64,000 nt of DNA. It comes from Streptomycetaceae bacterium. GTDB taxonomy: Bacteria > Actinomycetota > Actinomycetes > Nanopelagicales > Nanopelagicaceae. Where the stretch lies: NCBI GenBank assembly GCA_027483765.1, contig JAIXTW010000010.1:62001-126000 (forward strand), in the 5' to 3' direction. The notes beneath the pieces are model-generated. The model saw nothing but the letters and a program-made list of their open reading frames with translations. It was not told the DNA's origin and searched no databases. The translations under genes were made by a program, and so were the position numbers. Below are positions 1-64,000 of the stretch, piece after piece. Every line of letters begins with the position of its first letter. Position 1 is the first letter of the stretch.

Positions 1-5
1 TCATT

Positions 6-485
6 TCATATCCCTTTTTCTAGAGCTGCAGACTGCGGCGTTTTATCAAGAGCAAATTTACTTTGTGGGTAGCGAAAAAGATAAATCCCAAGGGCCAATA
101 ATCCCGTGTCACGCAGGAGTGGTGTGAGGTAGTTAGCAGTTCCAGGCGCAACTTGGCCTCCTCCACCAAAGCACCCACAGTCAATGGAGAGCCCACGTGC
201 CCAAGCCTGTGAGATTCCGATGACAAAAACCACCATCAGTAAAGCGCTCAAGGCTGCCGAATACCGAATGCCAGCTCCGAGAATAAGTAGTAGGCCCATG
301 CCAATTTCAAAGAATGGAAGAACGATGCCGATGAAATTTGCAAGTGGCACCGGCAGCATTTCATAAGCACGTACTGCCATCTGCGACTTATCTAGCTCAT
401 CAAATTTGAGGTAGCCAGCAAGCAGGAGAACGCCCCCTAAAACTAGGCGTGCGAGCAGGCCGAACCAGAGTTGTACTTGCCTCAT
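6..485 (-). CDS. MauE/DoxX-family membrane protein
   Basis: Integral membrane protein of 159 residues with about four hydrophobic segments, starting MRQVQLWFGLLARLVLGGVL. It resembles the MauE/DoxX group, whose members often work with thioredoxin-like partners in disulfide or redox handling. A Cys-Gly-Cys motif (DCGCFGG, near residue 102) sits between two membrane segments and could be redox active. It is the last complete gene of the his-trp block, and its ATG overlaps the end of trpA by 4 bp, so it is probably cotranscribed. Another ATG lies at position 4 on the same strand, so a further gene may continue off the window. The exact function is unknown; family-level assignment only. Confidence 0.75.
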   Translation of the reverse strand: MRQVQLWFGLLARLVLGGVLLLAGYLKFDELDKSQMAVRAYEMLPVPLANFIGIVLPFFEIGMGLLLILGAGIRYSAALSALLMVVFVIGISQAWARGLSIDCGCFGGGGQVAPGTANYLTPLLRDTGLLALGIYLFRYPQSKFALDKTPQSAALEKGI

Positions 486-1285
486 CGTCCTTCACGAACT
501 CCCTGCGCAAGTTCCTTCGCGAGTTGGCGAACCTGAGCCAATCCACTTTCTTCATCTGGGGATTCAAGTAACTTATTAATGAAGGCTGATCCGACAATTA
601 CGCCATCGGCATATGCAGCAACGCCCTTCGCCTGTTCGCGCGTGGAAACTCCAAGCCCAACTGCCACTGCAGTTTCGGTGCTCTTTCGGATTCGTGCCAC
701 GAGATCTGGAGCACCGGATGAAACACTGGTTCGGGTTCCGGTCACGCCCATCAGTGAAGCTGCGTAAACGAATCCACTGCAATGACTTGTTACTCGTTCC
801 AACCGCGCATCATTTGTACTTGGTGCAACCACGTAGATTGAGTTGATTTCACTCTGTTCCACAGCCGATTCCCACGCAGCTGATTCTTCAATTGTCAGAT
901 CGGGGGTAATGACGCCAGATCCACCATTATCTGTAATTGCCTGAGCGAACTTTTCTACTCCGTACTTTTCAATCGGATTCCAATACGTCATGACAACTGC
1001 CGGTACACCTAAATCGGTGGCGTACTTAAGCGCCTCAAAAACTTCTTTCGCACCCGTGCCCTGAGATAACGCCTGATCGGCGGCAGCTTGAATAGTCGGT
1101 CCATCCATTACTGGGTCGCTATACGGGAATCCGATTTCGATTGCATCGACACCGCCATCGACAAAAGCCTGAATTACTTTCTTACATCCCTCTTGCGTAG
1201 GAAATCCGGCCGGAATGTAAGCAATCAAAGCTGCGCGATTTTCGCCGCGAACAGTAGTGAAAAGGTTTTCCAGCGGTGTACTCAT
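482..1285 (-). CDS. trpA: tryptophan synthase alpha subunit
   Basis: Cleaves indole-3-glycerol phosphate to indole and glyceraldehyde 3-phosphate, passing indole to TrpB in the cytosolic alpha2-beta2 complex. The 267-residue protein is a full-length TIM barrel. The signature around residues 46-60 (AIEIGFPYSDPVMDGPTIQ) carries the catalytic Glu (E51) and the Asp of the DPVMDG loop (D61), and the phosphate-binding GLGVST segment lies near residue 212. The ATG directly abuts the trpB stop codon, as expected for translational coupling and equal subunit production. Nothing unusual is seen. Confidence 0.97.
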   Translation of the reverse strand: MSTPLENLFTTVRGENRAALIAYIPAGFPTQEGCKKVIQAFVDGGVDAIEIGFPYSDPVMDGPTIQAAADQALSQGTGAKEVFEALKYATDLGVPAVVMTYWNPIEKYGVEKFAQAITDNGGSGVITPDLTIEESAAWESAVEQSEINSIYVVAPSTNDARLERVTSHCSGFVYAASLMGVTGTRTSVSSGAPDLVARIRKSTETAVAVGLGVSTREQAKGVAAYADGVIVGSAFINKLLESPDEESGLAQVRQLAKELAQGVREGR

Positions 1286-2509
1286 TTAGAGCGGGATTCC
1301 AAAGTACTGCGCCGCAGTCTGGACATCTTTATCTCCACGACCTGAGAGATTAATAAGAATGATTGCATCTGGTCCAAGTTCTTTACCTACCTGCATCGCA
1401 CCAGCTAGCGCATGTGCAGTTTCAATCGCAGGAATGATTCCTTCAGTTCTCGACAAAATTGAGAAAGCTTCCATCGCTTGCGCATCTGTAATCGCGCGGT
1501 ATTCAGCTCTTCCGATGTCATGAAGAAATGCGTGCTCTGGTCCAACACCTGGATAGTCAAGGCCGGCAGAGATTGAGTGAGATTCGATTGTCTGCCCATT
1601 GGCATCTTGCAAAACGTAGGTGCGATTTCCGTGAAGCACTCCCGGTGAACCACCGGTAATGGTGGCTGCATGGCGACCAGTTTCTACGCCATCGCCAGCT
1701 GCCTCTAACCCGATGAGTCGGACGGATTCATCAGAGATAAAGCGATGGAAAATTCCAATTGCGTTGGAGCCGCCACCTACGCACGCCATAACAACGTCAG
1801 GTAAACGTCCGGTGAGCGCCAAGACTTGCTCACGTGATTCTTCGCCAATGATTTTATGGAAATCACGAACCATCGAAGGAAATGGATGTGGTCCGGCAAC
1901 AGTACCCAACATGTAGTGGGTCGTTTCAACGTTGGTAACCCAATCGCGCATCGCTTCATTGATGGCATCTTTGAGAGTTCGTGAACCCGATGTCACTGGA
2001 ACAACCTGTGCACCAAGTAACTTCATTCGCGCGACATTGAGTGATTGACGTCGCGTATCTTCTTCACCCATGTAGACAACACATTCAAGGCCCATGAGTG
2101 CAGCGGCCGTTGCCGAGGCAACTCCATGTTGACCCGCACCAGTTTCAGCAATAATGCGCTTCTTGCCCATGCGCTTTGTGAGAAGCGCTTGGCCTAAAAC
2201 GTTATTAATTTTATGACTTCCGGTGTGATTGAGATCTTCTCGTTTGAGAAGTATGCGCGCTCCACCTGCTTGCTCAGAAAATCTCTTCGCCTCTGTAATG
2301 ATGCTTGGTCGACCTGTGTAGGTGCGATGTAACTCTGCGAGTTCTGCAATAAAAGTTGGATCAGTCTGAGCAAAAAGTCTTGCCGCATCTAACTCTTCAA
2401 GTGCGCCAATCAGCGCTTCCGGAACAAAGCGACCGCCGTAGGGACCAAAATGCCCGGCAATCTCAGCTATTGCTGCTGCCTGGATTGCGCTCTCCTGCGT
2501 TGTCGTCAT
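1286..2509 (-). CDS. trpB: tryptophan synthase beta subunit
   Basis: PLP enzyme that condenses indole with L-serine to make tryptophan. The 407-residue length is normal. The PLP lysine is in [15 protein letters not shown] (near residue 100), the GAGQHG motif follows near residue 124, and the phosphate-binding [10 protein letters not shown] loop is near residue 243. It lies between trpC (10 bp upstream) and trpA (abutting), the usual actinobacterial order. A GGGGG-rich stretch just before the ATG can act as ribosome-binding site. Confidence 0.97.
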
Positions 2510-2519
2510 GCCCCCAAGA

Positions 2520-3293
2520 CTACCGGCGACCTAGCAATTCCTGCATGGCGGAAATCGGATCCCCAGACTTCACGAGGGTTTCACCGACCAAAATCACAGA
2601 GGCGCCAGCGGCCTGCGCGCCCTGAACATCGCTGCGGGTGGCGATTCCGGACTCAGCCACTCGAATAATCTCAGCAGGAATTTGCGGAATGAGATCTGCA
2701 AAAGCCTTCGTATCTACATCGAGTGTTTTCAGATTCCGGGAGTTGATTCCAATCATTCGGGGTGAAATCTCCATCGCACTTTCCAGTTCTTGCGCGGTGT
2801 GGACTTCAATCAACGATGCCATGGAAAGTTCGCAAGAAAGATCGTAAAAATCCTTCAACTGTGAGCGAGAGAGAGCTGCCACGATGAGCAAGACGATATC
2901 GGCTCCGTGCGCGCGAGCTTCCAGGAACTGATATTCATCGACCATGAAGTCTTTACGAAGTACCGGAATAGTGACGCGATCTCGCACCGCATCAAGATCT
3001 GCAAGTGAGCCACCGAATCTACGACGTTCGGTCAGGACGCTTACTGCGGATGCGCCAGCCTCTTGATACTGCATCGCCAAAGCAGCAGGGTCGGTGATTG
3101 CAGCGAGTTCTCCTTTACTTGGAGAAGAGCGCTTTACTTCTGCGATTACATTCATTTCTGATTGCGAAAGAAAGCTATACGCATCGAGAGGTTGCGCAGC
3201 TCTCTCCATTGCTTCGTGAATCTGTGAGAGCGGAAGTCGACGCGCTGCTAAATCTTCGCGAACACCCTCAACAATGGAGGCAAGCACACTCAT
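2520..3293 (-). CDS. trpC: indole-3-glycerol phosphate synthase
   Basis: Closes the indole ring of 1-(2-carboxyphenylamino)-1-deoxyribulose 5-phosphate. The 257-residue TIM barrel is single-domain (no TrpF fusion). Family motifs include [13 protein letters not shown] near residue 50 (catalytic Glu and Lys), [12 protein letters not shown] near residue 110 and the C-terminal [11 protein letters not shown]. The ATG overlaps the stop of the small membrane protein gene upstream by 4 bp (ATGA). No separate trpF is found in the operon, so PriA is expected to supply that step. Confidence 0.96.
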
Positions 3294-3478
3294 GATTCTT
3301 CCTTTGTTGGGTCTTCTCCCGATGATTCCTCTGTTGTTGGATCAATTCCTTTATCGAGTGAACTCCACTGCGTAAGAGTACGTGGGGCTCGTTCGTAACG
3401 AGATGAAATTCTAAATTTGCGACTAAGCAAGATTGTTAGCCCGGCAACACATAGGAGTGAGATCAGAATTTTTGTCAT
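3290..3478 (-). CDS. small Trp-operon membrane protein
   Basis: A 62-residue protein with one N-terminal hydrophobic helix (residues 4-18, KILISLLCVAGLTILLS) followed by a basic stretch and an acidic tail. It sits between trpE and trpC, exactly where many actinobacteria carry a larger (about 200 residues) Trp-operon membrane protein of unknown function (TIGR02234/PF09534). Both neighbours are close: 2 bp after trpE's upstream side and an ATGA overlap with trpC. The tail contains two near-identical units, DPTTEES and DPTKEES. It may be a reduced version of the larger family or an unrelated small protein; there is no direct evidence of function. Confidence 0.6.
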   Translation of the reverse strand: MTKILISLLCVAGLTILLSRKFRISSRYERAPRTLTQWSSLDKGIDPTTEESSGEDPTKEES

Positions 3479-3480
3479 TC

Positions 3481-4962
3481 TTATCTCTTCATCTCATTTG
3501 CCGCTGCAATTGCGCCTAAGACTGCTGCTGCTTTATTAAGAGTCTCATCATTTTCGGCAGCAGGATCAGAATCAGCAACAATGCCTGCTCCTGCTTGCAC
3601 GTAGGCCATACCGTTGTGCACTAGCGCGGTGCGGATGGCGATGCAGGTATCAATATTTCCGGTGAAATCAAAGTAGCCGATTGCTCCTCCGTAGAGTGCA
3701 CGTCGGGTCGGTTCGAGCGATTCAATAATCTCCATCGCTCGCGGTTTCGGTGCACCGGATAGCGTTCCGGCTGGAAATACGGCGAAGAGTGCATCAATGG
3801 GAGATTTATCGCTAGCGAGTTCGCCGACAACGGTAGAGACGATATGCATAACATGCGAATATCGTTCAATATGCATAAAGTCGATTACTTCAACTGATCC
3901 TGGTCGACAGACTCGGCCCAAGTCATTGCGCCCAAGATCTACCAGCATCAAATGCTCCGCGCGCTCTTTCGGATCGGCTAGCAACTCTTCTCCTAGGCGA
4001 AGATCTTCTTCTACTGAAGCAGAGCGTTTACGTGTGCCAGCGATGGGATGGACCATCACTTGGGTATCGGTAACTTTTACCAGCGCCTCCGGACTCGAAC
4101 CAACTACGTCATAGCCTTCTTCGAATCTGAAGAGATACATATAAGGGCTTGGGTTGTGCAACCGAAGCATGCGGTAAATATCTAAGGCGTCAGCAGAAGT
4201 TGGCATGGAGAATCTCTGCGAAAGTACGATTTGAAATGCTTCTCCTGCCCGAATTTCTTCCTTTGCAATCTCTACCTTGCTCTTGAATTCTGCTTCGCTC
4301 ATATTCCGCTCAAAGTGTGGTTTCTCGCGAGATGGCAACTCTGAAACATCGCCAGCGATTGGTTTGAGCAACTGCGATTGCATGCGATCTAAGCGAGATA
4401 CGGCATCTAAGTAAGAATCATCTACTCGTTCGCCCGAGCCATCCCAATTAATTGCATTGGCGATCAAAATAATCGTGCCATCCGAGTGATCCATGACCAC
4501 AAGGTCACTTGTGAGCATAAATGAAATTTCCGGTAAGGCGATATCTCGTGCGGCAGTTTCAGGTAATTTTTCTAGCCTGCGTACCGCGTCGTAGCCCATA
4601 TATCCAACGAGTCCCCCAGTAAGTGTTGGTAGGCCATCAATCTTTGGTGACTTTAAATGTGCAACGCTTTCACGCAAAGCGGTAAGCGGATCGACTCCAG
4701 TTGGAACTCCGACTGGAGGTTTACCAATCCACTGTGCTTGGCCGTCTTTTTCAGTCAAAGTGGTCTGACTTGTCACTCCAATGAATGAATAACGCGACCA
4801 GACTCCCCCATGTTCGGCGGATTCCAATAGGAAGGTGCCGGGTTTATTTTGCGCCAACTTCTTATAAATATTGAGTGGGGTCTCACCATCAGCAAGGAGT
4901 TTTCGATAAACGGGGATGACATTGTGGTTCTTTGCATGCTCGCGAAACTCTTCTAAATTCAT
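3481..4962 (-). CDS. trpE: anthranilate synthase component I
   Basis: Converts chorismate to anthranilate with ammonia from a glutamine amidotransferase partner; this is the first committed step of tryptophan synthesis. The 493 residues show the C-terminal chorismate-binding fold: [40 protein letters not shown] and [18 protein letters not shown]. An [18 protein letters not shown] segment near residue 40 matches the region of the tryptophan feedback site (LLES). The start MNLEEF at 4962 is preferred because its ATG overlaps the hisI stop as ATGA; a longer frame reading back to 5013 would run into hisI. TrpG is not fused and not in the window. Confidence 0.96.
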
Positions 4963-5303
4963 GATGAGATGCCTATGTTCTGGTGGAAACAGGTGCGATC
5001 TCCGGTATGACACGCAGCTCCAACTTGGTCCACGCTAATCAAGAGCGCGTCTCCATCGCAATCAAGTGCAATCGAGTGCACATTCTGGAAATGACCTGAT
5101 GTTTCACCTTTAACCCAGAGTTCATTGCGACTGCGTGAAAAATAAGTTGCGCGGCCCGTTGAAAGTGTTTTCGCCAGGGATTCGGCGTTCATGTAGGCAA
5201 GCATGAGAACTTCGCGAGTATTTACATCTTGCGCAATCGCTGGGATAAGGGTTGTTGGGTCTTTTAGGAGCGCAAGAATTTCAGGTGAAAGGTCAGCGCT
5301 CAT
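4959..5303 (-). CDS. hisI: phosphoribosyl-AMP cyclohydrolase
   Basis: Opens the adenine ring of phosphoribosyl-AMP in histidine synthesis. The 114-residue protein is the single-domain form without the HisE pyrophosphohydrolase. Metal-binding motifs are visible: [29 protein letters not shown] (Asp cluster near residue 79 and the Cys residues near 97 and 104). It links the two halves of the operon: 14 bp after hisF and an ATGA overlap with trpE, so histidine and tryptophan genes are translated from the same message. Confidence 0.96.
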
Positions 5304-5317
5304 ATGCGTATTCTGCC

Positions 5318-6091
5318 TTACGCAGTCGCGGCGTTGCGCACGGAATAATTGTGGGCAGCGAGATACTTCTTCACATCCCCTATCCGATGTACGCCAAAGT
5401 GAAAGACGCTGGCCGCGAGTAAGGCATCGGCGCCGGCATCGAGAGCTGCGCTGAAATCTTCCAGCGCCCCTGCCCCGCCACTAGCAATGAGCGGAACTTT
5501 TGCCACTTCTCGAACGGCTTTAATCATTCCGATGTCATAGCCAGCCCGGGTTCCATCTGCATCCATTGAGTTGAGCAGGATTTCGCCAACGCCAAGCGCA
5601 CATGCTTTTTCAACCCAGGCCAGCGCATCAATACCGGCGCTCTGGCGCCCACCGTGAGTTGTTACTTCAAAGCCAGATTCAGTTCGCGCCCGGCGTGCAT
5701 CAATAGAGATTACTAAAACTTGAGAACCAAATCGATCAGCAATTTCGGCAATCAGTTCTGGTCTGGCGATAGCTGCAGTATTAATACTGACTTTATCTGC
5801 TCCTGCACGTAAGAGCCGATCTACATCTTCTACGGTACGAATGCCACCACCAACAGTGAGCGGAATGAAAACTTGTTCTGCAGTACGACGCACAACATCA
5901 AGTGTTGTCTCGCGTCCCGCAACACTGGCAGAGATATCCAGAAAGGTAAGTTCGTCAGCGCCTTCCTTGTTATACAAAGCAGCCATTTCGACCGGATCAC
6001 CAGCATCAACAAGATCGGTGAAGTTAACGCCCTTTACAACTCGACCGTCGGTGACATCAAGGCAGGGAATTATTCGAACTGAAAGGCTCAT
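5318..6091 (-). CDS. hisF: imidazole glycerol phosphate synthase, cyclase subunit
   Basis: With HisH forms the synthase that turns PRFAR and glutamine-derived ammonia into imidazole glycerol phosphate and AICAR. The 257-residue TIM barrel begins with the typical [21 protein letters not shown]11 is the catalytic Asp of that motif, and the second catalytic Asp lies in [15 protein letters not shown] near residue 133. Phosphate loops TVGGGIRT and [11 protein letters not shown] are intact. Its ATG overlaps the priA stop by 4 bp. Confidence 0.97.
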
Positions 6092-6822
6092 GCTTGAGTC
6101 TGGGCAATCGCTTGCTGGAGAGTGAAGGCACCTGCATATAAAGCTTTACCAACTATCGCGCCTTCTACACCTATTGCATGTAACGCCGATAGCGCGGCAA
6201 TATCGGCAAGCGAGGATATTCCACCCGATGCGACTACCGGCTTCTTGGTAACTGCACATACCTCTTTGAGTAAATTGATATTCGGTCCTTGAAGTGTTCC
6301 ATCTTTGGTTACATCAGTAACGACATAACGCGCACATCCGTTACGTTCTAATCGCTCAATAGTTTCGAACAGATCGCCACCTTCTTTGGTCCACCCTCGT
6401 GCTGCCAGTACATGTCCCCGAACATCAAGGCCCACTGCAATACGATCACCGTGTTCAGAAATTATCCGCGCGGTCCACTCAGGATTTTCTAGCGCCGCAG
6501 TTCCGAGATTGACACGTGTACAACCAGTTGCAAGCGCTCTAGCGAGTGATTCATCGTCACGGATTCCACCGGAAAGCTCCACCTTGATATCAAGCTTGCC
6601 TACAACCTCGGCTAAGAGCGCGCTGTTCTCGCCCCGTCCGAAAGCTGCATCGAGGTCGACTAAGTGAAGCCATTCGGCGCCAGCCGCTTGAAATTCAAGA
6701 GCGACTTCCAGCGGATTGCCGTAGGCGGTTTCAGCGCTGAGCTCACCTTGTACAAGTCTGACAGCTCGAGCATCTTTAACATCTACAGCTGGAAGTAACT
6801 CTAAATAATTCGATTGAGTCAT
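6088..6822 (-). CDS. priA: phosphoribosyl isomerase, HisA/PriA type
   Basis: Isomerises ProFAR to PRFAR for histidine synthesis and, in actinobacteria that lack trpF, also phosphoribosylanthranilate for tryptophan synthesis. Visible features are the N-terminal [19 protein letters not shown] (general base Asp), the central [16 protein letters not shown] and [16 protein letters not shown] (second catalytic Asp), and phosphate loop [10 protein letters not shown]. The start [15 protein letters not shown] at 6822 is chosen over the upstream ATG at 6837 because it overlaps the hisH stop as ATGA. Its location in a combined his-trp operon without trpF supports the dual role, although substrate choice is inferred. 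Confidence 0.93.
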
Positions 6823-7412
6823 AGCGTCTGCGTCCAATTCTTAATCAAATGTAATCCGGCATCGGATGACTTTTCGGGGTGAAACTGAGTAGCGGTCAGA
6901 GCACCATCTTCAACCGCAGCGATGAAATCTTCGCTGTGATTAGAAAGAGATGACATGGCACCGACTGCTTTCTTTGCCGCATAAGAATGTACAAAGTAGA
7001 AAGATTGATCTTCAACGCCAGCAAAGAGCGCGCTACCTGCCGCCGCGCGAACGGTATTCCATCCCATATGGGGCAAAATCGGGGCATCGATTTTTTCTAC
7101 TGTTGCATCCCACATTCCAACACCAGCATGGTCACCATGCTCAATTCCGCGAGAAAAAAGAATTTGCATCCCAACACAGATACCTAGCGTGGGGCGCTTG
7201 GCAGCGACTCGTTCACGCACTAACTGATCTCCACGCACTTTGATAAGCCCCTGCATGCACGCTGCAAATGCTCCAACACCTGGAACAACAAGTCCTTCGG
7301 CGTTGAGGGCAAGATCGTAATCAGAGGTAATTACTACCTCTTTACCTGATGTTTCAAAGGCGCGTTGAGCCGATCGGAGATTTCCAGATCCGTAATCAAG
7401 AATTGCAATCAC
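6819..7412 (-). CDS. hisH: imidazole glycerol phosphate synthase, glutaminase subunit
   Basis: Class I glutamine amidotransferase supplying ammonia to HisF. The triad is visible: Cys in [15 protein letters not shown], and His and Glu in [14 protein letters not shown] near the C terminus. GTG at 7412 ([15 protein letters not shown]) is the best start because it gives the usual HisH N terminus and follows the hisB stop by 4 bp. The open frame back to 7478 would overlap hisB and adds residues not seen in the family. With this start the protein has 197 residues. Confidence 0.93.
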
Positions 7413-7416
7413 GTAT

Positions 7417-8001
7417 TTAGAGTGAGCCCTTTGTTGAAGGTATTCCTGATACTCGTGAATCGAGTGCAACCGCATCACGTAGCGCGCGAGCTACCGCTTT
7501 AAATTGCGCTTCAAATACGTGGTGAGCGTTGCGACCTTCAAGTACTCGAACGTGCAGCGCGATTCGCGCCTCTGCCACGATGGACTCCCAGATGTGCTTA
7601 CCGAGAGTCGTATCAAAGGTGCCGATAAGTTCAACAATTTCAGGTTGGCGATGTACCAAGTACGGACGGCCAGATAAATCAACCGCCGCCTGCACAAGTA
7701 CTTCATCTAGCGGAACCATGGCATCACCGAAGCGACGAATTCCAGCTTTATCCCCTAGCGCTTCGCGAAGTGCCTGACCGAATGCAAGAGAGGTATCTTC
7801 AACTGTGTGGTGTGAATCGACATCTACATCACCGGTTGTCTTGACTGTGAGATTAAATCCTGAGTGTTTTCCTAGTTGCGAAAGCATGTGGTCAAAGAAT
7901 GGGACGCCGGTATCGACCGAGATTTCGCCAGAGCCATCGAGGTTGATTTCAACAAGAACGCTAGATTCCTTGGTTGTGCGTTCAACGCGAGCTGTTCTCA
8001 T
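7417..8001 (-). CDS. hisB: imidazoleglycerol-phosphate dehydratase
   Basis: Dehydrates imidazole glycerol phosphate to imidazole acetol phosphate using Mn2+. The 194-residue protein is the dehydratase domain alone, without a histidinol phosphatase domain. Metal-binding His-rich motifs are intact: [27 protein letters not shown], and [20 protein letters not shown]. The start [12 protein letters not shown] at 8001 overlaps the hisC stop (ATGA); an upstream ATG at 8019 exists but would lie inside hisC. Confidence 0.96.
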
Positions 8002-9110
8002 ATTTCTACTCCTAGACATTGCGATAGCGAATCAATAAATCTTTTATTCTCGGCTTCACTGCCAATGGTGACTCTCAAGTGACCCAATAATCCCACATCT
8101 CGAATCAAAACCCCCCGATCAAGGAGCGCCTGCCAGAGATCAGCAGCTGACTGTTCAAATCCGGTGAAAAGAAGAAAATTGGCACTACTTGGAAGAACAG
8201 TGAGCCCTAAATCTTCCAACTCTTGCACCATCTGAATGCGGGAAGTTCGGAGCTGAGCCACAGTGCCAAGTAATTCCGCCCTGAAATCGATAGCGACTTC
8301 GCCAGCTGCTTGAGTGAGAGAACTGAGGTGATACGGCAGGCGAACAAGGAACATGGCATCGATGACAGATGGATGTGCAACCAGATATCCCACACGCGCA
8401 CCAGCGAATGCAAATGCCTTACTCATTGTGCGGATAACAACAATGTGCGGATACTTCTCAATCAAAGTGATTGCAGAAGTCTCATCTGAGAACTCGGCAT
8501 ACGCCTCATCAACCACCAGTAGCCCTGGGGTATTTATGGCCAACTTCTCAATTTCGGCCAGGGTAATTGCGGAGCCAGTTGGATTATTGGGGGTCGTTAT
8601 AAATGTAAGTGATGGCTTGGAACTTTGAATCTGCGCAATCGCACTATCGACATCGAGTGAATAGTCGGGGCGGCGAGATCCATTTGTCCACGCAACCTGA
8701 CATACGCGAGCGATGAGCGGATGCATGGAATAAGAAGGAGTGAAGCCGATAGCTGAGCCTCCCCCGAAGGCAAGAAATAGCGATTGAATAATCTCGTTAC
8801 TTCCATTTGCGACCCAGATATTTTCGGATTTCATAGTTGTGGTAGATAGTTCATTGACAAAATCTGCCAATTTGCTGCGTAGCGCAACCGCGTCGCGATC
8901 AGGATATCGATTGAGGTTCCTCGCAACGAGTGCAATTTTCGCAGCTATCGCTTGCGCCAGTGCTGGTGAGGGCGCATAAGGATTTTCGTTGGTGTTCATG
9001 ACTGCATCGGCTGGAAGTTGTGGTGCACCGTACGGTGAAAGTTCGCGCAAATTTCCTCGCAACGGCAACCATGATGGCCAATTCTGGCTCGTCTTATTCT
9101 GCTGTGTCAT
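7998..9110 (-). CDS. hisC: histidinol-phosphate aminotransferase
   Basis: PLP aminotransferase that makes histidinol phosphate from imidazole acetol phosphate and glutamate. The 370-residue fold type I protein has [10 protein letters not shown] near residue 40, TPNNPTGS near residue 173 and the PLP lysine in [16 protein letters not shown] near residue 232. The ATG overlaps the hisD stop by 4 bp. Confidence 0.96.
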
Positions 9111-10414
9111 AAATTTTCCATTCGAGCACTCATCGCTTCGCCGTGAGCTGGCAAATCTTCGGCTTCTGCAAGTGTGATAACTGTTGGCGCAATATCAGTG
9201 AATGCCTTCTGGTCGTATTCAATAAAATGCAATCCACGTAGGAATGTTTGAACTGAGAGTCCACTGCTATGACATGCACATCCTCCAGTTGGCAATACGT
9301 GGTTAGAACCAGCTGAATAGTCACCGAGTGAAACTGGTGAGAACCGGCCAATAAATACCGCACCAGCGTTACGAATTTTGCCAGCGTCGGCCGATGAGTT
9401 TTTGGTGTGAATCTCTAAGTGCTCAGCGGCATAGGCGTTAACAACATCTAGGCCCTGGTCGACGGAATCAACCAGTGCGATGGCAGATTGAATGCCTGAG
9501 AGTGCAATGCGTATGCGCTCTGCATGTTTTGTTTTAGCCACACGGAGTTCTAACTCAGTGCGAACATCTGCGGCCAATTTCTCGGAGGTAGTGACTAAGA
9601 CTGCAGCTGCAATAACATCGTGCTCTGCCTGGCTGATGAGATCTGCCGCCACATCCGATGCTAGCGCGCTCTCGTCAGCCAAGATTGCAATCTCTGTCGG
9701 GCCCGCCTCAGAATCAATTCCGATAACTCCACGCAATGCACGTTTTGCCGCCGCTACATAAATATTCCCTGGACCAGTAACTAAATCAGCTTTTGCGCAG
9801 AGGTCTTTCATGCCATATCCGAAGAGTGCAATCGCTTGCGCGCCACCAACTGCATACACCTCAGTAACTCCAAGAAGTGCGCAGGTGGCGAGAATAGTTG
9901 GGTGCGGCAATCCACCAAACTCTTTCTGTGGTGGCGAGGCAACGGCAATACTAGAAACTTTCGCTATCTGTGCTGGAATCACATTCATCATGACGCTACT
10001 TGGGTAGACCGCTCGACCACCTGGTACGTAGAGCCCAACGCGATCGACCGGAATCCATTTCTCAGTAACAACTCCACCGTCGACAACTGTGGTCTTGGTT
10101 TCGTTGCGAATTTGATCTGTATGCACCGTACGAATTCGAGCAGCCGATACTTCCAGGGCGGTGCGGATCGCTGGATCAAGTTGGGCCAGCGCATCATCGA
10201 GTGCTGCCTTCGGAACTCGAATGGAAGGCGGTGTAACTCCGTCAAACTCTTGCGCAAGGGCGACCAGATCAGATTCGTCTCCTTCGCGAACACGTTTCAA
10301 AATCGGTTCGATAGCGATCATTGCTTGTGCAACATCAAGGGTGGCGCGCGGCAATAAAGCCTGATAGCCGGCCTTATCAAGAGATTGTCCACGGAGATCA
10401 ACGGTGCGAATCAC
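9107..10414 (-). CDS. hisD: histidinol dehydrogenase
   Basis: Zn-dependent NAD enzyme oxidising histidinol to histidine in two steps. The 435-residue protein shows [19 protein letters not shown], the long family signature around [18 protein letters not shown] and the Zn/substrate region [15 protein letters not shown], with [10 protein letters not shown] near residue 330. It starts with GTG at 10414 and heads the his-trp operon. A TAGACT hexamer lies exactly 6 nt upstream of this GTG with no Shine-Dalgarno, suggesting a leaderless message. hisG and hisE are not in the window. Confidence 0.97.
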
Positions 10415-10420
10415 TGCGCC

Positions 10421-10426
10421 AGTCTA
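10421..10426 (-). promoter_or_regulatory. probable -10 element of the his-trp operon
   Basis: The minus strand reads TAGACT, six bases (GGCGCA), then the GTG of hisD. The TANNNT form and 6-nt spacing place the transcription start on or next to the start codon, so the operon mRNA is probably leaderless. No -35 match was recognised. Confidence 0.6.
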
Positions 10427-10466
10427 CTTTGATAGGTGGTGGGTGCGAGACGCGATTATGTAAGAG

Positions 10467-13400
10467 TTAAATACGCACGAGGCATTGTGGCCCCAAAATT
10501 GCTTTGAGGTCAGCGCTCAAACTTGGTGATGATGTTACTAGTGCGTCAATTTTGAGAGTCGTTGTCTTGGCCTGATCGACAACGTGCAAATGGACTTCAC
10601 GCTTTCCGGGATGAGAGCGCAGAATCTCTTTAATCCGTTCGACAATCGGTGGGGTTACTTGCGTCGCGGGTAGAGAAATTAGCAATGGACCTGTGGGGGC
10701 GCCGGAAATATCAGGCATCTTCATTTCAAGTGCAGTAAATCTCACCTGTTCATCTGTCCGCGAGAAGCGACCTTTTACCACCACTACTCGATCCTCGGTG
10801 AGCGAGAGGGCGTACTGGTTGTAGGTATTCGAGAAGAAGAGAACTTCAATTGCGCCCTCTAAATCTTCAACATTGACTACCGCCCACGACGCTCCCTGGC
10901 GGGAAACTTTTCGTTGAATTCCGGTGATGAGTCCGCCAATGGTGACAATTCCATCGGGTGGGCTCTCGTCAAGTAACTCACTAATGGTCATATCGGTATG
11001 TGAACGTAGAACGTGTTCCACCCCGAGCAGTGGATGATCTGAAACGTAGAGCCCTAGCATCTCGCGCTCGAATGTCAGCAGCGTTGATTTATCCCATTCA
11101 GTTGCCGGAATTTCGATATCAATTCCCGCAACTTCTGAGATTGAATCACCACCAAAGAGATCGAATTGACCAATTGCTTCCGCGCGCTTACTTTCAATAA
11201 CAGAGTCGATTGCTTCTAGGTGAATTGCCATCAGGCCTTTACGCGGATGACCAAGTGAGTCAAAAGCTCCTGCTTTAATCAGTGATTCAATGGTCTTCTT
11301 ATTGCACACATTGGCATCGACCTTTGCTAAGAAATCGCTAAATGAGGCGAAGGCACCCTTTGATGTGCGGGCAGTTTTAATGGAGGCAACGACACCTTCG
11401 CCAACATTTCTGATTGCAGCGAGACCGAAACGAATATCAGTTCCACGCGGTGTGTATTCGGCATCGGATTCATTGACATCTGGCGGCAAAACTTTAATTC
11501 CCATGCGACGGCACTCAGATAGATAGAGGGCCGATTTATCTTTATCATCGCGCACACTAGTGAGTAGCGCCGCCATGTATTCGGTGGGGAAATTCGCCTT
11601 CAGATATGCCGTCCAGAATGAGACAACACCATAACCAGCGCTATGTGCTCGGTTAAAAGCGTAGTCAGAGAAGGGAATCAAAACTTCCCAAAGCCGCTTA
11701 ATTGCCGCCTCTGAGAATCCGTTAGATTTCATTCCAGCTTCAAATGGAATGTACTCCTTATCTAGAATTTCCTTATTCTTCTTACCCATCGCCTTACGCA
11801 AAAGATCTGCGCGGCCAAGTGTGAAGCCAGCGACCTTTTGGGCGATTGCCATTACTTGCTCTTGATACACAATCAAGCCGTAGGTGTCGCCAAGAATTTC
11901 TTGAAGCGGAAGTGATAACTCGGGATGAATCGGTTCGACCGGCTTACGTGAATTCTTTCGATCGGCGTAGTTGTTATGTGCATTTTCACCCATAGGTCCG
12001 GGGCGATAGAGCGCAATAACCGCTGAAATATCAGCAAATGAATCAGGAGCCATGCTGCGTAGAAGTGCGCGCATCGGGCCACCATCGAGTTGGAAGACAC
12101 CTAAAGTATCGCCACGCGAAAGTAGTTCGAATGTCTTCTGATCATGCAACGGTAAATCTTCCAGCACTACATCAATATTTTGATTCGCTTTAATATTGAG
12201 TAAGGCATCATCTAAAACCGATAGGTTGCGTAACCCCAAGAAGTCCATTTTTAAAAGCCCAGTTGATTCGCAGGCTCCCATATCGAATTGAGTGATGATG
12301 GCGCCATCTGCTTCGCGACGATGAATCGGGATTACATCTAAGAGCGGTTCACGCGAAAGAATGACGCCCGCAGCGTGCACGCCCCATTGGCGCTTGAGTC
12401 CCTCGAGACCTTTCGCAAGATCAACAACTCGTTTGGAATCAGGGTCAGATTCATAGAGTTGTCTGAACTCCCCCGCTTCTCCGTAGCGCGAATCTTTACT
12501 ATCAAATACACCTGAGAGTGTGATGTCTTTACCCATCACCGAAGGCGGTAGCGCCTTAGTAAGTTTTTCTCCGATGGCGTAGGGATATCCAAGAACCCGG
12601 GTTGAATCCTTAAGCGACTGCTTAGATTTAATTGTGCCGTAGGTAATGATTTGAGCAACGCGGTCTTCGCCATACTTCTCTGTCGCATAGCGAATCATTT
12701 CTGATCGACGACGTTCATCGAAGTCGAGATCGATATCGGGCATGGAGATACGTTCTGGGTTGAGGAATCGCTCAAATAAAAGTCCATGTTCAATGGGATC
12801 TAGCCCGGTAATTCCTAGGGCATAAGCCACAAGTGAACCCGCTGCAGATCCGCGGCCGGGACCTACTCGAATACCAACTTTCTTTGCATGCCCAACGAGA
12901 TCTGCGACAACCAGGAAGTATCCGGGAAATCCCATCTTGATCATGACATCGAGTTCGTAGTTCAGGCGCGTGAGGTGTTCGGCAGTTGCCTTGCCCTTCA
13001 TTCGCTCTTGCAGACCAATTTCTGCTTCCTTGCGTAGCCACGAATCTTCGGTCTCGCCTTGTGGCACAGTGAATGCTGGCAGGAGATTCTCATCTTCACG
13101 TAATTTCACATTGCAGCGCTCTGCAATAAGAAGTGTGTTGTCACATGCTTCTGGAATCTCTTTAAAGAGTTCGCGCATCTGTGCCGGTGTCTTGAGATAG
13201 AACTCATCATTATCAAATTTGAAACGCTTGGGATCGGCCAGCGTAGAACCCGATTGCACGCACAAGAGCGCTTCGTGGGCGGCGGCATCTTCGTGAAAGG
13301 TGTAGTGCAAATCGTTTGTGGCAAGTAGTGGCAGTTTCAGTTCTTTACCAAGCTTAAGCAGATCTGCTTTGACGCGGGTTTCGATATCGATGTGGTGATC

Positions 13401-14000
13401 CATGACTTCTAGGAAGAAGTTATTGGCACCGAAAATATCGCGATAGTCACTTGCTGCACGTAACGCCTCTTTGTAATTTCCCATGCGCAATCGAGTTTGA
13501 ATTTCACCACCTGGACACCCGGTCGTTGCTATGAGTCCGTCTGCATGACGAGAGATGAGTTCACGATCCATACGAGGCTTGTAGTAATAACCCTCTAGCG
13601 ATGCGAGCGATGAGAGCTTAAATAAATTTGCAAGTCCCTGATTATTCTCAGCCAAAATAGTCATGTGGGTATAAGCCCCACCACCAGAGACATCATCTTC
13701 TCCGCCGTCGGCCCACTGCACGCGCTTCTTATCAAATCGTGACTCTGGAGCAACGTAGGCTTCAATGCCGATAATAGGTTTGACGCCGGCTTTCGTTGCT
13801 TGTTTATAGAAATCAAAGGCACCAAATACATTGCCGTGATCTGTCATTGCAATCGCGGGCATTTCCTGGCGAGCTACCTCATTAACAAGATCGCCTACGC
13901 GCGCGGCACCGTCGAGCATCGAGTATTCGGTATGTACATGAAGATGTACAAACGAGTCTTTCGTCGATGCCCGTGAAGCTGAAAAATCTTCAGATGACAT
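10467..14000 (-). CDS. dnaE1: DNA polymerase III alpha subunit (replicative)
   Basis: Main replicative DNA polymerase, 1177 residues. The N-terminal PHP domain keeps its metal ligands (FVHLHVHTEYSMLDGAA near residue 18; AMTDHGN). The C-family catalytic carboxylates are in MPDIDLDFDERRR near residues 418-428 and the third Asp farther on in LLKMDFLGLRNL. A helix-hairpin-helix region and a C-terminal OB fold (VTIGGLITGIQRKVSRQG) complete the family architecture. It is upstream of hisD with a 52-bp gap and downstream of rluD; the lspA-rluD-dnaE1 order is common in actinobacteria. Confidence 0.97.
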   Translation of the reverse strand: MSSEDFSASRASTKDSFVHLHVHTEYSMLDGAARVGDLVNEVARQEMPAIAMTDHGNVFGAFDFYKQATKAGVKPIIGIEAYVAPESRFDKKRVQWADGGEDDVSGGGAYTHMTILAENNQGLANLFKLSSLASLEGYYYKPRMDRELISRHADGLIATTGCPGGEIQTRLRMGNYKEALRAASDYRDIFGANNFFLEVMDHHIDIETRVKADLLKLGKELKLPLLATNDLHYTFHEDAAAHEALLCVQSGSTLADPKRFKFDNDEFYLKTPAQMRELFKEIPEACDNTLLIAERCNVKLREDENLLPAFTVPQGETEDSWLRKEAEIGLQERMKGKATAEHLTRLNYELDVMIKMGFPGYFLVVADLVGHAKKVGIRVGPGRGSAAGSLVAYALGITGLDPIEHGLLFERFLNPERISMPDIDLDFDERRRSEMIRYATEKYGEDRVAQIITYGTIKSKQSLKDSTRVLGYPYAIGEKLTKALPPSVMGKDITLSGVFDSKDSRYGEAGEFRQLYESDPDSKRVVDLAKGLEGLKRQWGVHAAGVILSREPLLDVIPIHRREADGAIITQFDMGACESTGLLKMDFLGLRNLSVLDDALLNIKANQNIDVVLEDLPLHDQKTFELLSRGDTLGVFQLDGGPMRALLRSMAPDSFADISAVIALYRPGPMGENAHNNYADRKNSRKPVEPIHPELSLPLQEILGDTYGLIVYQEQVMAIAQKVAGFTLGRADLLRKAMGKKNKEILDKEYIPFEAGMKSNGFSEAAIKRLWEVLIPFSDYAFNRAHSAGYGVVSFWTAYLKANFPTEYMAALLTSVRDDKDKSALYLSECRRMGIKVLPPDVNESDAEYTPRGTDIRFGLAAIRNVGEGVVASIKTARTSKGAFASFSDFLAKVDANVCNKKTIESLIKAGAFDSLGHPRKGLMAIHLEAIDSVIESKRAEAIGQFDLFGGDSISEVAGIDIEIPATEWDKSTLLTFEREMLGLYVSDHPLLGVEHVLRSHTDMTISELLDESPPDGIVTIGGLITGIQRKVSRQGASWAVVNVEDLEGAIEVLFFSNTYNQYALSLTEDRVVVVKGRFSRTDEQVRFTALEMKMPDISGAPTGPLLISLPATQVTPPIVERIKEILRSHPGKREVHLHVVDQAKTTTLKIDALVTSSPSLSADLKAILGPQCLVRI

Positions 14001-14019
14001 GGTGGCGCAACATTAGCGC

Positions 14020-14958
14020 CTAAGGAAGAACTGCCTCGGATAGCAACGCCAAAGAAGCTTGCAGGTCAGGCGGGTATGGCGCACGTAACTCAAGGTGTAC
14101 TCCCGTGGTGGGGTGGTTAAAGCGGAGTTCTAAAGCGTGAAGCCAAGGTCGAGACATCTTTAATTTTTTACCGAGGACCGGATCTGCGCCATATGTTGTA
14201 TCTCCCACCAGCGGGTGGTTGAGGGCGGAGAAGTGAACTCTAATTTGGTGGGTGCGTCCGGTTTCTAACTCTACTTTCACCAGCGAAACAGATCGGTAGT
14301 ACTCAATAACTTCATAGTGAGTAATGCTCTCTTTACCAGTGGCAACTACCGCAAATCGGTGGTCTTCTTTTGGATGTCTATCAATTGGGGCATCAATTGT
14401 TCCTGAAGATGGATCCATATGTCCTTGCACAAGTGCATGGTAAGTTTTTTCTACATCGTGATCGCGAAACATTTCCTTCAGCTTGAGATAAGCAGCATCG
14501 GTCTTTGCAATAATCATTAAGCCTGAAGTTCCAGCATCAAGGCGGTGAACCACTCCGGCACGTTCGGCAGGACCGGATGTGGAAATTGTGTAACCAGCTG
14601 CCATGAGAGCGCCGACAACTGTTGGGCCCATCCATCCGGGACTTGGGTGGGCTGCGCATCCCACCGGCTTATCAATCACAACAATGTCATCGTCGTTATA
14701 AATCACTGTCAGGCCGTCAAGTGGTGTAAGTGGAATAGGGTCTTGATTAACTGGTGCCGGCAAGAGAACTTCGATGACCTGACCAGCGGTAACGCGATCT
14801 GATTTCTGCATCGATTGCCCGCCTGAATTAATGTCGCCATCTTCAAGAAGTTTTACAACTGCGGTGCGAGAAAGACCCAGAACTCGGGTCAGAGCGCTAT
14901 CAATTCGTTCGCCTGCTACGCCTTCAGGCACACTTAGCGTTCTTAGTTCGCGACTCAT
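14020..14958 (-). CDS. rluD: 23S rRNA pseudouridine synthase, RluD family
   Basis: Predicted to isomerise uridines in 23S rRNA. The 312-residue protein has an N-terminal S4 RNA-binding domain (residues about 14-75, with RIDSALTRVLGLSRTAVVKLLEDG) and a RluA-type catalytic domain with the active Asp in GVVHRLDAGTSGLMI near residue 142. The start ATG has an AAGG-type Shine-Dalgarno about ten bases upstream. It lies 6 bp after lspA. The specific rRNA positions cannot be told from sequence alone. Confidence 0.93.
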   Translation of the reverse strand: MSRELRTLSVPEGVAGERIDSALTRVLGLSRTAVVKLLEDGDINSGGQSMQKSDRVTAGQVIEVLLPAPVNQDPIPLTPLDGLTVIYNDDDIVVIDKPVGCAAHPSPGWMGPTVVGALMAAGYTISTSGPAERAGVVHRLDAGTSGLMIIAKTDAAYLKLKEMFRDHDVEKTYHALVQGHMDPSSGTIDAPIDRHPKEDHRFAVVATGKESITHYEVIEYYRSVSLVKVELETGRTHQIRVHFSALNHPLVGDTTYGADPVLGKKLKMSRPWLHALELRFNHPTTGVHLELRAPYPPDLQASLALLSEAVLP

Positions 14959-14964
14959 ATGTAG

Positions 14965-15429
14965 CTACCTTACCGGTGTTACGGGCGGAATATTTCTCAC
15001 ACTCAAGATAAAGGCAACGGCCGCAGCTGACACGATCGCGCAGTCGGCCAAGTTAAACACCGGCCAATATGGAATTTGTATCCAATCTATGACGTGTCCA
15101 CTTAAATACGATGGTGCTCTAAACACTCGATCGCTGAGATTTCCAAGGACTCCCCCAAGGAGTAAGCCAGCGGTGAGTTGCCAGCCACGTGCCGTGATGA
15201 TGCGCGCAAAATAGATTACCGCCGTTGCCACAGCACATGAAAAAATCGTAAATAGAATTGTTAATCCACCAGCTAATCCAAACGCCGCTCCGGAATTTTT
15301 TACTAGCGTTAGTTGAAGCCACGATCCGATTAAGTCTTGCGGTGATTGTTCGAGGCTCGCGATAGCCCATTGCTTAGTCAGGAAATCAGCGAGCCAGATT
15401 ACAGAAGCGGTAAGAAAAATTCGGCGCAC
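14965..15429 (-). CDS. lspA: lipoprotein signal peptidase
   Basis: Membrane aspartyl protease that removes signal peptides from prolipoproteins after lipid attachment. The 154-residue protein has four hydrophobic segments and both catalytic Asp motifs: LLGGVLGNLSDRVF (near residue 100) and PVFNLADCAIVSA (near residue 130). It begins with GTG one base after the stop of the DksA-like gene, indicating cotranscription. Confidence 0.95.
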   Translation of the reverse strand: MRRIFLTASVIWLADFLTKQWAIASLEQSPQDLIGSWLQLTLVKNSGAAFGLAGGLTILFTIFSCAVATAVIYFARIITARGWQLTAGLLLGGVLGNLSDRVFRAPSYLSGHVIDWIQIPYWPVFNLADCAIVSAAAVAFILSVRNIPPVTPVR

Positions 15430-15430
15430 T

Positions 15431-16279
15431 TTAGCGCCGCTCTTCCTTCTGCTTGCAGATCATGCACAAAGTTGCGCGAGGGAATACCTGCAGTCGGGCT
15501 TTACCTATTGGGGAACCGCAATCTTCGCAGAGACCATAAGTTTTATTCTCGATTCGCTCTAGCGCACGTTCAGTCTGCAAGACCATGTCACGAGCGTTGA
15601 TAACAAGCGACATCTCGTGTTCGCGTTCGAAAGTTTTTGTTCCAGAATCTGCTTGATCATCTCCGGCGCCTTCACCCGAATCTGAGATGAGTTCATTCAT
15701 TTCAGCTTCAACTGTTGCTAATTCTTTTCGCAGGCGCTCAAGGTCTTTCGAGATTTCAGTCTTGACGCTCTTGAGTTCTGCTGCAGTCCATGGCGCTTCA
15801 CCTGCAGCGGCCAGAACCGGCGTCGGTGCAGCCTTGATCGGCTTAAGCGGTGCAATTTTCTTTCCACTTTTTTCAGGACGTGGTGGTGGAGGCATGACCA
15901 GTCGGCGCTCTTCTACAACCGGTGCAGCAGTCGGTGCCATCACTGTCGCGACCGAAACTGTCTGTGATTTTTCATCTACCGTAAGAGTTGTCTTACCAAT
16001 TTTTGATGGAAATGGGCGACCAGGGGCTTTCTTTACCGCTGAAGTTTTCTTCGCTGGCGCTTTCTTAACTGCAGCCTTTTTGGCTGGCGCCTTCTTAGCC
16101 GGAGCTTTTTTGGCTACCGCTTTCTTGGCTACCGCTTTCTTGGCAGGTGCTTTCTTTGCTGGCGATTTCTTTGCAACAGCCTTCTTGGCTGCAGGCTTTT
16201 TAGCCGCAGACTTGGATACTTTTTTACCTGGCACGCCGCGCACCCTATGCGTTTTTCTTGGCGTAACCAACTTTGCCAC
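15431..16279 (-). CDS. DksA/TraR-type zinc-finger protein with Lys/Ala-rich tail
   Basis: The C-terminal part (residues about 165-282) is a DksA/TraR-like module: a coiled-coil stretch ([20 protein letters not shown]) and a four-cysteine zinc finger (CEDCGSPIG and CMICKQKEE). The N-terminal 90 residues are a low-complexity basic tail made of KKAPAKK/KKAVAKK units ending in KKAPGRPFP, an AT-hook-like core, resembling histone H1 tails. DksA-like proteins bind RNA polymerase; the tail suggests DNA binding as well. It starts with GTG at 16279, divergent from ileS. The partner and effect are not known. Confidence 0.82.
16018..16210 (-). repeat. KKAPAKK/KKAVAKK coding repeat
   Basis: Direct repeat within the DksA-like gene. 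On the plus strand, units like GGCTGGCGCCTTCTTAGC recur with small changes every 12-15 bases, encoding Lys-Lys-Ala-X-Ala units. The purine-poor plus strand also creates a long antisense open frame (15687-16382) that is not a gene. Confidence 0.85.
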
Positions 16280-16287
16280 GCATGGTT

Positions 16288-16293
16288 TAGACT
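16288..16293 (+). promoter_or_regulatory. possible -10 element for the ileS leader
   Basis: TAGACT on the plus strand fits the TANNNT -10 form used elsewhere in this window and would start transcription near 16300, just before the first T-box helix. No good -35 was seen; this is tentative. Confidence 0.35.
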
Positions 16294-16299
16294 TTCGCC

Positions 16300-16508
16300 T
16301 GCAAGAACTTGCTGGAAAGAGTGCGTTGAAGAGGCGATCACCTCGGGAGCACGCTGGAAGATTCGCTCATTGGGCGAGGTAGAACCAGAGAAAGTAAGTA
16401 AATAAAGAGGTACTCGTCGCAACATGTGGCCAGTACAAGGCGGGTGGTACCGCGAGCTGCATGCGGCTCGTCCCTCCAAGAGTTAAGTAACTTCTTGGGG
16501 GATTTTTT
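16300..16508 (+). ncRNA. translational T-box leader of ileS
   Basis: The T-box hallmark GGGTGGTACCGCG lies at 16442-16454. A short hairpin (GAGG 16331-16334 with CCTC 16341-16344) exposes ATC at 16337-16339, the isoleucine specifier, as in the ultrashort stem I T-boxes of actinobacterial ileS. CCTCCAAG (16473-16480) can pair with CTTGGGGG (16494-16501), which contains the Shine-Dalgarno sequence. Alternatively the CCCTCC part pairs with the GGGTGG of the T-box. Uncharged tRNA-Ile should stabilise the second fold and free the ribosome-binding site. No U-tract terminator is present, so control is expected at translation. Confidence 0.9.
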
Positions 16509-19500
16509 ATGTCATCACCATTTCGCGCCATCGGCGCCCAGATCGACCTTCCAGCAATGGAACGCTCGATTCTGAATTTCTGGCGAGAAAATCAAATCTT
16601 CGAGAAGAGCACCGAGTCACGAGCTGGGCAAGCGCCTTGGACTTTTTATGAGGGTCCACCTACAGCAAATGGCATGCCTGGAACTCACCATATTGAAGCG
16701 CGTGTATTTAAAGATGTCTTTCCTCGTTATCAAACTATGAAAGGAAAGTACGTCACTCGAAAAGCAGGGTGGGATTGTCATGGCCTGCCAGTTGAAATTG
16801 CAGTAGAGAAAGAACTTGGATTCTCCGGAAAAGGCGACATTGAAAAATATGGAATCGCACCATTTAATGACAAGTGTCGTGAATCTGTTACCCGCCATGT
16901 AGATGCATTTACGCAAATGACAGAGCGGATGGGTTTCTGGGTTGATTTCGATCAGGCATATTGGACTATGGCGCCAGAGTATGTGGAATCCGTCTGGTGG
17001 AGCTTGAAAGAGATTTGGAAAAAGGGCCTGCTCGTTCAAGATCATCGAGTTGCGCCGTACTGTCCGCGTTGCGGAACCGGATTATCCGACCACGAACTTT
17101 CGCAAGGATATGAAACTGTCGTTGATCCATCTGTCTACGTCAGATTCCCTGTCACTTCCGGAGAATTAGCTGAACTTAAGGCTTCACTACTTGTATGGAC
17201 AACTACTCCATGGACGCTGGTATCAAATACTGCTATCGCTGTAAACCCAGATGTTGATTATGTTGTCGTAAAAACAACAGTTGATGAGGCTAGTGAAGTC
17301 TTGGTCGTTGCCCAGCCACTGCTATCAGCTGTTGCCGGAGAGCATGAAATTCTTAAGACAGTCAAGGGCGCTGCACTCGAGCGCACGACTTATACGCGTC
17401 CGTTTTCATATATTGATATCCCGGATTCACATTTCGTCGTATTGGCAACATATGTCACGACCGAAGATGGAACTGGCTTAGTGCATCAATCCCCCGCTTT
17501 TGGAGCCGATGACTTGTTGGTCTGTCGTTCTTACGGTTTGCCGGTAGTAAATCCAATTGCACCTGATGGAACTTTCTTGCCCGATGTTCCAGTTGTTGGT
17601 GGACTCTTCTTTAAGGATGCCGATAAGCCTTTGGTAAAGGAGCTCAAAGCAAGTGGAGCCCTTTACAAGCACCAGCCTTACGAGCATGAATATCCACATT
17701 GTTGGCGCTGTCATACCGCGCTTATTTATTATGCGCAGCCCTCTTGGTATATCCGTACAACATCAATTAAAGATGAACTCATTCGAGAGAATGCCAAGAC
17801 AGATTGGCACCCAGAAACCATTAAAACCGGGCGCTACGGTGATTGGCTAAATAACAATATTGACTGGGCACTTTCACGTAATCGATATTGGGGAACCCCG
17901 CTACCAATTTGGCGTTGTGAAAATAAGCATGACATCTGTGTTGATTCATTAGCCGAGCTAGGCCAACTTGCTGGCCAGGAGCTGAGCAACCTAGATCCGC
18001 ATCGCCCCTTTGTCGACGACATTTCCTTTGACTGTGCCCAATGTGGTTTCATCATGAATCGCGTGCCAGAAGTAATCGACTGTTGGTATGACTCAGGTGC
18101 GATGCCATTTGCACAATGGGGTTACCCGCATAAGCCAGGGTCAGTGGAGAAGTTTAAGGCGGCTTACCCGGCCGACTTTATCTGCGAGGCAATCGACCAG
18201 ACTCGCGGTTGGTTTTATACCCTGATGACTATTGGAACTTTGGTCTTTGACGAGAGTTCTTATAAGAGCGTTCTCTGTCTTGGACATATCCTCGATAAAG
18301 ATGGGCGCAAGATGAGCAAGCATGTAGGAAATGTGCTTGAACCCATGTCACTTATGGATCAGCATGGAGCCGATGCAGTTCGCTGGTACATGTTGGCTGC
18401 AGGTTCGCCATGGTCAGCGCGCCGAGTCGGACATGATGCAATTTCAGATGTTGTTCGAAAGACTCTGCTCACTTACTGGAACACCATTTCTTTCCATGCG
18501 CTCTACGCACAGGCATCAGAATTTGATCTGTCTCAGAGTCCGGCCATAAAGGATCGAACCCTGATGGATCGTTGGATTCTCAGTGAACTCAACGTACTGG
18601 TAGCTGAAGTAGATACTGCTTACAACGACTTTGATTCACAGTCTGCCGGCAGAGTACTGGCACGCTTTATCGATGATCTATCAAATTGGTATGTCCGCAG
18701 ATCACGTCGCCGTTTCTGGGATGGCGATGCTGCAGCACTTGCCACTTTGCATGAGTGTCTAGTGACTCTCACTCAACTCTTGGCGCCCATGGTGCCGTTT
18801 ATCACCGAGCACGTGTGGCAGGAGTTAGTCCGAGTTGCTGACACGCAATCGCTCTCATCTGTGCACCTGACAGATTTTCCAGTATCTGATTCAGCTCTGA
18901 TTGATCTTGCACTTAACTCTCATGTTGCAATGACTCGTCGGGTAGTTGAGCTGGGTCGTTCGGCTCGCGCTGAATCTGGCATCAAAATTCGTCAGCCACT
19001 GCAACGTGCGCTGATTTCAGCTCCAGGTTGGGCTGCACTTCCGGCAGATATGAAAGAGCAAATCTCGGATGAACTCAATGTCATTGACTTGGAGGATATC
19101 GCTGATGCCGATGGGGACTTGGTAGATATCTCAGTGAAGGCCAACTTCAAATCACTTGGTGCAAAATACGGAAAGGCGGTTCAAGATGTAGCCAAACTAA
19201 TTGGCGCCGCTGATGCAACCGCACTTGTGAAGAAGTTAAGGGCCACTGGCGCTGCCGAAGTGGGTCAGTTCGCACTTGAGATAGATGACTTGGTAATTAC
19301 CGAAGTTCCCAAGAGTGGCTGGATGGTTGCGAGCCACGATGGTGAGAGCGTCGCACTTGATCTGGCACTGAGCCCAGAGCTCATTGCGGCAGGTCATGTT
19401 CGCGAAGTGATTCGACTGATTCAAGAGCGTCGCAAGAGTGATGGTTTTGATATCTCTGATCGTATTAACGTGAGATGGAACGCACCGTCAGAACTTGTCT

Positions 19501-19625
19501 CAACAATCAATGCGCATGCAACCTACATTTCAGAGGAAGTTTTAGCGCTATCCATGACAGAAGATTCGACCGTTGCTGAAACTGAGAGTGAACTAGGCGT
19601 GAATGTGAAAATCAGCAAGGCTTAA
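16509..19625 (+). CDS. ileS: isoleucyl-tRNA synthetase
   Basis: Charges tRNA-Ile with isoleucine in the cytosol. At 1038 residues it has the class I catalytic core with the HIGH-like motif PPTANGMPGTHHIEAR near residues 50-65 and the KMSKS-like motif DGRKMSKHVGNV near residue 600. The CP1 editing domain and a C-terminal anticodon domain complete it. The GTHHIEAR and KMSKH forms match the eukaryote-like (type 2) IleRS common in actinobacteria, a type often insensitive to mupirocin. It is controlled by the T-box leader directly upstream, with a GGGGGA ribosome-binding site at 16497-16502, and is convergent with yggT. Confidence 0.97.
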   Translation: MSSPFRAIGAQIDLPAMERSILNFWRENQIFEKSTESRAGQAPWTFYEGPPTANGMPGTHHIEARVFKDVFPRYQTMKGKYVTRKAGWDCHGLPVEIAVEKELGFSGKGDIEKYGIAPFNDKCRESVTRHVDAFTQMTERMGFWVDFDQAYWTMAPEYVESVWWSLKEIWKKGLLVQDHRVAPYCPRCGTGLSDHELSQGYETVVDPSVYVRFPVTSGELAELKASLLVWTTTPWTLVSNTAIAVNPDVDYVVVKTTVDEASEVLVVAQPLLSAVAGEHEILKTVKGAALERTTYTRPFSYIDIPDSHFVVLATYVTTEDGTGLVHQSPAFGADDLLVCRSYGLPVVNPIAPDGTFLPDVPVVGGLFFKDADKPLVKELKASGALYKHQPYEHEYPHCWRCHTALIYYAQPSWYIRTTSIKDELIRENAKTDWHPETIKTGRYGDWLNNNIDWALSRNRYWGTPLPIWRCENKHDICVDSLAELGQLAGQELSNLDPHRPFVDDISFDCAQCGFIMNRVPEVIDCWYDSGAMPFAQWGYPHKPGSVEKFKAAYPADFICEAIDQTRGWFYTLMTIGTLVFDESSYKSVLCLGHILDKDGRKMSKHVGNVLEPMSLMDQHGADAVRWYMLAAGSPWSARRVGHDAISDVVRKTLLTYWNTISFHALYAQASEFDLSQSPAIKDRTLMDRWILSELNVLVAEVDTAYNDFDSQSAGRVLARFIDDLSNWYVRRSRRRFWDGDAAALATLHECLVTLTQLLAPMVPFITEHVWQELVRVADTQSLSSVHLTDFPVSDSALIDLALNSHVAMTRRVVELGRSARAESGIKIRQPLQRALISAPGWAALPADMKEQISDELNVIDLEDIADADGDLVDISVKANFKSLGAKYGKAVQDVAKLIGAADATALVKKLRATGAAEVGQFALEIDDLVITEVPKSGWMVASHDGESVALDLALSPELIAAGHVREVIRLIQERRKSDGFDISDRINVRWNAPSELVSTINAHATYISEEVLALSMTEDSTVAETESELGVNVKISKA

Positions 19626-19638
19626 TTGCAAAAGCGAA

Positions 19639-19920
19639 TTACAGAACAATAACTACTATTCGCTCTAGCAAGCTCAGTGCAATGAGGATCACAATAAATG
19701 AGAGGTCTAGCGAAACTGAGCCAACGCGTAGCGGGGGCACAAAACGCTGAACAAACTTCATGGGCGGATCTGTCACTGAGTAAATTACTTCAAAAATGGA
19801 AGATAGAAACGGTGCTGGGCGCCAGTCGCGCTTAAACATTCTGACGTAATCAATAATGATTCGTGCAAATAGCGCAAGTTTAAATAAACCAATTACTTGC
19901 AGAAGTAGCGAGCTGATCAT
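19639..19920 (-). CDS. yggT: YggT-family membrane protein
   Basis: Small membrane protein of 93 residues with two hydrophobic segments (about residues 3-25 and 65-90) flanking a loop containing DPPMKFVQRFVPPLRVGSVSLDLS, the conserved YggT pattern. It follows sepF by 9 bp in the cluster downstream of ftsZ, a standard Gram-positive arrangement that links it loosely to division or membrane homeostasis. Molecular function is unknown. In many actinobacteria divIVA/wag31 follows this gene; here the convergent ileS follows instead. Confidence 0.9.
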   Translation of the reverse strand: MISSLLLQVIGLFKLALFARIIIDYVRMFKRDWRPAPFLSSIFEVIYSVTDPPMKFVQRFVPPLRVGSVSLDLSFIVILIALSLLERIVVIVL

Positions 19921-19929
19921 AAAACTAAC

Positions 19930-20397
19930 TCAGCTCTGATTGAAGAACGTTGCCTGTGCGGCAGTCTTATCTTCATTACTGACACTCACATTTGCCGGTG
20001 AGAGCAAGAAAACTTTGAGACTGATTCGCTCGATGCGCCCATGAAGACCAAAAACGAGACCACTTGCAAAATCTACGAGACGCTTACGCTCGCTCTCTTC
20101 CATGTCATCAAGATTGATGATGACTGGGTTGCCTTCGCGGTAATACTCGCCGACTTTTCGCGCCTCTGAGTATGAGCGAGGTTGAAGAGTAATGATGTTG
20201 TAATTTGATGCAGGCTCTTCAATCATTGCAGGTTGGATTGCAGTATTAGCAACGCTATGGGTACCGAGCACAGTCACACCGGTGCGTTCGCGCTGCGCGC
20301 GCACACTTACGGGACGTGCTGGAGTTTCTGCGATTGCGCCTTCTTGCTCAGTATCGACTAGACCAAGGAAGCCCATCATTTTATTCAAAGCTGACAT
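19930..20397 (-). CDS. sepF: cell division protein SepF
   Basis: FtsZ membrane anchor in bacteria lacking FtsA. The 155-residue protein starts MSALNKMMGFLGLVD, an amphipathic helix typical of the membrane-binding end, has a variable linker (residues 18-68), and ends in the SepF domain with IITLQPRSYSEARKVGEYYREG and VIINLDDMEESERKRLVDFASGL. A TAACCT hexamer sits 6 nt before the ATG and overlaps the stop codon of yggS, suggesting that sepF can also be transcribed alone as a leaderless message. No ftsA is present in the cluster. Confidence 0.95.
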   Translation of the reverse strand: MSALNKMMGFLGLVDTEQEGAIAETPARPVSVRAQRERTGVTVLGTHSVANTAIQPAMIEEPASNYNIITLQPRSYSEARKVGEYYREGNPVIINLDDMEESERKRLVDFASGLVFGLHGRIERISLKVFLLSPANVSVSNEDKTAAQATFFNQS

Positions 20398-20403
20398 GAC
20401 GCT

Positions 20404-20409
20404 AGGTTA
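20404..20409 (-). promoter_or_regulatory. probable internal -10 element for sepF
   Basis: Minus-strand TAACCT, six bases (AGCGTC), then the sepF ATG. The hexamer includes the TAA stop codon of yggS. The form and spacing match other predicted leaderless starts in the window. Confidence 0.5.
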
Positions 20410-21054
20410 CCCGTGGGTTGGGCGCTTACCGAGGATTTGGCTACCCACTCGAATATGTGTCGCACCGCAATCGATAGCTATCTCATAGTCACCAGACATG
20501 CCGGCCGAGAGCGATTGTGCAGCGGGAAATTCGACCTGAAAATTTCTATGAATTTCGGCAACTTGAGTAAAGCCAATTGCCGGCTCGAGACCAAGAGGAA
20601 GGACGCACATCAATCCCACCAAATTCAACATGGGCAAAGTTTCTACCTGCGCACCGAGTGCCAATAGTTCAGGGGCCGTCAATCCCCCGCGTGCAGGATC
20701 GCCATCGAGTGAGAGTTGGAGAAATATATCTACTGGTTTCTCGGCAACAGAATTTAGTTTTGTCGCATGCGAGGAGTTATCCAGCGAATGAATAACATCT
20801 GCCCACTGTGCAATATCGCGTAATTTTCGGCTCTGAATTTCTCCTTGGAAGTGCCAGCGACCGCTTACTATCGCTGATTTTTCTAGTCCTTCCTCATTTC
20901 GATTTTCTCCAAAATTTACGACGCCTAATTCTTGCAATATCTGGACATCACTAGCGGGGTACGTTTTGGTAACCACAATAAGAGTGACATCTGGCCGAGA
21001 TATCTTGGACTGCACTGCCGCTAGATTTTGGGCAATTTCATCACGTCGACTCAT
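20407..21054 (-). CDS. yggS: YggS/PLPBP-family pyridoxal phosphate homeostasis protein
   Basis: PLP-binding barrel protein of 215 residues that is thought to buffer pyridoxal phosphate rather than catalyse a known reaction. The PLP lysine is in TLIVVTKTYPASDV near residue 30, followed by NFGENRNEEG and WHFQGEIQSRKLRD; the C-terminal SAGMSGDYEIAIDCGATHIRVGSQILG matches the phosphate-binding end. The ATG overlaps the pgeF stop by 4 bp, the usual order downstream of ftsZ. Confidence 0.93.
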   Translation of the reverse strand: MSRRDEIAQNLAAVQSKISRPDVTLIVVTKTYPASDVQILQELGVVNFGENRNEEGLEKSAIVSGRWHFQGEIQSRKLRDIAQWADVIHSLDNSSHATKLNSVAEKPVDIFLQLSLDGDPARGGLTAPELLALGAQVETLPMLNLVGLMCVLPLGLEPAIGFTQVAEIHRNFQVEFPAAQSLSAGMSGDYEIAIDCGATHIRVGSQILGKRPTHG

Positions 21055-21713
21055 AGCCAGACCAATCCTGCTTGTCTGCCGGTAACGCCGTCGCGGCGAT
21101 AGGAGAAGAGATCACTACTTTCAACCGTGCATAAATTTTCTCGTTCCACGGTAACTCCCTCTTTACTGAGTACTTCACAAAGCGCAGCAGGCAAATCTAG
21201 CGCTGGCCTTCCTTGAGCACTCTGTGAAGCTGCAAGTGGATGGAGCAGGGTTACCTCGTTAAAGATTTCTTGCGAAACTTCATAACAGTGGCCACAGATT
21301 GCTGGTCCGATAACTGCGCCAATGTCTTGCGCTCCCATGGCGCGCATCACCTCGAGGGCGCGCAGCGTTACACCGTTGACGAGCCCCTTTCTTCCAACGT
21401 GCACAGCCGCTACAGATTGCGCTGATTGCAAAATGAGCGGAATGCAGTCGGCTACTTGGACCGCAAGGGTGATCCCCGAAATTCCCGTAACTAGCGCATC
21501 TGCAACTGGATCCACATCGCTGACCGCTTCCACAACGACAACTCGGTCTCCATGAACTTGCGACATAAATGCCACCGCACCAAAATCTTGGGCAAGTTTC
21601 TTACGATTTTTTAGAACATCGGCTTCATCATCATTAACGTGTAAACCTAGGTTGAAAGACGCAAAAGCACCGGAGCTATAGCCACCGGTGCGATTGGTAA
21701 ATCGGTAATTCAT
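21051..21713 (-). CDS. pgeF: PgeF/YfiH-family laccase-domain protein (peptidoglycan editing factor)
   Basis: The 220-residue protein matches the YfiH/PgeF family, which acts on misincorporated L-Ser muropeptide precursors in E. coli and has been called polyphenol oxidase or purine nucleoside phosphorylase in other settings. Zn-binding His/Cys motifs are present: SQVHGDRVVVV (near residue 53), VADCIPLIL, AAVHVGRKGLVNG, and IGPAICGHCYEV. It lies 5 bp after ftsZ. The cluster position supports the cell-wall editing role, by inference. Confidence 0.9.
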   Translation of the reverse strand: MNYRFTNRTGGYSSGAFASFNLGLHVNDDEADVLKNRKKLAQDFGAVAFMSQVHGDRVVVVEAVSDVDPVADALVTGISGITLAVQVADCIPLILQSAQSVAAVHVGRKGLVNGVTLRALEVMRAMGAQDIGAVIGPAICGHCYEVSQEIFNEVTLLHPLAASQSAQGRPALDLPAALCEVLSKEGVTVERENLCTVESSDLFSYRRDGVTGRQAGLVWL

Positions 21714-21718
21714 TGCCT

Positions 21719-22849
21719 CTACTTCATGAAATCTGGTACATCAATCTCATCCTCAGAAATGAGCTCTTCAAAGGTCACTCTTTTGCGAACCCCTGATGAA
21801 TCAAGATCGAGCGCTACTGAGAGCGGATCATTTGAGGGAATCGGGTCAGCAACTCCACCCAAGGTCGCTGCATTAATTACTGGCATTTCAACTTTCTTTG
21901 GTTCACCGCCGGCGAAGCCTGCAGCAATGACAGTGACTCGAACTTCATCACCTAGAGCATCATCGATAGTGGTACCGAAGATGATTCGCGCATCTGGGTG
22001 CGCCGCATTCTGTACCAACTCACAGGCCTCATTGATTTCAAAGAGCCCAAGATCTGAACCTCCCGCGACTGAGAGCAGAACCCCCATCGCGCCATCAATA
22101 GATGCTTCAAGAAGTGGGCTAGAGATTGCGAGTTCTGCCGCACGTGTTGCTCGATTTTCACCACGAGCAGAACCAATTCCCATGAGCGCAGATCCTGCGT
22201 CAGTCATGACAGTTTTTACATCGGCAAAGTCAAGGTTAATCAATCCTGGTTGAGTAATGATTTCAGTTATTCCCTGTACACCCGATAGCAAGACTTGATC
22301 CGCACTCTTAAATGCATCTACTGCGGTAATGGATCTATCTGAAATTGCAAGGAGTCGATCATTAGGAATAACAATAAGAGTATCCACTTGCTCGCGGAGT
22401 AATTCGATTCCTTCATCTGCTTGTCGTGAACGAATCTTTCCTTCAAATGAGAAAGGCTTTGTTACAACGCCAATGGTGAGCGCTCCAAGATCGCGTGCAA
22501 TTTTTGCAACGATCGGCGCACCACCTGTTCCGGTGCCACCACCTTCGCCTGCGGTAACAAAAACCATATCTGCGCCACGAAGTATCTCTTCAATTTCTTC
22601 GGTGTGATCGATAGCTGCCTGTCGACCTTTTTCTGGAGCAGCACCTGCACCTAAACCTTTTGTAGATGCGCGACCAATATCGAGTTTTACATCTGCATCA
22701 CTCATTAATAAATGTTGTGCATCTGTATTGATTGCAATGAACTCAACGCCTTTTAATCCGACATCAATCATTCGGTTAATTGCATTTACTCCGCCGCCGC
22801 CGATTCCGACAACCTTGATGACAGCTAAGTAATTCTGTGGTGCAGCCAC
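21719..22849 (-). CDS. ftsZ: cell division protein FtsZ
   Basis: Tubulin-like GTPase forming the division ring. The 376-residue protein begins with GTG at 22849 behind a GGGGGA ribosome-binding site. The GTP signature [15 protein letters not shown] is near residue 103, and the catalytic T7 loop [11 protein letters not shown] near residue 205. The linker is short (about residues 315-360), and the last residues, [10 protein letters not shown], form the conserved tail that binds SepF and other partners. A probable promoter lies in the 189-bp gap before it. Confidence 0.98.
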
Positions 22850-23038
22850 GTGAGTCCCCCTTGCGAACTGTAAACCTCGACTTGAGACTTACATTTCTTC
22901 TCTTTATCTTGGCGCTGAAGGTATGTGCTTCGGTTGGAGTAATCAAAGACCGCCACGAACTATTTTCTCAACTACACATTGATACATCTAACGATGATTC
23001 ATTACAGAAATTTTTTATTCTGAAGTTCTTCTTAGTAA
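22850..23038 (-). promoter_or_regulatory. ftsQ-ftsZ intergenic region with probable ftsZ promoter
   Basis: On the minus strand TTGATT (22946-22941) and TACCTT (22923-22918) are separated by 17 bases, a good -35/-10 pair. Transcription would start near 22911, leaving a leader of about 60 nt and the GGGGGA ribosome-binding site before the GTG. The rest of the gap is AT-rich. A small plus-strand open frame here (22837-23052) has no support as a gene. Confidence 0.6.
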
Positions 23039-23710
23039 TTATTTCACTATAGGTGCATGTGGCGCTGATAGATCTACACGTCGAATTTTTTGATTCTCTG
23101 GGAGCTTCAAAAGCGCCGTCAGAACTTCCACCTTTAACTCACTTTTTTCAGCGCTCCCCCACTTCACTCGTAGTTCGCGCCCCTGATGTAAATGACGGAT
23201 TGAGAAGTTGGATTCATTATGCGCCGTTAACGAGATGACCTGGCTGCGAAATGACTCTGGAAGACTCTGAAAGAGTGCGATGGCATCGGCCCCCAGGGAA
23301 GGTTTTGAGGCTGCTACATAGGGTAGATCTGTAGCGGCGAAGCCAGGCAGAAGAAATATCGTGCCGGTCGCGTCGATGGTCTTGCCGGCAAAGTAAGCCC
23401 TTGGCGTGCGCGGTTCGATGCTGATTCGTACAGCACCATCTATCCAATTTCGAGAGACCTGCACATCTTTAATCCAGGTGAATTGAGTGAGGCGCTGAGC
23501 AATTGATCTCGGTTCAATGCGAGCTAATTTCTGGCCTACTTCGACGCCAGATGAAGCAAGGATTAATTTCTTAGAATCGGCGTTAGGTGCACCGGAGATA
23601 TCGATGCTACTGGCGGTAAAAATTGAAGACCAAGCGAGGAGATAGACGAGCCCAGCGAAGGTTGCGAGGAGTGCTCCCGTTACTATCGAAAACTTCGTGA
23701 TCTTAGGCAA
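23039..23710 (-). CDS. ftsQ: cell division protein FtsQ
   Basis: Bitopic division protein linking early and late divisome parts. It has a short cytoplasmic end, one membrane helix (residues 10-31, VTGALLATFAGLVYLLAWSS), a POTRA domain (FTASSIDISGAPNADSKKLI through about residue 100) and the beta domain. 223 residues is on the short side but complete. It overlaps murC by 8 bp and precedes the ftsZ promoter region. Confidence 0.92.
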   Translation of the reverse strand: MPKITKFSIVTGALLATFAGLVYLLAWSSIFTASSIDISGAPNADSKKLILASSGVEVGQKLARIEPRSIAQRLTQFTWIKDVQVSRNWIDGAVRISIEPRTPRAYFAGKTIDATGTIFLLPGFAATDLPYVAASKPSLGADAIALFQSLPESFRSQVISLTAHNESNFSIRHLHQGRELRVKWGSAEKSELKVEVLTALLKLPENQKIRRVDLSAPHAPIVK

Positions 23711-25076
23711 AGCGTTTATTCAGCCCTTCCGCGATGATTGGAGCAAGTGAATTCACATCTCCGGCTCCCAATGTAATGATGACATCGCCTGGATTAGCCA
23801 TTTCAATAACGCGCTCCGCCGCAAGTGCAAAATTTGGAATGAAATGACCGCGTTGCATCTTCTCTGCAATCAGCTCCGCCGAAATTCCAGGAATTGGCTT
23901 TTCGCTCGCTGCATAAATTTCCAACAGTGTTACATCGTCGGCTTTATCAAGTGCGATAGCGAAATCATTGAGGAAAGCCTGGGTCCGTGAATACCTGTGA
24001 GGTTGGAAGATAACAAGCACTCGACCTTCCCCGGCATATCTACGTGCGGCCTCAAGCGTTACTGAAATTTCTGTTGGATGATGTCCATAGTCATCTATAA
24101 CTCTGATGCCATGTTCGGTCGCTACTAGTTCAAAGCGGCGGCCAGCGCCACGAAAACTATGCAGTCCTGTGAGAAGTTGATGAATTGGTTCTCCCAGACT
24201 TAACCCCATCGCAAGACATGCCGCTGCGTTCAGAATATTGTGATGACCCGGAACCTGTAGCTCCAGGGTTCCTACTGTGCGACCATGCCAGAGAATGCGA
24301 GCACGCGAACCAAGTGGCAAGAGAGTGATCTGGTCGATGCGAAGGTCTGAGCCTTCACTTTCGCCGTAAGAGACAGTTGTGAATGGGTGCCCTTGGGCAC
24401 CAAGTTTTCTAGACCCCTCATCGTCGGCGCAATAAATAAGGAAGCCGTCAACGGAAATGGTCGATGCAAATTTTGCGAAGACTGCCGTAACTTCTTCCGG
24501 GGTATGAAAGAAGTCCACGTGGTCATGTTCAATATTGGTCACAATTGCCGCTAGCGGTTTGTACTCAATAAACGACCCATCGGATTCATCAGCTTCGGCG
24601 ACAAAGTATTGGCCGGTACCGCGATGAGCATTCGACCCCGATGCCATGAGAGTTCCGCCGATGGCAAAAGATGGATCAGTGCCACATGCCTGTAGCGCCA
24701 CGGTGAGCATGGAAGAGGTTGTAGTTTTTCCGTGAGTGCCGGCAACTGCAATGCTCTTTGATCCGTTCATTAATAAAGCTAGCGCCTGTGCGCGAGTAAG
24801 GATTGGAATCGAGCGTTCTACTGCATAAGACATCTCAGGATTTGTCGCTGAGATAGCCGTTGAATAAATAACGACATCGGCATCTGCCACATTTTCTGGC
24901 GCATGATGCGAATAGACAGTTGCACCTAAGGCTTGCAGTGCGTTGAGAACCGTTGAAGATTTTGAGTCAGAACCGGTGACATGGATGCCATCAGAGAGTG
25001 CAATTCGCGCCAGGCCACTCATGCCCGACCCACCAATTCCAATGAAATGAATCTTTTTGCCGCGCAGGGATTGCAT
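23703..25076 (-). CDS. murC: UDP-N-acetylmuramate--L-alanine ligase
   Basis: Adds L-alanine to UDP-MurNAc, the first amino acid of the peptidoglycan stem. The 457-residue three-domain Mur ligase has the Rossmann start IHFIGIGGSGMSGLARI, the P-loop AVAGTHGKTTTSSML near residue 113 and the C-terminal FQPHRYSRTQAFLNDFA. The ATG abuts the murG stop exactly. Confidence 0.97.
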   Translation of the reverse strand: MQSLRGKKIHFIGIGGSGMSGLARIALSDGIHVTGSDSKSSTVLNALQALGATVYSHHAPENVADADVVIYSTAISATNPEMSYAVERSIPILTRAQALALLMNGSKSIAVAGTHGKTTTSSMLTVALQACGTDPSFAIGGTLMASGSNAHRGTGQYFVAEADESDGSFIEYKPLAAIVTNIEHDHVDFFHTPEEVTAVFAKFASTISVDGFLIYCADDEGSRKLGAQGHPFTTVSYGESEGSDLRIDQITLLPLGSRARILWHGRTVGTLELQVPGHHNILNAAACLAMGLSLGEPIHQLLTGLHSFRGAGRRFELVATEHGIRVIDDYGHHPTEISVTLEAARRYAGEGRVLVIFQPHRYSRTQAFLNDFAIALDKADDVTLLEIYAASEKPIPGISAELIAEKMQRGHFIPNFALAAERVIEMANPGDVIITLGAGDVNSLAPIIAEGLNKRFA

Positions 25077-26159
25077 TTACTTGCCTCCCGATAAAACAAA
25101 TTCCATGAGTGAGGCAATCTTAGCGGCCGCTTGCATATCTTTATCTGATCCCCCAAGTGGAGCCTGGGAACTCTTGGCGAGTAAACGGTCAAGATTCTTA
25201 ATCAGCCAATCAGAATCAAATCCTGATTGTTCTTTAATTTCGGCGCGTTGACTTTCAACTAGCTCTGCTGCATTAAGTTTCTGTTCTCCATTACCGACCG
25301 GCAACGGAATGAAAAGAGCAAACTTACCTAGCGTGTTTACCTCGGCACAAGTAACAGCGCCACTGCGAGAAATAATGAGATCTGCTGCGAGATATGCGCT
25401 GGCCATATCCGAGATGTACGCACGAACTTGGTAGTTCGCATCGGACTGACCCAACTCGTGTGAACTTCCCGCGCCATGTAAAATTTGAACTCCGGCCGAA
25501 GTTAGCTCCGCTCTCGCTTGCGCGATCACTGAGTTTATTGCAGCCGATCCTTGTGAACCTCCGAAGATAAAGAGGAGTGGTCTCTTTGCATCAAAACCAA
25601 GACCAGTCTTTGCTTTTGCCCGCGCGCTAGCCCAATCTGCGGTGGAGCGAGAGTAAGCGCCGGCAATATTTTCCTTTAAGGGTAGTCCGGCGATGAGAGC
25701 ATCTGAAAAGGAACCTGAAAGAACTGGGTAGGCAACAGCTCTGTTCTTGGAGAAGAGTGCACCAAGGCGATTAGCGATACCTGGTTTGGCGTTAGCTTCG
25801 TGAATGACTATGGGAACTCGAAGCAAAAAAGCAGCAAGGTAGGCGGGTGCCGATACATATCCCCCGAATCCAACTAGGAGGTTAGCCCCGCGAAGATGGC
25901 TCATGGATTGGAGCACAGATTGAACGAGCGTAAACGGAGCAAGTAGCAGGGTTGGTGAAAGAGAACGCGCAATACGCACTTTAGTAATGAATAGTAAGTT
26001 GAAACCAGCTTCCGGAATTAATTTACTTTCTAGCCCGGCGGCAGTTCCTAGAAAATCTAATTGATCCTGTGGGTGGCTCACTCTCCATTGGCGCGCTACC
26101 GCAATCGCTGGTTCGATATGGCCGGCAGTGCCTCCCCCGGCGAAGAGAATTCGACTCAC
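25077..26159 (-). CDS. murG: UDP-GlcNAc--lipid I N-acetylglucosaminyltransferase
   Basis: Membrane-associated glycosyltransferase that makes lipid II. The 360-residue GT-B protein begins SRILFAGGGTAGHIEPAIAVA with the acceptor-side glycine-rich loop (usual GGTGGH appears as GGTAGH), then GFGGYVSAPA and IHEANAKPGIANR, the second loop FGGSQGSAAIN and the donor site AADLIISRSGAVTCAEV. It overlaps ftsW by 4 bp (ATGA). Confidence 0.96.
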   Translation of the reverse strand: MSRILFAGGGTAGHIEPAIAVARQWRVSHPQDQLDFLGTAAGLESKLIPEAGFNLLFITKVRIARSLSPTLLLAPFTLVQSVLQSMSHLRGANLLVGFGGYVSAPAYLAAFLLRVPIVIHEANAKPGIANRLGALFSKNRAVAYPVLSGSFSDALIAGLPLKENIAGAYSRSTADWASARAKAKTGLGFDAKRPLLFIFGGSQGSAAINSVIAQARAELTSAGVQILHGAGSSHELGQSDANYQVRAYISDMASAYLAADLIISRSGAVTCAEVNTLGKFALFIPLPVGNGEQKLNAAELVESQRAEIKEQSGFDSDWLIKNLDRLLAKSSQAPLGGSDKDMQAAAKIASLMEFVLSGGK

Positions 26160-27319
26160 TTCTGCTGCTTCTTTACTAATTCTTTGCGCACTTCTGGATC
26201 GCGCAGCGCCGCACCTGCAACGAAACCGAGGGCGCTTATTGTCGCCACTAGCGCTGATCCGCCATATGACACTAACGGGAGTGTTACGCCAACAACCGGG
26301 AGAACGCTTGTCGCAGATCCGATATTGAGAAACGATTGCACTGCTATCCAGATACCAATTCCGGCGCAGGCAAATCGAGTCATCGGATCTTGAGCCCGTA
26401 AACCGATTCTAAAAATGGAGTAGATCAAAGTTGCAATCAGGATAAGTACACCTAAGGTTCCAACTAATCCAAGCTCTTCACCGATGACTGAAAAGATGAA
26501 ATCTGTATGTGCTTCGGGAAGGTTGCCCCATTTCTGACGACTACCACCAAGTCCAACGCCAAAAAGGCCACCACTGGCTAGGCCAAGCAAACTATGTGCC
26601 GGCTGCCAACCCAAGTCTTTGTAATCTTCTGGCGCAAATGGATCTAAAAATACTAAAAATCTCTGCATTCGATAGGTGGATGTCACTACGAGCGTTGCAA
26701 ATGCAAGGGCTCCGATTGCGCAGATTGTTCCGAAGAGACGCAATCTAATTCCGGAAACGAAGAGCAAGCCAGCCAGGATTACAGCAATCACGGAGGCGGT
26801 ACCTAAATCTCTACCTAACATGACCAGAAAAAGGATGAAACAGAAAGCGGGGGCAATCAATCTCAGGACGTGAGTATCAAATTTGCCACTTACCTCGCGA
26901 CGAGAAAGTTGATGACTGGCCCACAAGATCATAAAAAATTTAGCAAACTCACTTGGCTGGACATCAAAGTATTTGAGATTAATCCAGTTGGTATTTCCAT
27001 TCACCGTTTTTCCAACGCCTGGAATGAGCAGCACCATGAGTATCAGGATTGAGATGATGAATCCGAATTTACCAACGGTCTCCCATTTTTTTCCACCAAG
27101 TCGCGCAAGGTATGCCGCCAGCGGCAGCGCCAAGAGTAAAAATACAAATTGACGAATCACGATGCTTAGGGCTGTTCCACGAGTATCTAATGAATGAATC
27201 GATGATGCGGAAAAGACCATGATGAGACCTAAGAAGCTCAGCGCACCAGCGCTTACCAACAGCATATAGAAATGATTAACTGGCTTGGCGAGAAAGCGCT
27301 GCTCTGTTTTAGTGGCCAT
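26156..27319 (-). CDS. ftsW: peptidoglycan glycosyltransferase FtsW
   Basis: SEDS-family polymerase that builds septal glycan strands with FtsI. The 387-residue protein has about ten membrane helices with the family motifs GKTVNGNTNWINL, PSEFAKFFMILW, EAHTDFIFSVIGEELG and the C-terminal LPLVSYGGSALVAT. The ATG at 27319 (MATKTEQRFLAKP) overlaps the murD end by 11 bp and is preferred over a TTG three codons upstream. Confidence 0.95.
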   Translation of the reverse strand: MATKTEQRFLAKPVNHFYMLLVSAGALSFLGLIMVFSASSIHSLDTRGTALSIVIRQFVFLLLALPLAAYLARLGGKKWETVGKFGFIISILILMVLLIPGVGKTVNGNTNWINLKYFDVQPSEFAKFFMILWASHQLSRREVSGKFDTHVLRLIAPAFCFILFLVMLGRDLGTASVIAVILAGLLFVSGIRLRLFGTICAIGALAFATLVVTSTYRMQRFLVFLDPFAPEDYKDLGWQPAHSLLGLASGGLFGVGLGGSRQKWGNLPEAHTDFIFSVIGEELGLVGTLGVLILIATLIYSIFRIGLRAQDPMTRFACAGIGIWIAVQSFLNIGSATSVLPVVGVTLPLVSYGGSALVATISALGFVAGAALRDPEVRKELVKKQQK

Positions 27320-28706
27320 TTTCAACAACTTTCTTCACTGCCTGTGCAAATCTATCGCCGCGATCTGCATACGAGAGGAATTGGTCCATCGATGCACAAG
27401 CCGGCGCCAGGAGCACGGTGTCCCCGGGTTTCGTCTGTGTCGAGGCGGTTTTAACCACTAACTCCATGAGTGAGTTACTAGCAGAGCCAACTCGATAATC
27501 TGCCGGCGCATCAATCATGATGATCTCTATTTGCGGCGCACGTACACGTAATTCTTTCGCTATTAACTCACGATCAGTACCAATCAAAATTGCAATTCGA
27601 ACCCGGCTCTTTATGCGCTCCACAAGTTCACCCATGGTTGCGCCTTTAGCTAATCCTCCAGCAACCCAGATAACTGATAGCGCTGACATTACGGATGCTC
27701 CGGCTGCATGCGGATTAGTGGCTTTTGAATCATTTATCCATATGACCTGATCTTTTTCCAAAACAGTTTCAATCCGATGTCGTCCTGGTCTAAATGTCTT
27801 AATCGCTTCCCGGATCTGTTCGTGACCTACACCTGCAGTTCTTGCTAGTCCTGCTGCAGCAAGCGCGTTAGATACGTTATGCGGAACTGTCGGAATCACC
27901 TCGGAAAGTTCGCAGAACATGGCCGCTTCTTGCGCATCCGCCACAAAGGCACGATCAATCAAGAGCTCTTCCACGATTCCTATTTCTCCCGGCGCCGGAG
28001 TATCGAGTGTGAAGAAGACTTTTCTTCCTTGCCAGTGAGAAGTTCCGGTAACTACATTGGAATCATCGGCGTTGAGAACTGCGGTATTACTCATCTCCAA
28101 CAGAGATAACTTAGCTGCCGCGTATGCATCAAATGTTCCGTGCCAATCAACGTGATCTTGCGCAATATTGAGTATGGCACACGAAATGAAATGAGAATCT
28201 TCTAGCCAGTGAAGTTGAAAGGAAGAAAGTTCGAGAACTAGGAATTCGTACTTCTCTGGCGATTCCACGGCATCAATTACCGTAGTTCCAACATTTCCGC
28301 ATGCCAATGCAGAGACTCCAGATTCACGAATTATGTGTGCGGTCAGTTCAACCGTTGACGTTTTTCCGTTGGTTCCAGTAAGCGCAATCCATTTTTGAGC
28401 AGGGCTCTTGATACTCCAAGCAAGATCGATCTCATTAATGATTGTAATCTCATGACGACGCGCTGCCTCGATAAGCGGATGGTCTTCGCGCCATCCTGGA
28501 GATACCAGCAGTAAATCAAATTGCGTGATGTCAACGTTGGTCGATAACAGAAGCTTGAAACCCTCTAACTCCATAATCTTGTCATCAGTGATTGTGACAA
28601 GGGCGCCTCGTTTGCTCAGTGCCCGCGCAGATGCGGTGCCGGTAACGCCAGCACCAGCGACCAGGACGCGCTTTTCAGAGAGCTCGGAGTATGAGTTGGT
28701 AGGCAT
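27309..28706 (-). CDS. murD: UDP-N-acetylmuramoylalanine--D-glutamate ligase
   Basis: Adds D-glutamate to UDP-MurNAc-L-Ala. The 465-residue ligase shows KRVLVAGAGVTGTASARAL, the P-loop IALTGTNGKTSTVELTAHI, NIAQDHVDWHG and WINDSKATNPHAAGAS. ATG at 28706 (MPTNSYSELSEK) is preferred: it follows the mraY stop by 13 bp and has an AAGG ribosome-binding site. A frame back to 28754 would overlap mraY. Confidence 0.95.
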   Translation of the reverse strand: MPTNSYSELSEKRVLVAGAGVTGTASARALSKRGALVTITDDKIMELEGFKLLLSTNVDITQFDLLLVSPGWREDHPLIEAARRHEITIINEIDLAWSIKSPAQKWIALTGTNGKTSTVELTAHIIRESGVSALACGNVGTTVIDAVESPEKYEFLVLELSSFQLHWLEDSHFISCAILNIAQDHVDWHGTFDAYAAAKLSLLEMSNTAVLNADDSNVVTGTSHWQGRKVFFTLDTPAPGEIGIVEELLIDRAFVADAQEAAMFCELSEVIPTVPHNVSNALAAAGLARTAGVGHEQIREAIKTFRPGRHRIETVLEKDQVIWINDSKATNPHAAGASVMSALSVIWVAGGLAKGATMGELVERIKSRVRIAILIGTDRELIAKELRVRAPQIEIIMIDAPADYRVGSASNSLMELVVKTASTQTKPGDTVLLAPACASMDQFLSYADRGDRFAQAVKKVVENGH

Positions 28707-28719
28707 AGCGACCTTGAAT

Positions 28720-29778
28720 TTAACCGGCGACCCATTGGGTGTAGAACAATCCAAGACCTAGCGCCACACTGAGGCCAGCGATAATCCAGAATCGCAGAAC
28801 GATTGTTACTTCTCCCCATCCCATTAATTCAAAGTGGTGTTGCAATGGAGCCATCTTAAATAAACGTTTTCCGCCAGTTGCTTTGAAGTAGAGAACCTGC
28901 AGCGCAACTGAAAGTGTGATGATGACAAAGAGACCGCCGAGTGGGATCAACAGCAGCTCGACCCGAAGTGAAGCAGCTAGGCCAGCCAGCGCACCACCAA
29001 GTGCTAGCGATCCGGTATCTCCCATAAATATTTTCGCTGGAGATGCATTCCACCAAAGAAATCCGGTGCACGCGCCAGCAAAGGCGGCGGCGAGAACGGC
29101 AAGATCTAACGGGTCGCGCACGTTGTAGCAATTACTTGTTAGAGCAACGGCGCAACTTTGTCCGAACTCCCAAACTCCAATAAGAATGAAGGCCAGAAAT
29201 GTCATAACCGATGCACCAGTTGCTAGACCATCAAGGCCATCGGTGAGATTTACGCCATTACTTGTTGCAGTGACCATAAATGCAATCCAGATGACTACGA
29301 GAATCGGGCCGAGTGAGATGCTGGTATCTCGAAGCGTTGAAAGATTTAGTGAAATTGGAGTGAGTCCATCTTTATCTGGAAAGTGAGTACCGAGATAACC
29401 GAAAATCGATGCAAAGAGCACCTGTCCAAAAATCTTCTGCTTACCCGAAATTCCGGCTGAGTTTTGGCGCGAGACTTTCATGTAGTCATCGAGAAATCCA
29501 ACAAAACCCAGCGCTAGGACGAGGCCAAGGATAAGTACTGCCGATACCGAGATGCTGCTTCCGAGGATGAGGTGCGCCAAGAGATAAGAAGCCAGCGCAG
29601 CAAAAATAATGATGATGCCACCCATGGTTGGGGTACCACGCTTTGTGTGATGCGTAGTGGGGCCATCATCTCTGATGATCTGTCCGTACCCACGTTTTGC
29701 TAACGCTTTGATCAGTGCAGGTGTGCCAAATAGCGAGAAAAATAGTGCGAGAGCACCGGCGACCAGAATTAATCTCAC
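28720..29778 (-). CDS. mraY: phospho-N-acetylmuramoyl-pentapeptide transferase
   Basis: Ten-helix membrane enzyme transferring phospho-MurNAc-pentapeptide to undecaprenyl phosphate, making lipid I. The 352 residues contain the expected [14 protein letters not shown], the acidic [19 protein letters not shown], the [12 protein letters not shown] catalytic region and the [14 protein letters not shown] and [15 protein letters not shown] loops. The start overlaps murF by 4 bp. Confidence 0.97.
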
Positions 29779-31154
29779 TCTACCGCCTCCCCTTCACTCC
29801 ACTGTTCCGAAATAAATTCTGCTAACTCTTCCAACTTCTCTGAGCGAGAAGCTTTTACTAAAACCACATCGCCTTGACTAATGTTTCGCGCGATTTCACG
29901 TGCCTCATCCTTGCTCTCGCAGTGGAAAATAGAGGTGTGCGAGTTTTCCGCGAGTGAGCTCGCATACTCAGGTGCACCAATGCAGACCACATTGTCGATT
30001 CCAAGTTCAGATGCAAGGGTGCCAATAGCAGCGTGGTCAGATTGGGATGACTCGCCGAGTTCGCGCATCTTTCCCAAGAATGCCCACGACTCTCCCCCTC
30101 GTTCTTGTGCAAAGAGGGCTAACGTTTGCAGGGCCGCCACCATGGCTTCTGGGCTTGCGTTATAGGCATCATTGATGAGCAGCAAATGCGGGAGTTCAAT
30201 GATTTCCATCCGCCACTTTGCGCCGGACTCAGCCGTAGATAGTCCGCTAGCAATCTGATCGAGTGAGAGTCCGAGTTCTGTTGCAACAGCTGCTACCGCA
30301 AGTGCATTAGCCACTTGATGAAGCCCCACGATTCGAAGTCCTACCGCAGTTCTACCTTCAGGTGTAATCAAATCGAAATGGGCACGGCCCTCTCGAAATT
30401 CGATATCTGTTGCGCGTATTTCGCAGCTGCTCTCTTCACCAAAGAACACATTCTTACCGCCATGCAATGAAGCCATCTTCGGCGTGAATTCATCATACGT
30501 TCCCAGAATCGCAACAGCACTGGGCGCTAGCGCTGAGATTAATTCAGATTTGGTGCGGGCAATCATTTCTACTGAACCAAATTCACCGATATGCGCTGAT
30601 CCAACTTTGAGAACGACACCAATATTGGGCTCTGCTATCGCAGCTAACTTTGCGATATCACCTAGATGTCGTGCACCCATCTCCACAATGCAGAAGCGAG
30701 TCTCTTGCGTGCACTCTAGTAATGAAATCGGGGCTCCAAGATCATTGTTGTAATTTCCAGAGGGAGCCACAGTGGGTGCAACATTGGAGAGAACTGATGT
30801 GAGCAACTCTTTGGTAGTTGTCTTGCCTTGTGATCCCGTGATTCCAATAACTGTGAGTTCTGATAATTGAACTCGAACGTGGTGTGCTAATTTACCTAGT
30901 GCAACAGTGACATCATCAACTGTGATGTGAGATCCAGGAACCGATCTACTTCCTACCGTTAGGACAGCGCCATGGGCCCGTGCATCTTCGACAAAATCAT
31001 GTCCATCCAGGTGCTCGCCCTTGATTGCAAGGAAGATTGATCCAGCGACTGCTTTTTGGGAATTGAGTACAGGTGCTTTTGTTACCGTGACATCAGCACC
31101 ATGAAGTTTTCCTCCGACAATCTCAGCAATCTCTGAGGCAAGAATCGAAATCAT
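29775..31154 (-). CDS. murF: UDP-MurNAc-tripeptide--D-alanyl-D-alanine ligase
   Basis: Adds D-Ala-D-Ala to finish the stem peptide. The 459-residue ligase shows the P-loop [29 protein letters not shown], and [16 protein letters not shown] near residue 325. The ATG overlaps the murE stop as ATGA. Confidence 0.96.
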
Positions 31155-32650
31155 TTTTTAGCCTCAATCGCCAGCGCCAATTTAATTCGGTCATCAAACG
31201 GGGTAACTACCCCGGCAATCTCTTGCCCACCTTCATGACCCTTACCCAAAATCAAAACTGTATCTCCATCGTTAGCCAGGTTTACCGCGTACGAAATCGC
31301 AGCTGTGCGGTCTTCAATAGTTTTTGATGGCGATTCAACAGTCACACTGCTTGTCATTTGCCGCAAAATCTCCGCCGGGTTTTCATTACGTGGGTTATCG
31401 CTGGTAAAGATGGCAATATCGCTGCCGCTCACCAGCGCCTCCCCCATCAGGCTGCGCTTAGACGTATCGCGATCGCCACCGCAACCGAGCACGGCGATGA
31501 TTTTGCCCGTTGTAAATTCTCGCGCTGCGCTAAGAACATTTGATACCGCATCAGGTGAATGCGCAAAATCAACCAAGGCAGTGAACTTCTGTCCCAGCGA
31601 AACCTGATCCAGTCGACCCGGCGCTCCGGTCAGAGCGGGTATAAGTGCTGCAATTTCAATTGGGTCGATACCTGATTCGTGAGCTATCGCAACTGCCATC
31701 AACAAGTTATCTAAGTTATAGCGTCCGAGCAATTGCGTCTTACTTTCAATCAAAATTCCACCGGTACCGCGAATGCTTAGCTCGATTGCTGAAGACGCCT
31801 GATGGATTCGAGTGAAGTGCCACTGCGCCGATGTATCACTTCGTGAGAGTGAGACAAATGGAATCTCAGATTGCGCAGCTAGTCGTGCGCCGTATTCATT
31901 ATCAATATTGATAAAGCCGAGATCGGCATATTCGAAGCGAAATAACTTTGCCTTAGCCTGGAAATAGCTCTCCATATCCTGATGAAAATCAAGGTGATCT
32001 TGGGACAAGTTCGTAAATCCAACAATCGCAAAATGAGAAGCCTTTACGCGATTCAAAGACAAGGCATGGCTTGAAACTTCCATGACGAGGTGGCGCATAT
32101 GTCTTTCGCGCATTACCGCCGCAATTGACTGGAGCTCTGGCGCTTCTGGGGTTGTTCTCGCACTCTTAAGTACTTCTGCCGCAATTCTTGTATCAACAGT
32201 GCCAATCAATCCCGTCGATCGACCTGCAGCTTCGAAGAGTTGATAAAGCAGCGTTGAAACCGTGGTCTTGCCATTGGTGCCCGTGATTCCGATTGCTCCC
32301 AGATCACGAGTGGGATCTTTATATAAAGATGATGCAATTACTGCGCCGGCGTGACGCACATCGTTGACCACAAGTGTCGGCACATCTTTAGAGCGCACTG
32401 CACCAGCCGAATCTGTAACAACCGCAACCGCGCCACGAGCCACAGCTGAATCGATGAAATCTGAACCATGAACTTTTGCCCCAGGAATTGCTAGAAAGAT
32501 ATCGCCAGGGATTACTTCGGAATCACTATGAACTACTCCCGTGATTTCAATACCTTTCAATGCAGTGCTGTCTGCTTCCAGATTTTCTGCGCTTACAAGT
32601 TGCGCCACCTCAAGCAGATTGAGGGAGAAATTTGCAAGCGGGCGGATCAT
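31151..32650 (-). CDS. murE: UDP-MurNAc-L-alanyl-D-glutamate--diamino acid ligase
   Basis: Adds the third stem residue to UDP-MurNAc-L-Ala-D-Glu. The 499-residue ligase shows GITGTNGKTTVSTLLYQL, the carbamylated-lysine region and the C-terminal TSDNPRNENPAEI near residue 415. The DNPR motif is the pattern of meso-diaminopimelate-specific MurE enzymes; lysine enzymes differ there, so meso-DAP is the likely substrate. It overlaps ftsI by 4 bp. Confidence 0.96.
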   Translation of the reverse strand: MIRPLANFSLNLLEVAQLVSAENLEADSTALKGIEITGVVHSDSEVIPGDIFLAIPGAKVHGSDFIDSAVARGAVAVVTDSAGAVRSKDVPTLVVNDVRHAGAVIASSLYKDPTRDLGAIGITGTNGKTTVSTLLYQLFEAAGRSTGLIGTVDTRIAAEVLKSARTTPEAPELQSIAAVMRERHMRHLVMEVSSHALSLNRVKASHFAIVGFTNLSQDHLDFHQDMESYFQAKAKLFRFEYADLGFINIDNEYGARLAAQSEIPFVSLSRSDTSAQWHFTRIHQASSAIELSIRGTGGILIESKTQLLGRYNLDNLLMAVAIAHESGIDPIEIAALIPALTGAPGRLDQVSLGQKFTALVDFAHSPDAVSNVLSAAREFTTGKIIAVLGCGGDRDTSKRSLMGEALVSGSDIAIFTSDNPRNENPAEILRQMTSSVTVESPSKTIEDRTAAISYAVNLANDGDTVLILGKGHEGGQEIAGVVTPFDDRIKLALAIEAKK

Positions 32651-34452
32651 TGGCTTTTCGTCGCAATCTGTGTGACTCGCGCACGTGCTAACTCAGATTT
32701 GGTCAGCGCTACCGGAAGTACTTTTGTTCCAGTAGGTGCAACGTGTTCTGATTTCAGAACAAAAGACATAACCTTTTTAAACACCGGACCACCAAGCGCC
32801 CCACCAAAGTGACCATTCTTTGGGTCTTGCAGGGTCACGCTAATAACATAACGAGGGGCATCAGCGGGTGCGAACCCGATAAATGATGCGGTGTAGCCGC
32901 TATAACGCCCAGTTCTTTCATCGTAACGGTTTGCAGTTCCGGTTTTGCCAGCTACGCGATATCCCGGGATAGCTGCACTTGGCGCAGTTCCATGAGCAGA
33001 AACTACGCTCTCCATCATGATGCGTAATTTTACTGCTGTATCTTCGCTAATCACGCGGGTAGAACTTCTATTTGCTGCGGGCGTGAAATGTCCTGATGCA
33101 TCACTTGTTCCAGCAATAACTGTAGGTGAAACGCGAACTCCATTGTTTGCAATTGTGGCAAATACACTTGTGGCCTGCATTGCCGTCACTGAGTACCCTT
33201 GACCAAAGGCAACTGTTGGCGCCGTTGTTCTCGACCAATTTGAAACTGGACGAAGGATTCCAGCTGACTCGCCAGGTAATCCAGAACCTGTTTTCGAGCC
33301 AATTCCAAATTTTCTCAAGTAGTTATATAAAGTGTCATTGCTAATCGTTTCGCCAACTTGAATGGTGCCGGTATTACTAGATACGGCGAGAATTCCCGAT
33401 GTAGTTAAATGCTGAATCGGATGCTTGTCATGATCATGGAATGCTTCTCCGCCGCGTTTAATCATGTAAGGAACAGTAAAGACCGTTGTTGGCGTGACCG
33501 TCTTCTCTTCCAGGGCTGCAGCTAGAGTCATTACCTTGCCCGTTGAACCTGGTTCATAGACATCTTGCACAGATGGGTTTCGCATCAATGAAAGATCTAC
33601 CGACTTTGTATTGTTTGGATTAAATGTTGGGGCTGTTGCATGAGCGACAATCTCGCCTGTCTTTGGATTCATCACAATAACCGTGCCATTTGATGCCGCT
33701 GAATCCTTTACCGCCTTAGCAATCGCTTCGGCGGCAACCCACTGAACATCGCGATTAATTGTGAGGCGGATATTTGTTCCTGATTTAGCGGCTACTAGTT
33801 CTTGCTGAGAACCCGGGATTTCAGCGCCAGCTCCACGAGCAAAGGAGTAGCGACCCTCAGTGCCAGTGATTAATGAGTTCAGGCCAGATTCAAGACCCGA
33901 AGCTCCAATTCCATCAGCACGTACAAATCCAATGAGTGAAGAGACAAGTGAGCCCGATGGATACTCACGAATGAAGACGCGTTCTGGAAAGAAGCCAATG
34001 ATTCGCTGATCGAGTTCTTTACTCTCAAGTGTTTTGTTGTATTCATAGAGCGCCTCGGTGAGTTCATCCCACATTGCCGGACGGGCATTCTTGAGAACGA
34101 TTGAGTACTTTCGAGTTCCAGTAATGCTTGTCTCTATATCTTCAGCAGGCAGTCTTAAAATCGGAGCGACAAAGGCGGCAACGCGGGCTGGATCTGTAAT
34201 CTGAGTTTGATCAACCACAATATTGATGGCAGATACGCTGCGCGCAAAACCAACCCCATTAACATCGGTGATTTCACCACGTGGAGCTGGAATAACTCTG
34301 GTGGATTGCATCTCATTGGCAGCTTTTGCTTGATAGTCGCTGGCTTGAACAACCTGCACTCTGATCAGTTGGATGGCAAGAAGAATAAGGACACCGAAAA
34401 TTATTGTTACCAAGATTGCAATGCGAGATTGAGCTAGACGCAGATTACCCAT
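32647..34452 (-). CDS. ftsI: septal transpeptidase FtsI (class B PBP3)
   Basis: Cross-links septal peptidoglycan with FtsW. The 601-residue protein has one N-terminal membrane helix (residues about 11-33, AILVTIIFGVLILLAIQLI), a dimerisation domain, and a transpeptidase domain with the SxxK serine in EPGSTGKVMTLAAALE, the SxN motif in VSSNTG and the KTG motif in VAGKTGTANRYDE. The start MGNLRLAQSR at 34452 gives an 8-bp overlap with ftsL; an ATG at 34482 lies inside ftsL and is less likely. Confidence 0.96.
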   Translation of the reverse strand: MGNLRLAQSRIAILVTIIFGVLILLAIQLIRVQVVQASDYQAKAANEMQSTRVIPAPRGEITDVNGVGFARSVSAINIVVDQTQITDPARVAAFVAPILRLPAEDIETSITGTRKYSIVLKNARPAMWDELTEALYEYNKTLESKELDQRIIGFFPERVFIREYPSGSLVSSLIGFVRADGIGASGLESGLNSLITGTEGRYSFARGAGAEIPGSQQELVAAKSGTNIRLTINRDVQWVAAEAIAKAVKDSAASNGTVIVMNPKTGEIVAHATAPTFNPNNTKSVDLSLMRNPSVQDVYEPGSTGKVMTLAAALEEKTVTPTTVFTVPYMIKRGGEAFHDHDKHPIQHLTTSGILAVSSNTGTIQVGETISNDTLYNYLRKFGIGSKTGSGLPGESAGILRPVSNWSRTTAPTVAFGQGYSVTAMQATSVFATIANNGVRVSPTVIAGTSDASGHFTPAANRSSTRVISEDTAVKLRIMMESVVSAHGTAPSAAIPGYRVAGKTGTANRYDERTGRYSGYTASFIGFAPADAPRYVISVTLQDPKNGHFGGALGGPVFKKVMSFVLKSEHVAPTGTKVLPVALTKSELARARVTQIATKSQ

Positions 34453-34855
34453 TAGCCACCCCTGTAACAGGTGTGAGATCAAGGAAAATTGGCGTCTCAG
34501 ATGGGAGCATTCCTAGACCCATTGCCGCAGCTGCAAGTTTCTCTGGCGCAGCATGCGAGTCAATTAAACGATTGATGGCATCGCGTTCATCTGCAACTTG
34601 CTTCGCTTCGTATTTCAGATTTGAGAGGGTAAAAGCATCCTGCGCCAATAACGTATTGATGCCAAGGAGTGCGAGAAATCCGACCAAGCTCACTATCGTG
34701 AGGAACTTTGCAAAGTATTTCTGAGTAGCACGTGCACCGCTGTTTACGTCAGGGAAGAGACCAAGAATTACTTCTGCTGTTCGCTCCGTTACCGGTTTGC
34801 GGTTCTTGATGGGAGTGCGCGAAGGTAGAAAGGCGCGGGCAGTTGCGAATGACAT
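34445..34855 (-). CDS. ftsL: FtsL-like divisome protein
   Basis: A 136-residue bitopic protein: basic N terminus, one membrane helix (residues about 50-70, FLTIVSLVGFLALLGINTLLA) and a periplasmic coiled-coil-like segment (FTLSNLKYEAKQVADERDAINRL). Sequence is poorly conserved in this family; the call rests on topology and the position between rsmH and ftsI, where actinobacteria encode FtsL. The start overlaps the rsmH stop (TAATG). Confidence 0.85.
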   Translation of the reverse strand: MSFATARAFLPSRTPIKNRKPVTERTAEVILGLFPDVNSGARATQKYFAKFLTIVSLVGFLALLGINTLLAQDAFTLSNLKYEAKQVADERDAINRLIDSHAAPEKLAAAAMGLGMLPSETPIFLDLTPVTGVANG

Positions 34856-35796
34856 TACGCTGCCACCCTTTCAATTGCACGCAGACGAACAGAGGCAGAA
34901 CGAGGGTTGCTCGCCAGCTCTTGCTCTGATGGGGTTTCACTTGAACGAAAGACAAGTGAAAACTTCGCAGCATATTCAGGAAGTTCGATTGGAAGATTGC
35001 GCGGGCTCTTGGAAGTCGAAGCCTCTGCAAAAATCTCTTTCACGATGCGATCTTCGAGCGATTGGAAAGACATAACTACAAGGCGTCCTCCGACCATTAA
35101 TAAATCAAGGGCATCTGGCAGTGCGCGTGAGATTGCACCAAGTTCGTCATTAGCTTCAATACGCAGGGCCTGGAAGGTGCGCTTAGCTGGGTTTCCACCC
35201 GTACGACGAGTGGCGGCGGGAATACTCTCTTTTACTAAAGTAGCGAGTTCGGTCGTCGAATTTAGAGGTGCCTTGGCACGGGCCTTCACTATGTTTTCAA
35301 CAATGCGAGTTGCAAACTTTTCTTCTCCGTAGGTGCGAAGAATCTGTACCAGTTTTCCTGGCTCATACGTATTTACGATTTCAGATGCTGTAATTCCTTG
35401 ACTGCGATCCATCCGCATATCAAGGGGGGCATCCTGTGAGTATGAGAATCCACGTTCTGATTCATCGAGTTGCATCGATGAAACACCAAGATCGAAGAGC
35501 GCTCCGTTTATATTCTTGTAGCCAAATCCTTTTGCAACGGTAGTAATCTGATCAAAGACGCAGTGTGCGGTTTTGACGCGATCTGCAAATGGGGCAAGTC
35601 TTTCTTGCGCACGCCCGAGCGCATTTTCGTCGCGGTCAATACCGATTACTGTGAGATTTTCAAATCTTGCGAGAAGGGCTTCAGTATGCCCACCCAGTCC
35701 TAGCGTGGCATCGATTACTACTGGATTCTCAGATTGAGCGATTGCGGGTGCAAGAAGATCAACGCATCGATCGCGCATCACAGATATGTGTGCCAT
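34855..35796 (-). CDS. rsmH: 16S rRNA (cytosine1402-N4)-methyltransferase
   Basis: Methylates N4 of C1402 in the 16S rRNA decoding centre. The 313-residue protein shows the SAM-binding VIDATLGLGGHTEALLARF near residue 27, IGIDRDENALGRA, the ALFDLGVSSMQLDESERGFSY family signature and the C-terminal VMSFQSLEDRIVKE. A GGGGGAG ribosome-binding site precedes the ATG, and the mraW RNA element lies immediately upstream. Confidence 0.97.
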   Translation of the reverse strand: MAHISVMRDRCVDLLAPAIAQSENPVVIDATLGLGGHTEALLARFENLTVIGIDRDENALGRAQERLAPFADRVKTAHCVFDQITTVAKGFGYKNINGALFDLGVSSMQLDESERGFSYSQDAPLDMRMDRSQGITASEIVNTYEPGKLVQILRTYGEEKFATRIVENIVKARAKAPLNSTTELATLVKESIPAATRRTGGNPAKRTFQALRIEANDELGAISRALPDALDLLMVGGRLVVMSFQSLEDRIVKEIFAEASTSKSPRNLPIELPEYAAKFSLVFRSSETPSEQELASNPRSASVRLRAIERVAA

Positions 35797-35833
35797 CTTC
35801 TCCCCCGTTCTATGTACTCTGCTTAGCTGTACA

Positions 35834-35952
35834 AGCGCTCAGTTCTGGTCACCGCCGGCCGACGGATCTATTTCGATAGCGACGCCGGGGAAGGGACGTC
35901 GCTGCCGACCCAATTGGTAAGGAGAGGTCGGCGGTGGCCACAAATGAGCGCT
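35834..35952 (-). ncRNA. mraW RNA motif (structured 5' leader of rsmH)
   Basis: The 227-bp gap between mraZ and rsmH folds into a long hairpin on the minus strand. Outer arms AGCGCTCA (35834-35841) and TGAGCGCT (35945-35952) pair perfectly; after an internal loop, GGTCACCGCCG (35847-35857) pairs with CGGCGGTGGCC (35929-35939) with one G-U pair. A nested hairpin pairs AGCGACG (35878-35884) with CGTCGCT (35897-35903). A structured RNA at this spot upstream of mraW (rsmH) is known from actinobacteria as the mraW RNA motif; its ligand or function is not established. Assignment rests on location, structure and phylum. Confidence 0.75.
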
Positions 35953-35965
35953 CTATTTAATTTTT

Positions 35966-35983
35966 CTTACTTACTTACTTATT
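35966..35983. repeat. short tandem tetranucleotide repeat
   Basis: CTTACTTACTTACTTATT on the plus strand contains three to four copies of TTAC/CTTA. It lies just upstream (in the rsmH direction) of the mraW RNA and so probably within or beside the promoter or leader of rsmH. Confidence 0.8.
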
Positions 35984-36023
35984 CAGTTGTACTTCTTTGT
36001 GATAAATATTTTTTGCTGATGTT

Positions 36024-36455
36024 TTAAAAAAGTCCCGGAAAAACTTCTTCAGAAACATCAGCAAAACTCTTTTCGCGATCAGCGAGATATTCATTCCAGG
36101 CAGCGCTATCCCAAATTTCAACGCGAGTATTTGCACCGATTACGACGCACTCTTTTTCAAGGCCCGCATACGTGCGAAGTCCTTGTGGAATAGTCACGCG
36201 CCCTTGGCGATCAGGAATTTCATCGTGCGCCCCGGCAAACATCACGCGCTGGTAATCGCGAGCGCTCTTTGCAGTTACTGGTGCCTGGCGCAAAGTTTCT
36301 GTAATCGTTGCGAATTCAGTTGCTGGAAATACGTAGAGGCAACGCTCTTGACCTTTAGTGATGACAAGTCCGGGTGAGAGCTCTTCACGGAATTTAGCGG
36401 GAAGGATGAGGCGGCCTTTTTCATCAAGGCGCGGTTCGTGAGTACCGAGAAACAT
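36024..36455 (-). CDS. mraZ: transcriptional regulator MraZ
   Basis: DNA-binding regulator of the dcw cluster with two AbrB-like SpoVT domains. From [15 protein letters not shown] the protein has 143 residues, the family's usual length; the conserved [13 protein letters not shown] and [13 protein letters not shown] copies mark the two domains. The ATG at 36455 is chosen over 36476 because family members begin MFLG. Direct repeats resembling MraZ boxes lie about 50 bp upstream, so it probably controls its own operon. Confidence 0.96.
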
Positions 36456-36505
36456 CCCTTTGAACCCCTTCCCCAAGTGGTCTGAGCGTGAATTCCCCGC
36501 TCAAT

Positions 36506-36525
36506 TCCCCACTTTACACCACTTT
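36506..36525 (-). promoter_or_regulatory. MraZ box repeats upstream of mraZ
   Basis: The minus strand reads AAAGTGGTGT followed directly by AAAGTGGGGA, two 10-bp direct repeats, then a degenerate third unit with GCGGGG. MraZ is known to bind tandem GTGG/TGGG-type repeats at its own promoter in other bacteria, so this is a likely autoregulatory site. Confidence 0.65.
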
Positions 36526-36597
36526 CCTCCTTTTTTCTCCACTTTCTGCCATTATTTTCCCTCGCCCTCCCCCAGCCTCCCGGGGTAAAAAAGGGCG

Positions 36598-36627
36598 TAA
36601 AAAAGCCCCGACCATATGGCCAGGGCT
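36598..36627 (-). terminator. Rho-independent terminator of the DUF3040 transcript
   Basis: On the minus strand AGCCCTGGCC, loop ATAT, GGTCGGGGCT form a 10-bp stem with G-U pairs, followed by a run of six T. It lies about 20 bp after the DUF3040 stop and separates this gene from the mraZ promoter. Confidence 0.8.
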
Positions 36628-36647
36628 GGTCGAGCAGATTTCGCTAC

Positions 36648-36995
36648 CTACATATCTCGCTGATCCCAACGCTCATCTAGGCGCTGCGAGAGAGATTTAC
36701 GGGAGGATTTAGCACGTGGAGCGCCTTTTGTGAGCGCGCCAAGGGAGCGAATCAGGGTCAGGACCCCGCTTAAAGCAATCAGGAAGCCGACTACCCCTAC
36801 TGGAGTTGTCTTAGAGACCAGACCCCCGAGAATCACAGCAAGGCCGATCAGGACAAGGAAGATAGCTATGAGCAATCGCGGCTTAGTTGCCGTCATTGTT
36901 GAGCCAGTTAACTTTGACTCGAGCCCCGGATCATCGGTGGCAAGGGCTGCTTCCATCTCGGCCAGTAAGCGGCGCTCGCGATCAGATAAAGACAT
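36648..36995 (-). CDS. DUF3040-family membrane protein
   Basis: A 115-residue protein beginning MSLSDRERRLLAEMEAAL, the conserved N-terminal motif of DUF3040, followed by two membrane helices (about residues 40-62 and 66-88) and a basic tail. The family is actinobacterial and of unknown function, often next to mraZ. The start at 36995 is favoured by the motif and by a TACAGT hexamer exactly 6 nt upstream, which predicts a leaderless message; an in-frame ATG at 37013 is less likely. Confidence 0.88.
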   Translation of the reverse strand: MSLSDRERRLLAEMEAALATDDPGLESKLTGSTMTATKPRLLIAIFLVLIGLAVILGGLVSKTTPVGVVGFLIALSGVLTLIRSLGALTKGAPRAKSSRKSLSQRLDERWDQRDM

Positions 36996-37001
36996 AAACA
37001 C

Positions 37002-37007
37002 ACTGTA
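37002..37007 (-). promoter_or_regulatory. probable -10 element of the DUF3040 gene
   Basis: Minus-strand TACAGT, six bases (GTGTTT), then ATG at 36995. The spacing implies a leaderless transcript and supports the shorter start. Confidence 0.6.
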
Positions 37008-37037
37008 GAACACTTCTTTTTCTTACGCTAGTTAGAC

Positions 37038-38222
37038 CTATTCGTCGTCGGAATTACCGGAAATGAGGCGACCTGGACGCACGCTGCCACGGCCAAAGCG
37101 GGCCTTGGCCTTATCGATAGCGGTATCGGCATCACGCCAGCCGCGATCGCGGGCTCCGAGTTCGAGCTGCACCGGCGCCTCTGCCAGCAGATTGCTTAGC
37201 GATACCCCGACTAAACGAATACGTGCACCCTCGTTACGCAGCGCTAGATATAACTTTTTAACTATCTCGTACGTTTCTTGGGTGCTATCAATTCCAATGG
37301 GAAGCGTCTTAGCTCGGCTCAGCGTTGTGAAATCTGCAAACTTAATCTTCATGGTGATTGTCTTGGCAAATAAACCCCGCTCTCGAAGTCGAGCTGTTGC
37401 TTTCTCTGACATGCGCAGGAGTTCGGCCAAAATTTCTTCTGGGTTATCGAGATCGCGCGAAAAAGTTTCTTCGTTGCCAATGCTCTTCTCCGGTTCATCT
37501 GGAATCACATCGCGATAATCGCGCCCCCATGCAAGTTCATAAAGTGATTCACCAGTGGCATCACCGAGTGCGCGAATAAGTGTTGAACGTGGAGTGTTGG
37601 CGATATCAGCAACAGTATGAAGTCCAAGTCGATCGAGTGATTCAGCCGTTTTGGGACCTACCCCCCAGAGTGCGCGTACCGGAAGTGGATGTAAGAACTC
37701 AAGGATTCGATCCGATTTTATCTCCAGCATGCCATTGGGTTTGCAGTGTTGGGATGCTAGCTTGGCGATGAATTTAGATTGTGCAATTCCTACCGAACAG
37801 GTAATTCCTTCTTCTTGCTCCACTTGTTCGCGGATTTTGGTAGCAATCTTGCGACCATCGCCAAATAATTTCTGCGACCCCGTGACATCAAGAAATGCTT
37901 CGTCGAGTGAAATGGGCTCAACAAGGGGTGTAAATGAGTTAAAGATTGTCATAACCCGCTCTGAAATTTCGGCATAACGGTGATGTTCAGGTGCGATAAA
38001 GATTGCATGTGGCGCCATACGTTTTGCTCGCCCCACTGGCATAGCAGCGCGAATACCGAATTTGCGGGCTTCATAGTTTGCTGACAGCACTACACCTCGT
38101 ACACCAGCGCCCACAACAAGTGCTTTGCCTTTATATTGCGGGTTATCAAGCTCGGCAACAGATGCATAGAAGGCATCCATATCTACATGCAAGATTGTTG
38201 CTTGCTGCAGTTCTTCGCTCAT
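37038..38222 (-). CDS. dinB: DNA polymerase IV (Y family)
   Basis: Translesion DNA polymerase of 394 residues. Catalytic carboxylates are intact: D14 in HVDMDAFYASV and D107/E108 in ISLDEAF; the steric gate is Tyr19. Thumb and little-finger domains follow, with a QLEL segment near residue 356 that could contact the sliding clamp. The ATG overlaps the dnaE2 stop by 4 bp, so it belongs to the LexA-box operon. In many actinobacteria this slot is taken by the catalytically inactive ImuB; here the active residues point to a true Pol IV. Confidence 0.94.
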   Translation of the reverse strand: MSEELQQATILHVDMDAFYASVAELDNPQYKGKALVVGAGVRGVVLSANYEARKFGIRAAMPVGRAKRMAPHAIFIAPEHHRYAEISERVMTIFNSFTPLVEPISLDEAFLDVTGSQKLFGDGRKIATKIREQVEQEEGITCSVGIAQSKFIAKLASQHCKPNGMLEIKSDRILEFLHPLPVRALWGVGPKTAESLDRLGLHTVADIANTPRSTLIRALGDATGESLYELAWGRDYRDVIPDEPEKSIGNEETFSRDLDNPEEILAELLRMSEKATARLRERGLFAKTITMKIKFADFTTLSRAKTLPIGIDSTQETYEIVKKLYLALRNEGARIRLVGVSLSNLLAEAPVQLELGARDRGWRDADTAIDKAKARFGRGSVRPGRLISGNSDDE

Positions 38223-41200
38223 ATCGCCACACTATCTGTCTGGGCTCTTTGGGCTCCTTGGGCGCGCCATTTTTCGTAGGCCAGGCTTAAGTCCCATACC
38301 GCTGTTGCTCGTATTGATATTCCTCGTGCACCTGTGCGTCGAGTTTCTCCACGCACTAAGAGCAACGATGTCGAGTACAAGGTCGATGCATGGTCGATTT
38401 GAGCATCAGGAAAGAAGGTGGAGTCACTGCATCCATAGCCATCATCTAAGGTAAGAAAGATAACGCGGCGACCAGAGCGCACTGGTGGAGTTTGCAAAGC
38501 GACTTTAACGCCAGCTACAAGTACCGAGGATTTCGAACGTAGCGAAAGTAGATCAGATGATTTGACGGCCCCGATTGCATTAAGAAATGGCGCGTAGAAA
38601 CTGAGCATATGTTCGGTGATATCCATACCTAGATGCTTAATTTCGTTCCGCACTTTCTCGGCCGAGTTCATGGGGGCAAGACCACTGCTTTCAAGTGCAG
38701 GTGGTGCGAAACCAAAGGTGAGTTGCGAGCCAGGCAGATGCGCCACAGGTGATTTCTGCAGATCAGTAAAGTGCATCAGCAGATCGCGTTGGTTGCTATG
38801 CACAGAATCAAAAGCTCCAGTGAGAATAAGGTTTTCAATCACCGGAGTTGATGCACCAGATCTGCGATAGAAATCAGCTAAATCGATATAGGGCTGCCCG
38901 CTGATGACTGATGTAATCTCTTTTGCAGAAATTCCAGCAACGGTAGAGAAGGCGATACGGATTGCATCACCATCGAGGGTGCGCTCAACGTGATACTCAG
39001 CAGCTGATTTATTGATATCAAGCGGTGCGATAGTTACACCCAATTGGCGCACTTCATCGAGCATGAGCCGTTTGGGGTACATGCCAGGGTCATGCGTTAA
39101 GACGCCAGCCATAAATGCAGCTGGGTGATGCGTTTTAAGCCAGGCAGATTGATATGTAGGTAATGCGAAAGCTGCAGCATGCGCTTTACAGAAACCAAAG
39201 GATGCAAAAGCACGCAGCACATCCCAGATTTCAGTGATCACTTTTAACTCGTAGCCGCGTTCAATTGCAGCAGGAAAGAACCAGTCGCAGACTTCTTGTT
39301 GACCGGCCTTATCCCCCAGGGCTCTGCGTTTTTCATCAGCTGCAGCAAGTGAGATGCCTGTCATGACAGAGATAATTGAAATCACTTGTTCGTGAAAGAC
39401 CACTACGCCTTCAGTTTCAGACAAGATTGGAAGCAGATCAGGATGAATGATTTGTGCAGGAGTAAAGCCATCTCTCGCCTCAAGAAATGGACGGATCATG
39501 TCGCTCTTAACCGGTCCTGGTCGAAAGAGTGAGATATCGATAATCAAATCGCTAAAGGTGCGTGGCTGTAGTTTTCCGACAAGTTCACGTTGTCCCGGGC
39601 TTTCGACTTGAAAGATACCTAACGTGTGTGTCGATTGAATCAGGTTATAGGTGTCAGCATCATCGAGTGGCACGGCATCGATATCAACCTCAGTTGCTTC
39701 AACTCGTTTAATCTCATGGATTGCATGTGCGATAGCTGATTGCATACGGACACCCAAGATATCGAGCTTGAGTAGGCCGATATCTTCGACATCATCTTTA
39801 TCAAATTCGACCATGGGAAAACCGCCAGCGTTAAGTTGTATGGGTGCACGATCCAGAAAAGATGCATCGGATAAGACCATCGCGCACGGGTGCATTGCAA
39901 GATGTCGCGGCAGACCATCGAGGCGGCCAGCTAGTGCAATCGTCGCCCGAGTAAGAGGTGCTGATGTATTCATACTCTTTAACTCAGGTAGCGAATTCAG
40001 CGCGGCATCAATATTGCCGGCGCGAATATGTGGCATCGACTTTGCCAATAGATCAATCTCCATCGCCGGCATGCCTAGCGCTGCACCTGCATCGCGAATT
40101 GCATGGCGGGCACGATAAGTGTCGACCATAGCAACTGTGGCACAACGCGAAAGAGCGCCCGGCTTGCTCCAATCTTGAGCGCCATAACGTTTAAAGACCA
40201 TCTCGTAAATTTCAAGTCGTCGTGCAGATTCAACATCGATATCGATATCAGGAAGTGCTCGGCGCAGCGGTGAGCAGAAACGTTCCATCAGTAACCCATG
40301 TTGCATGGGGTCAACGCCAGAGATTCCAAGTAAGTGACAGATCAATGAACCAGCACCGCTGCCGCGTGCTGCCACGCGAATATCGGCAGCGCGCGCCATA
40401 TCGGTGATATCTGCAACGGTAAGAAAGTAAGACTCGTATCCAAGAGTTGCAACGGTTGCGAGTTCATCATCAAGGCGTGCCCGCGCCTTTGCGATAGTGG
40501 CGCCATCGTTATAGCGCCAGTTAATGCCTGCTTCAGAGCGAGTGCGTAGCAATGTGCGCATAGCAGCAGGTGAATCAGCGCCAACAACGTGGGCTTCAGG
40601 CAGATGAATTGCTCCTAAACCAATATCGCGATGCGGTGATAAAACTGCACGTTCAGCCCATTGACGTGTTGTCTTTAATAATAAACGTGGTGTGCGTTCC
40701 CCGGCAGCGCGTGCGATTTCAGCAGCGAGAGAGATCATTTCATCGCTGCTCTTTAAATAAGCTTCCGCATTTCGGCGTTCAACATTGCGTGGATGCAGCG
40801 GCACTAATTGGCGAGCGCAATCTAAGACATCGGCAACTGGTCCGTCGGCGCGATCGCGCATACGTACAGCATTGGTGATCACTGCATCAATATCGTTATC
40901 ACGAGCAAAGATCAGCGAGCGCGCGGCATGTGCGGTAGAGCGCGGCCCATTGCCAGCCACCAGGTGTGAAACGCATTCGATGGCATGGTCGGCAAAGAGA
41001 TCGCGAGTCTGATTAAAGATGTTAAGTGCTACATCAGGACGATGTGTTGCGATCGCCTGCGATACCGGAGATTCGGGGCCATGGAGCAGGTGCAGATTAG
41101 ATGTGTGTTGACTAAATTTTTCCAGGAGCTCAAGTGTCAGTACTGGCTTTCGACTATCGGTGTTCATGTGTATGCCGGTCAGCAAGCGGACCAAGCTAGA

Positions 41201-41473
41201 CCAGCCGCTATCGCTATGTGCCAGAATTGTTAGGCGCGGCAAAAGACCCGATGTATCGCCAAGATAGATTGGCAGGTTGATTCCGATAATCGGTGCGATG
41301 CCATGAGATACACACGCCTTGGTAAAACGAATTGCGCCAGCTAGCCCATCGCGATCTGTTAGCGCTAAGGCAGGCATCTCGAATTCAGATGCGCGGGCAA
41401 CAAGATCGCGTGGTTGAGTAGTGCCATATTTAAATGAATAGGCACTTGCTGTACGTAAATGGATAAAGCTCAT
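38219..41473 (-). CDS. dnaE2: error-prone DNA polymerase III alpha subunit (DnaE2/ImuC)
   Basis: Second C-family DNA polymerase of 1084 residues, expected to work in SOS mutagenesis. The catalytic motif ALPDIDIDVESARR lies near residue 408, with HGLLMERFCSPLRR just before it; GSGAGSLICHLLGISG and the KAHAAAFALPTYQSAWLK region match the family. The PHP domain has lost metal ligands: HLRTASAYSF instead of HxH, and LTDRDGL instead of TDHDG. The start MSFIHLRTAS at 41473 lies 16 bp after the DUF6504 gene. The LexA box upstream of the operon indicates damage induction. Confidence 0.93.
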   Translation of the reverse strand: MSFIHLRTASAYSFKYGTTQPRDLVARASEFEMPALALTDRDGLAGAIRFTKACVSHGIAPIIGINLPIYLGDTSGLLPRLTILAHSDSGWSSLVRLLTGIHMNTDSRKPVLTLELLEKFSQHTSNLHLLHGPESPVSQAIATHRPDVALNIFNQTRDLFADHAIECVSHLVAGNGPRSTAHAARSLIFARDNDIDAVITNAVRMRDRADGPVADVLDCARQLVPLHPRNVERRNAEAYLKSSDEMISLAAEIARAAGERTPRLLLKTTRQWAERAVLSPHRDIGLGAIHLPEAHVVGADSPAAMRTLLRTRSEAGINWRYNDGATIAKARARLDDELATVATLGYESYFLTVADITDMARAADIRVAARGSGAGSLICHLLGISGVDPMQHGLLMERFCSPLRRALPDIDIDVESARRLEIYEMVFKRYGAQDWSKPGALSRCATVAMVDTYRARHAIRDAGAALGMPAMEIDLLAKSMPHIRAGNIDAALNSLPELKSMNTSAPLTRATIALAGRLDGLPRHLAMHPCAMVLSDASFLDRAPIQLNAGGFPMVEFDKDDVEDIGLLKLDILGVRMQSAIAHAIHEIKRVEATEVDIDAVPLDDADTYNLIQSTHTLGIFQVESPGQRELVGKLQPRTFSDLIIDISLFRPGPVKSDMIRPFLEARDGFTPAQIIHPDLLPILSETEGVVVFHEQVISIISVMTGISLAAADEKRRALGDKAGQQEVCDWFFPAAIERGYELKVITEIWDVLRAFASFGFCKAHAAAFALPTYQSAWLKTHHPAAFMAGVLTHDPGMYPKRLMLDEVRQLGVTIAPLDINKSAAEYHVERTLDGDAIRIAFSTVAGISAKEITSVISGQPYIDLADFYRRSGASTPVIENLILTGAFDSVHSNQRDLLMHFTDLQKSPVAHLPGSQLTFGFAPPALESSGLAPMNSAEKVRNEIKHLGMDITEHMLSFYAPFLNAIGAVKSSDLLSLRSKSSVLVAGVKVALQTPPVRSGRRVIFLTLDDGYGCSDSTFFPDAQIDHASTLYSTSLLLVRGETRRTGARGISIRATAVWDLSLAYEKWRAQGAQRAQTDSVAI

Positions 41474-41489
41474 ACTTGATGTCTCATTA

Positions 41490-41768
41490 TTAGATAGCTC
41501 TAATAATCCATTGACCTGTTGTCTCATCGCGTTCGAGTTGGAAGGTTGTTAGTGCGCCAATCGGCGCCGCCTCTACCGTCCAGAGTGCGCGAGCTTGATC
41601 ATCAGGACGGAACTTTCCATCGCTAATCCGATTCCACCATCCGCCTGCCTCGCACCATCTAGATAAGACTGCATGAATACGAAAACGCTTGCCCTTAAAG
41701 GTGAATTCGATGGGCGTGAGTCCGCCATCGGATACGACCTCGTGTGGCCTTACTACTTCTGCTGCCAT
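41490..41768 (-). CDS. DUF6504-family protein of the mutagenesis operon
   Basis: A 92-residue protein with TPIEFTFKGKRFRIHAVLSRWCEAGGWW and a C-terminal FQLERDETTGQWIIRAI, which look like a small beta-rich fold. Proteins of this kind accompany DnaE2/ImuB genes in actinobacteria and have no known activity. It is the first gene after the LexA box, with an AGGGGAAG ribosome-binding site, and is followed 16 bp later by dnaE2. Its role in translesion synthesis is inferred from context alone. Confidence 0.8.
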   Translation of the reverse strand: MAAEVVRPHEVVSDGGLTPIEFTFKGKRFRIHAVLSRWCEAGGWWNRISDGKFRPDDQARALWTVEAAPIGALTTFQLERDETTGQWIIRAI

Positions 41769-41800
41769 TTTTTACTACTTCCCCTGGTACTTGTGGATAT

Positions 41801-41816
41801 TCGAACAGATGTTCGA
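41801..41816 (-). promoter_or_regulatory. LexA (SOS) box
   Basis: TCGAACAGATGTTCGA is a perfect match to the Gram-positive/actinobacterial LexA operator (TCGAAC-N4-GTTCGA), and its arms extend one more base on each side. It lies 33 bp before the start of the DUF6504-dnaE2-dinB operon, in the position of a repressor site. Confidence 0.88.
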
Positions 41817-41901
41817 AAAGTAGTCCAGAGCTCTGACAAGGGCAAGTAGCCGATGGGATCACGCTCAGCAGAGCCCCGAGGTCAGCGTGGCGCGGTAGGA
41901 A

Positions 41902-41919
41902 TAGTTGAAATTTCAACTA
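41902..41919 (+). promoter_or_regulatory. 18-bp perfect palindrome upstream of the DoxX gene
   Basis: TAGTTGAAATTTCAACTA reads the same on both strands. It contains TTGAAA, which could serve as a -35 element, and TACTAT at 41918-41923 may be the -10. The TTGA-N4-TCAA core is like sites of MarR-type repressors. A repressor binding here would block the DoxX promoter; the regulator is not in the window. Confidence 0.7.
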
Positions 41920-41959
41920 CTATTTGCAAGTACACACCCACGACTCTTAGGAGAATCAA

Positions 41960-42382
41960 TTGGACGCAGTTCTAGTAATCGGGCGAATTCTCTTCGCACT
42001 TATCTTCATCACATCCGGTATCGCCCACTTCACAAAGCTTGAAGCGATGACAGGTTATGCAAAGTACAAGAAGCTTCCAGCAGCAAAGCTCGGAGTTCTT
42101 ATCTCAGGTCTCTTCTTCCTTCTCGGCGGCATCTACATCGCAGCAGGATTCTGGGTAGACCTTGGCGCCCTCTTGCTCGCAATTACGCTCATTCTCGCCG
42201 CAGTGATCTTCCATAACTTCTGGAAAGAGACTGACCCAACAGCTAAGCAGAACGAAATGATCGCTTTTAACAAGGATATTGCTCTTGCTGGCGCATCACT
42301 CATCCTCTTTGCACTTATCGCATGGGGAACGTTGACAGAATTCGGACCAAGCGCCGGAACTCTTGCATTCTTCAACTTCTAA
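41960..42382 (+). CDS. DoxX-family membrane protein
   Basis: A 140-residue four-helix membrane protein (VLVIGRILFALIFITSGIAHF, LGVLISGLFFLLGGIYIAAG, LGALLLAITLILAAVIF, IALAGASLILFALIAWG). DoxX proteins are linked to quinone or thiol redox stress in several bacteria, but the substrate is unknown. The start is TTG at 41960, supported by TAGGAGA ten bases upstream. Codons here are strongly biased to C-ending synonyms (ctt/ctc/atc), suggesting high expression. A strong terminator follows, so this is a single-gene transcript. Confidence 0.85.
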   Translation: MDAVLVIGRILFALIFITSGIAHFTKLEAMTGYAKYKKLPAAKLGVLISGLFFLLGGIYIAAGFWVDLGALLLAITLILAAVIFHNFWKETDPTAKQNEMIAFNKDIALAGASLILFALIAWGTLTEFGPSAGTLAFFNF

Positions 42383-42398
42383 TTAAATAGCAGTTCAC

Positions 42399-42430
42399 GA
42401 AAGCCCCCGCGAGAAATCGTGGGGGCTTTC
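42399..42430 (+). terminator. strong hairpin terminator after the DoxX gene
   Basis: GAAAGCCCCCGCGA, loop GAAA, TCGTGGGGGCTTTC form a 14-bp stem (one G-U pair) capped by a GAAA tetraloop, followed by a T-rich stretch. It is the clearest terminator in the window. Confidence 0.9.
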
Positions 42431-42454
42431 GCTTTCTTATGAAAAGATGTGGCT

Positions 42455-43195
42455 ATGGAAATCCTTGGCGCGCTCATAGCTGGTTCATTCGTTGGCGCAG
42501 TTCTCGGTTTTGTTGGCGCCGGTGGAGCGATGCTCTCTGTGCCCATCCTTATTTACGGCTTTGGTTTTGACCCTAACGAAGCAACCACGGCGGCTATCGC
42601 AGTTGTCTTTCTAGCAGCAGCCTCTGGAGTCATTCCAAAAGCACGTAAGAAGCAGGTGCTCTATCGCGATGCCTTGGTTATCTGGGCTATCGGATTAATC
42701 ACCAACCTAGGCTTCTCATCAATTGCAGATCGATTACCTGATGCATTTATTACTACCGGTTTAGCTGTTGTGCTCGTAATTGCCGGTGCTTCTATGTTGC
42801 GCCCGCCAAAATTTGAAGAGCACAAACGCATGCCGGTACCAGTGCTCATAGTGATGTCGTTAGTAATTGGCTCCATTACGGGACTCTTTGGAATTGGCGG
42901 CGGATTCATAGCGCTACCAGTGCTGGTGCTCTTCTTTGGAACACCTCAGGTTGTTGCTGCTGGAACCTCTCTCCTTATTATCTGCATCAACTCACTCACC
43001 GCATTCTTAGCCCGTCCTGATCAGTGGAACGATGTTCAGTGGCATATCCCAATTTTTATTGGAGCCGCTGCGATTGTGGTCGCACAATTTGCATCATCAC
43101 AAGCCCACCGCACAGACCCTAAAGTTTTGCGTGCTTCTTTTGCATACCTACTCTTTGCAATTTCACTCTTTACCGTCATTGAGACGTGGATTTAA
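42455..43195 (+). CDS. TauE/SafE-family sulfite/anion exporter
   Basis: A 246-residue membrane protein with about eight helices and the duplicated family motifs FVGAVLGFVGAGGAMLSVPILIYGFG and GSITGLFGIGGGFIALPVLVLFFG. TauE/SafE proteins move sulfite, sulfoacetate or similar organic anions; the substrate here is unknown. ATG at 42455 is used; a GTG two codons upstream (42449) is also possible. Its stop abuts the stop of the convergent MFS gene. Confidence 0.87.
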   Translation: MEILGALIAGSFVGAVLGFVGAGGAMLSVPILIYGFGFDPNEATTAAIAVVFLAAASGVIPKARKKQVLYRDALVIWAIGLITNLGFSSIADRLPDAFITTGLAVVLVIAGASMLRPPKFEEHKRMPVPVLIVMSLVIGSITGLFGIGGGFIALPVLVLFFGTPQVVAAGTSLLIICINSLTAFLARPDQWNDVQWHIPIFIGAAAIVVAQFASSQAHRTDPKVLRASFAYLLFAISLFTVIETWI

Positions 43196-44434
43196 CTACT
43201 GGTTAAGTTCGCGCACCTTGATGTACTTCGATTGATGTCCTGCTACGAAGAAGAGTAGGACCGGAAATGCAAATGCGACAGGAAGCGATGTTGCTTCTGC
43301 AATTCCGCCCATCAAAGTAGGGCCGGCAAAATATGCCGCAATGGCAATCAATCCAATTCGCGCTAGCCCCACAGATGGTGCAACTCCAGGAATAGATGCT
43401 GCTGCCAAGTTAAATGCTGGAAAGAATGGTCCAATTCCAATACCGGCTGCTGCAAAACCAACACAGACAATTAGTAATCCCCATGTTTGATGCGAGGCCG
43501 AAAGTGGAATACCTATTGCAAGACATGCGCCCCAGATAGATCCACCGATATATCCGCCGTACTTCACGGTGTTGACATAACCCCATCGTTCAAAAGATTT
43601 ATCGCCCAACAAGCGACTTGCAATCATCGCCAATGAGAAAGTTGTGGCCGCTGCCGCATTAAGTCCTTTACCGATTCCCATATGGTCTTGCAACAGAATC
43701 CCACTCCACTCGTATGATCCACCTTCAGGGATAAGTGCAGACATCAGACCAATGCCGAGCGCCCATAAGATCAATGATTGTTTTCCGAAGAGTGGAATCT
43801 TTGATTCAGTGACTTCATCTGGCTCGCCCAGATGCCCATCAAGATCTGCTGGCAGTAAGAACTGATTAGAAACCAGATAAGCAATAAATGTAAATCCGGC
43901 AATCATCCACAAGTTTGTTTGAGGAGAGACAAGGTTTGCAATCAGCCCTCCGATCAGCGTTGCACCAAATGCACCTACCGACCAGAGACCATGAAAGGTG
44001 GACATCCAGCGTCCATTGGTATGTTTTTCAACTGCAACAGCTTGCGCATTAATTGCAATATCCATAAATGCCACGTTAAAGCCGGCAATAAACATTCCAA
44101 CCAAGAGAATTGCAACGCTATCTGCAGCTCCCATGATGGCCACACCAACAGGAAGTAAGAAACCGGAAATTTGAATCACTAACTTTGATGAGTGCATATG
44201 GACTAGCCGTCCGGAAATTTGGGCACCCGGAATTGCTCCCAAGGTGCTTCCAAGAAGGACAAGACCAAATTGGCCATCGCTTAACCCCAACGAGTCCTTA
44301 ATCTCTGGAATACGTGGAACCCAAGCAAGACCTGCAAAACCAAGTAAGAAGAATGCGGCCCACAGGGAGTTGCGTGCGCGAATTCCGCGCTGGTATATAC
44401 CCTGTGAATCTTTACTTAGTGAGGCCGAAGACAT
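43196..44434 (-). CDS. MFS transporter, YbjJ-like
   Basis: A 412-residue major facilitator with twelve predicted helices, for example SLWAAFFLLGFAGLAWVPRIPEIKDSLGLSD at the N terminus and a central loop near residue 200. The WVPRIPEIKDSLGLSDGQFGLVLLG start is typical of YbjJ-like carriers, whose substrates are unknown. ATG at 44434 (MSSASLSKD) is preferred because TATCGT stands exactly 6 nt upstream; an ATG at 44452 is also in frame. It is divergent from the YbaK gene, which has a matching leaderless start. Confidence 0.85.
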   Translation of the reverse strand: MSSASLSKDSQGIYQRGIRARNSLWAAFFLLGFAGLAWVPRIPEIKDSLGLSDGQFGLVLLGSTLGAIPGAQISGRLVHMHSSKLVIQISGFLLPVGVAIMGAADSVAILLVGMFIAGFNVAFMDIAINAQAVAVEKHTNGRWMSTFHGLWSVGAFGATLIGGLIANLVSPQTNLWMIAGFTFIAYLVSNQFLLPADLDGHLGEPDEVTESKIPLFGKQSLILWALGIGLMSALIPEGGSYEWSGILLQDHMGIGKGLNAAAATTFSLAMIASRLLGDKSFERWGYVNTVKYGGYIGGSIWGACLAIGIPLSASHQTWGLLIVCVGFAAAGIGIGPFFPAFNLAAASIPGVAPSVGLARIGLIAIAAYFAGPTLMGGIAEATSLPVAFAFPVLLFFVAGHQSKYIKVRELNQ

Positions 44435-44440
44435 TTGGTG

Positions 44441-44446
44441 ACGATA
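44441..44446 (-). promoter_or_regulatory. probable -10 element of the MFS gene
   Basis: Minus-strand TATCGT, six bases (CACCAA), then ATG at 44434. It stands back to back with the YbaK -10 element, 5 bp away. Confidence 0.55.
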
Positions 44447-44451
44447 TCTCA

Positions 44452-44457
44452 TAAAGT
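44452..44457 (+). promoter_or_regulatory. probable -10 element of the YbaK-family gene
   Basis: TAAAGT, six bases (TCGCAT), then ATG at 44464. No Shine-Dalgarno is visible, which fits a leaderless transcript. Confidence 0.6.
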
Positions 44458-44463
44458 TCGCAT

Positions 44464-44952
44464 ATGGATGGAATTTTGGAGAAGGCTGCCGTTAAACGGT
44501 TCCAAGAAGCGGCCACACTTCTTGGCATCACTGGCCAAGTGAATGTCTTGGCAGAAAGTGCCCGAACTGCAGTCGATGCGGCAAATAGTTTAGGTATCGA
44601 GGTCGGCCAGATTGCTTCCTCTCTTATCTTCAAACTTCCATCAGGTAATCCACTTCTGATTATTACTAGCGGTCGCCATCGCGTCGATACAGATCTTGTT
44701 GCTAAGAATCTTGGTGCTGCTGAACTCGGCCGCGCAGATGCCAATTACGTAAAGGAGGTTTCCGGTTATTCAGTCGGAGGCGTCTCCCCGATTGGCTGGA
44801 CTTCACAACCTGAAATTACTTTGATTGATGAAGCACTCAATGATTATGACGTTGTCTGGGCCGCATCAGGGCACCCGCATGCGGTCTATCCAACAACTTA
44901 TTTGGAACTTATTACTTGTACAGGTGCACAACCAATGGTCGTCGGAGATTAG
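44464..44952 (+). CDS. YbaK/ProX-type aminoacyl-tRNA deacylase
   Basis: A 162-residue single-domain protein of the YbaK/EbsC family, which hydrolyses mischarged tRNAs such as Cys- or Ala-tRNA-Pro. Visible family features include the lysine in SSLIFKLPSGNPLLIITSG near residue 58, the VSGYSVGGVSPIGW loop near residue 100 and VVWAASGHPHAVYPTT. The exact tRNA substrate cannot be assigned. It overlaps the stop of convergent arsC by 4 bp. Confidence 0.88.
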   Translation: MDGILEKAAVKRFQEAATLLGITGQVNVLAESARTAVDAANSLGIEVGQIASSLIFKLPSGNPLLIITSGRHRVDTDLVAKNLGAAELGRADANYVKEVSGYSVGGVSPIGWTSQPEITLIDEALNDYDVVWAASGHPHAVYPTTYLELITCTGAQPMVVGD

Positions 44953-45347
44953 CTAAGTAACTCCGCAAGCAACTTCTCTACGCGTCCCTTAATTTCATCG
45001 CGAATCACGCGAACAGACTCAATCCCCTGTCCTGCAGGATCATCAAGAACCCAATCTTCATAACGCTTTCCTGGGTAGAACGGGCAGACATCTCCGCAGC
45101 CCATGGTGATTACTGCATCTGATTCTTGAACGGCTTCGGTTGTTAATACCTTGGGAGTGTTATTGGCAATATCAATTCCAACTTCAGCCATCGCCTCAAC
45201 TGCAACCGGGTTGATGGAATCTTTTGGAGCAGATCCCGCAGAGAGAACCTCAACTCGACCCTGGCCGAGTTCGCGCATAAACCCTGCTGCCATCTGGGAA
45301 CGACCTGCGTTATGAACACAGACAAAGAGAACGGTTGGTTTGCTCAT
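44949..45347 (-). CDS. arsC: arsenate reductase, low-molecular-weight phosphatase type
   Basis: Reduces arsenate using thiol chemistry in the cytosol. The 132-residue protein shows the LMW-PTPase loop VLFVCVHNAGRSQMAAGF (near residues 6-22, C10xxNxGRS), a second Cys in DAVITMGCGDVCPFYPGK near residue 82, and the Asp in WVLDDPAGQ. It begins directly after the aquaporin stop (TAA ATG), so the two form an operon that fits arsenic detoxification. No ArsR gene is in the window. Confidence 0.9.
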   Translation of the reverse strand: MSKPTVLFVCVHNAGRSQMAAGFMRELGQGRVEVLSAGSAPKDSINPVAVEAMAEVGIDIANNTPKVLTTEAVQESDAVITMGCGDVCPFYPGKRYEDWVLDDPAGQGIESVRVIRDEIKGRVEKLLAELLS

Positions 45348-46013
45348 TTATTTTCCTGACTTTGATTTATTGGTGAGTGCTTTAAATCCTAGGTAACCGA
45401 GAAGTCCGCCGAGAATTTCGGCGAGCACAAATAAAGGCGCTGAGACTGGCGCGATGCCGGAAAAAGTATCAGAAAACATACGACCGAAGACCGCGGCTGG
45501 GTTGGCAAAAGATGTGGAAGATGTGAAGAAGTAGGCAGCTCCAATCCAGGCAGCAACCAGGCGCGCAATCTTCTTATCTTCCTTCTGCTTTAGGGCCAAG
45601 TGAATAATTAAGATCAATCCAGCGGTAGCAACGACTTCACCGAGCAGAAGATTTGTGCCGGTGCGCTCTTTCTGTGAAATGTACACGGCTGAAAAATCAA
45701 ACATAAGGTTGGCGACCATCGCACCGACTGCCGCGCCCGCTAATTGGGCTAGAACATAGAGTGAAAAATCTGCACCCTTAATTTTCTTGGTGAAGAAATC
45801 AACGCCAGTCACCACTGGATTGAAATGAGCTCCACTTATTGGACCCAGTAAGGTGATAAGAATGTAGAGGACAAAGACAGTTGCAATTGTGTTGATGAGC
45901 AATTGGATTCCAATATCGCTGCTGAGCGCAGTTGCCATAGCACCAGAACCTACAACGGTGGCAATCAAGGTCGCGGTTCCTAAAAACTCACTGGCTAACT
46001 TTCTGCGCAACAT
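45348..46013 (-). CDS. MIP-family channel (AqpS-like, arsenic operon)
   Basis: A 221-residue membrane channel with six helices and two half-helix loops: GAHFNPVVTG near residue 55 (NPV instead of NPA) and SFANPAAVFGRMF near residue 174 (NPA). The residue after the second NPA, normally the Arg of the aromatic/arginine filter, is Ala, which would widen or change selectivity. Fusion of function with arsC suggests arsenite efflux as with AqpS. The start MLRRKLASEFLG at 46013 is the family's usual beginning; the open frame extends back to 46136 across the divergent gene. Confidence 0.87.
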   Translation of the reverse strand: MLRRKLASEFLGTATLIATVVGSGAMATALSSDIGIQLLINTIATVFVLYILITLLGPISGAHFNPVVTGVDFFTKKIKGADFSLYVLAQLAGAAVGAMVANLMFDFSAVYISQKERTGTNLLLGEVVATAGLILIIHLALKQKEDKKIARLVAAWIGAAYFFTSSTSFANPAAVFGRMFSDTFSGIAPVSAPLFVLAEILGGLLGYLGFKALTNKSKSGK

Positions 46014-46022
46014 CTTGCTGGG

Positions 46023-46028
46023 TATCCT
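46023..46028 (+). promoter_or_regulatory. probable -10 element of the CrtA-like gene
   Basis: TATCCT, six bases (TTCCCT), then ATG at 46035. On the opposite strand TACCCA (46024-46019) stands 5 nt before the aquaporin ATG and shares the TA step, a weaker candidate -10. Confidence 0.6.
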
Positions 46029-46034
46029 TTCCCT

Positions 46035-46745
46035 ATGAGCAGCAAAGTGACCAAAATTGAGAAGGTTACTGTCGCCTACTTCTTTACTGTCAAAGGCAAG
46101 AGTATCCCTTTCGCCTTTATGAGCATGGCAATCCACGCGCTGCGCGCGCGGATGTTCACCGGGATTTCATTTGCGAAGCTGCTCGGAACGGGAAGCGGTG
46201 AAACTTTTACTCCCTCTGATGCAAATCTCTACCGTTGGGGCATGGTCGTTGTTATCAGCAAAGACCAGTTATCCGCTTTTGATCAATCTTCGATAATTCG
46301 CGGGTGGCGCCGTAGATCGTCTTCAGAGTTTCGAGCAGTAATGACTCCGATTTCATCCCATGGACTCTGGGCTAAGAAAAATCCTTTTGATTTCACCACA
46401 CCGCTAGTAAATCCTGATGCAAAAATTGCAGCGATTACCCGTGCTCGGATTAAGTGGAGCAAGAACTTCATCTTCTGGAAATCAGTGCCACCGGTAGTGA
46501 CAGATTTGCATCAATCCCCCGGTTTTATCGCCGCAATCGGAATCGGAGAAGCACCGATTGGATTACAAGGCACCTTTTCGCTCTGGGAGTCGGCAGCGGC
46601 CCTGCGAGATTTTGCCTACAAGGGAGCTGCGCATCAGAAGGCGATAGCGCAGACGAAAGAGATTGATTGGTATGCCGAAGAACTCTTCGCCCGCTTTGAA
46701 GTTGTTGAAATTCGAGGCGAGATTTCTTCAGATACTGCAAGGTAG
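46035..46745 (+). CDS. crtA: spheroidene monooxygenase-like carotenoid oxygenase (CrtA family)
   Basis: A 236-residue protein matching the CrtA family, which inserts a keto group at C-2 of acyclic carotenoids such as spheroidene. Conserved stretches are KLLGTGSGETFTPSDANLYRWG, TRARIKWSKNFIFWKSVPPV, SPGFIAAIGIGEAPIGLQGTFSLWES and the C-terminal IDWYAEELFARFEVVEI. It opens a run of four plus-strand carotenoid genes. The real substrate is unknown; the context of an acyclic pathway is consistent with CrtA chemistry. Confidence 0.78.
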   Translation: MSSKVTKIEKVTVAYFFTVKGKSIPFAFMSMAIHALRARMFTGISFAKLLGTGSGETFTPSDANLYRWGMVVVISKDQLSAFDQSSIIRGWRRRSSSEFRAVMTPISSHGLWAKKNPFDFTTPLVNPDAKIAAITRARIKWSKNFIFWKSVPPVVTDLHQSPGFIAAIGIGEAPIGLQGTFSLWESAAALRDFAYKGAAHQKAIAQTKEIDWYAEELFARFEVVEIRGEISSDTAR

Positions 46746-46759
46746 GGCAGACTTAACCT

Positions 46760-47566
46760 ATGTCGATCCGCCATTACAACCCACGTCGCAGACGCCGTGG
46801 CGGAATTTCGCCCAACGCACGTAACTTCCTCTACGCACTCGTTGGACTTTATATTCTGTTGCAAATTTCCTATCCCCTCATCAGCGGAGAAGCGCTACGA
46901 ATAGTCACGATTGCAACAATTTACGCCGGAGCCACCGCGATGATTGTGCATGGTCACCTCTCTTATGGATTGAAATATTCTTCGCGATACGTTCCGACTG
47001 TTTTTCTCTTTGGTCTTGGCATAGAAACTCTTGGGGTGCATACCGGATGGCCATTTGGAACCTATCAATACAGTCCATCACTCGGTTTCGCAATCTTTGA
47101 TGTTCCTTTTGTAGTTCCTTTTGCCTGGTTGATGATGGTGCATCCAGCCCTGATTGCTGCCCGTCGAGTTTCGACAAACTGGGTATTTCTCTATGGCGGT
47201 GCGCTACTCATGGCTTGGGATCTATTCCTTGACCCACTGATGGTTGGTGCCGGGCGTTGGACGTGGGAAGTTCCCGGCGCGCACGTTCCATTTACTCCAG
47301 ATGTTCCACTTTCCAATGCCTTCGGTTGGTTACTTTCCGGGCTCGTCATAACAGGGATAGTGCATCTGATTTTGCCGCGCGATCGTCGAAAAGAGAGCGC
47401 CTCACTTGTCGCTGTTGATGCAATTTTAATTTGGACCTTGTTCGGCGGTTTTGTTGGCAATCTATTCTTCTTTGATCGCCCAGGTTTGGCTGTCTTTGCA
47501 ACGCTCGTATTGGGAGCAATCCTGAGTCCGTACTTCTTCTCCAGCTGGCTCAGTAATAAAGATTAG
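46760..47566 (+). CDS. carotenoid biosynthesis membrane protein (CruF-like)
   Basis: A 268-residue protein with about seven hydrophobic segments and the signature IETLGVHTGWPFGTYQYSPSLG, followed by VPFVVPFAWLMMVHPALIAAR and MAWDLFLDPLMVGAGRWTWE. This is the DUF422/CruF family; CruF hydrates the 1',2' double bond of acyclic or monocyclic carotenoids, and bacterioruberin hydratase is a relative. It lies 14 bp after the crtA-like gene and 6 bp before the glycosyltransferase, so it probably provides the hydroxyl that is glycosylated. Confidence 0.83.
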   Translation: MSIRHYNPRRRRRGGISPNARNFLYALVGLYILLQISYPLISGEALRIVTIATIYAGATAMIVHGHLSYGLKYSSRYVPTVFLFGLGIETLGVHTGWPFGTYQYSPSLGFAIFDVPFVVPFAWLMMVHPALIAARRVSTNWVFLYGGALLMAWDLFLDPLMVGAGRWTWEVPGAHVPFTPDVPLSNAFGWLLSGLVITGIVHLILPRDRRKESASLVAVDAILIWTLFGGFVGNLFFFDRPGLAVFATLVLGAILSPYFFSSWLSNKD

Positions 47567-47572
47567 TCACTG

Positions 47573-48646
47573 ATGCAATTCGCACTCTTTGCGCTCTGTT
47601 ACTTCGTCTTACTCATCGCACTCGTAAACTTCTTCACTATTCGCATTCCTCGAAATAGTTCGCAAATTTCCAAATCGGTTACCGTGTTACTGCCAATGAG
47701 AAACGAGCAGGATAATGTTGCCGATTGTGTCGCTGAACTCATGGCGCAAATCAATGTTCATTCATTGCAGGTCATCATTATTGACGACCAATCAACAGAT
47801 AACACCTCTGAGATTCTCACTAAATCTATTGGCAACGACTCGCGATTCACGGTCATTGCTTCCACTGGCCCTCGCGCAGGTTGGCTCGGTAAAGTTTCGG
47901 CGCTACAAGCTGGTTTTGAGAAGAGTAAAGGTGAGATTGTCATCTGCCTCGATGCCGATGTGCGCTTGAAGCCCGATGCCATTGCCCGCGCCGTAAACCA
48001 ACTCGATGACCTGGCGCTAGATTTTATTTCTCCCTACCCGCATCAAATCGCCAATACCTTGAGCGAAAAGTTGATCCAACCGCTTTTGCATTGGTCATGG
48101 ATGAGTACGGTCGTTCTGCGCCTTGCCGAAAAGCTACCCTTTACAAGTACAGCAGTTGCAAACGGGCAATTCTTTCTGATTCGTTCATCTTCACTGAGCA
48201 AGATTGATGGTTTCACAACTGTATCCAATCAAATCCTTGATGATGTCGAGCTCGCGCGTTCTTTAATTGCCGCTGGGTTTAAAGGCGCTGTCACCGAAGG
48301 ATCAGATATCGCTCACACCCGTATGTACAAGAACTTCCATGAAATTCGCTTGGGTTACGGCAAATCGCTACATAAAGCATTTGGTGGAGTCTTGGGCGCC
48401 CTGATAGCTGTGTTGTTTATTGCAGCAACTGGAATTGCTCCCGTGTTACTTGCACTCGATGGATATTTCCTCGGTTGGATTGCCTTTTTCTGTATTGCAT
48501 TCACCCGAGCACTCAGCGCAATTCGTTCTCGTTCTAATCCACTGTATGCACTCTTGCACCCGATATCTGCCGCACTGCTGATTTATCTCATCGCATACTC
48601 TTGGGCTAAGCGCGGAAAAATTCAGTGGAAAGGTCGCACCGTATGA
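47573..48646 (+). CDS. family 2 glycosyltransferase (CruG/CrtQ-like)
   Basis: A 357-residue membrane-linked GT2 enzyme: N-terminal helix (residues 2-24), nucleotide-sugar site VTVLLPMRNEQDN and VIIIDDQSTDNTSEIL, GWLGKVSALQAGFE and the catalytic ICLDADVRLKPDA, then acceptor-side ILDDVELARSL, and three C-terminal helices. Similar enzymes add glucose or fucose to hydroxylated carotenoids. It overlaps the next desaturase as ATGA. The sugar cannot be told from sequence. Confidence 0.85.
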   Translation: MQFALFALCYFVLLIALVNFFTIRIPRNSSQISKSVTVLLPMRNEQDNVADCVAELMAQINVHSLQVIIIDDQSTDNTSEILTKSIGNDSRFTVIASTGPRAGWLGKVSALQAGFEKSKGEIVICLDADVRLKPDAIARAVNQLDDLALDFISPYPHQIANTLSEKLIQPLLHWSWMSTVVLRLAEKLPFTSTAVANGQFFLIRSSSLSKIDGFTTVSNQILDDVELARSLIAAGFKGAVTEGSDIAHTRMYKNFHEIRLGYGKSLHKAFGGVLGALIAVLFIAATGIAPVLLALDGYFLGWIAFFCIAFTRALSAIRSRSNPLYALLHPISAALLIYLIAYSWAKRGKIQWKGRTV

Positions 48647-50151
48647 CCGGACACGTTGGCAAGGTTAAGAACCCTGAACGTATTGCAGTAGTCGGTGCTG
48701 GTATTGGCGGTCTATGTACTGCAGCACGTCTTGCAAAAGCTGGTCATCACGTTACGCTCTTTGAAGCATCCGACCGCACTGGTGGAAAATGTCGAACTGA
48801 GTGGATTGGCCGATACGCATTTGATACCGGCCCATCACTTTTCACCTTACCTGCGGTTTATCGCGATTTCTTTCAACGCACTGGCGATGTCATGGGGCGC
48901 GTCCTAGAAATTGAAGAAGTAAGCCCATCTTTCGACTACCGCTTCCACGATGGCAAGAGTGTGAAGTTTGCCAATCTTTCTCGGAAGAAAACTCTGGCGG
49001 CAATTACAGAATCATTCGGTGAAGACGCTGCACGCGAATGGGATCGCGTTATGGTGCAAGCAGAGGCGATGTGGGATGTTTCGCGCGGACCATTTATTGA
49101 ATCTGAGTTGAAATCTCCGCTTGCGTTGCTGAAGAGACCACGCCTGATGCGTGATGTGAAGATTATTGCTCCGTGGAAATCCTTGCGCGGACTCGGAATT
49201 CAAAACCCGTATTTAGCAAAAATTATGGATCGTTATGCAACCTATAGCGGTTCTGACCCTCGAGTCGCACCGGCAGTGCTTTCCACAATTGCATTCGTGG
49301 AGGAAGCCTTTGGGGCATGGCATATTAAAGGCGGCGTTGGCACGCTATCGGAAAAGATAACTGAACGGTGCGAAAAACTTGGAGTAACGATTCGGTTAAA
49401 CACCTGGGTTGATGAAATTACAACCAAGGCTGGTGCGGTCACCGGTGTGGTTGTACAAGGCCATCACGAAGAATTTGATCGGGTAGTGGCAAATGCCGAC
49501 GCCCAATTTGTCTATCACAACCTCATGGCCCCCACCAATAAGGTGATGCGAGTCCGTAAGCAATTAGCAAAATCTGAGCCTTCTCTTGCCGGCTTCTCAT
49601 TGCTCTTGGGGCTCAAACCAAGTGCGGTGGAACCACTTGCTCATCACACCATTCTCTTTCCTGAAAATTATGATCTTGAATTTGAGTCTATTTTTACTAC
49701 CAAGACTCCGGTAGAGAAACCAACTATCTATATCTGCGCCCCGCGCGATCCGCTGATGGTCAAAGATGCTCATCACGAAGCATGGTTTGTTCTGGTAAAT
49801 GCTCCGCGCCATGACTCTGCTGGAAATGGTTTTGATTGGAATAATCCAGAGTTTAAACAGAGCTACGCCAACTCAATTATTGATCAGATTGAGGCGGCTG
49901 GAATTTCTATTCGGGAGCGCCTGGAAGTCCTTGAAATTCGTACTCCATTTGATTTGCAAGAGAGCGTTAACGCACCCGGTGGTTCGATTTATGGAAGTTC
50001 GAGCAATGGCGCACGTTCGGCTTTTTCACGAGCTAAGAATCGCTCTCCCATTAAAGGTCTCTACCTGGTTGGGGGCTCAGCCCACCCTGGTGGTGGATTG
50101 CCATTGGTTGGCTTAAGTGCCGAAATTGTTGCAAACGCGATTCTGGATTAA
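48643..50151 (+). CDS. CrtI-family carotenoid desaturase (CrtD-like)
   Basis: A 502-residue FAD-dependent amine-oxidase-like enzyme with IAVVGAGIGGLCTAARLAKAGHHVTLFEASDRTGGKC at the N terminus and the C-terminal YLVGGSAHPGGGLPLVGLSAEIV, both CrtI/CrtD signatures. Since a second crtI is next to crtB, this copy is likely a late-acting desaturase such as a C-3',4' desaturase (CrtD), which follows CruF/CrtC hydration. The start at 48643 (MTGHVGKVKNP) overlaps the GT2 stop. It is convergent with, and overlaps by 4 bp, the CDP-alcohol phosphotransferase gene. Confidence 0.84.
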   Translation: MTGHVGKVKNPERIAVVGAGIGGLCTAARLAKAGHHVTLFEASDRTGGKCRTEWIGRYAFDTGPSLFTLPAVYRDFFQRTGDVMGRVLEIEEVSPSFDYRFHDGKSVKFANLSRKKTLAAITESFGEDAAREWDRVMVQAEAMWDVSRGPFIESELKSPLALLKRPRLMRDVKIIAPWKSLRGLGIQNPYLAKIMDRYATYSGSDPRVAPAVLSTIAFVEEAFGAWHIKGGVGTLSEKITERCEKLGVTIRLNTWVDEITTKAGAVTGVVVQGHHEEFDRVVANADAQFVYHNLMAPTNKVMRVRKQLAKSEPSLAGFSLLLGLKPSAVEPLAHHTILFPENYDLEFESIFTTKTPVEKPTIYICAPRDPLMVKDAHHEAWFVLVNAPRHDSAGNGFDWNNPEFKQSYANSIIDQIEAAGISIRERLEVLEIRTPFDLQESVNAPGGSIYGSSSNGARSAFSRAKNRSPIKGLYLVGGSAHPGGGLPLVGLSAEIVANAILD

Positions 50152-50774
50152 GACAGAGTCTTTTTACCAACCTTCATTACCTGGATAAAACTAATCAACA
50201 AGAGAAGTACAAATGCGTATGAGAAATAAGTTACGCCCGGTAAACCGAGAATAAAAATAAGCAGAACCAGTGCCAGAAATATTGCCCGTACTGGACGCTC
50301 AGTTGCAGTCACGACTCCAATTTCAAAGTGACCAAGGGATGCCAGGCGCGCCCGGGCATATTCTTGAGTAGCTGCAATGGTCCACATCAGAATTGCCGCC
50401 CACGTAGGAATTCCCACGGTCCAACCAAAGTAGAGCCAGCAAGCTTCGGAGATGCGATCTGCTAGTGAATCAAGGACTGCGCCCCACTTACTTTCTCGTC
50501 GTTGCACAATGGCAACACTTCCGTCGATGCCATCGAAGAAGAGTGAGACTGCAAGGAGCACTAAAGCGAACGGAGCGCTTGCCGAGAAAGCCATCGCAAC
50601 TGCGGTGGTAAGTCCGAGCAAGGTAAGAAAATTCGGCGTGAACCTAAGGGCGGTACACACTCTCGCTACTTGATAAGAGAAAGTGAGCCAGCCCGCAACC
50701 GCGCCCCTAATCGCTGCACCCCCGTGAAGTTCGCTCCAACGATTTTTAAATTCTTGCTCAGTCATCGCAGTCAT
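50148..50774 (-). CDS. CDP-alcohol phosphatidyltransferase-family protein
   Basis: A 208-residue membrane enzyme with about six helices. The family motif DG-x2-AR-x8-G-x3-D-x3-D appears as DGSVAIVQRRESKWGAVLDS plus LAD (near residues 84-106): all Asp and Gly residues are kept but the Arg after Ala is Ile. Members make phospholipids such as phosphatidylglycerol phosphate or phosphatidylinositol phosphate. Product is unclear, particularly with the Arg change. The ATG overlaps the metF stop (ATGA). It lies between two carotenoid gene blocks, but on the opposite strand. Confidence 0.8.
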   Translation of the reverse strand: MTAMTEQEFKNRWSELHGGAAIRGAVAGWLTFSYQVARVCTALRFTPNFLTLLGLTTAVAMAFSASAPFALVLLAVSLFFDGIDGSVAIVQRRESKWGAVLDSLADRISEACWLYFGWTVGIPTWAAILMWTIAATQEYARARLASLGHFEIGVVTATERPVRAIFLALVLLIFILGLPGVTYFSYAFVLLLLISFIQVMKVGKKTLS

Positions 50775-51640
50775 CGGACATCCTTTATCTGTGAGTAAAT
50801 TTCGCGAGTAGCTGTTGAAGAATTCATGGTGTAGAAATGAAGCCCCGGTGCGCCACTTTCAAGTAATTTGTGGCAGAGATTTGTTGCAATTTCCACACCT
50901 AATTTACTGACATCTTCCGGATTATTTTCCACCGCTGCAAAGCGCTCTGAAATGGATGCAGGAATCGGTGTTCCGCCCAACTCTGCCATGCGATTGAGTT
51001 GCTTCACATTGGTTACTGGCAAGATGCCCGGAATAATTGGCAGGCTAGAACCCTTAGCCGCCAACTTGTCCACGAGTGCTTTCCACTTATCAACTTCAAA
51101 GAAAAATTGTGTTGTTGCAAATGTTGCACCACGTCGCTCTTTTTCCAATAACACTTCAATATCTTTATCGATATCGCCATTGGAAGCTGGGTGGCCATCT
51201 GGGAATGCGGCAACACCGATTGTGAATCCACCGAATTCTGCAGCTAGCGTCACTAGTTCATCTGCATAATTAAGCCCGCCATCTGTACTGACCCACGGTG
51301 CTCGCGGGCCACCGGTTGGATCTCCACGAAGCGCCAAAATGCTGGTAATTCCTGCATCACGGTACTTACCTAGGATTTCAATCAGTTCAGTACGAGTGGA
51401 GCCAACGCACGTTAAATGTGCAACGGTAGGAATGTTGGTGCGCGAAGTAATTTCAGAGGTGATGCGAATTGTGCGATCTCTCGTCGTTCCACCGGCGCCA
51501 TAGGTGACAGAGATAAAGTCTGGCGAAATTGATTCAAGTTGTGACATGGCCGACCAGAGTCGGTCTTCGCCCTCAAGATCCTTGGGCGGGAAAAATTCAA
51601 AGGAGTACGTGACCCCGCTTCCAACGCCACGTTTCTCCAC
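50771..51640 (-). CDS. metF: methylenetetrahydrofolate reductase
   Basis: FAD enzyme reducing 5,10-methylene-THF to 5-methyl-THF for methionine synthesis. The barrel shows YSFEFFPPKDLEGEDRLW near the N terminus, FISVTYGAGGTTRDRTI, AHLTCVGSTRTELIEIL, LALRGDPTGG and the ATTQFFFEVDKW segment. GTG at 51640 (289 residues) is preferred because TACTCT stands exactly 6 nt upstream; GTG at 51679 would overlap the start of crtE and has no ribosome-binding site. It is divergent from crtE. Confidence 0.92.
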   Translation of the reverse strand: MEKRGVGSGVTYSFEFFPPKDLEGEDRLWSAMSQLESISPDFISVTYGAGGTTRDRTIRITSEITSRTNIPTVAHLTCVGSTRTELIEILGKYRDAGITSILALRGDPTGGPRAPWVSTDGGLNYADELVTLAAEFGGFTIGVAAFPDGHPASNGDIDKDIEVLLEKERRGATFATTQFFFEVDKWKALVDKLAAKGSSLPIIPGILPVTNVKQLNRMAELGGTPIPASISERFAAVENNPEDVSKLGVEIATNLCHKLLESGAPGLHFYTMNSSTATREIYSQIKDVR

Positions 51641-51646
51641 TGCCTC

Positions 51647-51656
51647 AGAGTATCGT
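51647..51656. promoter_or_regulatory. overlapping divergent -10 elements for metF and crtE
   Basis: The 10 bases AGAGTATCGT carry two hexamers that share one TA: TACTCT on the minus strand (51652-51647), 6 nt before the metF GTG at 51640, and TATCGT on the plus strand (51651-51656), 6 nt before the crtE GTG at 51663. Both fit TANNNT and both predict leaderless messages. Only 22 bp separate the two start codons. Confidence 0.65.
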
Positions 51657-51662
51657 TGCGCC

Positions 51663-52748
51663 GTGGATAAAGAGCTCACTTTAAGCGTCGATAGCGTACG
51701 TATTGCCGTCAAGGAAGAGCTCACTCACTACCTCGCCGAACAACGCGACTATCTGACAAGCATTGCATCAGAGTTGATTCCGGTCTGCGACGCACTTGAA
51801 GATTACCTACTTGAAGGCGGCAAGAGACTTCGGCCGCTCTTTGCATATGCCGGATATTTGGCGGCCGGATCGAAACCAAGCAGAACAGATATTCGCGCGA
51901 TGGCAAGTCTGGAACTCTTGCAAGCATGCGCACTTATTCATGATGACTTGATGGATGGCTCAGATACCCGTCGCGGAAAACCGGCAATACATCGCCATTT
52001 CGAATCACTACATCGAGCTGGTTCTATGGCTGGAGTGCCAGAGCAATTTGGCGCAGCCGCTGCAGTACTTCTTGGAGACTTAGCTTTGGTGTGGTCTGAT
52101 CACATGTTACATAATTCAGGTTTGTCTCACGAGAGTCTGATGGCGGCGCTGCTAGTACATGATGAAATGCGAATTGAATTAATGGCTGGTCAATACTTAG
52201 ATGTGCGCGAGGCTGGTGAGAAAGAATTTAGCGTAGAGCGCTCACTACGCATTGCTCGTTACAAATCTGGAAAATACACAATTGAGCGTCCACTGCATTT
52301 GGGCGCAGTCATTGCCCGACCATCCAAGAGCGCCCATGGTGAACTCATTAACGTTCTCTCGGCTTACGGCCTACCCCTTGGCGAGGCATTTCAGTTGCGT
52401 GATGATTTACTTGGAATTTTTGGAGATCCGACGGTTACCGGAAAACCTGCCGGCGATGATTTACGCGAAGGCAAGCGGACCGTACTTATGGCCATGACTC
52501 TGGAAAAAGCTAGCTCTGCTATGCGAGAAGAGTTGATGCGCGACCTAGGAAATCCAAATCTCACCGTGCAGCGGGTCGAAGAGTTGCGTACCATCATCAC
52601 TGAAACTGGCGCCGTGGCGGAAGTAGAAAAGCTCATCGAAGAATTGGCGACAGAATCAAAGACCGCAGCTCAATCATCTGCCATTTCCGCAGATGCCCAA
52701 CCTTTCCTATTGGCACTTGCCGATAGCGCTACCCGCAGGAGTCACTAA
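51663..52748 (+). CDS. crtE: geranylgeranyl/polyprenyl diphosphate synthase
   Basis: Makes the C20 (or longer) prenyl diphosphate for carotenoids. The 361-residue all-helical enzyme has the first Asp-rich motif in ALIHDDLMDGSDTRRG (near residue 95) and the second in FQLRDDLLGIFGDP (near residue 245), plus EGGKRLRPLF near residue 40. The GTG at 51663 is the only good start; an open frame from 51504 runs through metF on the other strand. The gene heads crtE-crtI-crtB. Product length is assumed from context. Confidence 0.92.
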   Translation: MDKELTLSVDSVRIAVKEELTHYLAEQRDYLTSIASELIPVCDALEDYLLEGGKRLRPLFAYAGYLAAGSKPSRTDIRAMASLELLQACALIHDDLMDGSDTRRGKPAIHRHFESLHRAGSMAGVPEQFGAAAAVLLGDLALVWSDHMLHNSGLSHESLMAALLVHDEMRIELMAGQYLDVREAGEKEFSVERSLRIARYKSGKYTIERPLHLGAVIARPSKSAHGELINVLSAYGLPLGEAFQLRDDLLGIFGDPTVTGKPAGDDLREGKRTVLMAMTLEKASSAMREELMRDLGNPNLTVQRVEELRTIITETGAVAEVEKLIEELATESKTAAQSSAISADAQPFLLALADSATRRSH

Positions 52749-54232
52749 TGGTTGCACGTGTAAAAGGCCCTACCGATCACGTTGTTGTTGTCGGAGCTGG
52801 TTTAGCAGGCCTCAGCGCAGCAATGCGCTTAGCTGGGGCGGGGCGAAAAGTCACGGTGATTGAACGCGAATCAGTACCAGGCGGACGTAACGGTCTACTC
52901 AAAAAAGATGGCTACTCATTCGATACCGGTCCTTCAGTATTAACAATGCCTTCCCTGATTCAAGATGCCTTTACCTGTCTTGGCGAAGATATGAAGGATT
53001 GGCTAGAACTCATGCCGCTCTCTCCTTTGTATCGCGCTTTCTACGACGATGGATCGCAAATTGATGTCCACGCAAATACCGCCCAGATGGAAGAAGAGAT
53101 CCGCAATAAAGTTTCAGCGCAAGAAGCCCTTGGGTATCGCAAGTATGTAGATTTTGTGACCAAGTTGTACAAGTATGAAATGAATGACTTCATCGATCGC
53201 AATATCGATTCACCTCTTAATTTGCTGACACCTAATTTGGCGCGACTTATCGCATTGGGTGGATTTAGACACCTGCAGCCAAAAGTTAATCAGTACTTAA
53301 AAGATCCTCGCCTACAGAAGGTCTACTCATTCCAGGCTATGTACGCAGGTGTTAGCCCACAACAGGCGCTAGCAATTTACGCGGTGATTGCATATATGGA
53401 TTCAGTCAATGGCGTCTTCTTCCCTAAGGGTGGAATGCACGCAGTTCCTAGAGCACTTGCCGCAGCTGCGACTAAGCATGGGGTTGAGTTTAAGTACAAC
53501 ACCACAGTTACCGGACTCGATAAGCAGAACGGTCGCGTTAAGGCGGTACTTACTAATACCGGCGAACGCATTGAGTGTGATGTTGTGGTCATGAACCCTG
53601 ATCTACCAGTTGTCTGGCGCGACTTGCTTGGAAAGACGCCTTTGAATATCAAGCGACTTAAATATTCACCTTCGTGCGTAACCTTGCTCGTTGGTTCTTC
53701 CAGGAAGTATGGCCATATCGCCCACCACAATATTCACTTCGGAAAATCCTGGGACGGCGTCTTTGATGAATTAATCAAGAAGAAGCAGTTGATGTCTGAT
53801 CCTTCTGTACTTGTGACAGTTCCATCTCATGACGACCCAAGCCTGGCACCTGCAGGTAAGCAGTCCTATTACGTGCTCTTCCCAACTCCTAACTTGAGTG
53901 CAGGTATCGATTGGAAGAAAGAGGCAGGGCCATATCGCGATTCCATGATCAAGACCTTGGAAGAGCGTGGATATACCGGCTTCGGCGATGCAATTGAGAC
54001 TGAAGTAATGACAACTCCGCTTGATTGGAAGAATCAAGGAATGGAGCAGGGTGCACCATTTGCTAGCGCACATACCTTCTTCCAGACAGGTCCATTTAGA
54101 CCGCGCAACATTGCTGCCGGTTTTGAAAATGTCGTCTTTGCTGGAAGTGGAACGCAACCTGGCGTTGGAGTTCCGATGGTGCTCATCTCGGGTCGCTTAG
54201 CAGCAGAACGTATTGTAGGTCCGGTCAAGTAA
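52748..54232 (+). CDS. crtI: phytoene desaturase
   Basis: FAD-dependent desaturase converting phytoene to lycopene or a related product. The 494-residue protein has VVVVGAGLAGLSAAMRLAGAGRKVTVIERESVPGGR at the N terminus, SFDTGPSVLTMP near residue 57 and the C-terminal signature FAGSGTQPGVGVPMVLISGRLAAERI, close to the bacterial CrtI pattern. An AGGAG ribosome-binding site lies in the end of crtE and the stop and start overlap (TAATG). Confidence 0.94.
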   Translation: MVARVKGPTDHVVVVGAGLAGLSAAMRLAGAGRKVTVIERESVPGGRNGLLKKDGYSFDTGPSVLTMPSLIQDAFTCLGEDMKDWLELMPLSPLYRAFYDDGSQIDVHANTAQMEEEIRNKVSAQEALGYRKYVDFVTKLYKYEMNDFIDRNIDSPLNLLTPNLARLIALGGFRHLQPKVNQYLKDPRLQKVYSFQAMYAGVSPQQALAIYAVIAYMDSVNGVFFPKGGMHAVPRALAAAATKHGVEFKYNTTVTGLDKQNGRVKAVLTNTGERIECDVVVMNPDLPVVWRDLLGKTPLNIKRLKYSPSCVTLLVGSSRKYGHIAHHNIHFGKSWDGVFDELIKKKQLMSDPSVLVTVPSHDDPSLAPAGKQSYYVLFPTPNLSAGIDWKKEAGPYRDSMIKTLEERGYTGFGDAIETEVMTTPLDWKNQGMEQGAPFASAHTFFQTGPFRPRNIAAGFENVVFAGSGTQPGVGVPMVLISGRLAAERIVGPVK

Positions 54233-55111
54233 ATGGATGCGTTGCTCCAAGAGTCTTACCTCGAGTGCAAGCGACTTAACTCGCTACATGGCAAGACGTA
54301 TTACTTAGCAACGCTGCTACTACCAAAAAGCAAACGTCCCTACGTGCACGCTCTCTATGGCTTCGCCCGATATGCAGATGAAATTGTTGATGATCTTGCA
54401 TCCACCCTTTCACCGCAAGAAAAAGCTGATGCCCTGCGCAGTTGGAGTACGGGAGTGCTCAATGACTTGCAGGCAGGTCGCAGCACAGATCACATCGGCA
54501 GAGCGCTGGTAGATACAGTAAACAAGTTTGCTATCCCCCACCAACATTTTGTGGATTTCTTGCACTCAATGGAGATGGATCTGACGGTAACCGAGTACCA
54601 AAGATATGAAGATTTACTTGAATATGTCTACGGTTCGGCCGCGGTCATTGGTCTGCAAATGGTTCCCATTCTGGGTTACTCCGATGAGCGCGCATTTGAA
54701 GCAGCACAGAAATTAGGTATTGCTTTCCAATTAGCAAACTTTATTCGCGACGTAGGCGAAGATCTCGACCGGGGCCGCGTCTACTTACCACTGGAAGAAC
54801 TTGCGCAGTTCGGAGTTGATAGAGCGATGTTAGAGCGTAGGGTGCTCACGCCAGAGATCATCGCGGCTCTTAAGTTTCAAATTGCTCGAGTGCGCCAATT
54901 GCAAGCTGAATCCAATATCGGAATCGGATATCTCGATAAAGAATCTCGGCCGTGTATCTCGGCGGCGAGTGAGCTCTACTGTGGCATCGTTGACGAAGTA
55001 GAAGCCATTGGTTATGACATTTTTAATAAGCGGGCCAAGACTTCAACAGCGCGTCGCGCCAAAGTTGCCGGGCTGGCTTATCTACAGGCAATTTCAGCCC
55101 GTATTCGCTAG
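54233..55111 (+). CDS. crtB: phytoene synthase
   Basis: Condenses two GGPP to phytoene. The 292-residue enzyme shows KTYYLATLLLPKSKRPYVHALYGFARYADEIVDDL (first Asp-rich motif near residue 43), EYVYGSAAVIGLQM and LANFIRDVGEDLDRGRVYLP (second motif near residue 165). Its ATG comes directly after the crtI stop. It is the last gene of the crtE-crtI-crtB unit; a TPP riboswitch follows within 10 bp. Confidence 0.95.
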   Translation: MDALLQESYLECKRLNSLHGKTYYLATLLLPKSKRPYVHALYGFARYADEIVDDLASTLSPQEKADALRSWSTGVLNDLQAGRSTDHIGRALVDTVNKFAIPHQHFVDFLHSMEMDLTVTEYQRYEDLLEYVYGSAAVIGLQMVPILGYSDERAFEAAQKLGIAFQLANFIRDVGEDLDRGRVYLPLEELAQFGVDRAMLERRVLTPEIIAALKFQIARVRQLQAESNIGIGYLDKESRPCISAASELYCGIVDEVEAIGYDIFNKRAKTSTARRAKVAGLAYLQAISARIR

Positions 55112-55118
55112 TATTTTC

Positions 55119-55206
55119 ACACACGGGAGCCACGGTGGCTGAGAGGACTTCATAGAAGTCGACCGTCTGACTGGTCCGGTAATGCGGATCTAGAAATGGC
55201 AGGTGT
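55119..55206 (+). ncRNA. TPP riboswitch (THI element)
   Basis: Hallmarks in order: CGGGAGCC, the P2 arms GCCAC and GTGGC, the conserved GGCTGAGAGG, the P3 hairpin GACTTC-ATA-GAAGTC, ACCGTCTGA, and the P4/P5 part CTGGTCCGGTAATGCGGATC. ACAC at 55121-55124 and GTGT at 55203-55206 can close the structure. The pattern matches the thiamine pyrophosphate aptamer. It ends at the AGG ribosome-binding site of the next gene, so thiamine pyrophosphate probably blocks translation of the transporter. Confidence 0.92.
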
Positions 55207-55209
55207 ATT

Positions 55210-55800
55210 TTGTTAACAACCTTTTTCACAGCGTGGGGCTATGACGTTTCCTATCTCGAATTCATCGCTTCGATAGTCTCATTTATCGGTGTGGCACTCG
55301 GAATTACTGGGAAGAGAATTACCTGGCCTTGGTGGGCTGCTAGTAGCGTCCTGTATGGAATCTTCTTTCTGCAATACAAGCTCTATGCCAGCGCCGCACT
55401 ACAAATAATTTTTATTGCAGCCGCCGTTATTGGTTGGTATGGATGGGGGCCAACTGGCGCAAAGCCAGGGCCAGTCAAGAATTCACACCGTATCTACATT
55501 CTGGCTGCGATTTTTATCGCCACACTGGCACTTGGCCCACTACTGAAATATTTGGGAGCCGCCTCGACCTACGTTGATGCAGTTCTATTCTTTGGAAGCT
55601 TCGCGGCGCAACTACTTATGGTTTATCAGAAGTATGAAACTTGGGTGCTCTGGCTCGTTGTCGATATCGGATATGTCGCACTCTATGCTTCACAGGGATT
55701 ACTCTTTACGACGTTGCTGTATGTACTTTTCACAGCCATGGCCGCGCTGGGATGGAGCAGATGGTATGGAGCTCACCGCCGCGCTACTAGATCTCTGTAA
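55210..55800 (+). CDS. pnuT: PnuC-family thiamine transporter (PnuT type)
   Basis: A 196-residue protein with seven or eight hydrophobic segments and PnuC family motifs: AWGYDVSYLEFIASIVSFIGVALGITGKRITWPWW near the N terminus, LQIIFIAAAVIGWYGW and TWVLWLVVDIGYVALYASQGLLFT. PnuC carries nicotinamide riboside, but members behind TPP riboswitches carry thiamine (PnuT). TTG at 55210 is used as start, 7 nt after AGG. The next gene overlaps its 3' end. Confidence 0.9.
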   Translation: MLTTFFTAWGYDVSYLEFIASIVSFIGVALGITGKRITWPWWAASSVLYGIFFLQYKLYASAALQIIFIAAAVIGWYGWGPTGAKPGPVKNSHRIYILAAIFIATLALGPLLKYLGAASTYVDAVLFFGSFAAQLLMVYQKYETWVLWLVVDIGYVALYASQGLLFTTLLYVLFTAMAALGWSRWYGAHRRATRSL

Positions 55801-56302
55801 GGGTGTCGTCCAGCCCATCATTGCAATCGATGGGCCGGCAGGAGCTGGCAAGACGACGCTGGCGCAAAACTTGGCGCTAGCGTGCGCTTCGACGCTCTCA
55901 ACCACCGTTATACACATGGATGATCTTTACGATGGTTGGGAAAACGCCCTCGATGAAGAGCTTTCAACAGTTCTTGCAAATATCGTCAGTCAACATAAGA
56001 GTTCGAAGAGTATTTCTTTTTCTCGCTATGACTGGCACGAGCAAAAATTCGCGCAACCGCATGAACTCCCCCACTCTGACTTATTGATTCTCGAGGGCGT
56101 GGGTAGCGGACAGAGCGCCATTCGTTCGTCGCTATCTGCCTTGATCTGGATAGATATCAGCGCCCCGGAAGGGTTATCGAGAGTAATTAATCGCGATGGT
56201 GATTCCATTCGGAATCAGATGGAGAAGTGGCTCACACTGCAAGAGCAACACTTTCGAGTTGAGGGCACTCAGAACGCATCGGATTTCGTACTCACTACAT
56301 AG
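55766..56302 (+). CDS. P-loop kinase of the uridine kinase-like group, possible thiamine trapping enzyme
   Basis: A 178-residue protein with a P-loop (IAIDGPAGAGKTTLAQNL near residues 16-33), a substrate-binding VIHMDDLYDGW near residue 53, a Walker-B-like LLILEGVGSGQS near residue 107 and a lid-like RDGDSIRNQMEKW. It resembles uridine kinase and related small-molecule kinases. ATG at 55766, with GGAGC 8 nt upstream, lies in the last 35 bp of pnuT, so the gene is under the same TPP control. PnuT is a facilitator and needs phosphorylation to trap thiamine; this kinase may do it. Substrate untested. Confidence 0.72.
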   Translation: MELTAALLDLCKGVVQPIIAIDGPAGAGKTTLAQNLALACASTLSTTVIHMDDLYDGWENALDEELSTVLANIVSQHKSSKSISFSRYDWHEQKFAQPHELPHSDLLILEGVGSGQSAIRSSLSALIWIDISAPEGLSRVINRDGDSIRNQMEKWLTLQEQHFRVEGTQNASDFVLTT

Positions 56303-56305
56303 AAT
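56300..56305 (+). promoter_or_regulatory. probable -10 element of the pknB gene
   Basis: TAGAAT, seven bases (TTGATAT), then ATG at 56313. The hexamer includes the TAG stop codon of the kinase gene upstream. No Shine-Dalgarno is visible, which fits a leaderless message. Confidence 0.55.
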
Positions 56306-56312
56306 TTGATAT

Positions 56313-58199
56313 ATGTCTGACCTGACCGGCGAACTCATTGATGGGCGTTACCAACTCATCCGCCAGATGGCCAGCGGCGGTATGGCAAGTATTTATGAGG
56401 CGGTAGATACCCGCCTGGATCGCAAAGTTGCTGTGAAAATCATGCACTCGCATCTTGCCCAAGATGAACAATTTGTCGAACGGTTTATCCGGGAAGCAAA
56501 AGCGGCAGCAGCACTTTCGCACCCAAATATCGTTGCAGTGCAGGACCAGGGCTGGAATCAGAATGGAACACCAGCGGTCTTCTTGGTGATGGAACTTATT
56601 GAGGGGCACACACTTCGTGAATATCTCAATGAGCGCGGAAATCTATCAATCGCTGACGGAATCACTTTCTTAGCACCCGTTCTCAGCGCTCTCGCCGCTG
56701 CGCACAAAATCGGGATTGTGCACCGAGATATCAAGCCCGAAAATATTCTGATCTCTAAAGAAGGACGGATCAAGATTGCCGATTTCGGTCTCGCAAAGGG
56801 TCCACTCTTGGGCTCCACGATGACTGCAGAATCAAGTGTTGTGCTCGGAAGCGTGTCATATCTATCACCAGAGCAGGTTCAACGAGGTGTTGCAGATGCA
56901 CGCAGTGATGTCTATTCGGTAGGAATCACAGCTTTTGAAATGTTTACTGGAAGCAAGCCGTTTGAAGGTGACGCGCCAATACAAGTGGCCTACATGCATG
57001 TAAATAGCCGCGTGCCAAGAATTAGCACCTTAGTGAAAAGCGTTCCACCGGCTTTAGATGATTTGATCTACCGCGCAACGAGTGCAAATCCCGATGAGCG
57101 GCCACGAGATGCGGCGCTATTTTACGAAGAACTCAACGCGCTTAATCCCAAGAAGAATCAGCTCAGCCTAGAACTAGATATTCCAATCGCGCCAATGCGT
57201 CCCAAGAAAGAGGCGAGGTCGCTACGCAAAAGAGTGAAGGAGTTAACAGCTGCCATTCCAGTTCCTAAGGCGCAAGAGACAACCGCTCAGATAGAAAAAC
57301 GAAAGAAGATAAGCAAGCGAGTAAAGCGAAACCGATTTATCGCCCTTGGTTTAGCTATCGCCCTTGGCGTATTCGGTTGGTATGCACTTATTGGACCCGG
57401 ATCGCGCGTTGTTGTTCCTTCAACTGTCGGAGCTACCCAAGAAGAGGTGCAAGCAGCGCTCGGCCCACTAGGACTTACTTTTTCAATCGCTGAAAATCGA
57501 TTTAGTGAAGATATTGCGCAAGGGCGCGTCATTGCATCATCACCGCAAGCTGGTGGGCGGATAGATCAAGGTGGAACCGTCAATCTTGTTATCTCAAAAG
57601 GCCCGGAGCGTTATGTAATTCCGATGTTAGCTGGACTGACGCCACAAGCTGCGGCTAATCTCATTGGTAAATTGCCATTGGTAAAGCAAGCCAATATTGA
57701 AGAATTTAGTTCAACGGTTCCTAAGGGATACGTTATTGATTCAACGCCGACATCTGGGGAAAAGGTAAAGCGTGGCACGGCCATCACGATTCGAGTCTCT
57801 AAAGGAATTGAGCAGATTGCACTCGCATCCTATGTTGGTAAGAGTTCTGACCAAGCGCTCAATGAATTATCGGAAGCTGGATTTGCAGTCTCGTCAGAGT
57901 TTGGATTTAGCGAGATTCGACTTGCCGGCGAGGTTATTTCTCAAAAACCGGTGGGCGGACAGAACGTGAATAAGGGTTCAGTGATTGAACTGCTGGTCTC
58001 TAAGGGATCTGAGTTTGCCTATATCCCAAATGTTTTCTCAATTGACGAAGCAAAAGCTGTACGAACCTTAAAAGACCTTGGCGTGAAAGTTGTCGTCAAG
58101 AAAATTGGTAAGAAAGTGGTAAAGAAAGTCACTGCCATCTCGCCTAAGGTCGGCACTAAGGTCAAACGTGGCAGTACCGTGACCATCACAGTAGGGTGA
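56313..58199 (+). CDS. pknB: PASTA-domain Ser/Thr protein kinase (PknB family)
   Basis: Membrane kinase that senses muropeptides or lipid II and controls cell-wall growth. The kinase domain (residues about 11-275) has the ATP lysine K42 in VAVKIM, the catalytic HRDIKPEN (D139) and DFG (D157); a juxtamembrane linker runs to about residue 340. One helix (RFIALGLAIALGVFGWYALIG) is followed by four PASTA domains. All catalytic residues are present, so it is an active kinase. It stands alone, without the usual pbpA-rodA neighbours in the window. Confidence 0.93.
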   Translation: MSDLTGELIDGRYQLIRQMASGGMASIYEAVDTRLDRKVAVKIMHSHLAQDEQFVERFIREAKAAAALSHPNIVAVQDQGWNQNGTPAVFLVMELIEGHTLREYLNERGNLSIADGITFLAPVLSALAAAHKIGIVHRDIKPENILISKEGRIKIADFGLAKGPLLGSTMTAESSVVLGSVSYLSPEQVQRGVADARSDVYSVGITAFEMFTGSKPFEGDAPIQVAYMHVNSRVPRISTLVKSVPPALDDLIYRATSANPDERPRDAALFYEELNALNPKKNQLSLELDIPIAPMRPKKEARSLRKRVKELTAAIPVPKAQETTAQIEKRKKISKRVKRNRFIALGLAIALGVFGWYALIGPGSRVVVPSTVGATQEEVQAALGPLGLTFSIAENRFSEDIAQGRVIASSPQAGGRIDQGGTVNLVISKGPERYVIPMLAGLTPQAAANLIGKLPLVKQANIEEFSSTVPKGYVIDSTPTSGEKVKRGTAITIRVSKGIEQIALASYVGKSSDQALNELSEAGFAVSSEFGFSEIRLAGEVISQKPVGGQNVNKGSVIELLVSKGSEFAYIPNVFSIDEAKAVRTLKDLGVKVVVKKIGKKVVKKVTAISPKVGTKVKRGSTVTITVG

Positions 58200-58203
58200 C
58201 CCG

Positions 58204-59055
58204 GTGAAGAAACCTCGTATCGGCGCCCATACTCCTACTTCTGGTGGAATGGCGAAGCGATCTATCGCTTATGCCGAACTCACTGGCGCAGAAGCGATTC
58301 AAGTCTTTACTTCTAATCCACGCGGTTGGGCGATGCCTGAGACCAACCATGAAGCCGATGCGCTCTTCCGAGAAAAAGCTGCTGCGCTGGATATCGAAAC
58401 ATATGTGCATGCACCATTTCTTATCAATCTTGGATCCCCAACTGAAGGCACATATAAAAACTCTTTGGCGTCGACCGAATATTCATTAAAGCGCGGACAA
58501 GAGATAGGTGCGCTAGGCGTGGTGGTGCATACCGGTTCCGCCGTCAATGAAGATTTTATTGAGAAGGCCTGGAAGCAAATCAATAAAGGAATGATGCCTA
58601 TCCTGGAAGCGCTCTCCGATGATGCGCCCTATTTGCTCCTTGAACCTACTGCCGGTCAGGGCCAATCGCTGGTGAAGCGGATTGAAGATCTAGAGCACTA
58701 CTTAAAAGCACTTGAATATCACCCAAAAGTTGGCATCTGCCTTGATACCTGCCATGTCTTTGCCGCAGGTCATGACATTGCAAAAAAAGGTGGCATGAAA
58801 GAGACGCTCGACCTCTTAGTTGAAGTTGCTGGCGCCGAACGTATTCAACTGATTCACGCAAATGACTCGATGGATGTATGCGGAGCGCTAAAAGATCGCC
58901 ACCAAAATATTGGCGAAGGATTTATCGGTGTCGATCCCTTTAAAGAGTTGTTAAAGCACCCGGCAGTTGCCAACGCTCCCCTGATTCTTGAGACTCCAGG
59001 AATGGAGCCAGAACACGGCGCTGAGATTGCCTTACTCAAGAAGTTGCGTGGATGA
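58204..59055 (+). CDS. nfo: deoxyribonuclease IV (AP endonuclease)
   Basis: Cuts DNA at abasic sites during base excision repair. The 283-residue TIM-barrel enzyme has the tri-zinc ligands typical of Nfo: THxP-like HAPFLINLGSP near residue 63, VVHTGS near residue 103, LLLEPTAGQG, CLDTCHVFAAGHD and LIHANDSMD near residue 218, DRHQNIGEGFIG and LILETPG. GTG at 58204 begins 4 bp after the pknB stop. Confidence 0.95.
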   Translation: MKKPRIGAHTPTSGGMAKRSIAYAELTGAEAIQVFTSNPRGWAMPETNHEADALFREKAAALDIETYVHAPFLINLGSPTEGTYKNSLASTEYSLKRGQEIGALGVVVHTGSAVNEDFIEKAWKQINKGMMPILEALSDDAPYLLLEPTAGQGQSLVKRIEDLEHYLKALEYHPKVGICLDTCHVFAAGHDIAKKGGMKETLDLLVEVAGAERIQLIHANDSMDVCGALKDRHQNIGEGFIGVDPFKELLKHPAVANAPLILETPGMEPEHGAEIALLKKLRG

Positions 59056-59912
59056 GTTCTTCGCACGCGCTAAAAATGCGGCTCGCACCATGGGCGCTGC
59101 TCTTGGTTTCAGCATCATGGGGTCTTGCCTTTGTAGTAATGAAAGATGCAATCGAACGCCAGAGCGTTAATAGTTTTCTTTTTTCTCGTTTTCTCGTAGC
59201 CGTAATCGCAATGTTTTTACTCAAGCCCTCCGTCATCAAATCAATTAACCGGGAAATCCTACGCAAAGGTTTTATTGCTGGGCTTTTCTTGGCATCAGGT
59301 TATATTTTGCAGACGCTCGGATTAGCACTTACCGGCGCTGCAGTCACTGGATTTATCACCGGGCTCTACGTCGTTGCCACACCTGTGCTGGCTGCAATCA
59401 TTTTGCGAGAGCGAATTACATCTTTCACCTGGTTATGCGTGGCCGTGGCTACCGTTGGCCTAGCGCTGCTCTCACTTAACGGGTGGAACCTTGGTTATGG
59501 CGAATTCTTAGTTTTCTTATGCGCTATTGGTTTTGCTGCCCACATCATCGCGTTAAGTAAGTGGAGTAATGGTCTTGATGTTTATGCCATGACAATTGTG
59601 CAGCTTGCGACATGCGCACTTGCAACTGGCGCTATCTCATTTATTCAAGGGTACGAGGCGCCGCCAGATCGCAACGGTTGGTATGTAGTTCTCTTCACCG
59701 CCGTTATCTGTACCGCTGTTGCCTTCGTTGTTCAGACCTGGTCACAAGCCCACATGTCTGCAACTAAGGTGGCCGTCATCTTGACGATGGAAGTTGTATT
59801 TGCCGCGCTCTTTGCCATTCTTTTCGGCGGCGAATCGCTCTCGCTTCGAGCGCTTTTTGGTGGAGTTTTAGTTCTCATTGCCATGTTTATGATTGTCCTC
59901 AAGGAGGCTTAG
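59052..59912 (+). CDS. EamA/DMT-family transporter
   Basis: A 286-residue membrane protein with ten helices and two EamA repeats, for example WALLLVSASWGLAFVVMKDAI at the N terminus and GFITGLYVVATPVLAAIILRERI in the middle. Drug/metabolite transporters of this group export amino acids or other small molecules; the substrate is unknown. The ATG overlaps the nfo stop by 4 bp, so it is cotranscribed, and ltaE follows 2 bp later. An amino-acid link to the threonine aldolase is possible but not shown. Confidence 0.87.
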   Translation: MSSSHALKMRLAPWALLLVSASWGLAFVVMKDAIERQSVNSFLFSRFLVAVIAMFLLKPSVIKSINREILRKGFIAGLFLASGYILQTLGLALTGAAVTGFITGLYVVATPVLAAIILRERITSFTWLCVAVATVGLALLSLNGWNLGYGEFLVFLCAIGFAAHIIALSKWSNGLDVYAMTIVQLATCALATGAISFIQGYEAPPDRNGWYVVLFTAVICTAVAFVVQTWSQAHMSATKVAVILTMEVVFAALFAILFGGESLSLRALFGGVLVLIAMFMIVLKEA

Positions 59913-59914
59913 CC

Positions 59915-60952
59915 ATGGCGATTGATCTACGTTCAGATACCGTCACGCAACCCGGCGCCGCTATGCGCGCAGCGATGGCCGCAGCCCCAGTTGGTGATGA
60001 TGTCTATGGCGATGATCCCACCGTTAACTCACTCGAAGAACGGGTAGCTGCACTCTTCGGACATGAGGCAGGGTTATTTAGTCCAACTGGTTCACTTGCA
60101 AATCAACTTGCTATTCGCACACTCGTCAAACCTGGCGAGGAATTATTGACTGAGACAAGTTCGCACATTGTGCGCGCTGAATTAGGAGCCGCTGCAACAT
60201 TTAGCGGAATCACTACTCGTACCTGGAGCGCTACTCATGGAGTGCTTCGCGCAGAAGACCCACTTGCCATCGCTCATGAAAATGCCGGGCCATATTTAGT
60301 CTCAACGACTGCTATCGCAATTGAGAACACACATAACTTTGGTGGTGGAACGATTCAACCCATCGATGAGATTGCAGTTCTCGCTCGAGCCGCACGTGCT
60401 CGTGGAATTTCGATGCACTTAGATGGTGCCCGCATCTGGAATGCCCATGTCGCATCAGGAGTTTCTCTGATCGAATATGGCAAACACTTTGACACCATCA
60501 GCGTCTGTCTCTCAAAAGGACTGGGTGCACCCATTGGTTCACTCATGCTTTCGACTAAGGCACGTGTAGCAGAGGCACGAATCTGGCGTAAGCGTTATGG
60601 CGCCGGAATGCGACAAGTGGGAATCATTGCAGCTGCTGCCCATTACGCACTAGAGAAGAACATCGCCCGTCTGGCCGAAGATCATGTGAAAGCGAAGAAG
60701 ATTGCCCAGGCTATGCATGCTCTCAACTCATCGTTAGTGCATCCCGATAATGTGCAGACAAACATTGTGGGACTTGACCTTGTTGGTATTGGCATGACAG
60801 CTGCAGAGTTAAATCTCCGATGCCGTGAAGCCGGGCTATGGATTAGTGCACTCGGTCCACATTACGCACGACTTGTCACTCATATGGATGTCAGCGATGG
60901 GCAATGCGATGAAGCAATTTCGATATTACAGCGCGCCCTCGTGGCGAAGTAG
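59915..60952 (+). CDS. ltaE: low-specificity L-threonine aldolase
   Basis: PLP enzyme splitting threonine or allo-threonine into glycine and acetaldehyde. The 345 residues begin IDLRSDTVTQPGAAMRAAM, with PVGDDVYGDDPTVNSLE, the ENTHNFGGGTIQP motif, LDGARIWNA and the PLP lysine in SVCLSKGLGAPIGS near residue 196. AAGGAGG precedes the ATG. It overlaps the convergent ogt gene by 27 bp. Confidence 0.93.
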   Translation: MAIDLRSDTVTQPGAAMRAAMAAAPVGDDVYGDDPTVNSLEERVAALFGHEAGLFSPTGSLANQLAIRTLVKPGEELLTETSSHIVRAELGAAATFSGITTRTWSATHGVLRAEDPLAIAHENAGPYLVSTTAIAIENTHNFGGGTIQPIDEIAVLARAARARGISMHLDGARIWNAHVASGVSLIEYGKHFDTISVCLSKGLGAPIGSLMLSTKARVAEARIWRKRYGAGMRQVGIIAAAAHYALEKNIARLAEDHVKAKKIAQAMHALNSSLVHPDNVQTNIVGLDLVGIGMTAAELNLRCREAGLWISALGPHYARLVTHMDVSDGQCDEAISILQRALVAK

Positions 60953-61420
60953 CCATTCTTTCTTATCTAAGCCATAAGCATAATTTCCTAGCGATCCACC
61001 GGTCTTCACTATTCGGTGACACGGCACCACAAGCACAATTGCATTCTTCGCGCATGCACTTCCTGCTGCGCGAACGGCCGCCGAACTCCCAGCACGCTCT
61101 GCGAGTTCGGCATAGGAAATAACTTTGCCAGGGCGAATCTTCTTCATTGCCTTCCACGCTTCTTGCGAAAAATGAGCACCCGGTTGGCGCACATGGATTG
61201 CACTCAAGGCGGAAATATCGCCATCAAAGTAATCGGTGAGCAAGTCGGTAATCACAGGAATCTGCTTGACGCTAGTGATTTCTCGTAACGCGTCTCCTTG
61301 ACTCAGACTTTCCTTGAGCGCTCTTACACTCGATAAATTCGCAGCGAGTAGAACATGCTCATCTGCAATCAGATTCAAGGTTCCGATTGGTGTTTCAAAG
61401 GTGGAGAGAAGCAACGTCAC
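60926..61420 (-). CDS. ogt: methylated-DNA--protein-cysteine methyltransferase
   Basis: Removes alkyl groups from O6-alkylguanine onto its own cysteine. The 164-residue protein has the acceptor Cys in IVLVVPCHRIVKTGGSLGNYAYGLDKKEWLL and the DNA-binding RPGKVISYAELAERAGSSAAVRAAGSA. GTG at 61420 (VTLLLSTFETPIGTLNL) gives the normal N terminus and follows the aroG stop; TAACTT, overlapping that stop, lies 7 nt upstream, hinting at a leaderless start. A frame back to 61456 has no support. Confidence 0.93.
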   Translation of the reverse strand: MTLLLSTFETPIGTLNLIADEHVLLAANLSSVRALKESLSQGDALREITSVKQIPVITDLLTDYFDGDISALSAIHVRQPGAHFSQEAWKAMKKIRPGKVISYAELAERAGSSAAVRAAGSACAKNAIVLVVPCHRIVKTGGSLGNYAYGLDKKEWLLRHEGAL

Positions 61421-61430
61421 CTTGGCTAAG

Positions 61431-62783
61431 TTAGCGGTCGCGCAACATTTCAGCAACCAAAAATGAGAGTTCCAGTGACTGAGAATGGTTCAGGCGTGGG
61501 TCACACGCTGTCTCGTAGCGGGACTCAAGATCCTTCTCTGAGACCTCATTGCCTCCACCGAGGCACTCGGTCACATCATCACCGGTGAGTTCGATATGGA
61601 TTCCACCTGGGTGTGTCCCTAGTTTCTTATGCACCTCAAAGAATCCACGCACTTCATCGAGAACGTCTTCAAAGTTACGGGTCTTATAGCCATTCTTTGA
61701 TTCAAAGGTGTTACCGTGCATGGGATCGCAGACCCAGAGCACCTGCGCACCACTTTTGGTAACTCCATCTACAAGAGCTGGCAGTGCTTCTCTAATTGTC
61801 TTCGCCCCCATGCGGGTAATGAAAGTAATGCGCCCTGGTTCATTATCAGGATTGAGCTTTGCAATGAGCGCCAACGCATCTTCCACAGTTGATTTTGGCC
61901 CCAACTTAACTCCGATTGGATTGCGCACCTTTGATGCGAAGTCCACATGCGCTCCATCTAATTGACGAGTGCGTTCGCCGATCCAAATGAAGTGGCCAGA
62001 GACGTCGTAGGCAAGGTCAGTACGTGAATCAATACGTGTCAGCGCCTTCTCGTATTCGATGATGAGGGCTTCGTGGCTTGCATAAAAATCGACCGCCTTA
62101 AACTGTTCTGGATCAACGCCGGCAGATGCCATAAATGAAAGTGCACGGCCAATCTCGGTTGCCATCTGCTCGTACTTCTCGCCGAATTTAGAGTCGCGGA
62201 TAAAGCCCTTATTCCATTCGTGGACCTGACGCAGATCAGCAAAACCACCACGGGTAAATGCTCGGACTAGATTCAGAGTTGCCGCCGAGGTGTTGTACAC
62301 ACGGACTAAACGCTGTGGATCTGGAGTACGCGCACTTTCGGTGAATTCAATATCGTTGACCGCATCTCCACGGTATGCCGGAAGAGTTACATTGCCTCGA
62401 GTTTCCAGGTCGTTAGAGCGTGGCTTGGCAAACTGTCCAGCCATGCGTCCAACCTTGATTACCGGCAAACTTGAGTAATATTGCAATACCGCCGCCATCT
62501 GCAGAATTGTCTTGATGCGATTGCGAATTGAATCTGCCGTTGCAGATGCAAAAGTTTCAGCACAATCTCCACCTTGTAACCAGAACGCGCGACCCGCAGC
62601 TGCCTCAGCAATTTTTGCTTTCAGGTCATCACATTCACCGGCGAATACAAGTGGTGGTAACGCCTTGAGATCTGCCACGGCCTGAGCAAGTGCAGCGCCA
62701 TCTTTCCCACCCGGCCAATTCGGTTGCTGTGCGGCAACTAAAGAAGAGTCGAAGAGATTATCTATCTGCGAGGAAGAATTCAT
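61431..62783 (-). CDS. aroG: 3-deoxy-7-phosphoheptulonate synthase, class II
   Basis: First enzyme of the shikimate pathway: condenses phosphoenolpyruvate and erythrose 4-phosphate. The 450-residue protein is the class II (plant/actinobacterial) type: FWLQGGDCAETFA near residue 90, GQFAKPRS, RPxxNP-like LSFMASAG, WIGERTRQLDGAHVDF, and RMGAKTIREALPALV, with DPMHGNT near residue 370. ATG at 62783 is preferred because TACCAT lies 7 nt upstream; an ATG two codons earlier (62789) is also in frame. It supplies chorismate for the trp genes of the window. Confidence 0.95.
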   Translation of the reverse strand: MNSSSQIDNLFDSSLVAAQQPNWPGGKDGAALAQAVADLKALPPLVFAGECDDLKAKIAEAAAGRAFWLQGGDCAETFASATADSIRNRIKTILQMAAVLQYYSSLPVIKVGRMAGQFAKPRSNDLETRGNVTLPAYRGDAVNDIEFTESARTPDPQRLVRVYNTSAATLNLVRAFTRGGFADLRQVHEWNKGFIRDSKFGEKYEQMATEIGRALSFMASAGVDPEQFKAVDFYASHEALIIEYEKALTRIDSRTDLAYDVSGHFIWIGERTRQLDGAHVDFASKVRNPIGVKLGPKSTVEDALALIAKLNPDNEPGRITFITRMGAKTIREALPALVDGVTKSGAQVLWVCDPMHGNTFESKNGYKTRNFEDVLDEVRGFFEVHKKLGTHPGGIHIELTGDDVTECLGGGNEVSEKDLESRYETACDPRLNHSQSLELSFLVAEMLRDR

Positions 62784-62790
62784 GGTCATA

Positions 62791-62796
62791 ATGGTA
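62791..62796 (-). promoter_or_regulatory. probable -10 element of aroG
   Basis: Minus-strand TACCAT, seven bases (TATGACC), then ATG at 62783. It fits the leaderless pattern seen at other genes, with 7 nt instead of 6. Confidence 0.45.
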
Positions 62797-62825
62797 GAGC
62801 GTTCAATTGCTATCTCGGAGCGAGA

Positions 62826-63851
62826 TTAGCCAAAGAACGAGGTGATCTCCTCATATCGCTCGATAGGAACAGTCTTGAGGACATCAGTTGCCGATGCCAG
62901 CGGCACACGAGCAATCTTTGTACCGTGTAGCGCCATCATCTTTCCGAAATCGCCATCATGGACAGCGGTAATGGCTTCTAGGCCAAATCGAGAACTAAGC
63001 ACTCGGTCAAAAGCCGATGGAGTTCCACCGCGCTGAATGTGACCCAGCACTGTGCAGCGTGTCTGATAGCCAGTCTTTGTCTCAATCTCCTTAGCGAGCC
63101 AATCGCCAATTCCTGAGAGTTGAACATGGCCAAATGCATCGAGTGGTTGGTCTTTGGTAATCATGTCGCCGTCTTGCGGGATAGCACCCTCAGCAATAAC
63201 AATGATTGGGGCGGTTCCGGTTTCAAAACGTGACTTTACATATTCACAGACCTTATCGACTGAGAACTTAACTTCTGGAATCAAGATGCATGCGGCATCT
63301 CCTGCGATACCAGAGTGCAGCGCAATCCATCCGGCGTGACGACCCATCACTTCAACGATGAGTGGGCGGTGATGTGATTCAGCAGTTGTATGAAGGCGAT
63401 CAATTGCCTCCATGGCAATGTTGACTGAGGTATCGAAGCCAAATGTGAAATCTGTATTGTTTAGATCGTTATCAATTGTCTTCGGAACACCAATAACCTT
63501 GACGCCTAAAGCATCAAGCTTTGTTGCCACACCGAGAGTGTCCTCGCCACCGATTGCGATAAGAACATCAATTCCTTGATCAGCAAGATTCTGCTTAATA
63601 CGCTCTACGCCATTCTCAATTTTAAATGGGTTGGTGCGAGATGAGCCAAGAATTGTTCCGCCCTTTGCCAAGATTGGCTTCACAGTCGCTAAATCAAGCG
63701 GCATGGTCATAGCCTCAAGTGGGCCCTTCCAGCCATCGCGAAATCCTACGAACTCATATCCGTACTCTTTAATTCCCTTAGTTACGACTCCGCGAATAAC
63801 GCCGTTAAGTCCTGGGCAATCTCCACCACCAGTAAGAATTCCAATACGCAT
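62826..63851 (-). CDS. pfp: 6-phosphofructokinase, probably pyrophosphate-dependent
   Basis: Phosphorylates fructose 6-phosphate in glycolysis, or the reverse. The 341-residue protein starts MRIGILTGGGDCPGLN and has GSSRTNP, IGGEDTLG near residue 99 and GVPKTIDNDLNNTDFTFGFDT near residue 120, with MGRHAGWIAL and RGGTPSAFDR. The donor-site positions are Asp (GGED instead of the ATP-type GGDG) and Lys (PKTIDND instead of PGTIDND), both typical of pyrophosphate-dependent enzymes such as the Amycolatopsis type. The ATG at 63851 follows GGAG by 6 nt. Donor choice is inferred. Confidence 0.88.
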   Translation of the reverse strand: MRIGILTGGGDCPGLNGVIRGVVTKGIKEYGYEFVGFRDGWKGPLEAMTMPLDLATVKPILAKGGTILGSSRTNPFKIENGVERIKQNLADQGIDVLIAIGGEDTLGVATKLDALGVKVIGVPKTIDNDLNNTDFTFGFDTSVNIAMEAIDRLHTTAESHHRPLIVEVMGRHAGWIALHSGIAGDAACILIPEVKFSVDKVCEYVKSRFETGTAPIIVIAEGAIPQDGDMITKDQPLDAFGHVQLSGIGDWLAKEIETKTGYQTRCTVLGHIQRGGTPSAFDRVLSSRFGLEAITAVHDGDFGKMMALHGTKIARVPLASATDVLKTVPIERYEEITSFFG

Positions 63852-63921
63852 TACATGCTCCAAAATCATCTGTTTTCAAGTAAGAAAAGGGTAAATGGTA
63901 GTCATCATTGACTGGCACAGT

Positions 63922-64000
63922 CTAACCTTTCACCTGTGCCATTGGCGCCATGGCTCTGTACTTACCGCGGAGTAGGCACAGATGCGCCAGCAGATTATTG
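63922..64000 (-). other. possible 3' end of a gene cut by the window edge
   Basis: On the minus strand an open frame runs in from the right edge through about 25 codons and stops at 63922 with TAG; its C terminus would end GKYRAMAPMAQVKG. Its spacing to pfp (about 70 bp) fits an upstream neighbour. Too short to identify, and it could be chance. Confidence 0.3.

Follow-up and report, generated by a model that had tools for sequence, protein, structure and literature searches.

The thiamine locus and its flanking genes

The locus lies in the window, by which we mean the whole 64 000-nucleotide stretch of DNA analysed (G000:C7:62001-126000), taken from a genome of 1.29 Mb that is 96% complete. 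A TPP riboswitch, a gene for a PnuT-like carrier and a gene for a P-loop kinase follow one another on the same strand (Table 1), between crtB and pknB, which are the usual flanks of the kinase locus in the order. The earlier note on this DNA had described the riboswitch, carrier and kinase as one unit with the start of the kinase inside pnuT, and this description was borne out, as the parts overlap end to end. The kinase ORF as mechanically called starts at 55574; the ATG given in Table 1 is the plausible start, judging by close relatives, which align from residue 1.

Table 1. Features of the riboswitch-pnuT-kinase locus and its flanks (positions within the window)
Feature	Position	Strand	Remarks
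Phytoene synthase (SQS_PSY, crtB), upstream flank, outside the module	54233-55111	+	
TPP riboswitch (RF00059)	55113-55212	+	38.0 bits; 3' end overlaps pnuT start; weak P1 helix
pnuT-like carrier, PF04973, 196 aa, TTG start	55210-55800	+	132.4 bits; PDB 4qtn (PnuC) match, E 1.5e-4
pnuT/kinase reading-frame overlap, 35 bases	55766-55800	+	
P-loop kinase (proposed thiamine kinase) of 178 aa, beginning with an ATG within pnuT	55766-56302	+	PF00485, 29.5 bits
Ser/Thr protein kinase with PASTA domains (pknB), downstream flank, outside the module	56313-58199	+	

The riboswitch matches RF00059 over its full length (model positions 1-105 of 105, E 2.1e-6 in a small search) and is the sole match to that model at E ≤0.001 in the 1.29 Mb genome. 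A scan of the whole window at the Rfam gathering score listed nothing, because the score of the element lies below the gathering score of 54.3 bits. A model built from 21 riboswitches gave the window riboswitch 84 bits, a score that is not independent, since this riboswitch is among the 21. In the alignment of the 21, 13 of the 20 predicted pairs have at least one sequence in which both sides are altered and the pairing is kept, and the columns of the core motifs CTGAGA, ACC and TAATGC are conserved. P1 is irregular, with three of its five pairs non-standard, and the consensus structure is without P1. Across the order, the TPP riboswitches in front of pnuT score between 26 and 46 bits, all below the Rfam gathering score, with P1 poor or absent, and the purine-rich stretch before the start codon comes directly after P4.

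Several features bear on how the riboswitch might act. It starts 2 bases past the crtB stop codon and ends at the start of pnuT, and scans of 54900-56350 for promoters and terminators found nothing; translational control within a longer transcript would therefore be likelier than transcription termination. In 20 riboswitches compared by script, extended pairing of the P1 type to the ribosome binding site was not consistent. The 35-base overlap suggests that translation of the carrier and the kinase is coupled.

The kinase has a predicted PRK/uridine kinase fold

PF00485, the PRK/uridine kinase family, is matched by the kinase, and the best NCBIfam match is NF005115 (PRK06547, ‘hypothetical protein’), with 103.6 bits over residues 8-175, under the cut-off of 173. 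NF005115 is a family without an assigned function. The AlphaFold model of the kinase is confident (pLDDT 95, pTM 0.90) and adopts the PRK/uridine kinase fold. It most resembles the small-metabolite kinases uridine-cytidine kinase, pantothenate kinase and phosphoribulokinase, as well as PDB 1rz3, with Z scores from 19.2 to about 17 (1uej, Z 19.2; 5xlv, Z 18.7; 1rz3, Z 18.2) and a best fit of rmsd 2.4 over 163 residues. Identity in the top uridine-cytidine kinase, pantothenate kinase and 1rz3 rows is 16-22%.

PF04263 (TPK) and PF01636 (APH), the latter the family of ThiK, are both absent from the best 25 of 40 Pfam matches of the kinase, those at E ≤0.039, and the TPK and ThiK folds are absent among the 50 VIA-align rows listed, VIA-align covering Foldseek candidates only. 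ThiK has the choline-kinase/aminoglycoside-phosphotransferase fold, unrelated to that of the PF00485-like window kinase. The earlier note had likened the protein to uridine kinase and had set it apart from ThiN, TPK and ThiK; as to ThiK, this holds for the kinase protein itself by Pfam.

Residue conservation marks out the family within the common fold. Invariant in 23 class-wide sequences are the P-loop residues D22, G23, G26, G28 and K29, together with D52, Y55, G57, W58, W90, E110, G111, G113, W128, R139, R143 and W155. The same positions are invariant in 25 sequences of the order, except W155 (18 of 25). The window kinase shares D52, Y55, the GW pair (57-58) and W90 with its class-wide relatives, and this pattern, D52-x-x-Y55-x-G57-W58 plus W90, is conserved in its family against the background of a fold held in common with uridine-cytidine kinase, pantothenate kinase and 1rz3. 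The aspartate of the DSFY motif is the catalytic base in uridine kinase, and from its position in the modelled fold D52 is likely to have the same role. We conjecture that three conserved aromatic residues, Y55, W58 and W90, could hold the thiamine rings.

The riboswitch-pnuT-kinase order is conserved across the order

Our sample of the order comprised 121 genomes, 100 of them with completeness of 90% or more and contamination of 5% or less. Profiles found the kinase in 118 genomes and PF04973 in 115, and a search with fast filters found the TPP riboswitch in 96. Going by the matches listed, 103 genomes have a carrier match that ends no more than 113 bases upstream of a same-strand kinase match; 80 of these 103 pairs had a riboswitch in front at first count. 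Reading of the locus placed pnuT in front of the kinase in seven more genomes (G028, G037, G045, G069, G074, G102 and G117; the G074 contig ends inside the kinase), bringing those with pnuT directly upstream to 110 of the 118 that carry the kinase. The apparent lack of a riboswitch in 25 of the 121 genomes was due to the filter: with a laxer Rfam threshold or with the 21-riboswitch model, 24 of them proved to carry one in front of the pair, and the 25th (G085) has its pair at a contig end.

Taken together, 109 of the 110 pairs stand behind a TPP riboswitch; in G085, the 110th, 53 bases of contig remain ahead of the carrier match. The weakest riboswitch counted scores 26.4 bits (G023, E 0.54). 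All 17 single-contig genomes carry the pnuT-kinase pair, and five further loci, L140-L144 (Actinomycetota, Actinobacteria, Actinomycetales or uncultured actinobacterium), have the same gene order. This shared order, the size of the genome and the riboswitch-pnuC arrangement described in acI strains (PMC5301498) suggest that the window comes from an acI/Nanopelagicales actinobacterium. The recurrence of one order in 110 of 118 kinase-bearing genomes argues that the arrangement is not due to chance.

Many genomes of the order have a second PF04973 carrier, and such carriers served as a control. The 20 loci of the order with the best PF04973 scores (L022-L041), none of which adjoins the kinase, carry an FMN riboswitch in 15 cases and a TPP riboswitch in none, so the kinase goes with the TPP-controlled paralogue and not with the PF04973 family as such. 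The FMN-controlled carriers are presumably the riboflavin carrier PnuX, which has been proposed for one acI strain (PMC5301498). The window carrier, with its PF04973 domain and its TPP riboswitch, would be PnuT, a putative thiamine transporter.

A gap in the thiamine pathway

Most genomes of the order cannot produce TMP de novo. TPK_catalytic (PF04263) was found in none of the 121 genomes, nor at E 0.001 in the window genome. ThiC occurs in two (G007 and G043), and full-length ThiE in five (G007, G043, G035, G059 and G110) of the 17 that match; G017, over the cut-off only with neighbouring pieces, was left out. The window genome has no match above the counted thresholds for TPK, ThiC, ThiE or ThiG, its ThiG match being weak (29.9 bits, positions 166-225).

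ThiL is the enzyme that is kept. It is matched in 119 of the 121 genomes (all except G091 and G102) and lies over the cut-off in 108, and about ten genomes, nearly all fragmented assemblies, have a fragment, a weak match or none. ThiL of the window genome (G000:C3:213935-214741) scores 183.6 bits, just under the cut-off of 184.15, and all 17 single-contig genomes reach at least 181 bits. A second weak match in many genomes (about 45-54 bits), which we ignored, would be PurM-like. ThiL phosphorylates TMP, which cells with ThiL and without ThiE must therefore obtain in some other way. The direct way would be a thiamine kinase, with uptake of TMP as the alternative.

The earlier note had proposed looking for the riboswitch-pnuT-kinase order in genomes that lack ThiN/TPK, and had held that a normal TPK in genomes with the pair, with a kinase that does not co-occur with TPP riboswitches, would refute a thiamine role. 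The order was found, in 109 pairs among genomes devoid of TPK, and the kinase co-occurs with TPP riboswitches. The note's further suggestion, that this pair would be enough for an auxotroph, was not supported, given the retention of ThiL.

At the level of the class, TPK_catalytic matches 94 of 246 genomes; these were rejected, as every match listed falls within positions 6-45 of 113 and many of the ORFs are about 400 aa long. We take these partial matches to be SteA-like proteins, probably, and such proteins could be misannotated as TPK (L134-L137).

Transporters are exchanged and the kinase is kept

The genomes that depart from the usual order are the best evidence for a role in thiamine metabolism. 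In eight genomes the kinase has no pnuT, and it still lies after crtB or a prenyl synthase gene and before pknB (flank genes were named by eye; pknB was seen in seven, the contig of G080 ending there). In seven of the eight (G007, G058, G075, G080, G088, G108 and G113) a TPP riboswitch stands elsewhere in the genome directly before the gene for ThiB, and exactly these seven of the 121 genomes have a ThiB over the cut-off, the measure by which we counted (43 match). A permease gene follows that of ThiB in five stretches (L055, L057, L058, L060 and L062), and the two permeases checked, in L055 and L058, are ThiP-like, below the ThiP cut-offs. In G043, the eighth genome, a riboswitch leads a YkoE-type ECF component (PF09819) and another leads thiC.

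A maximum-likelihood tree of 121 kinases places these eight among the pnuT-linked kinases. The pnuT-less label needs five changes on the tree, at least four of them forced by well-supported branches, which argues that the thiamine transporter was switched several times, counted without direction, with the kinase kept.

These exchanges bear on whether the kinase might act on nicotinamide riboside or another nucleoside, delivered by a PnuC-type carrier. Such a substrate would suit the relatives of the protein, since NRK1 (profile E 1.5e-6, Z 12.8, weaker than the uridine and pantothenate kinases) stands among its profile and fold matches along with uridine kinases, and it would suit the carrier, as the name of PF04973 refers to NMN transport and the carrier goes by PnuC in NCBIfam. 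However, a nucleoside role leaves the TPP riboswitch before 109 of 110 pairs without a reason, and it is hard to square with the replacement of the carrier by ThiB or YkoE with the kinase kept; the udk model (TIGR00235) gives the kinase 27 bits against a cut-off of 220.3. We regard this reading as very improbable.

Three genomes of the sample, G035, G059 and G110, all of genus g8, lack the kinase. A full ThiG, at about 345 bits, occurs in these three alone, and they have ThiE; 120 of the 121 genomes match ThiG, the others at no more than 35.3 bits per match on part of the profile, and only the three were counted. Where thiazole phosphate is made in the cell and coupled to HMP, TMP arises directly and a thiamine kinase is not needed. 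The coincidence of kinase absence with ThiG is perhaps a single event, since it is confined to one genus, and G007 and G043, which have both ThiE and the kinase, form a counter-case. In g8, a riboswitch-thiO-thiS-thiG block lies between crtB and pknB, in the slot of the kinase; it was seen whole in G110 (L130) and before pknB in G059 (L131) and G035 (L066). A second riboswitch of G035 leads a CytX-like permease, below the cut-off of the CytX model.

Could the same carriers bring in a precursor or breakdown product of thiamine, hydroxymethylpyrimidine or thiazole, for the kinase to phosphorylate? A published table that gives thiamine or HMP as the substrate of YkoEDC (PMC6593275, Table 1) would allow it. 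Yet full ThiE is missing in 116 of the 121 genomes and ThiC in 119, so the precursors could not be joined in most of them, and in G007 the kinase is present along with ThiM, ThiE and ThiD. A precursor kinase is in our judgement improbable.

Kinase relatives outside the order

Within the class, 214 of 246 genomes have an NF005115 match, weak in many of them and over the cut-off in 19. Forty kinase loci from other families of the class were examined over some 11 kb apiece, or less at contig ends, which took in at most about 5 kb on each flank. Five of the 11 loci in family f36, which from its place in the tree would be Microbacteriaceae, read TPP riboswitch-YkoE-YkoD-EcfT-kinase (L220 and L227-L230), and one locus of another family (L248) reads TPP riboswitch-PnuT-kinase. 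The other 34 had no TPP riboswitch in the stretch examined, and the wider kinase family is therefore not tied to thiamine by context. A similar picture came from 16 named loci (L148-L163), 15 of them without a TPP riboswitch; the exception is Aurantimicrobium (L152), with riboswitch-YkoE-YkoD-EcfT-kinase, the YkoE recognized by eye and the kinase over the NF005115 cut-off (184.6 bits against 173). In a contig titled ‘Candidatus Nanopelagicales bacterium’ (L146) riboswitch, pnuT and kinase stand in that order at a different site on the chromosome, and neither L145 nor L147 has a TPP riboswitch. The YkoEDC-linked and PnuT-linked kinases are far apart in the tree.

In L145 and L146, two related contigs, the kinase lies beside a gene for a short-chain dehydrogenase and a 2-oxoglutarate dehydrogenase E1-like gene, the latter recognized by eye. 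2-Oxoglutarate dehydrogenase E1 is a TPP enzyme.

Loci at other chromosomal sites also speak to the neighbourhood of the kinase. It remains beside crtB or a prenyl synthase gene even in genomes without pnuT, as it would if it belonged to the adjoining carotenoid cluster and had nothing to do with thiamine. Against this, g8 retains the flanks and has thiO-thiS-thiG in place of the kinase, and L146, L248 and the YkoEDC operons place the kinase by a thiamine transporter at other sites. Membership of the carotenoid cluster is so improbable that we give it next to no weight.

A candidate thiamine kinase in an uptake and trapping module

Our comparison makes it probable, on sequence and genome context, that the P-loop enzyme is a thiamine kinase unrelated to ThiK that makes TMP for ThiL. 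We infer the substrate, the product and the ligand response of the module as follows. When TPP is scarce, the riboswitch would leave the start of pnuT open, and PnuT would admit thiamine. The P-loop kinase would convert thiamine and ATP to thiamine monophosphate, trapping the thiamine in the cell, and ThiL, encoded elsewhere, would phosphorylate the monophosphate further, to TPP. Being a facilitator, PnuT would gain nothing without trapping, which phosphorylation by the kinase would supply.

The earlier note had seen here an uptake and trapping module with an unrecognized thiamine (pyro)phosphokinase. Genome comparison supports the module, and of the two activities the pyrophosphokinase is the less likely. 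A thiamine pyrophosphokinase of a new fold would convert thiamine directly to TPP, with ThiL kept for some other reason. All of the evidence from thiamine context would fit this equally, and Bacteroides pair PnuT with tnr3, which is termed a thiamine pyrophosphorylase (PMC5613172). The presence of ThiL over the cut-off in 108 of 121 small genomes, with full ThiE in five, so that ThiL would be without evident use in the rest, argues instead for a kinase that stops at TMP, and the nearest folds are one-phosphate kinases, with no TPK among the rows listed, itself a weak test. We therefore consider the pyrophosphokinase unlikely.

The proposed thiamine kinase can be set beside several known systems. 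Thiamine salvage in E. coli passes through ThiK, with ThiL turning TMP into TPP, and once thiK is deleted a TPP-riboswitch reporter is not repressed by thiamine any more (PMC4112796); the window kinase would carry out the reaction of ThiK. The pnuT-tnr3 operons of Bacteroidetes likewise combine a TPP riboswitch, PnuT and a thiamine-phosphorylating enzyme; there the enzyme is tnr3 (PMC5613172), whereas here it has the P-loop PRK/uridine kinase fold in genomes without TPK. A further parallel is found in thiamine-auxotrophic acI strains, which were described in 2017 as lacking nearly all enzymes of thiamine de novo synthesis and salvage, and in which a THI element lies upstream of a pnuC-like gene, proposed as PnuT (PMC5301498), an arrangement shared with the window locus. 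In the main text of that paper the word ‘kinase’ appears twice, for thymidine and riboflavin kinase, and no kinase is given after pnuT. Within the open-licence PMC literature we found no paper that names this kinase in thiamine metabolism, and PMC7527133 and PMC12381374, as far as their text was available, have nothing on it. The riboswitch and PnuT are thus already published for the lineage, and the proposed thiamine kinase would be the new part, which makes the module a transporter plus trapping kinase with a kinase of another family.

Imported thiamine would have no route to TPP in a cell that lacked both a thiamine kinase and TPK, and the kinase would fill this gap with a testable gene. 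The gap concerns freshwater actinobacteria, some of the most abundant bacteria of lakes, and our reading would give a role to a family so far labelled ‘hypothetical protein’. If true, it would correct models of vitamin exchange that score thiamine salvage by ThiK, ThiM and ThiN (PMC6593275). A broader proposal is that all NF005115/PRK06547 proteins of actinomycetes serve as the thiamine kinase of actinobacteria, in which case the activity arose a second time, from a P-loop protein, beside ThiK, and was kept as PnuT, ThiBPQ and YkoEDC were exchanged; to this we give even chances.

The PHROGs families matched by the locus were a generic kinase and a PnuC-like one. No copy of the kinase was found in viral contigs by a search reaching close relatives only, nor on plasmids at near identity. 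Among phages, one record, an unannotated contig from human faeces (MT835957.1:4678-5205, H1), encodes a relative with 27.6% identity over 96% of the length of the kinase.
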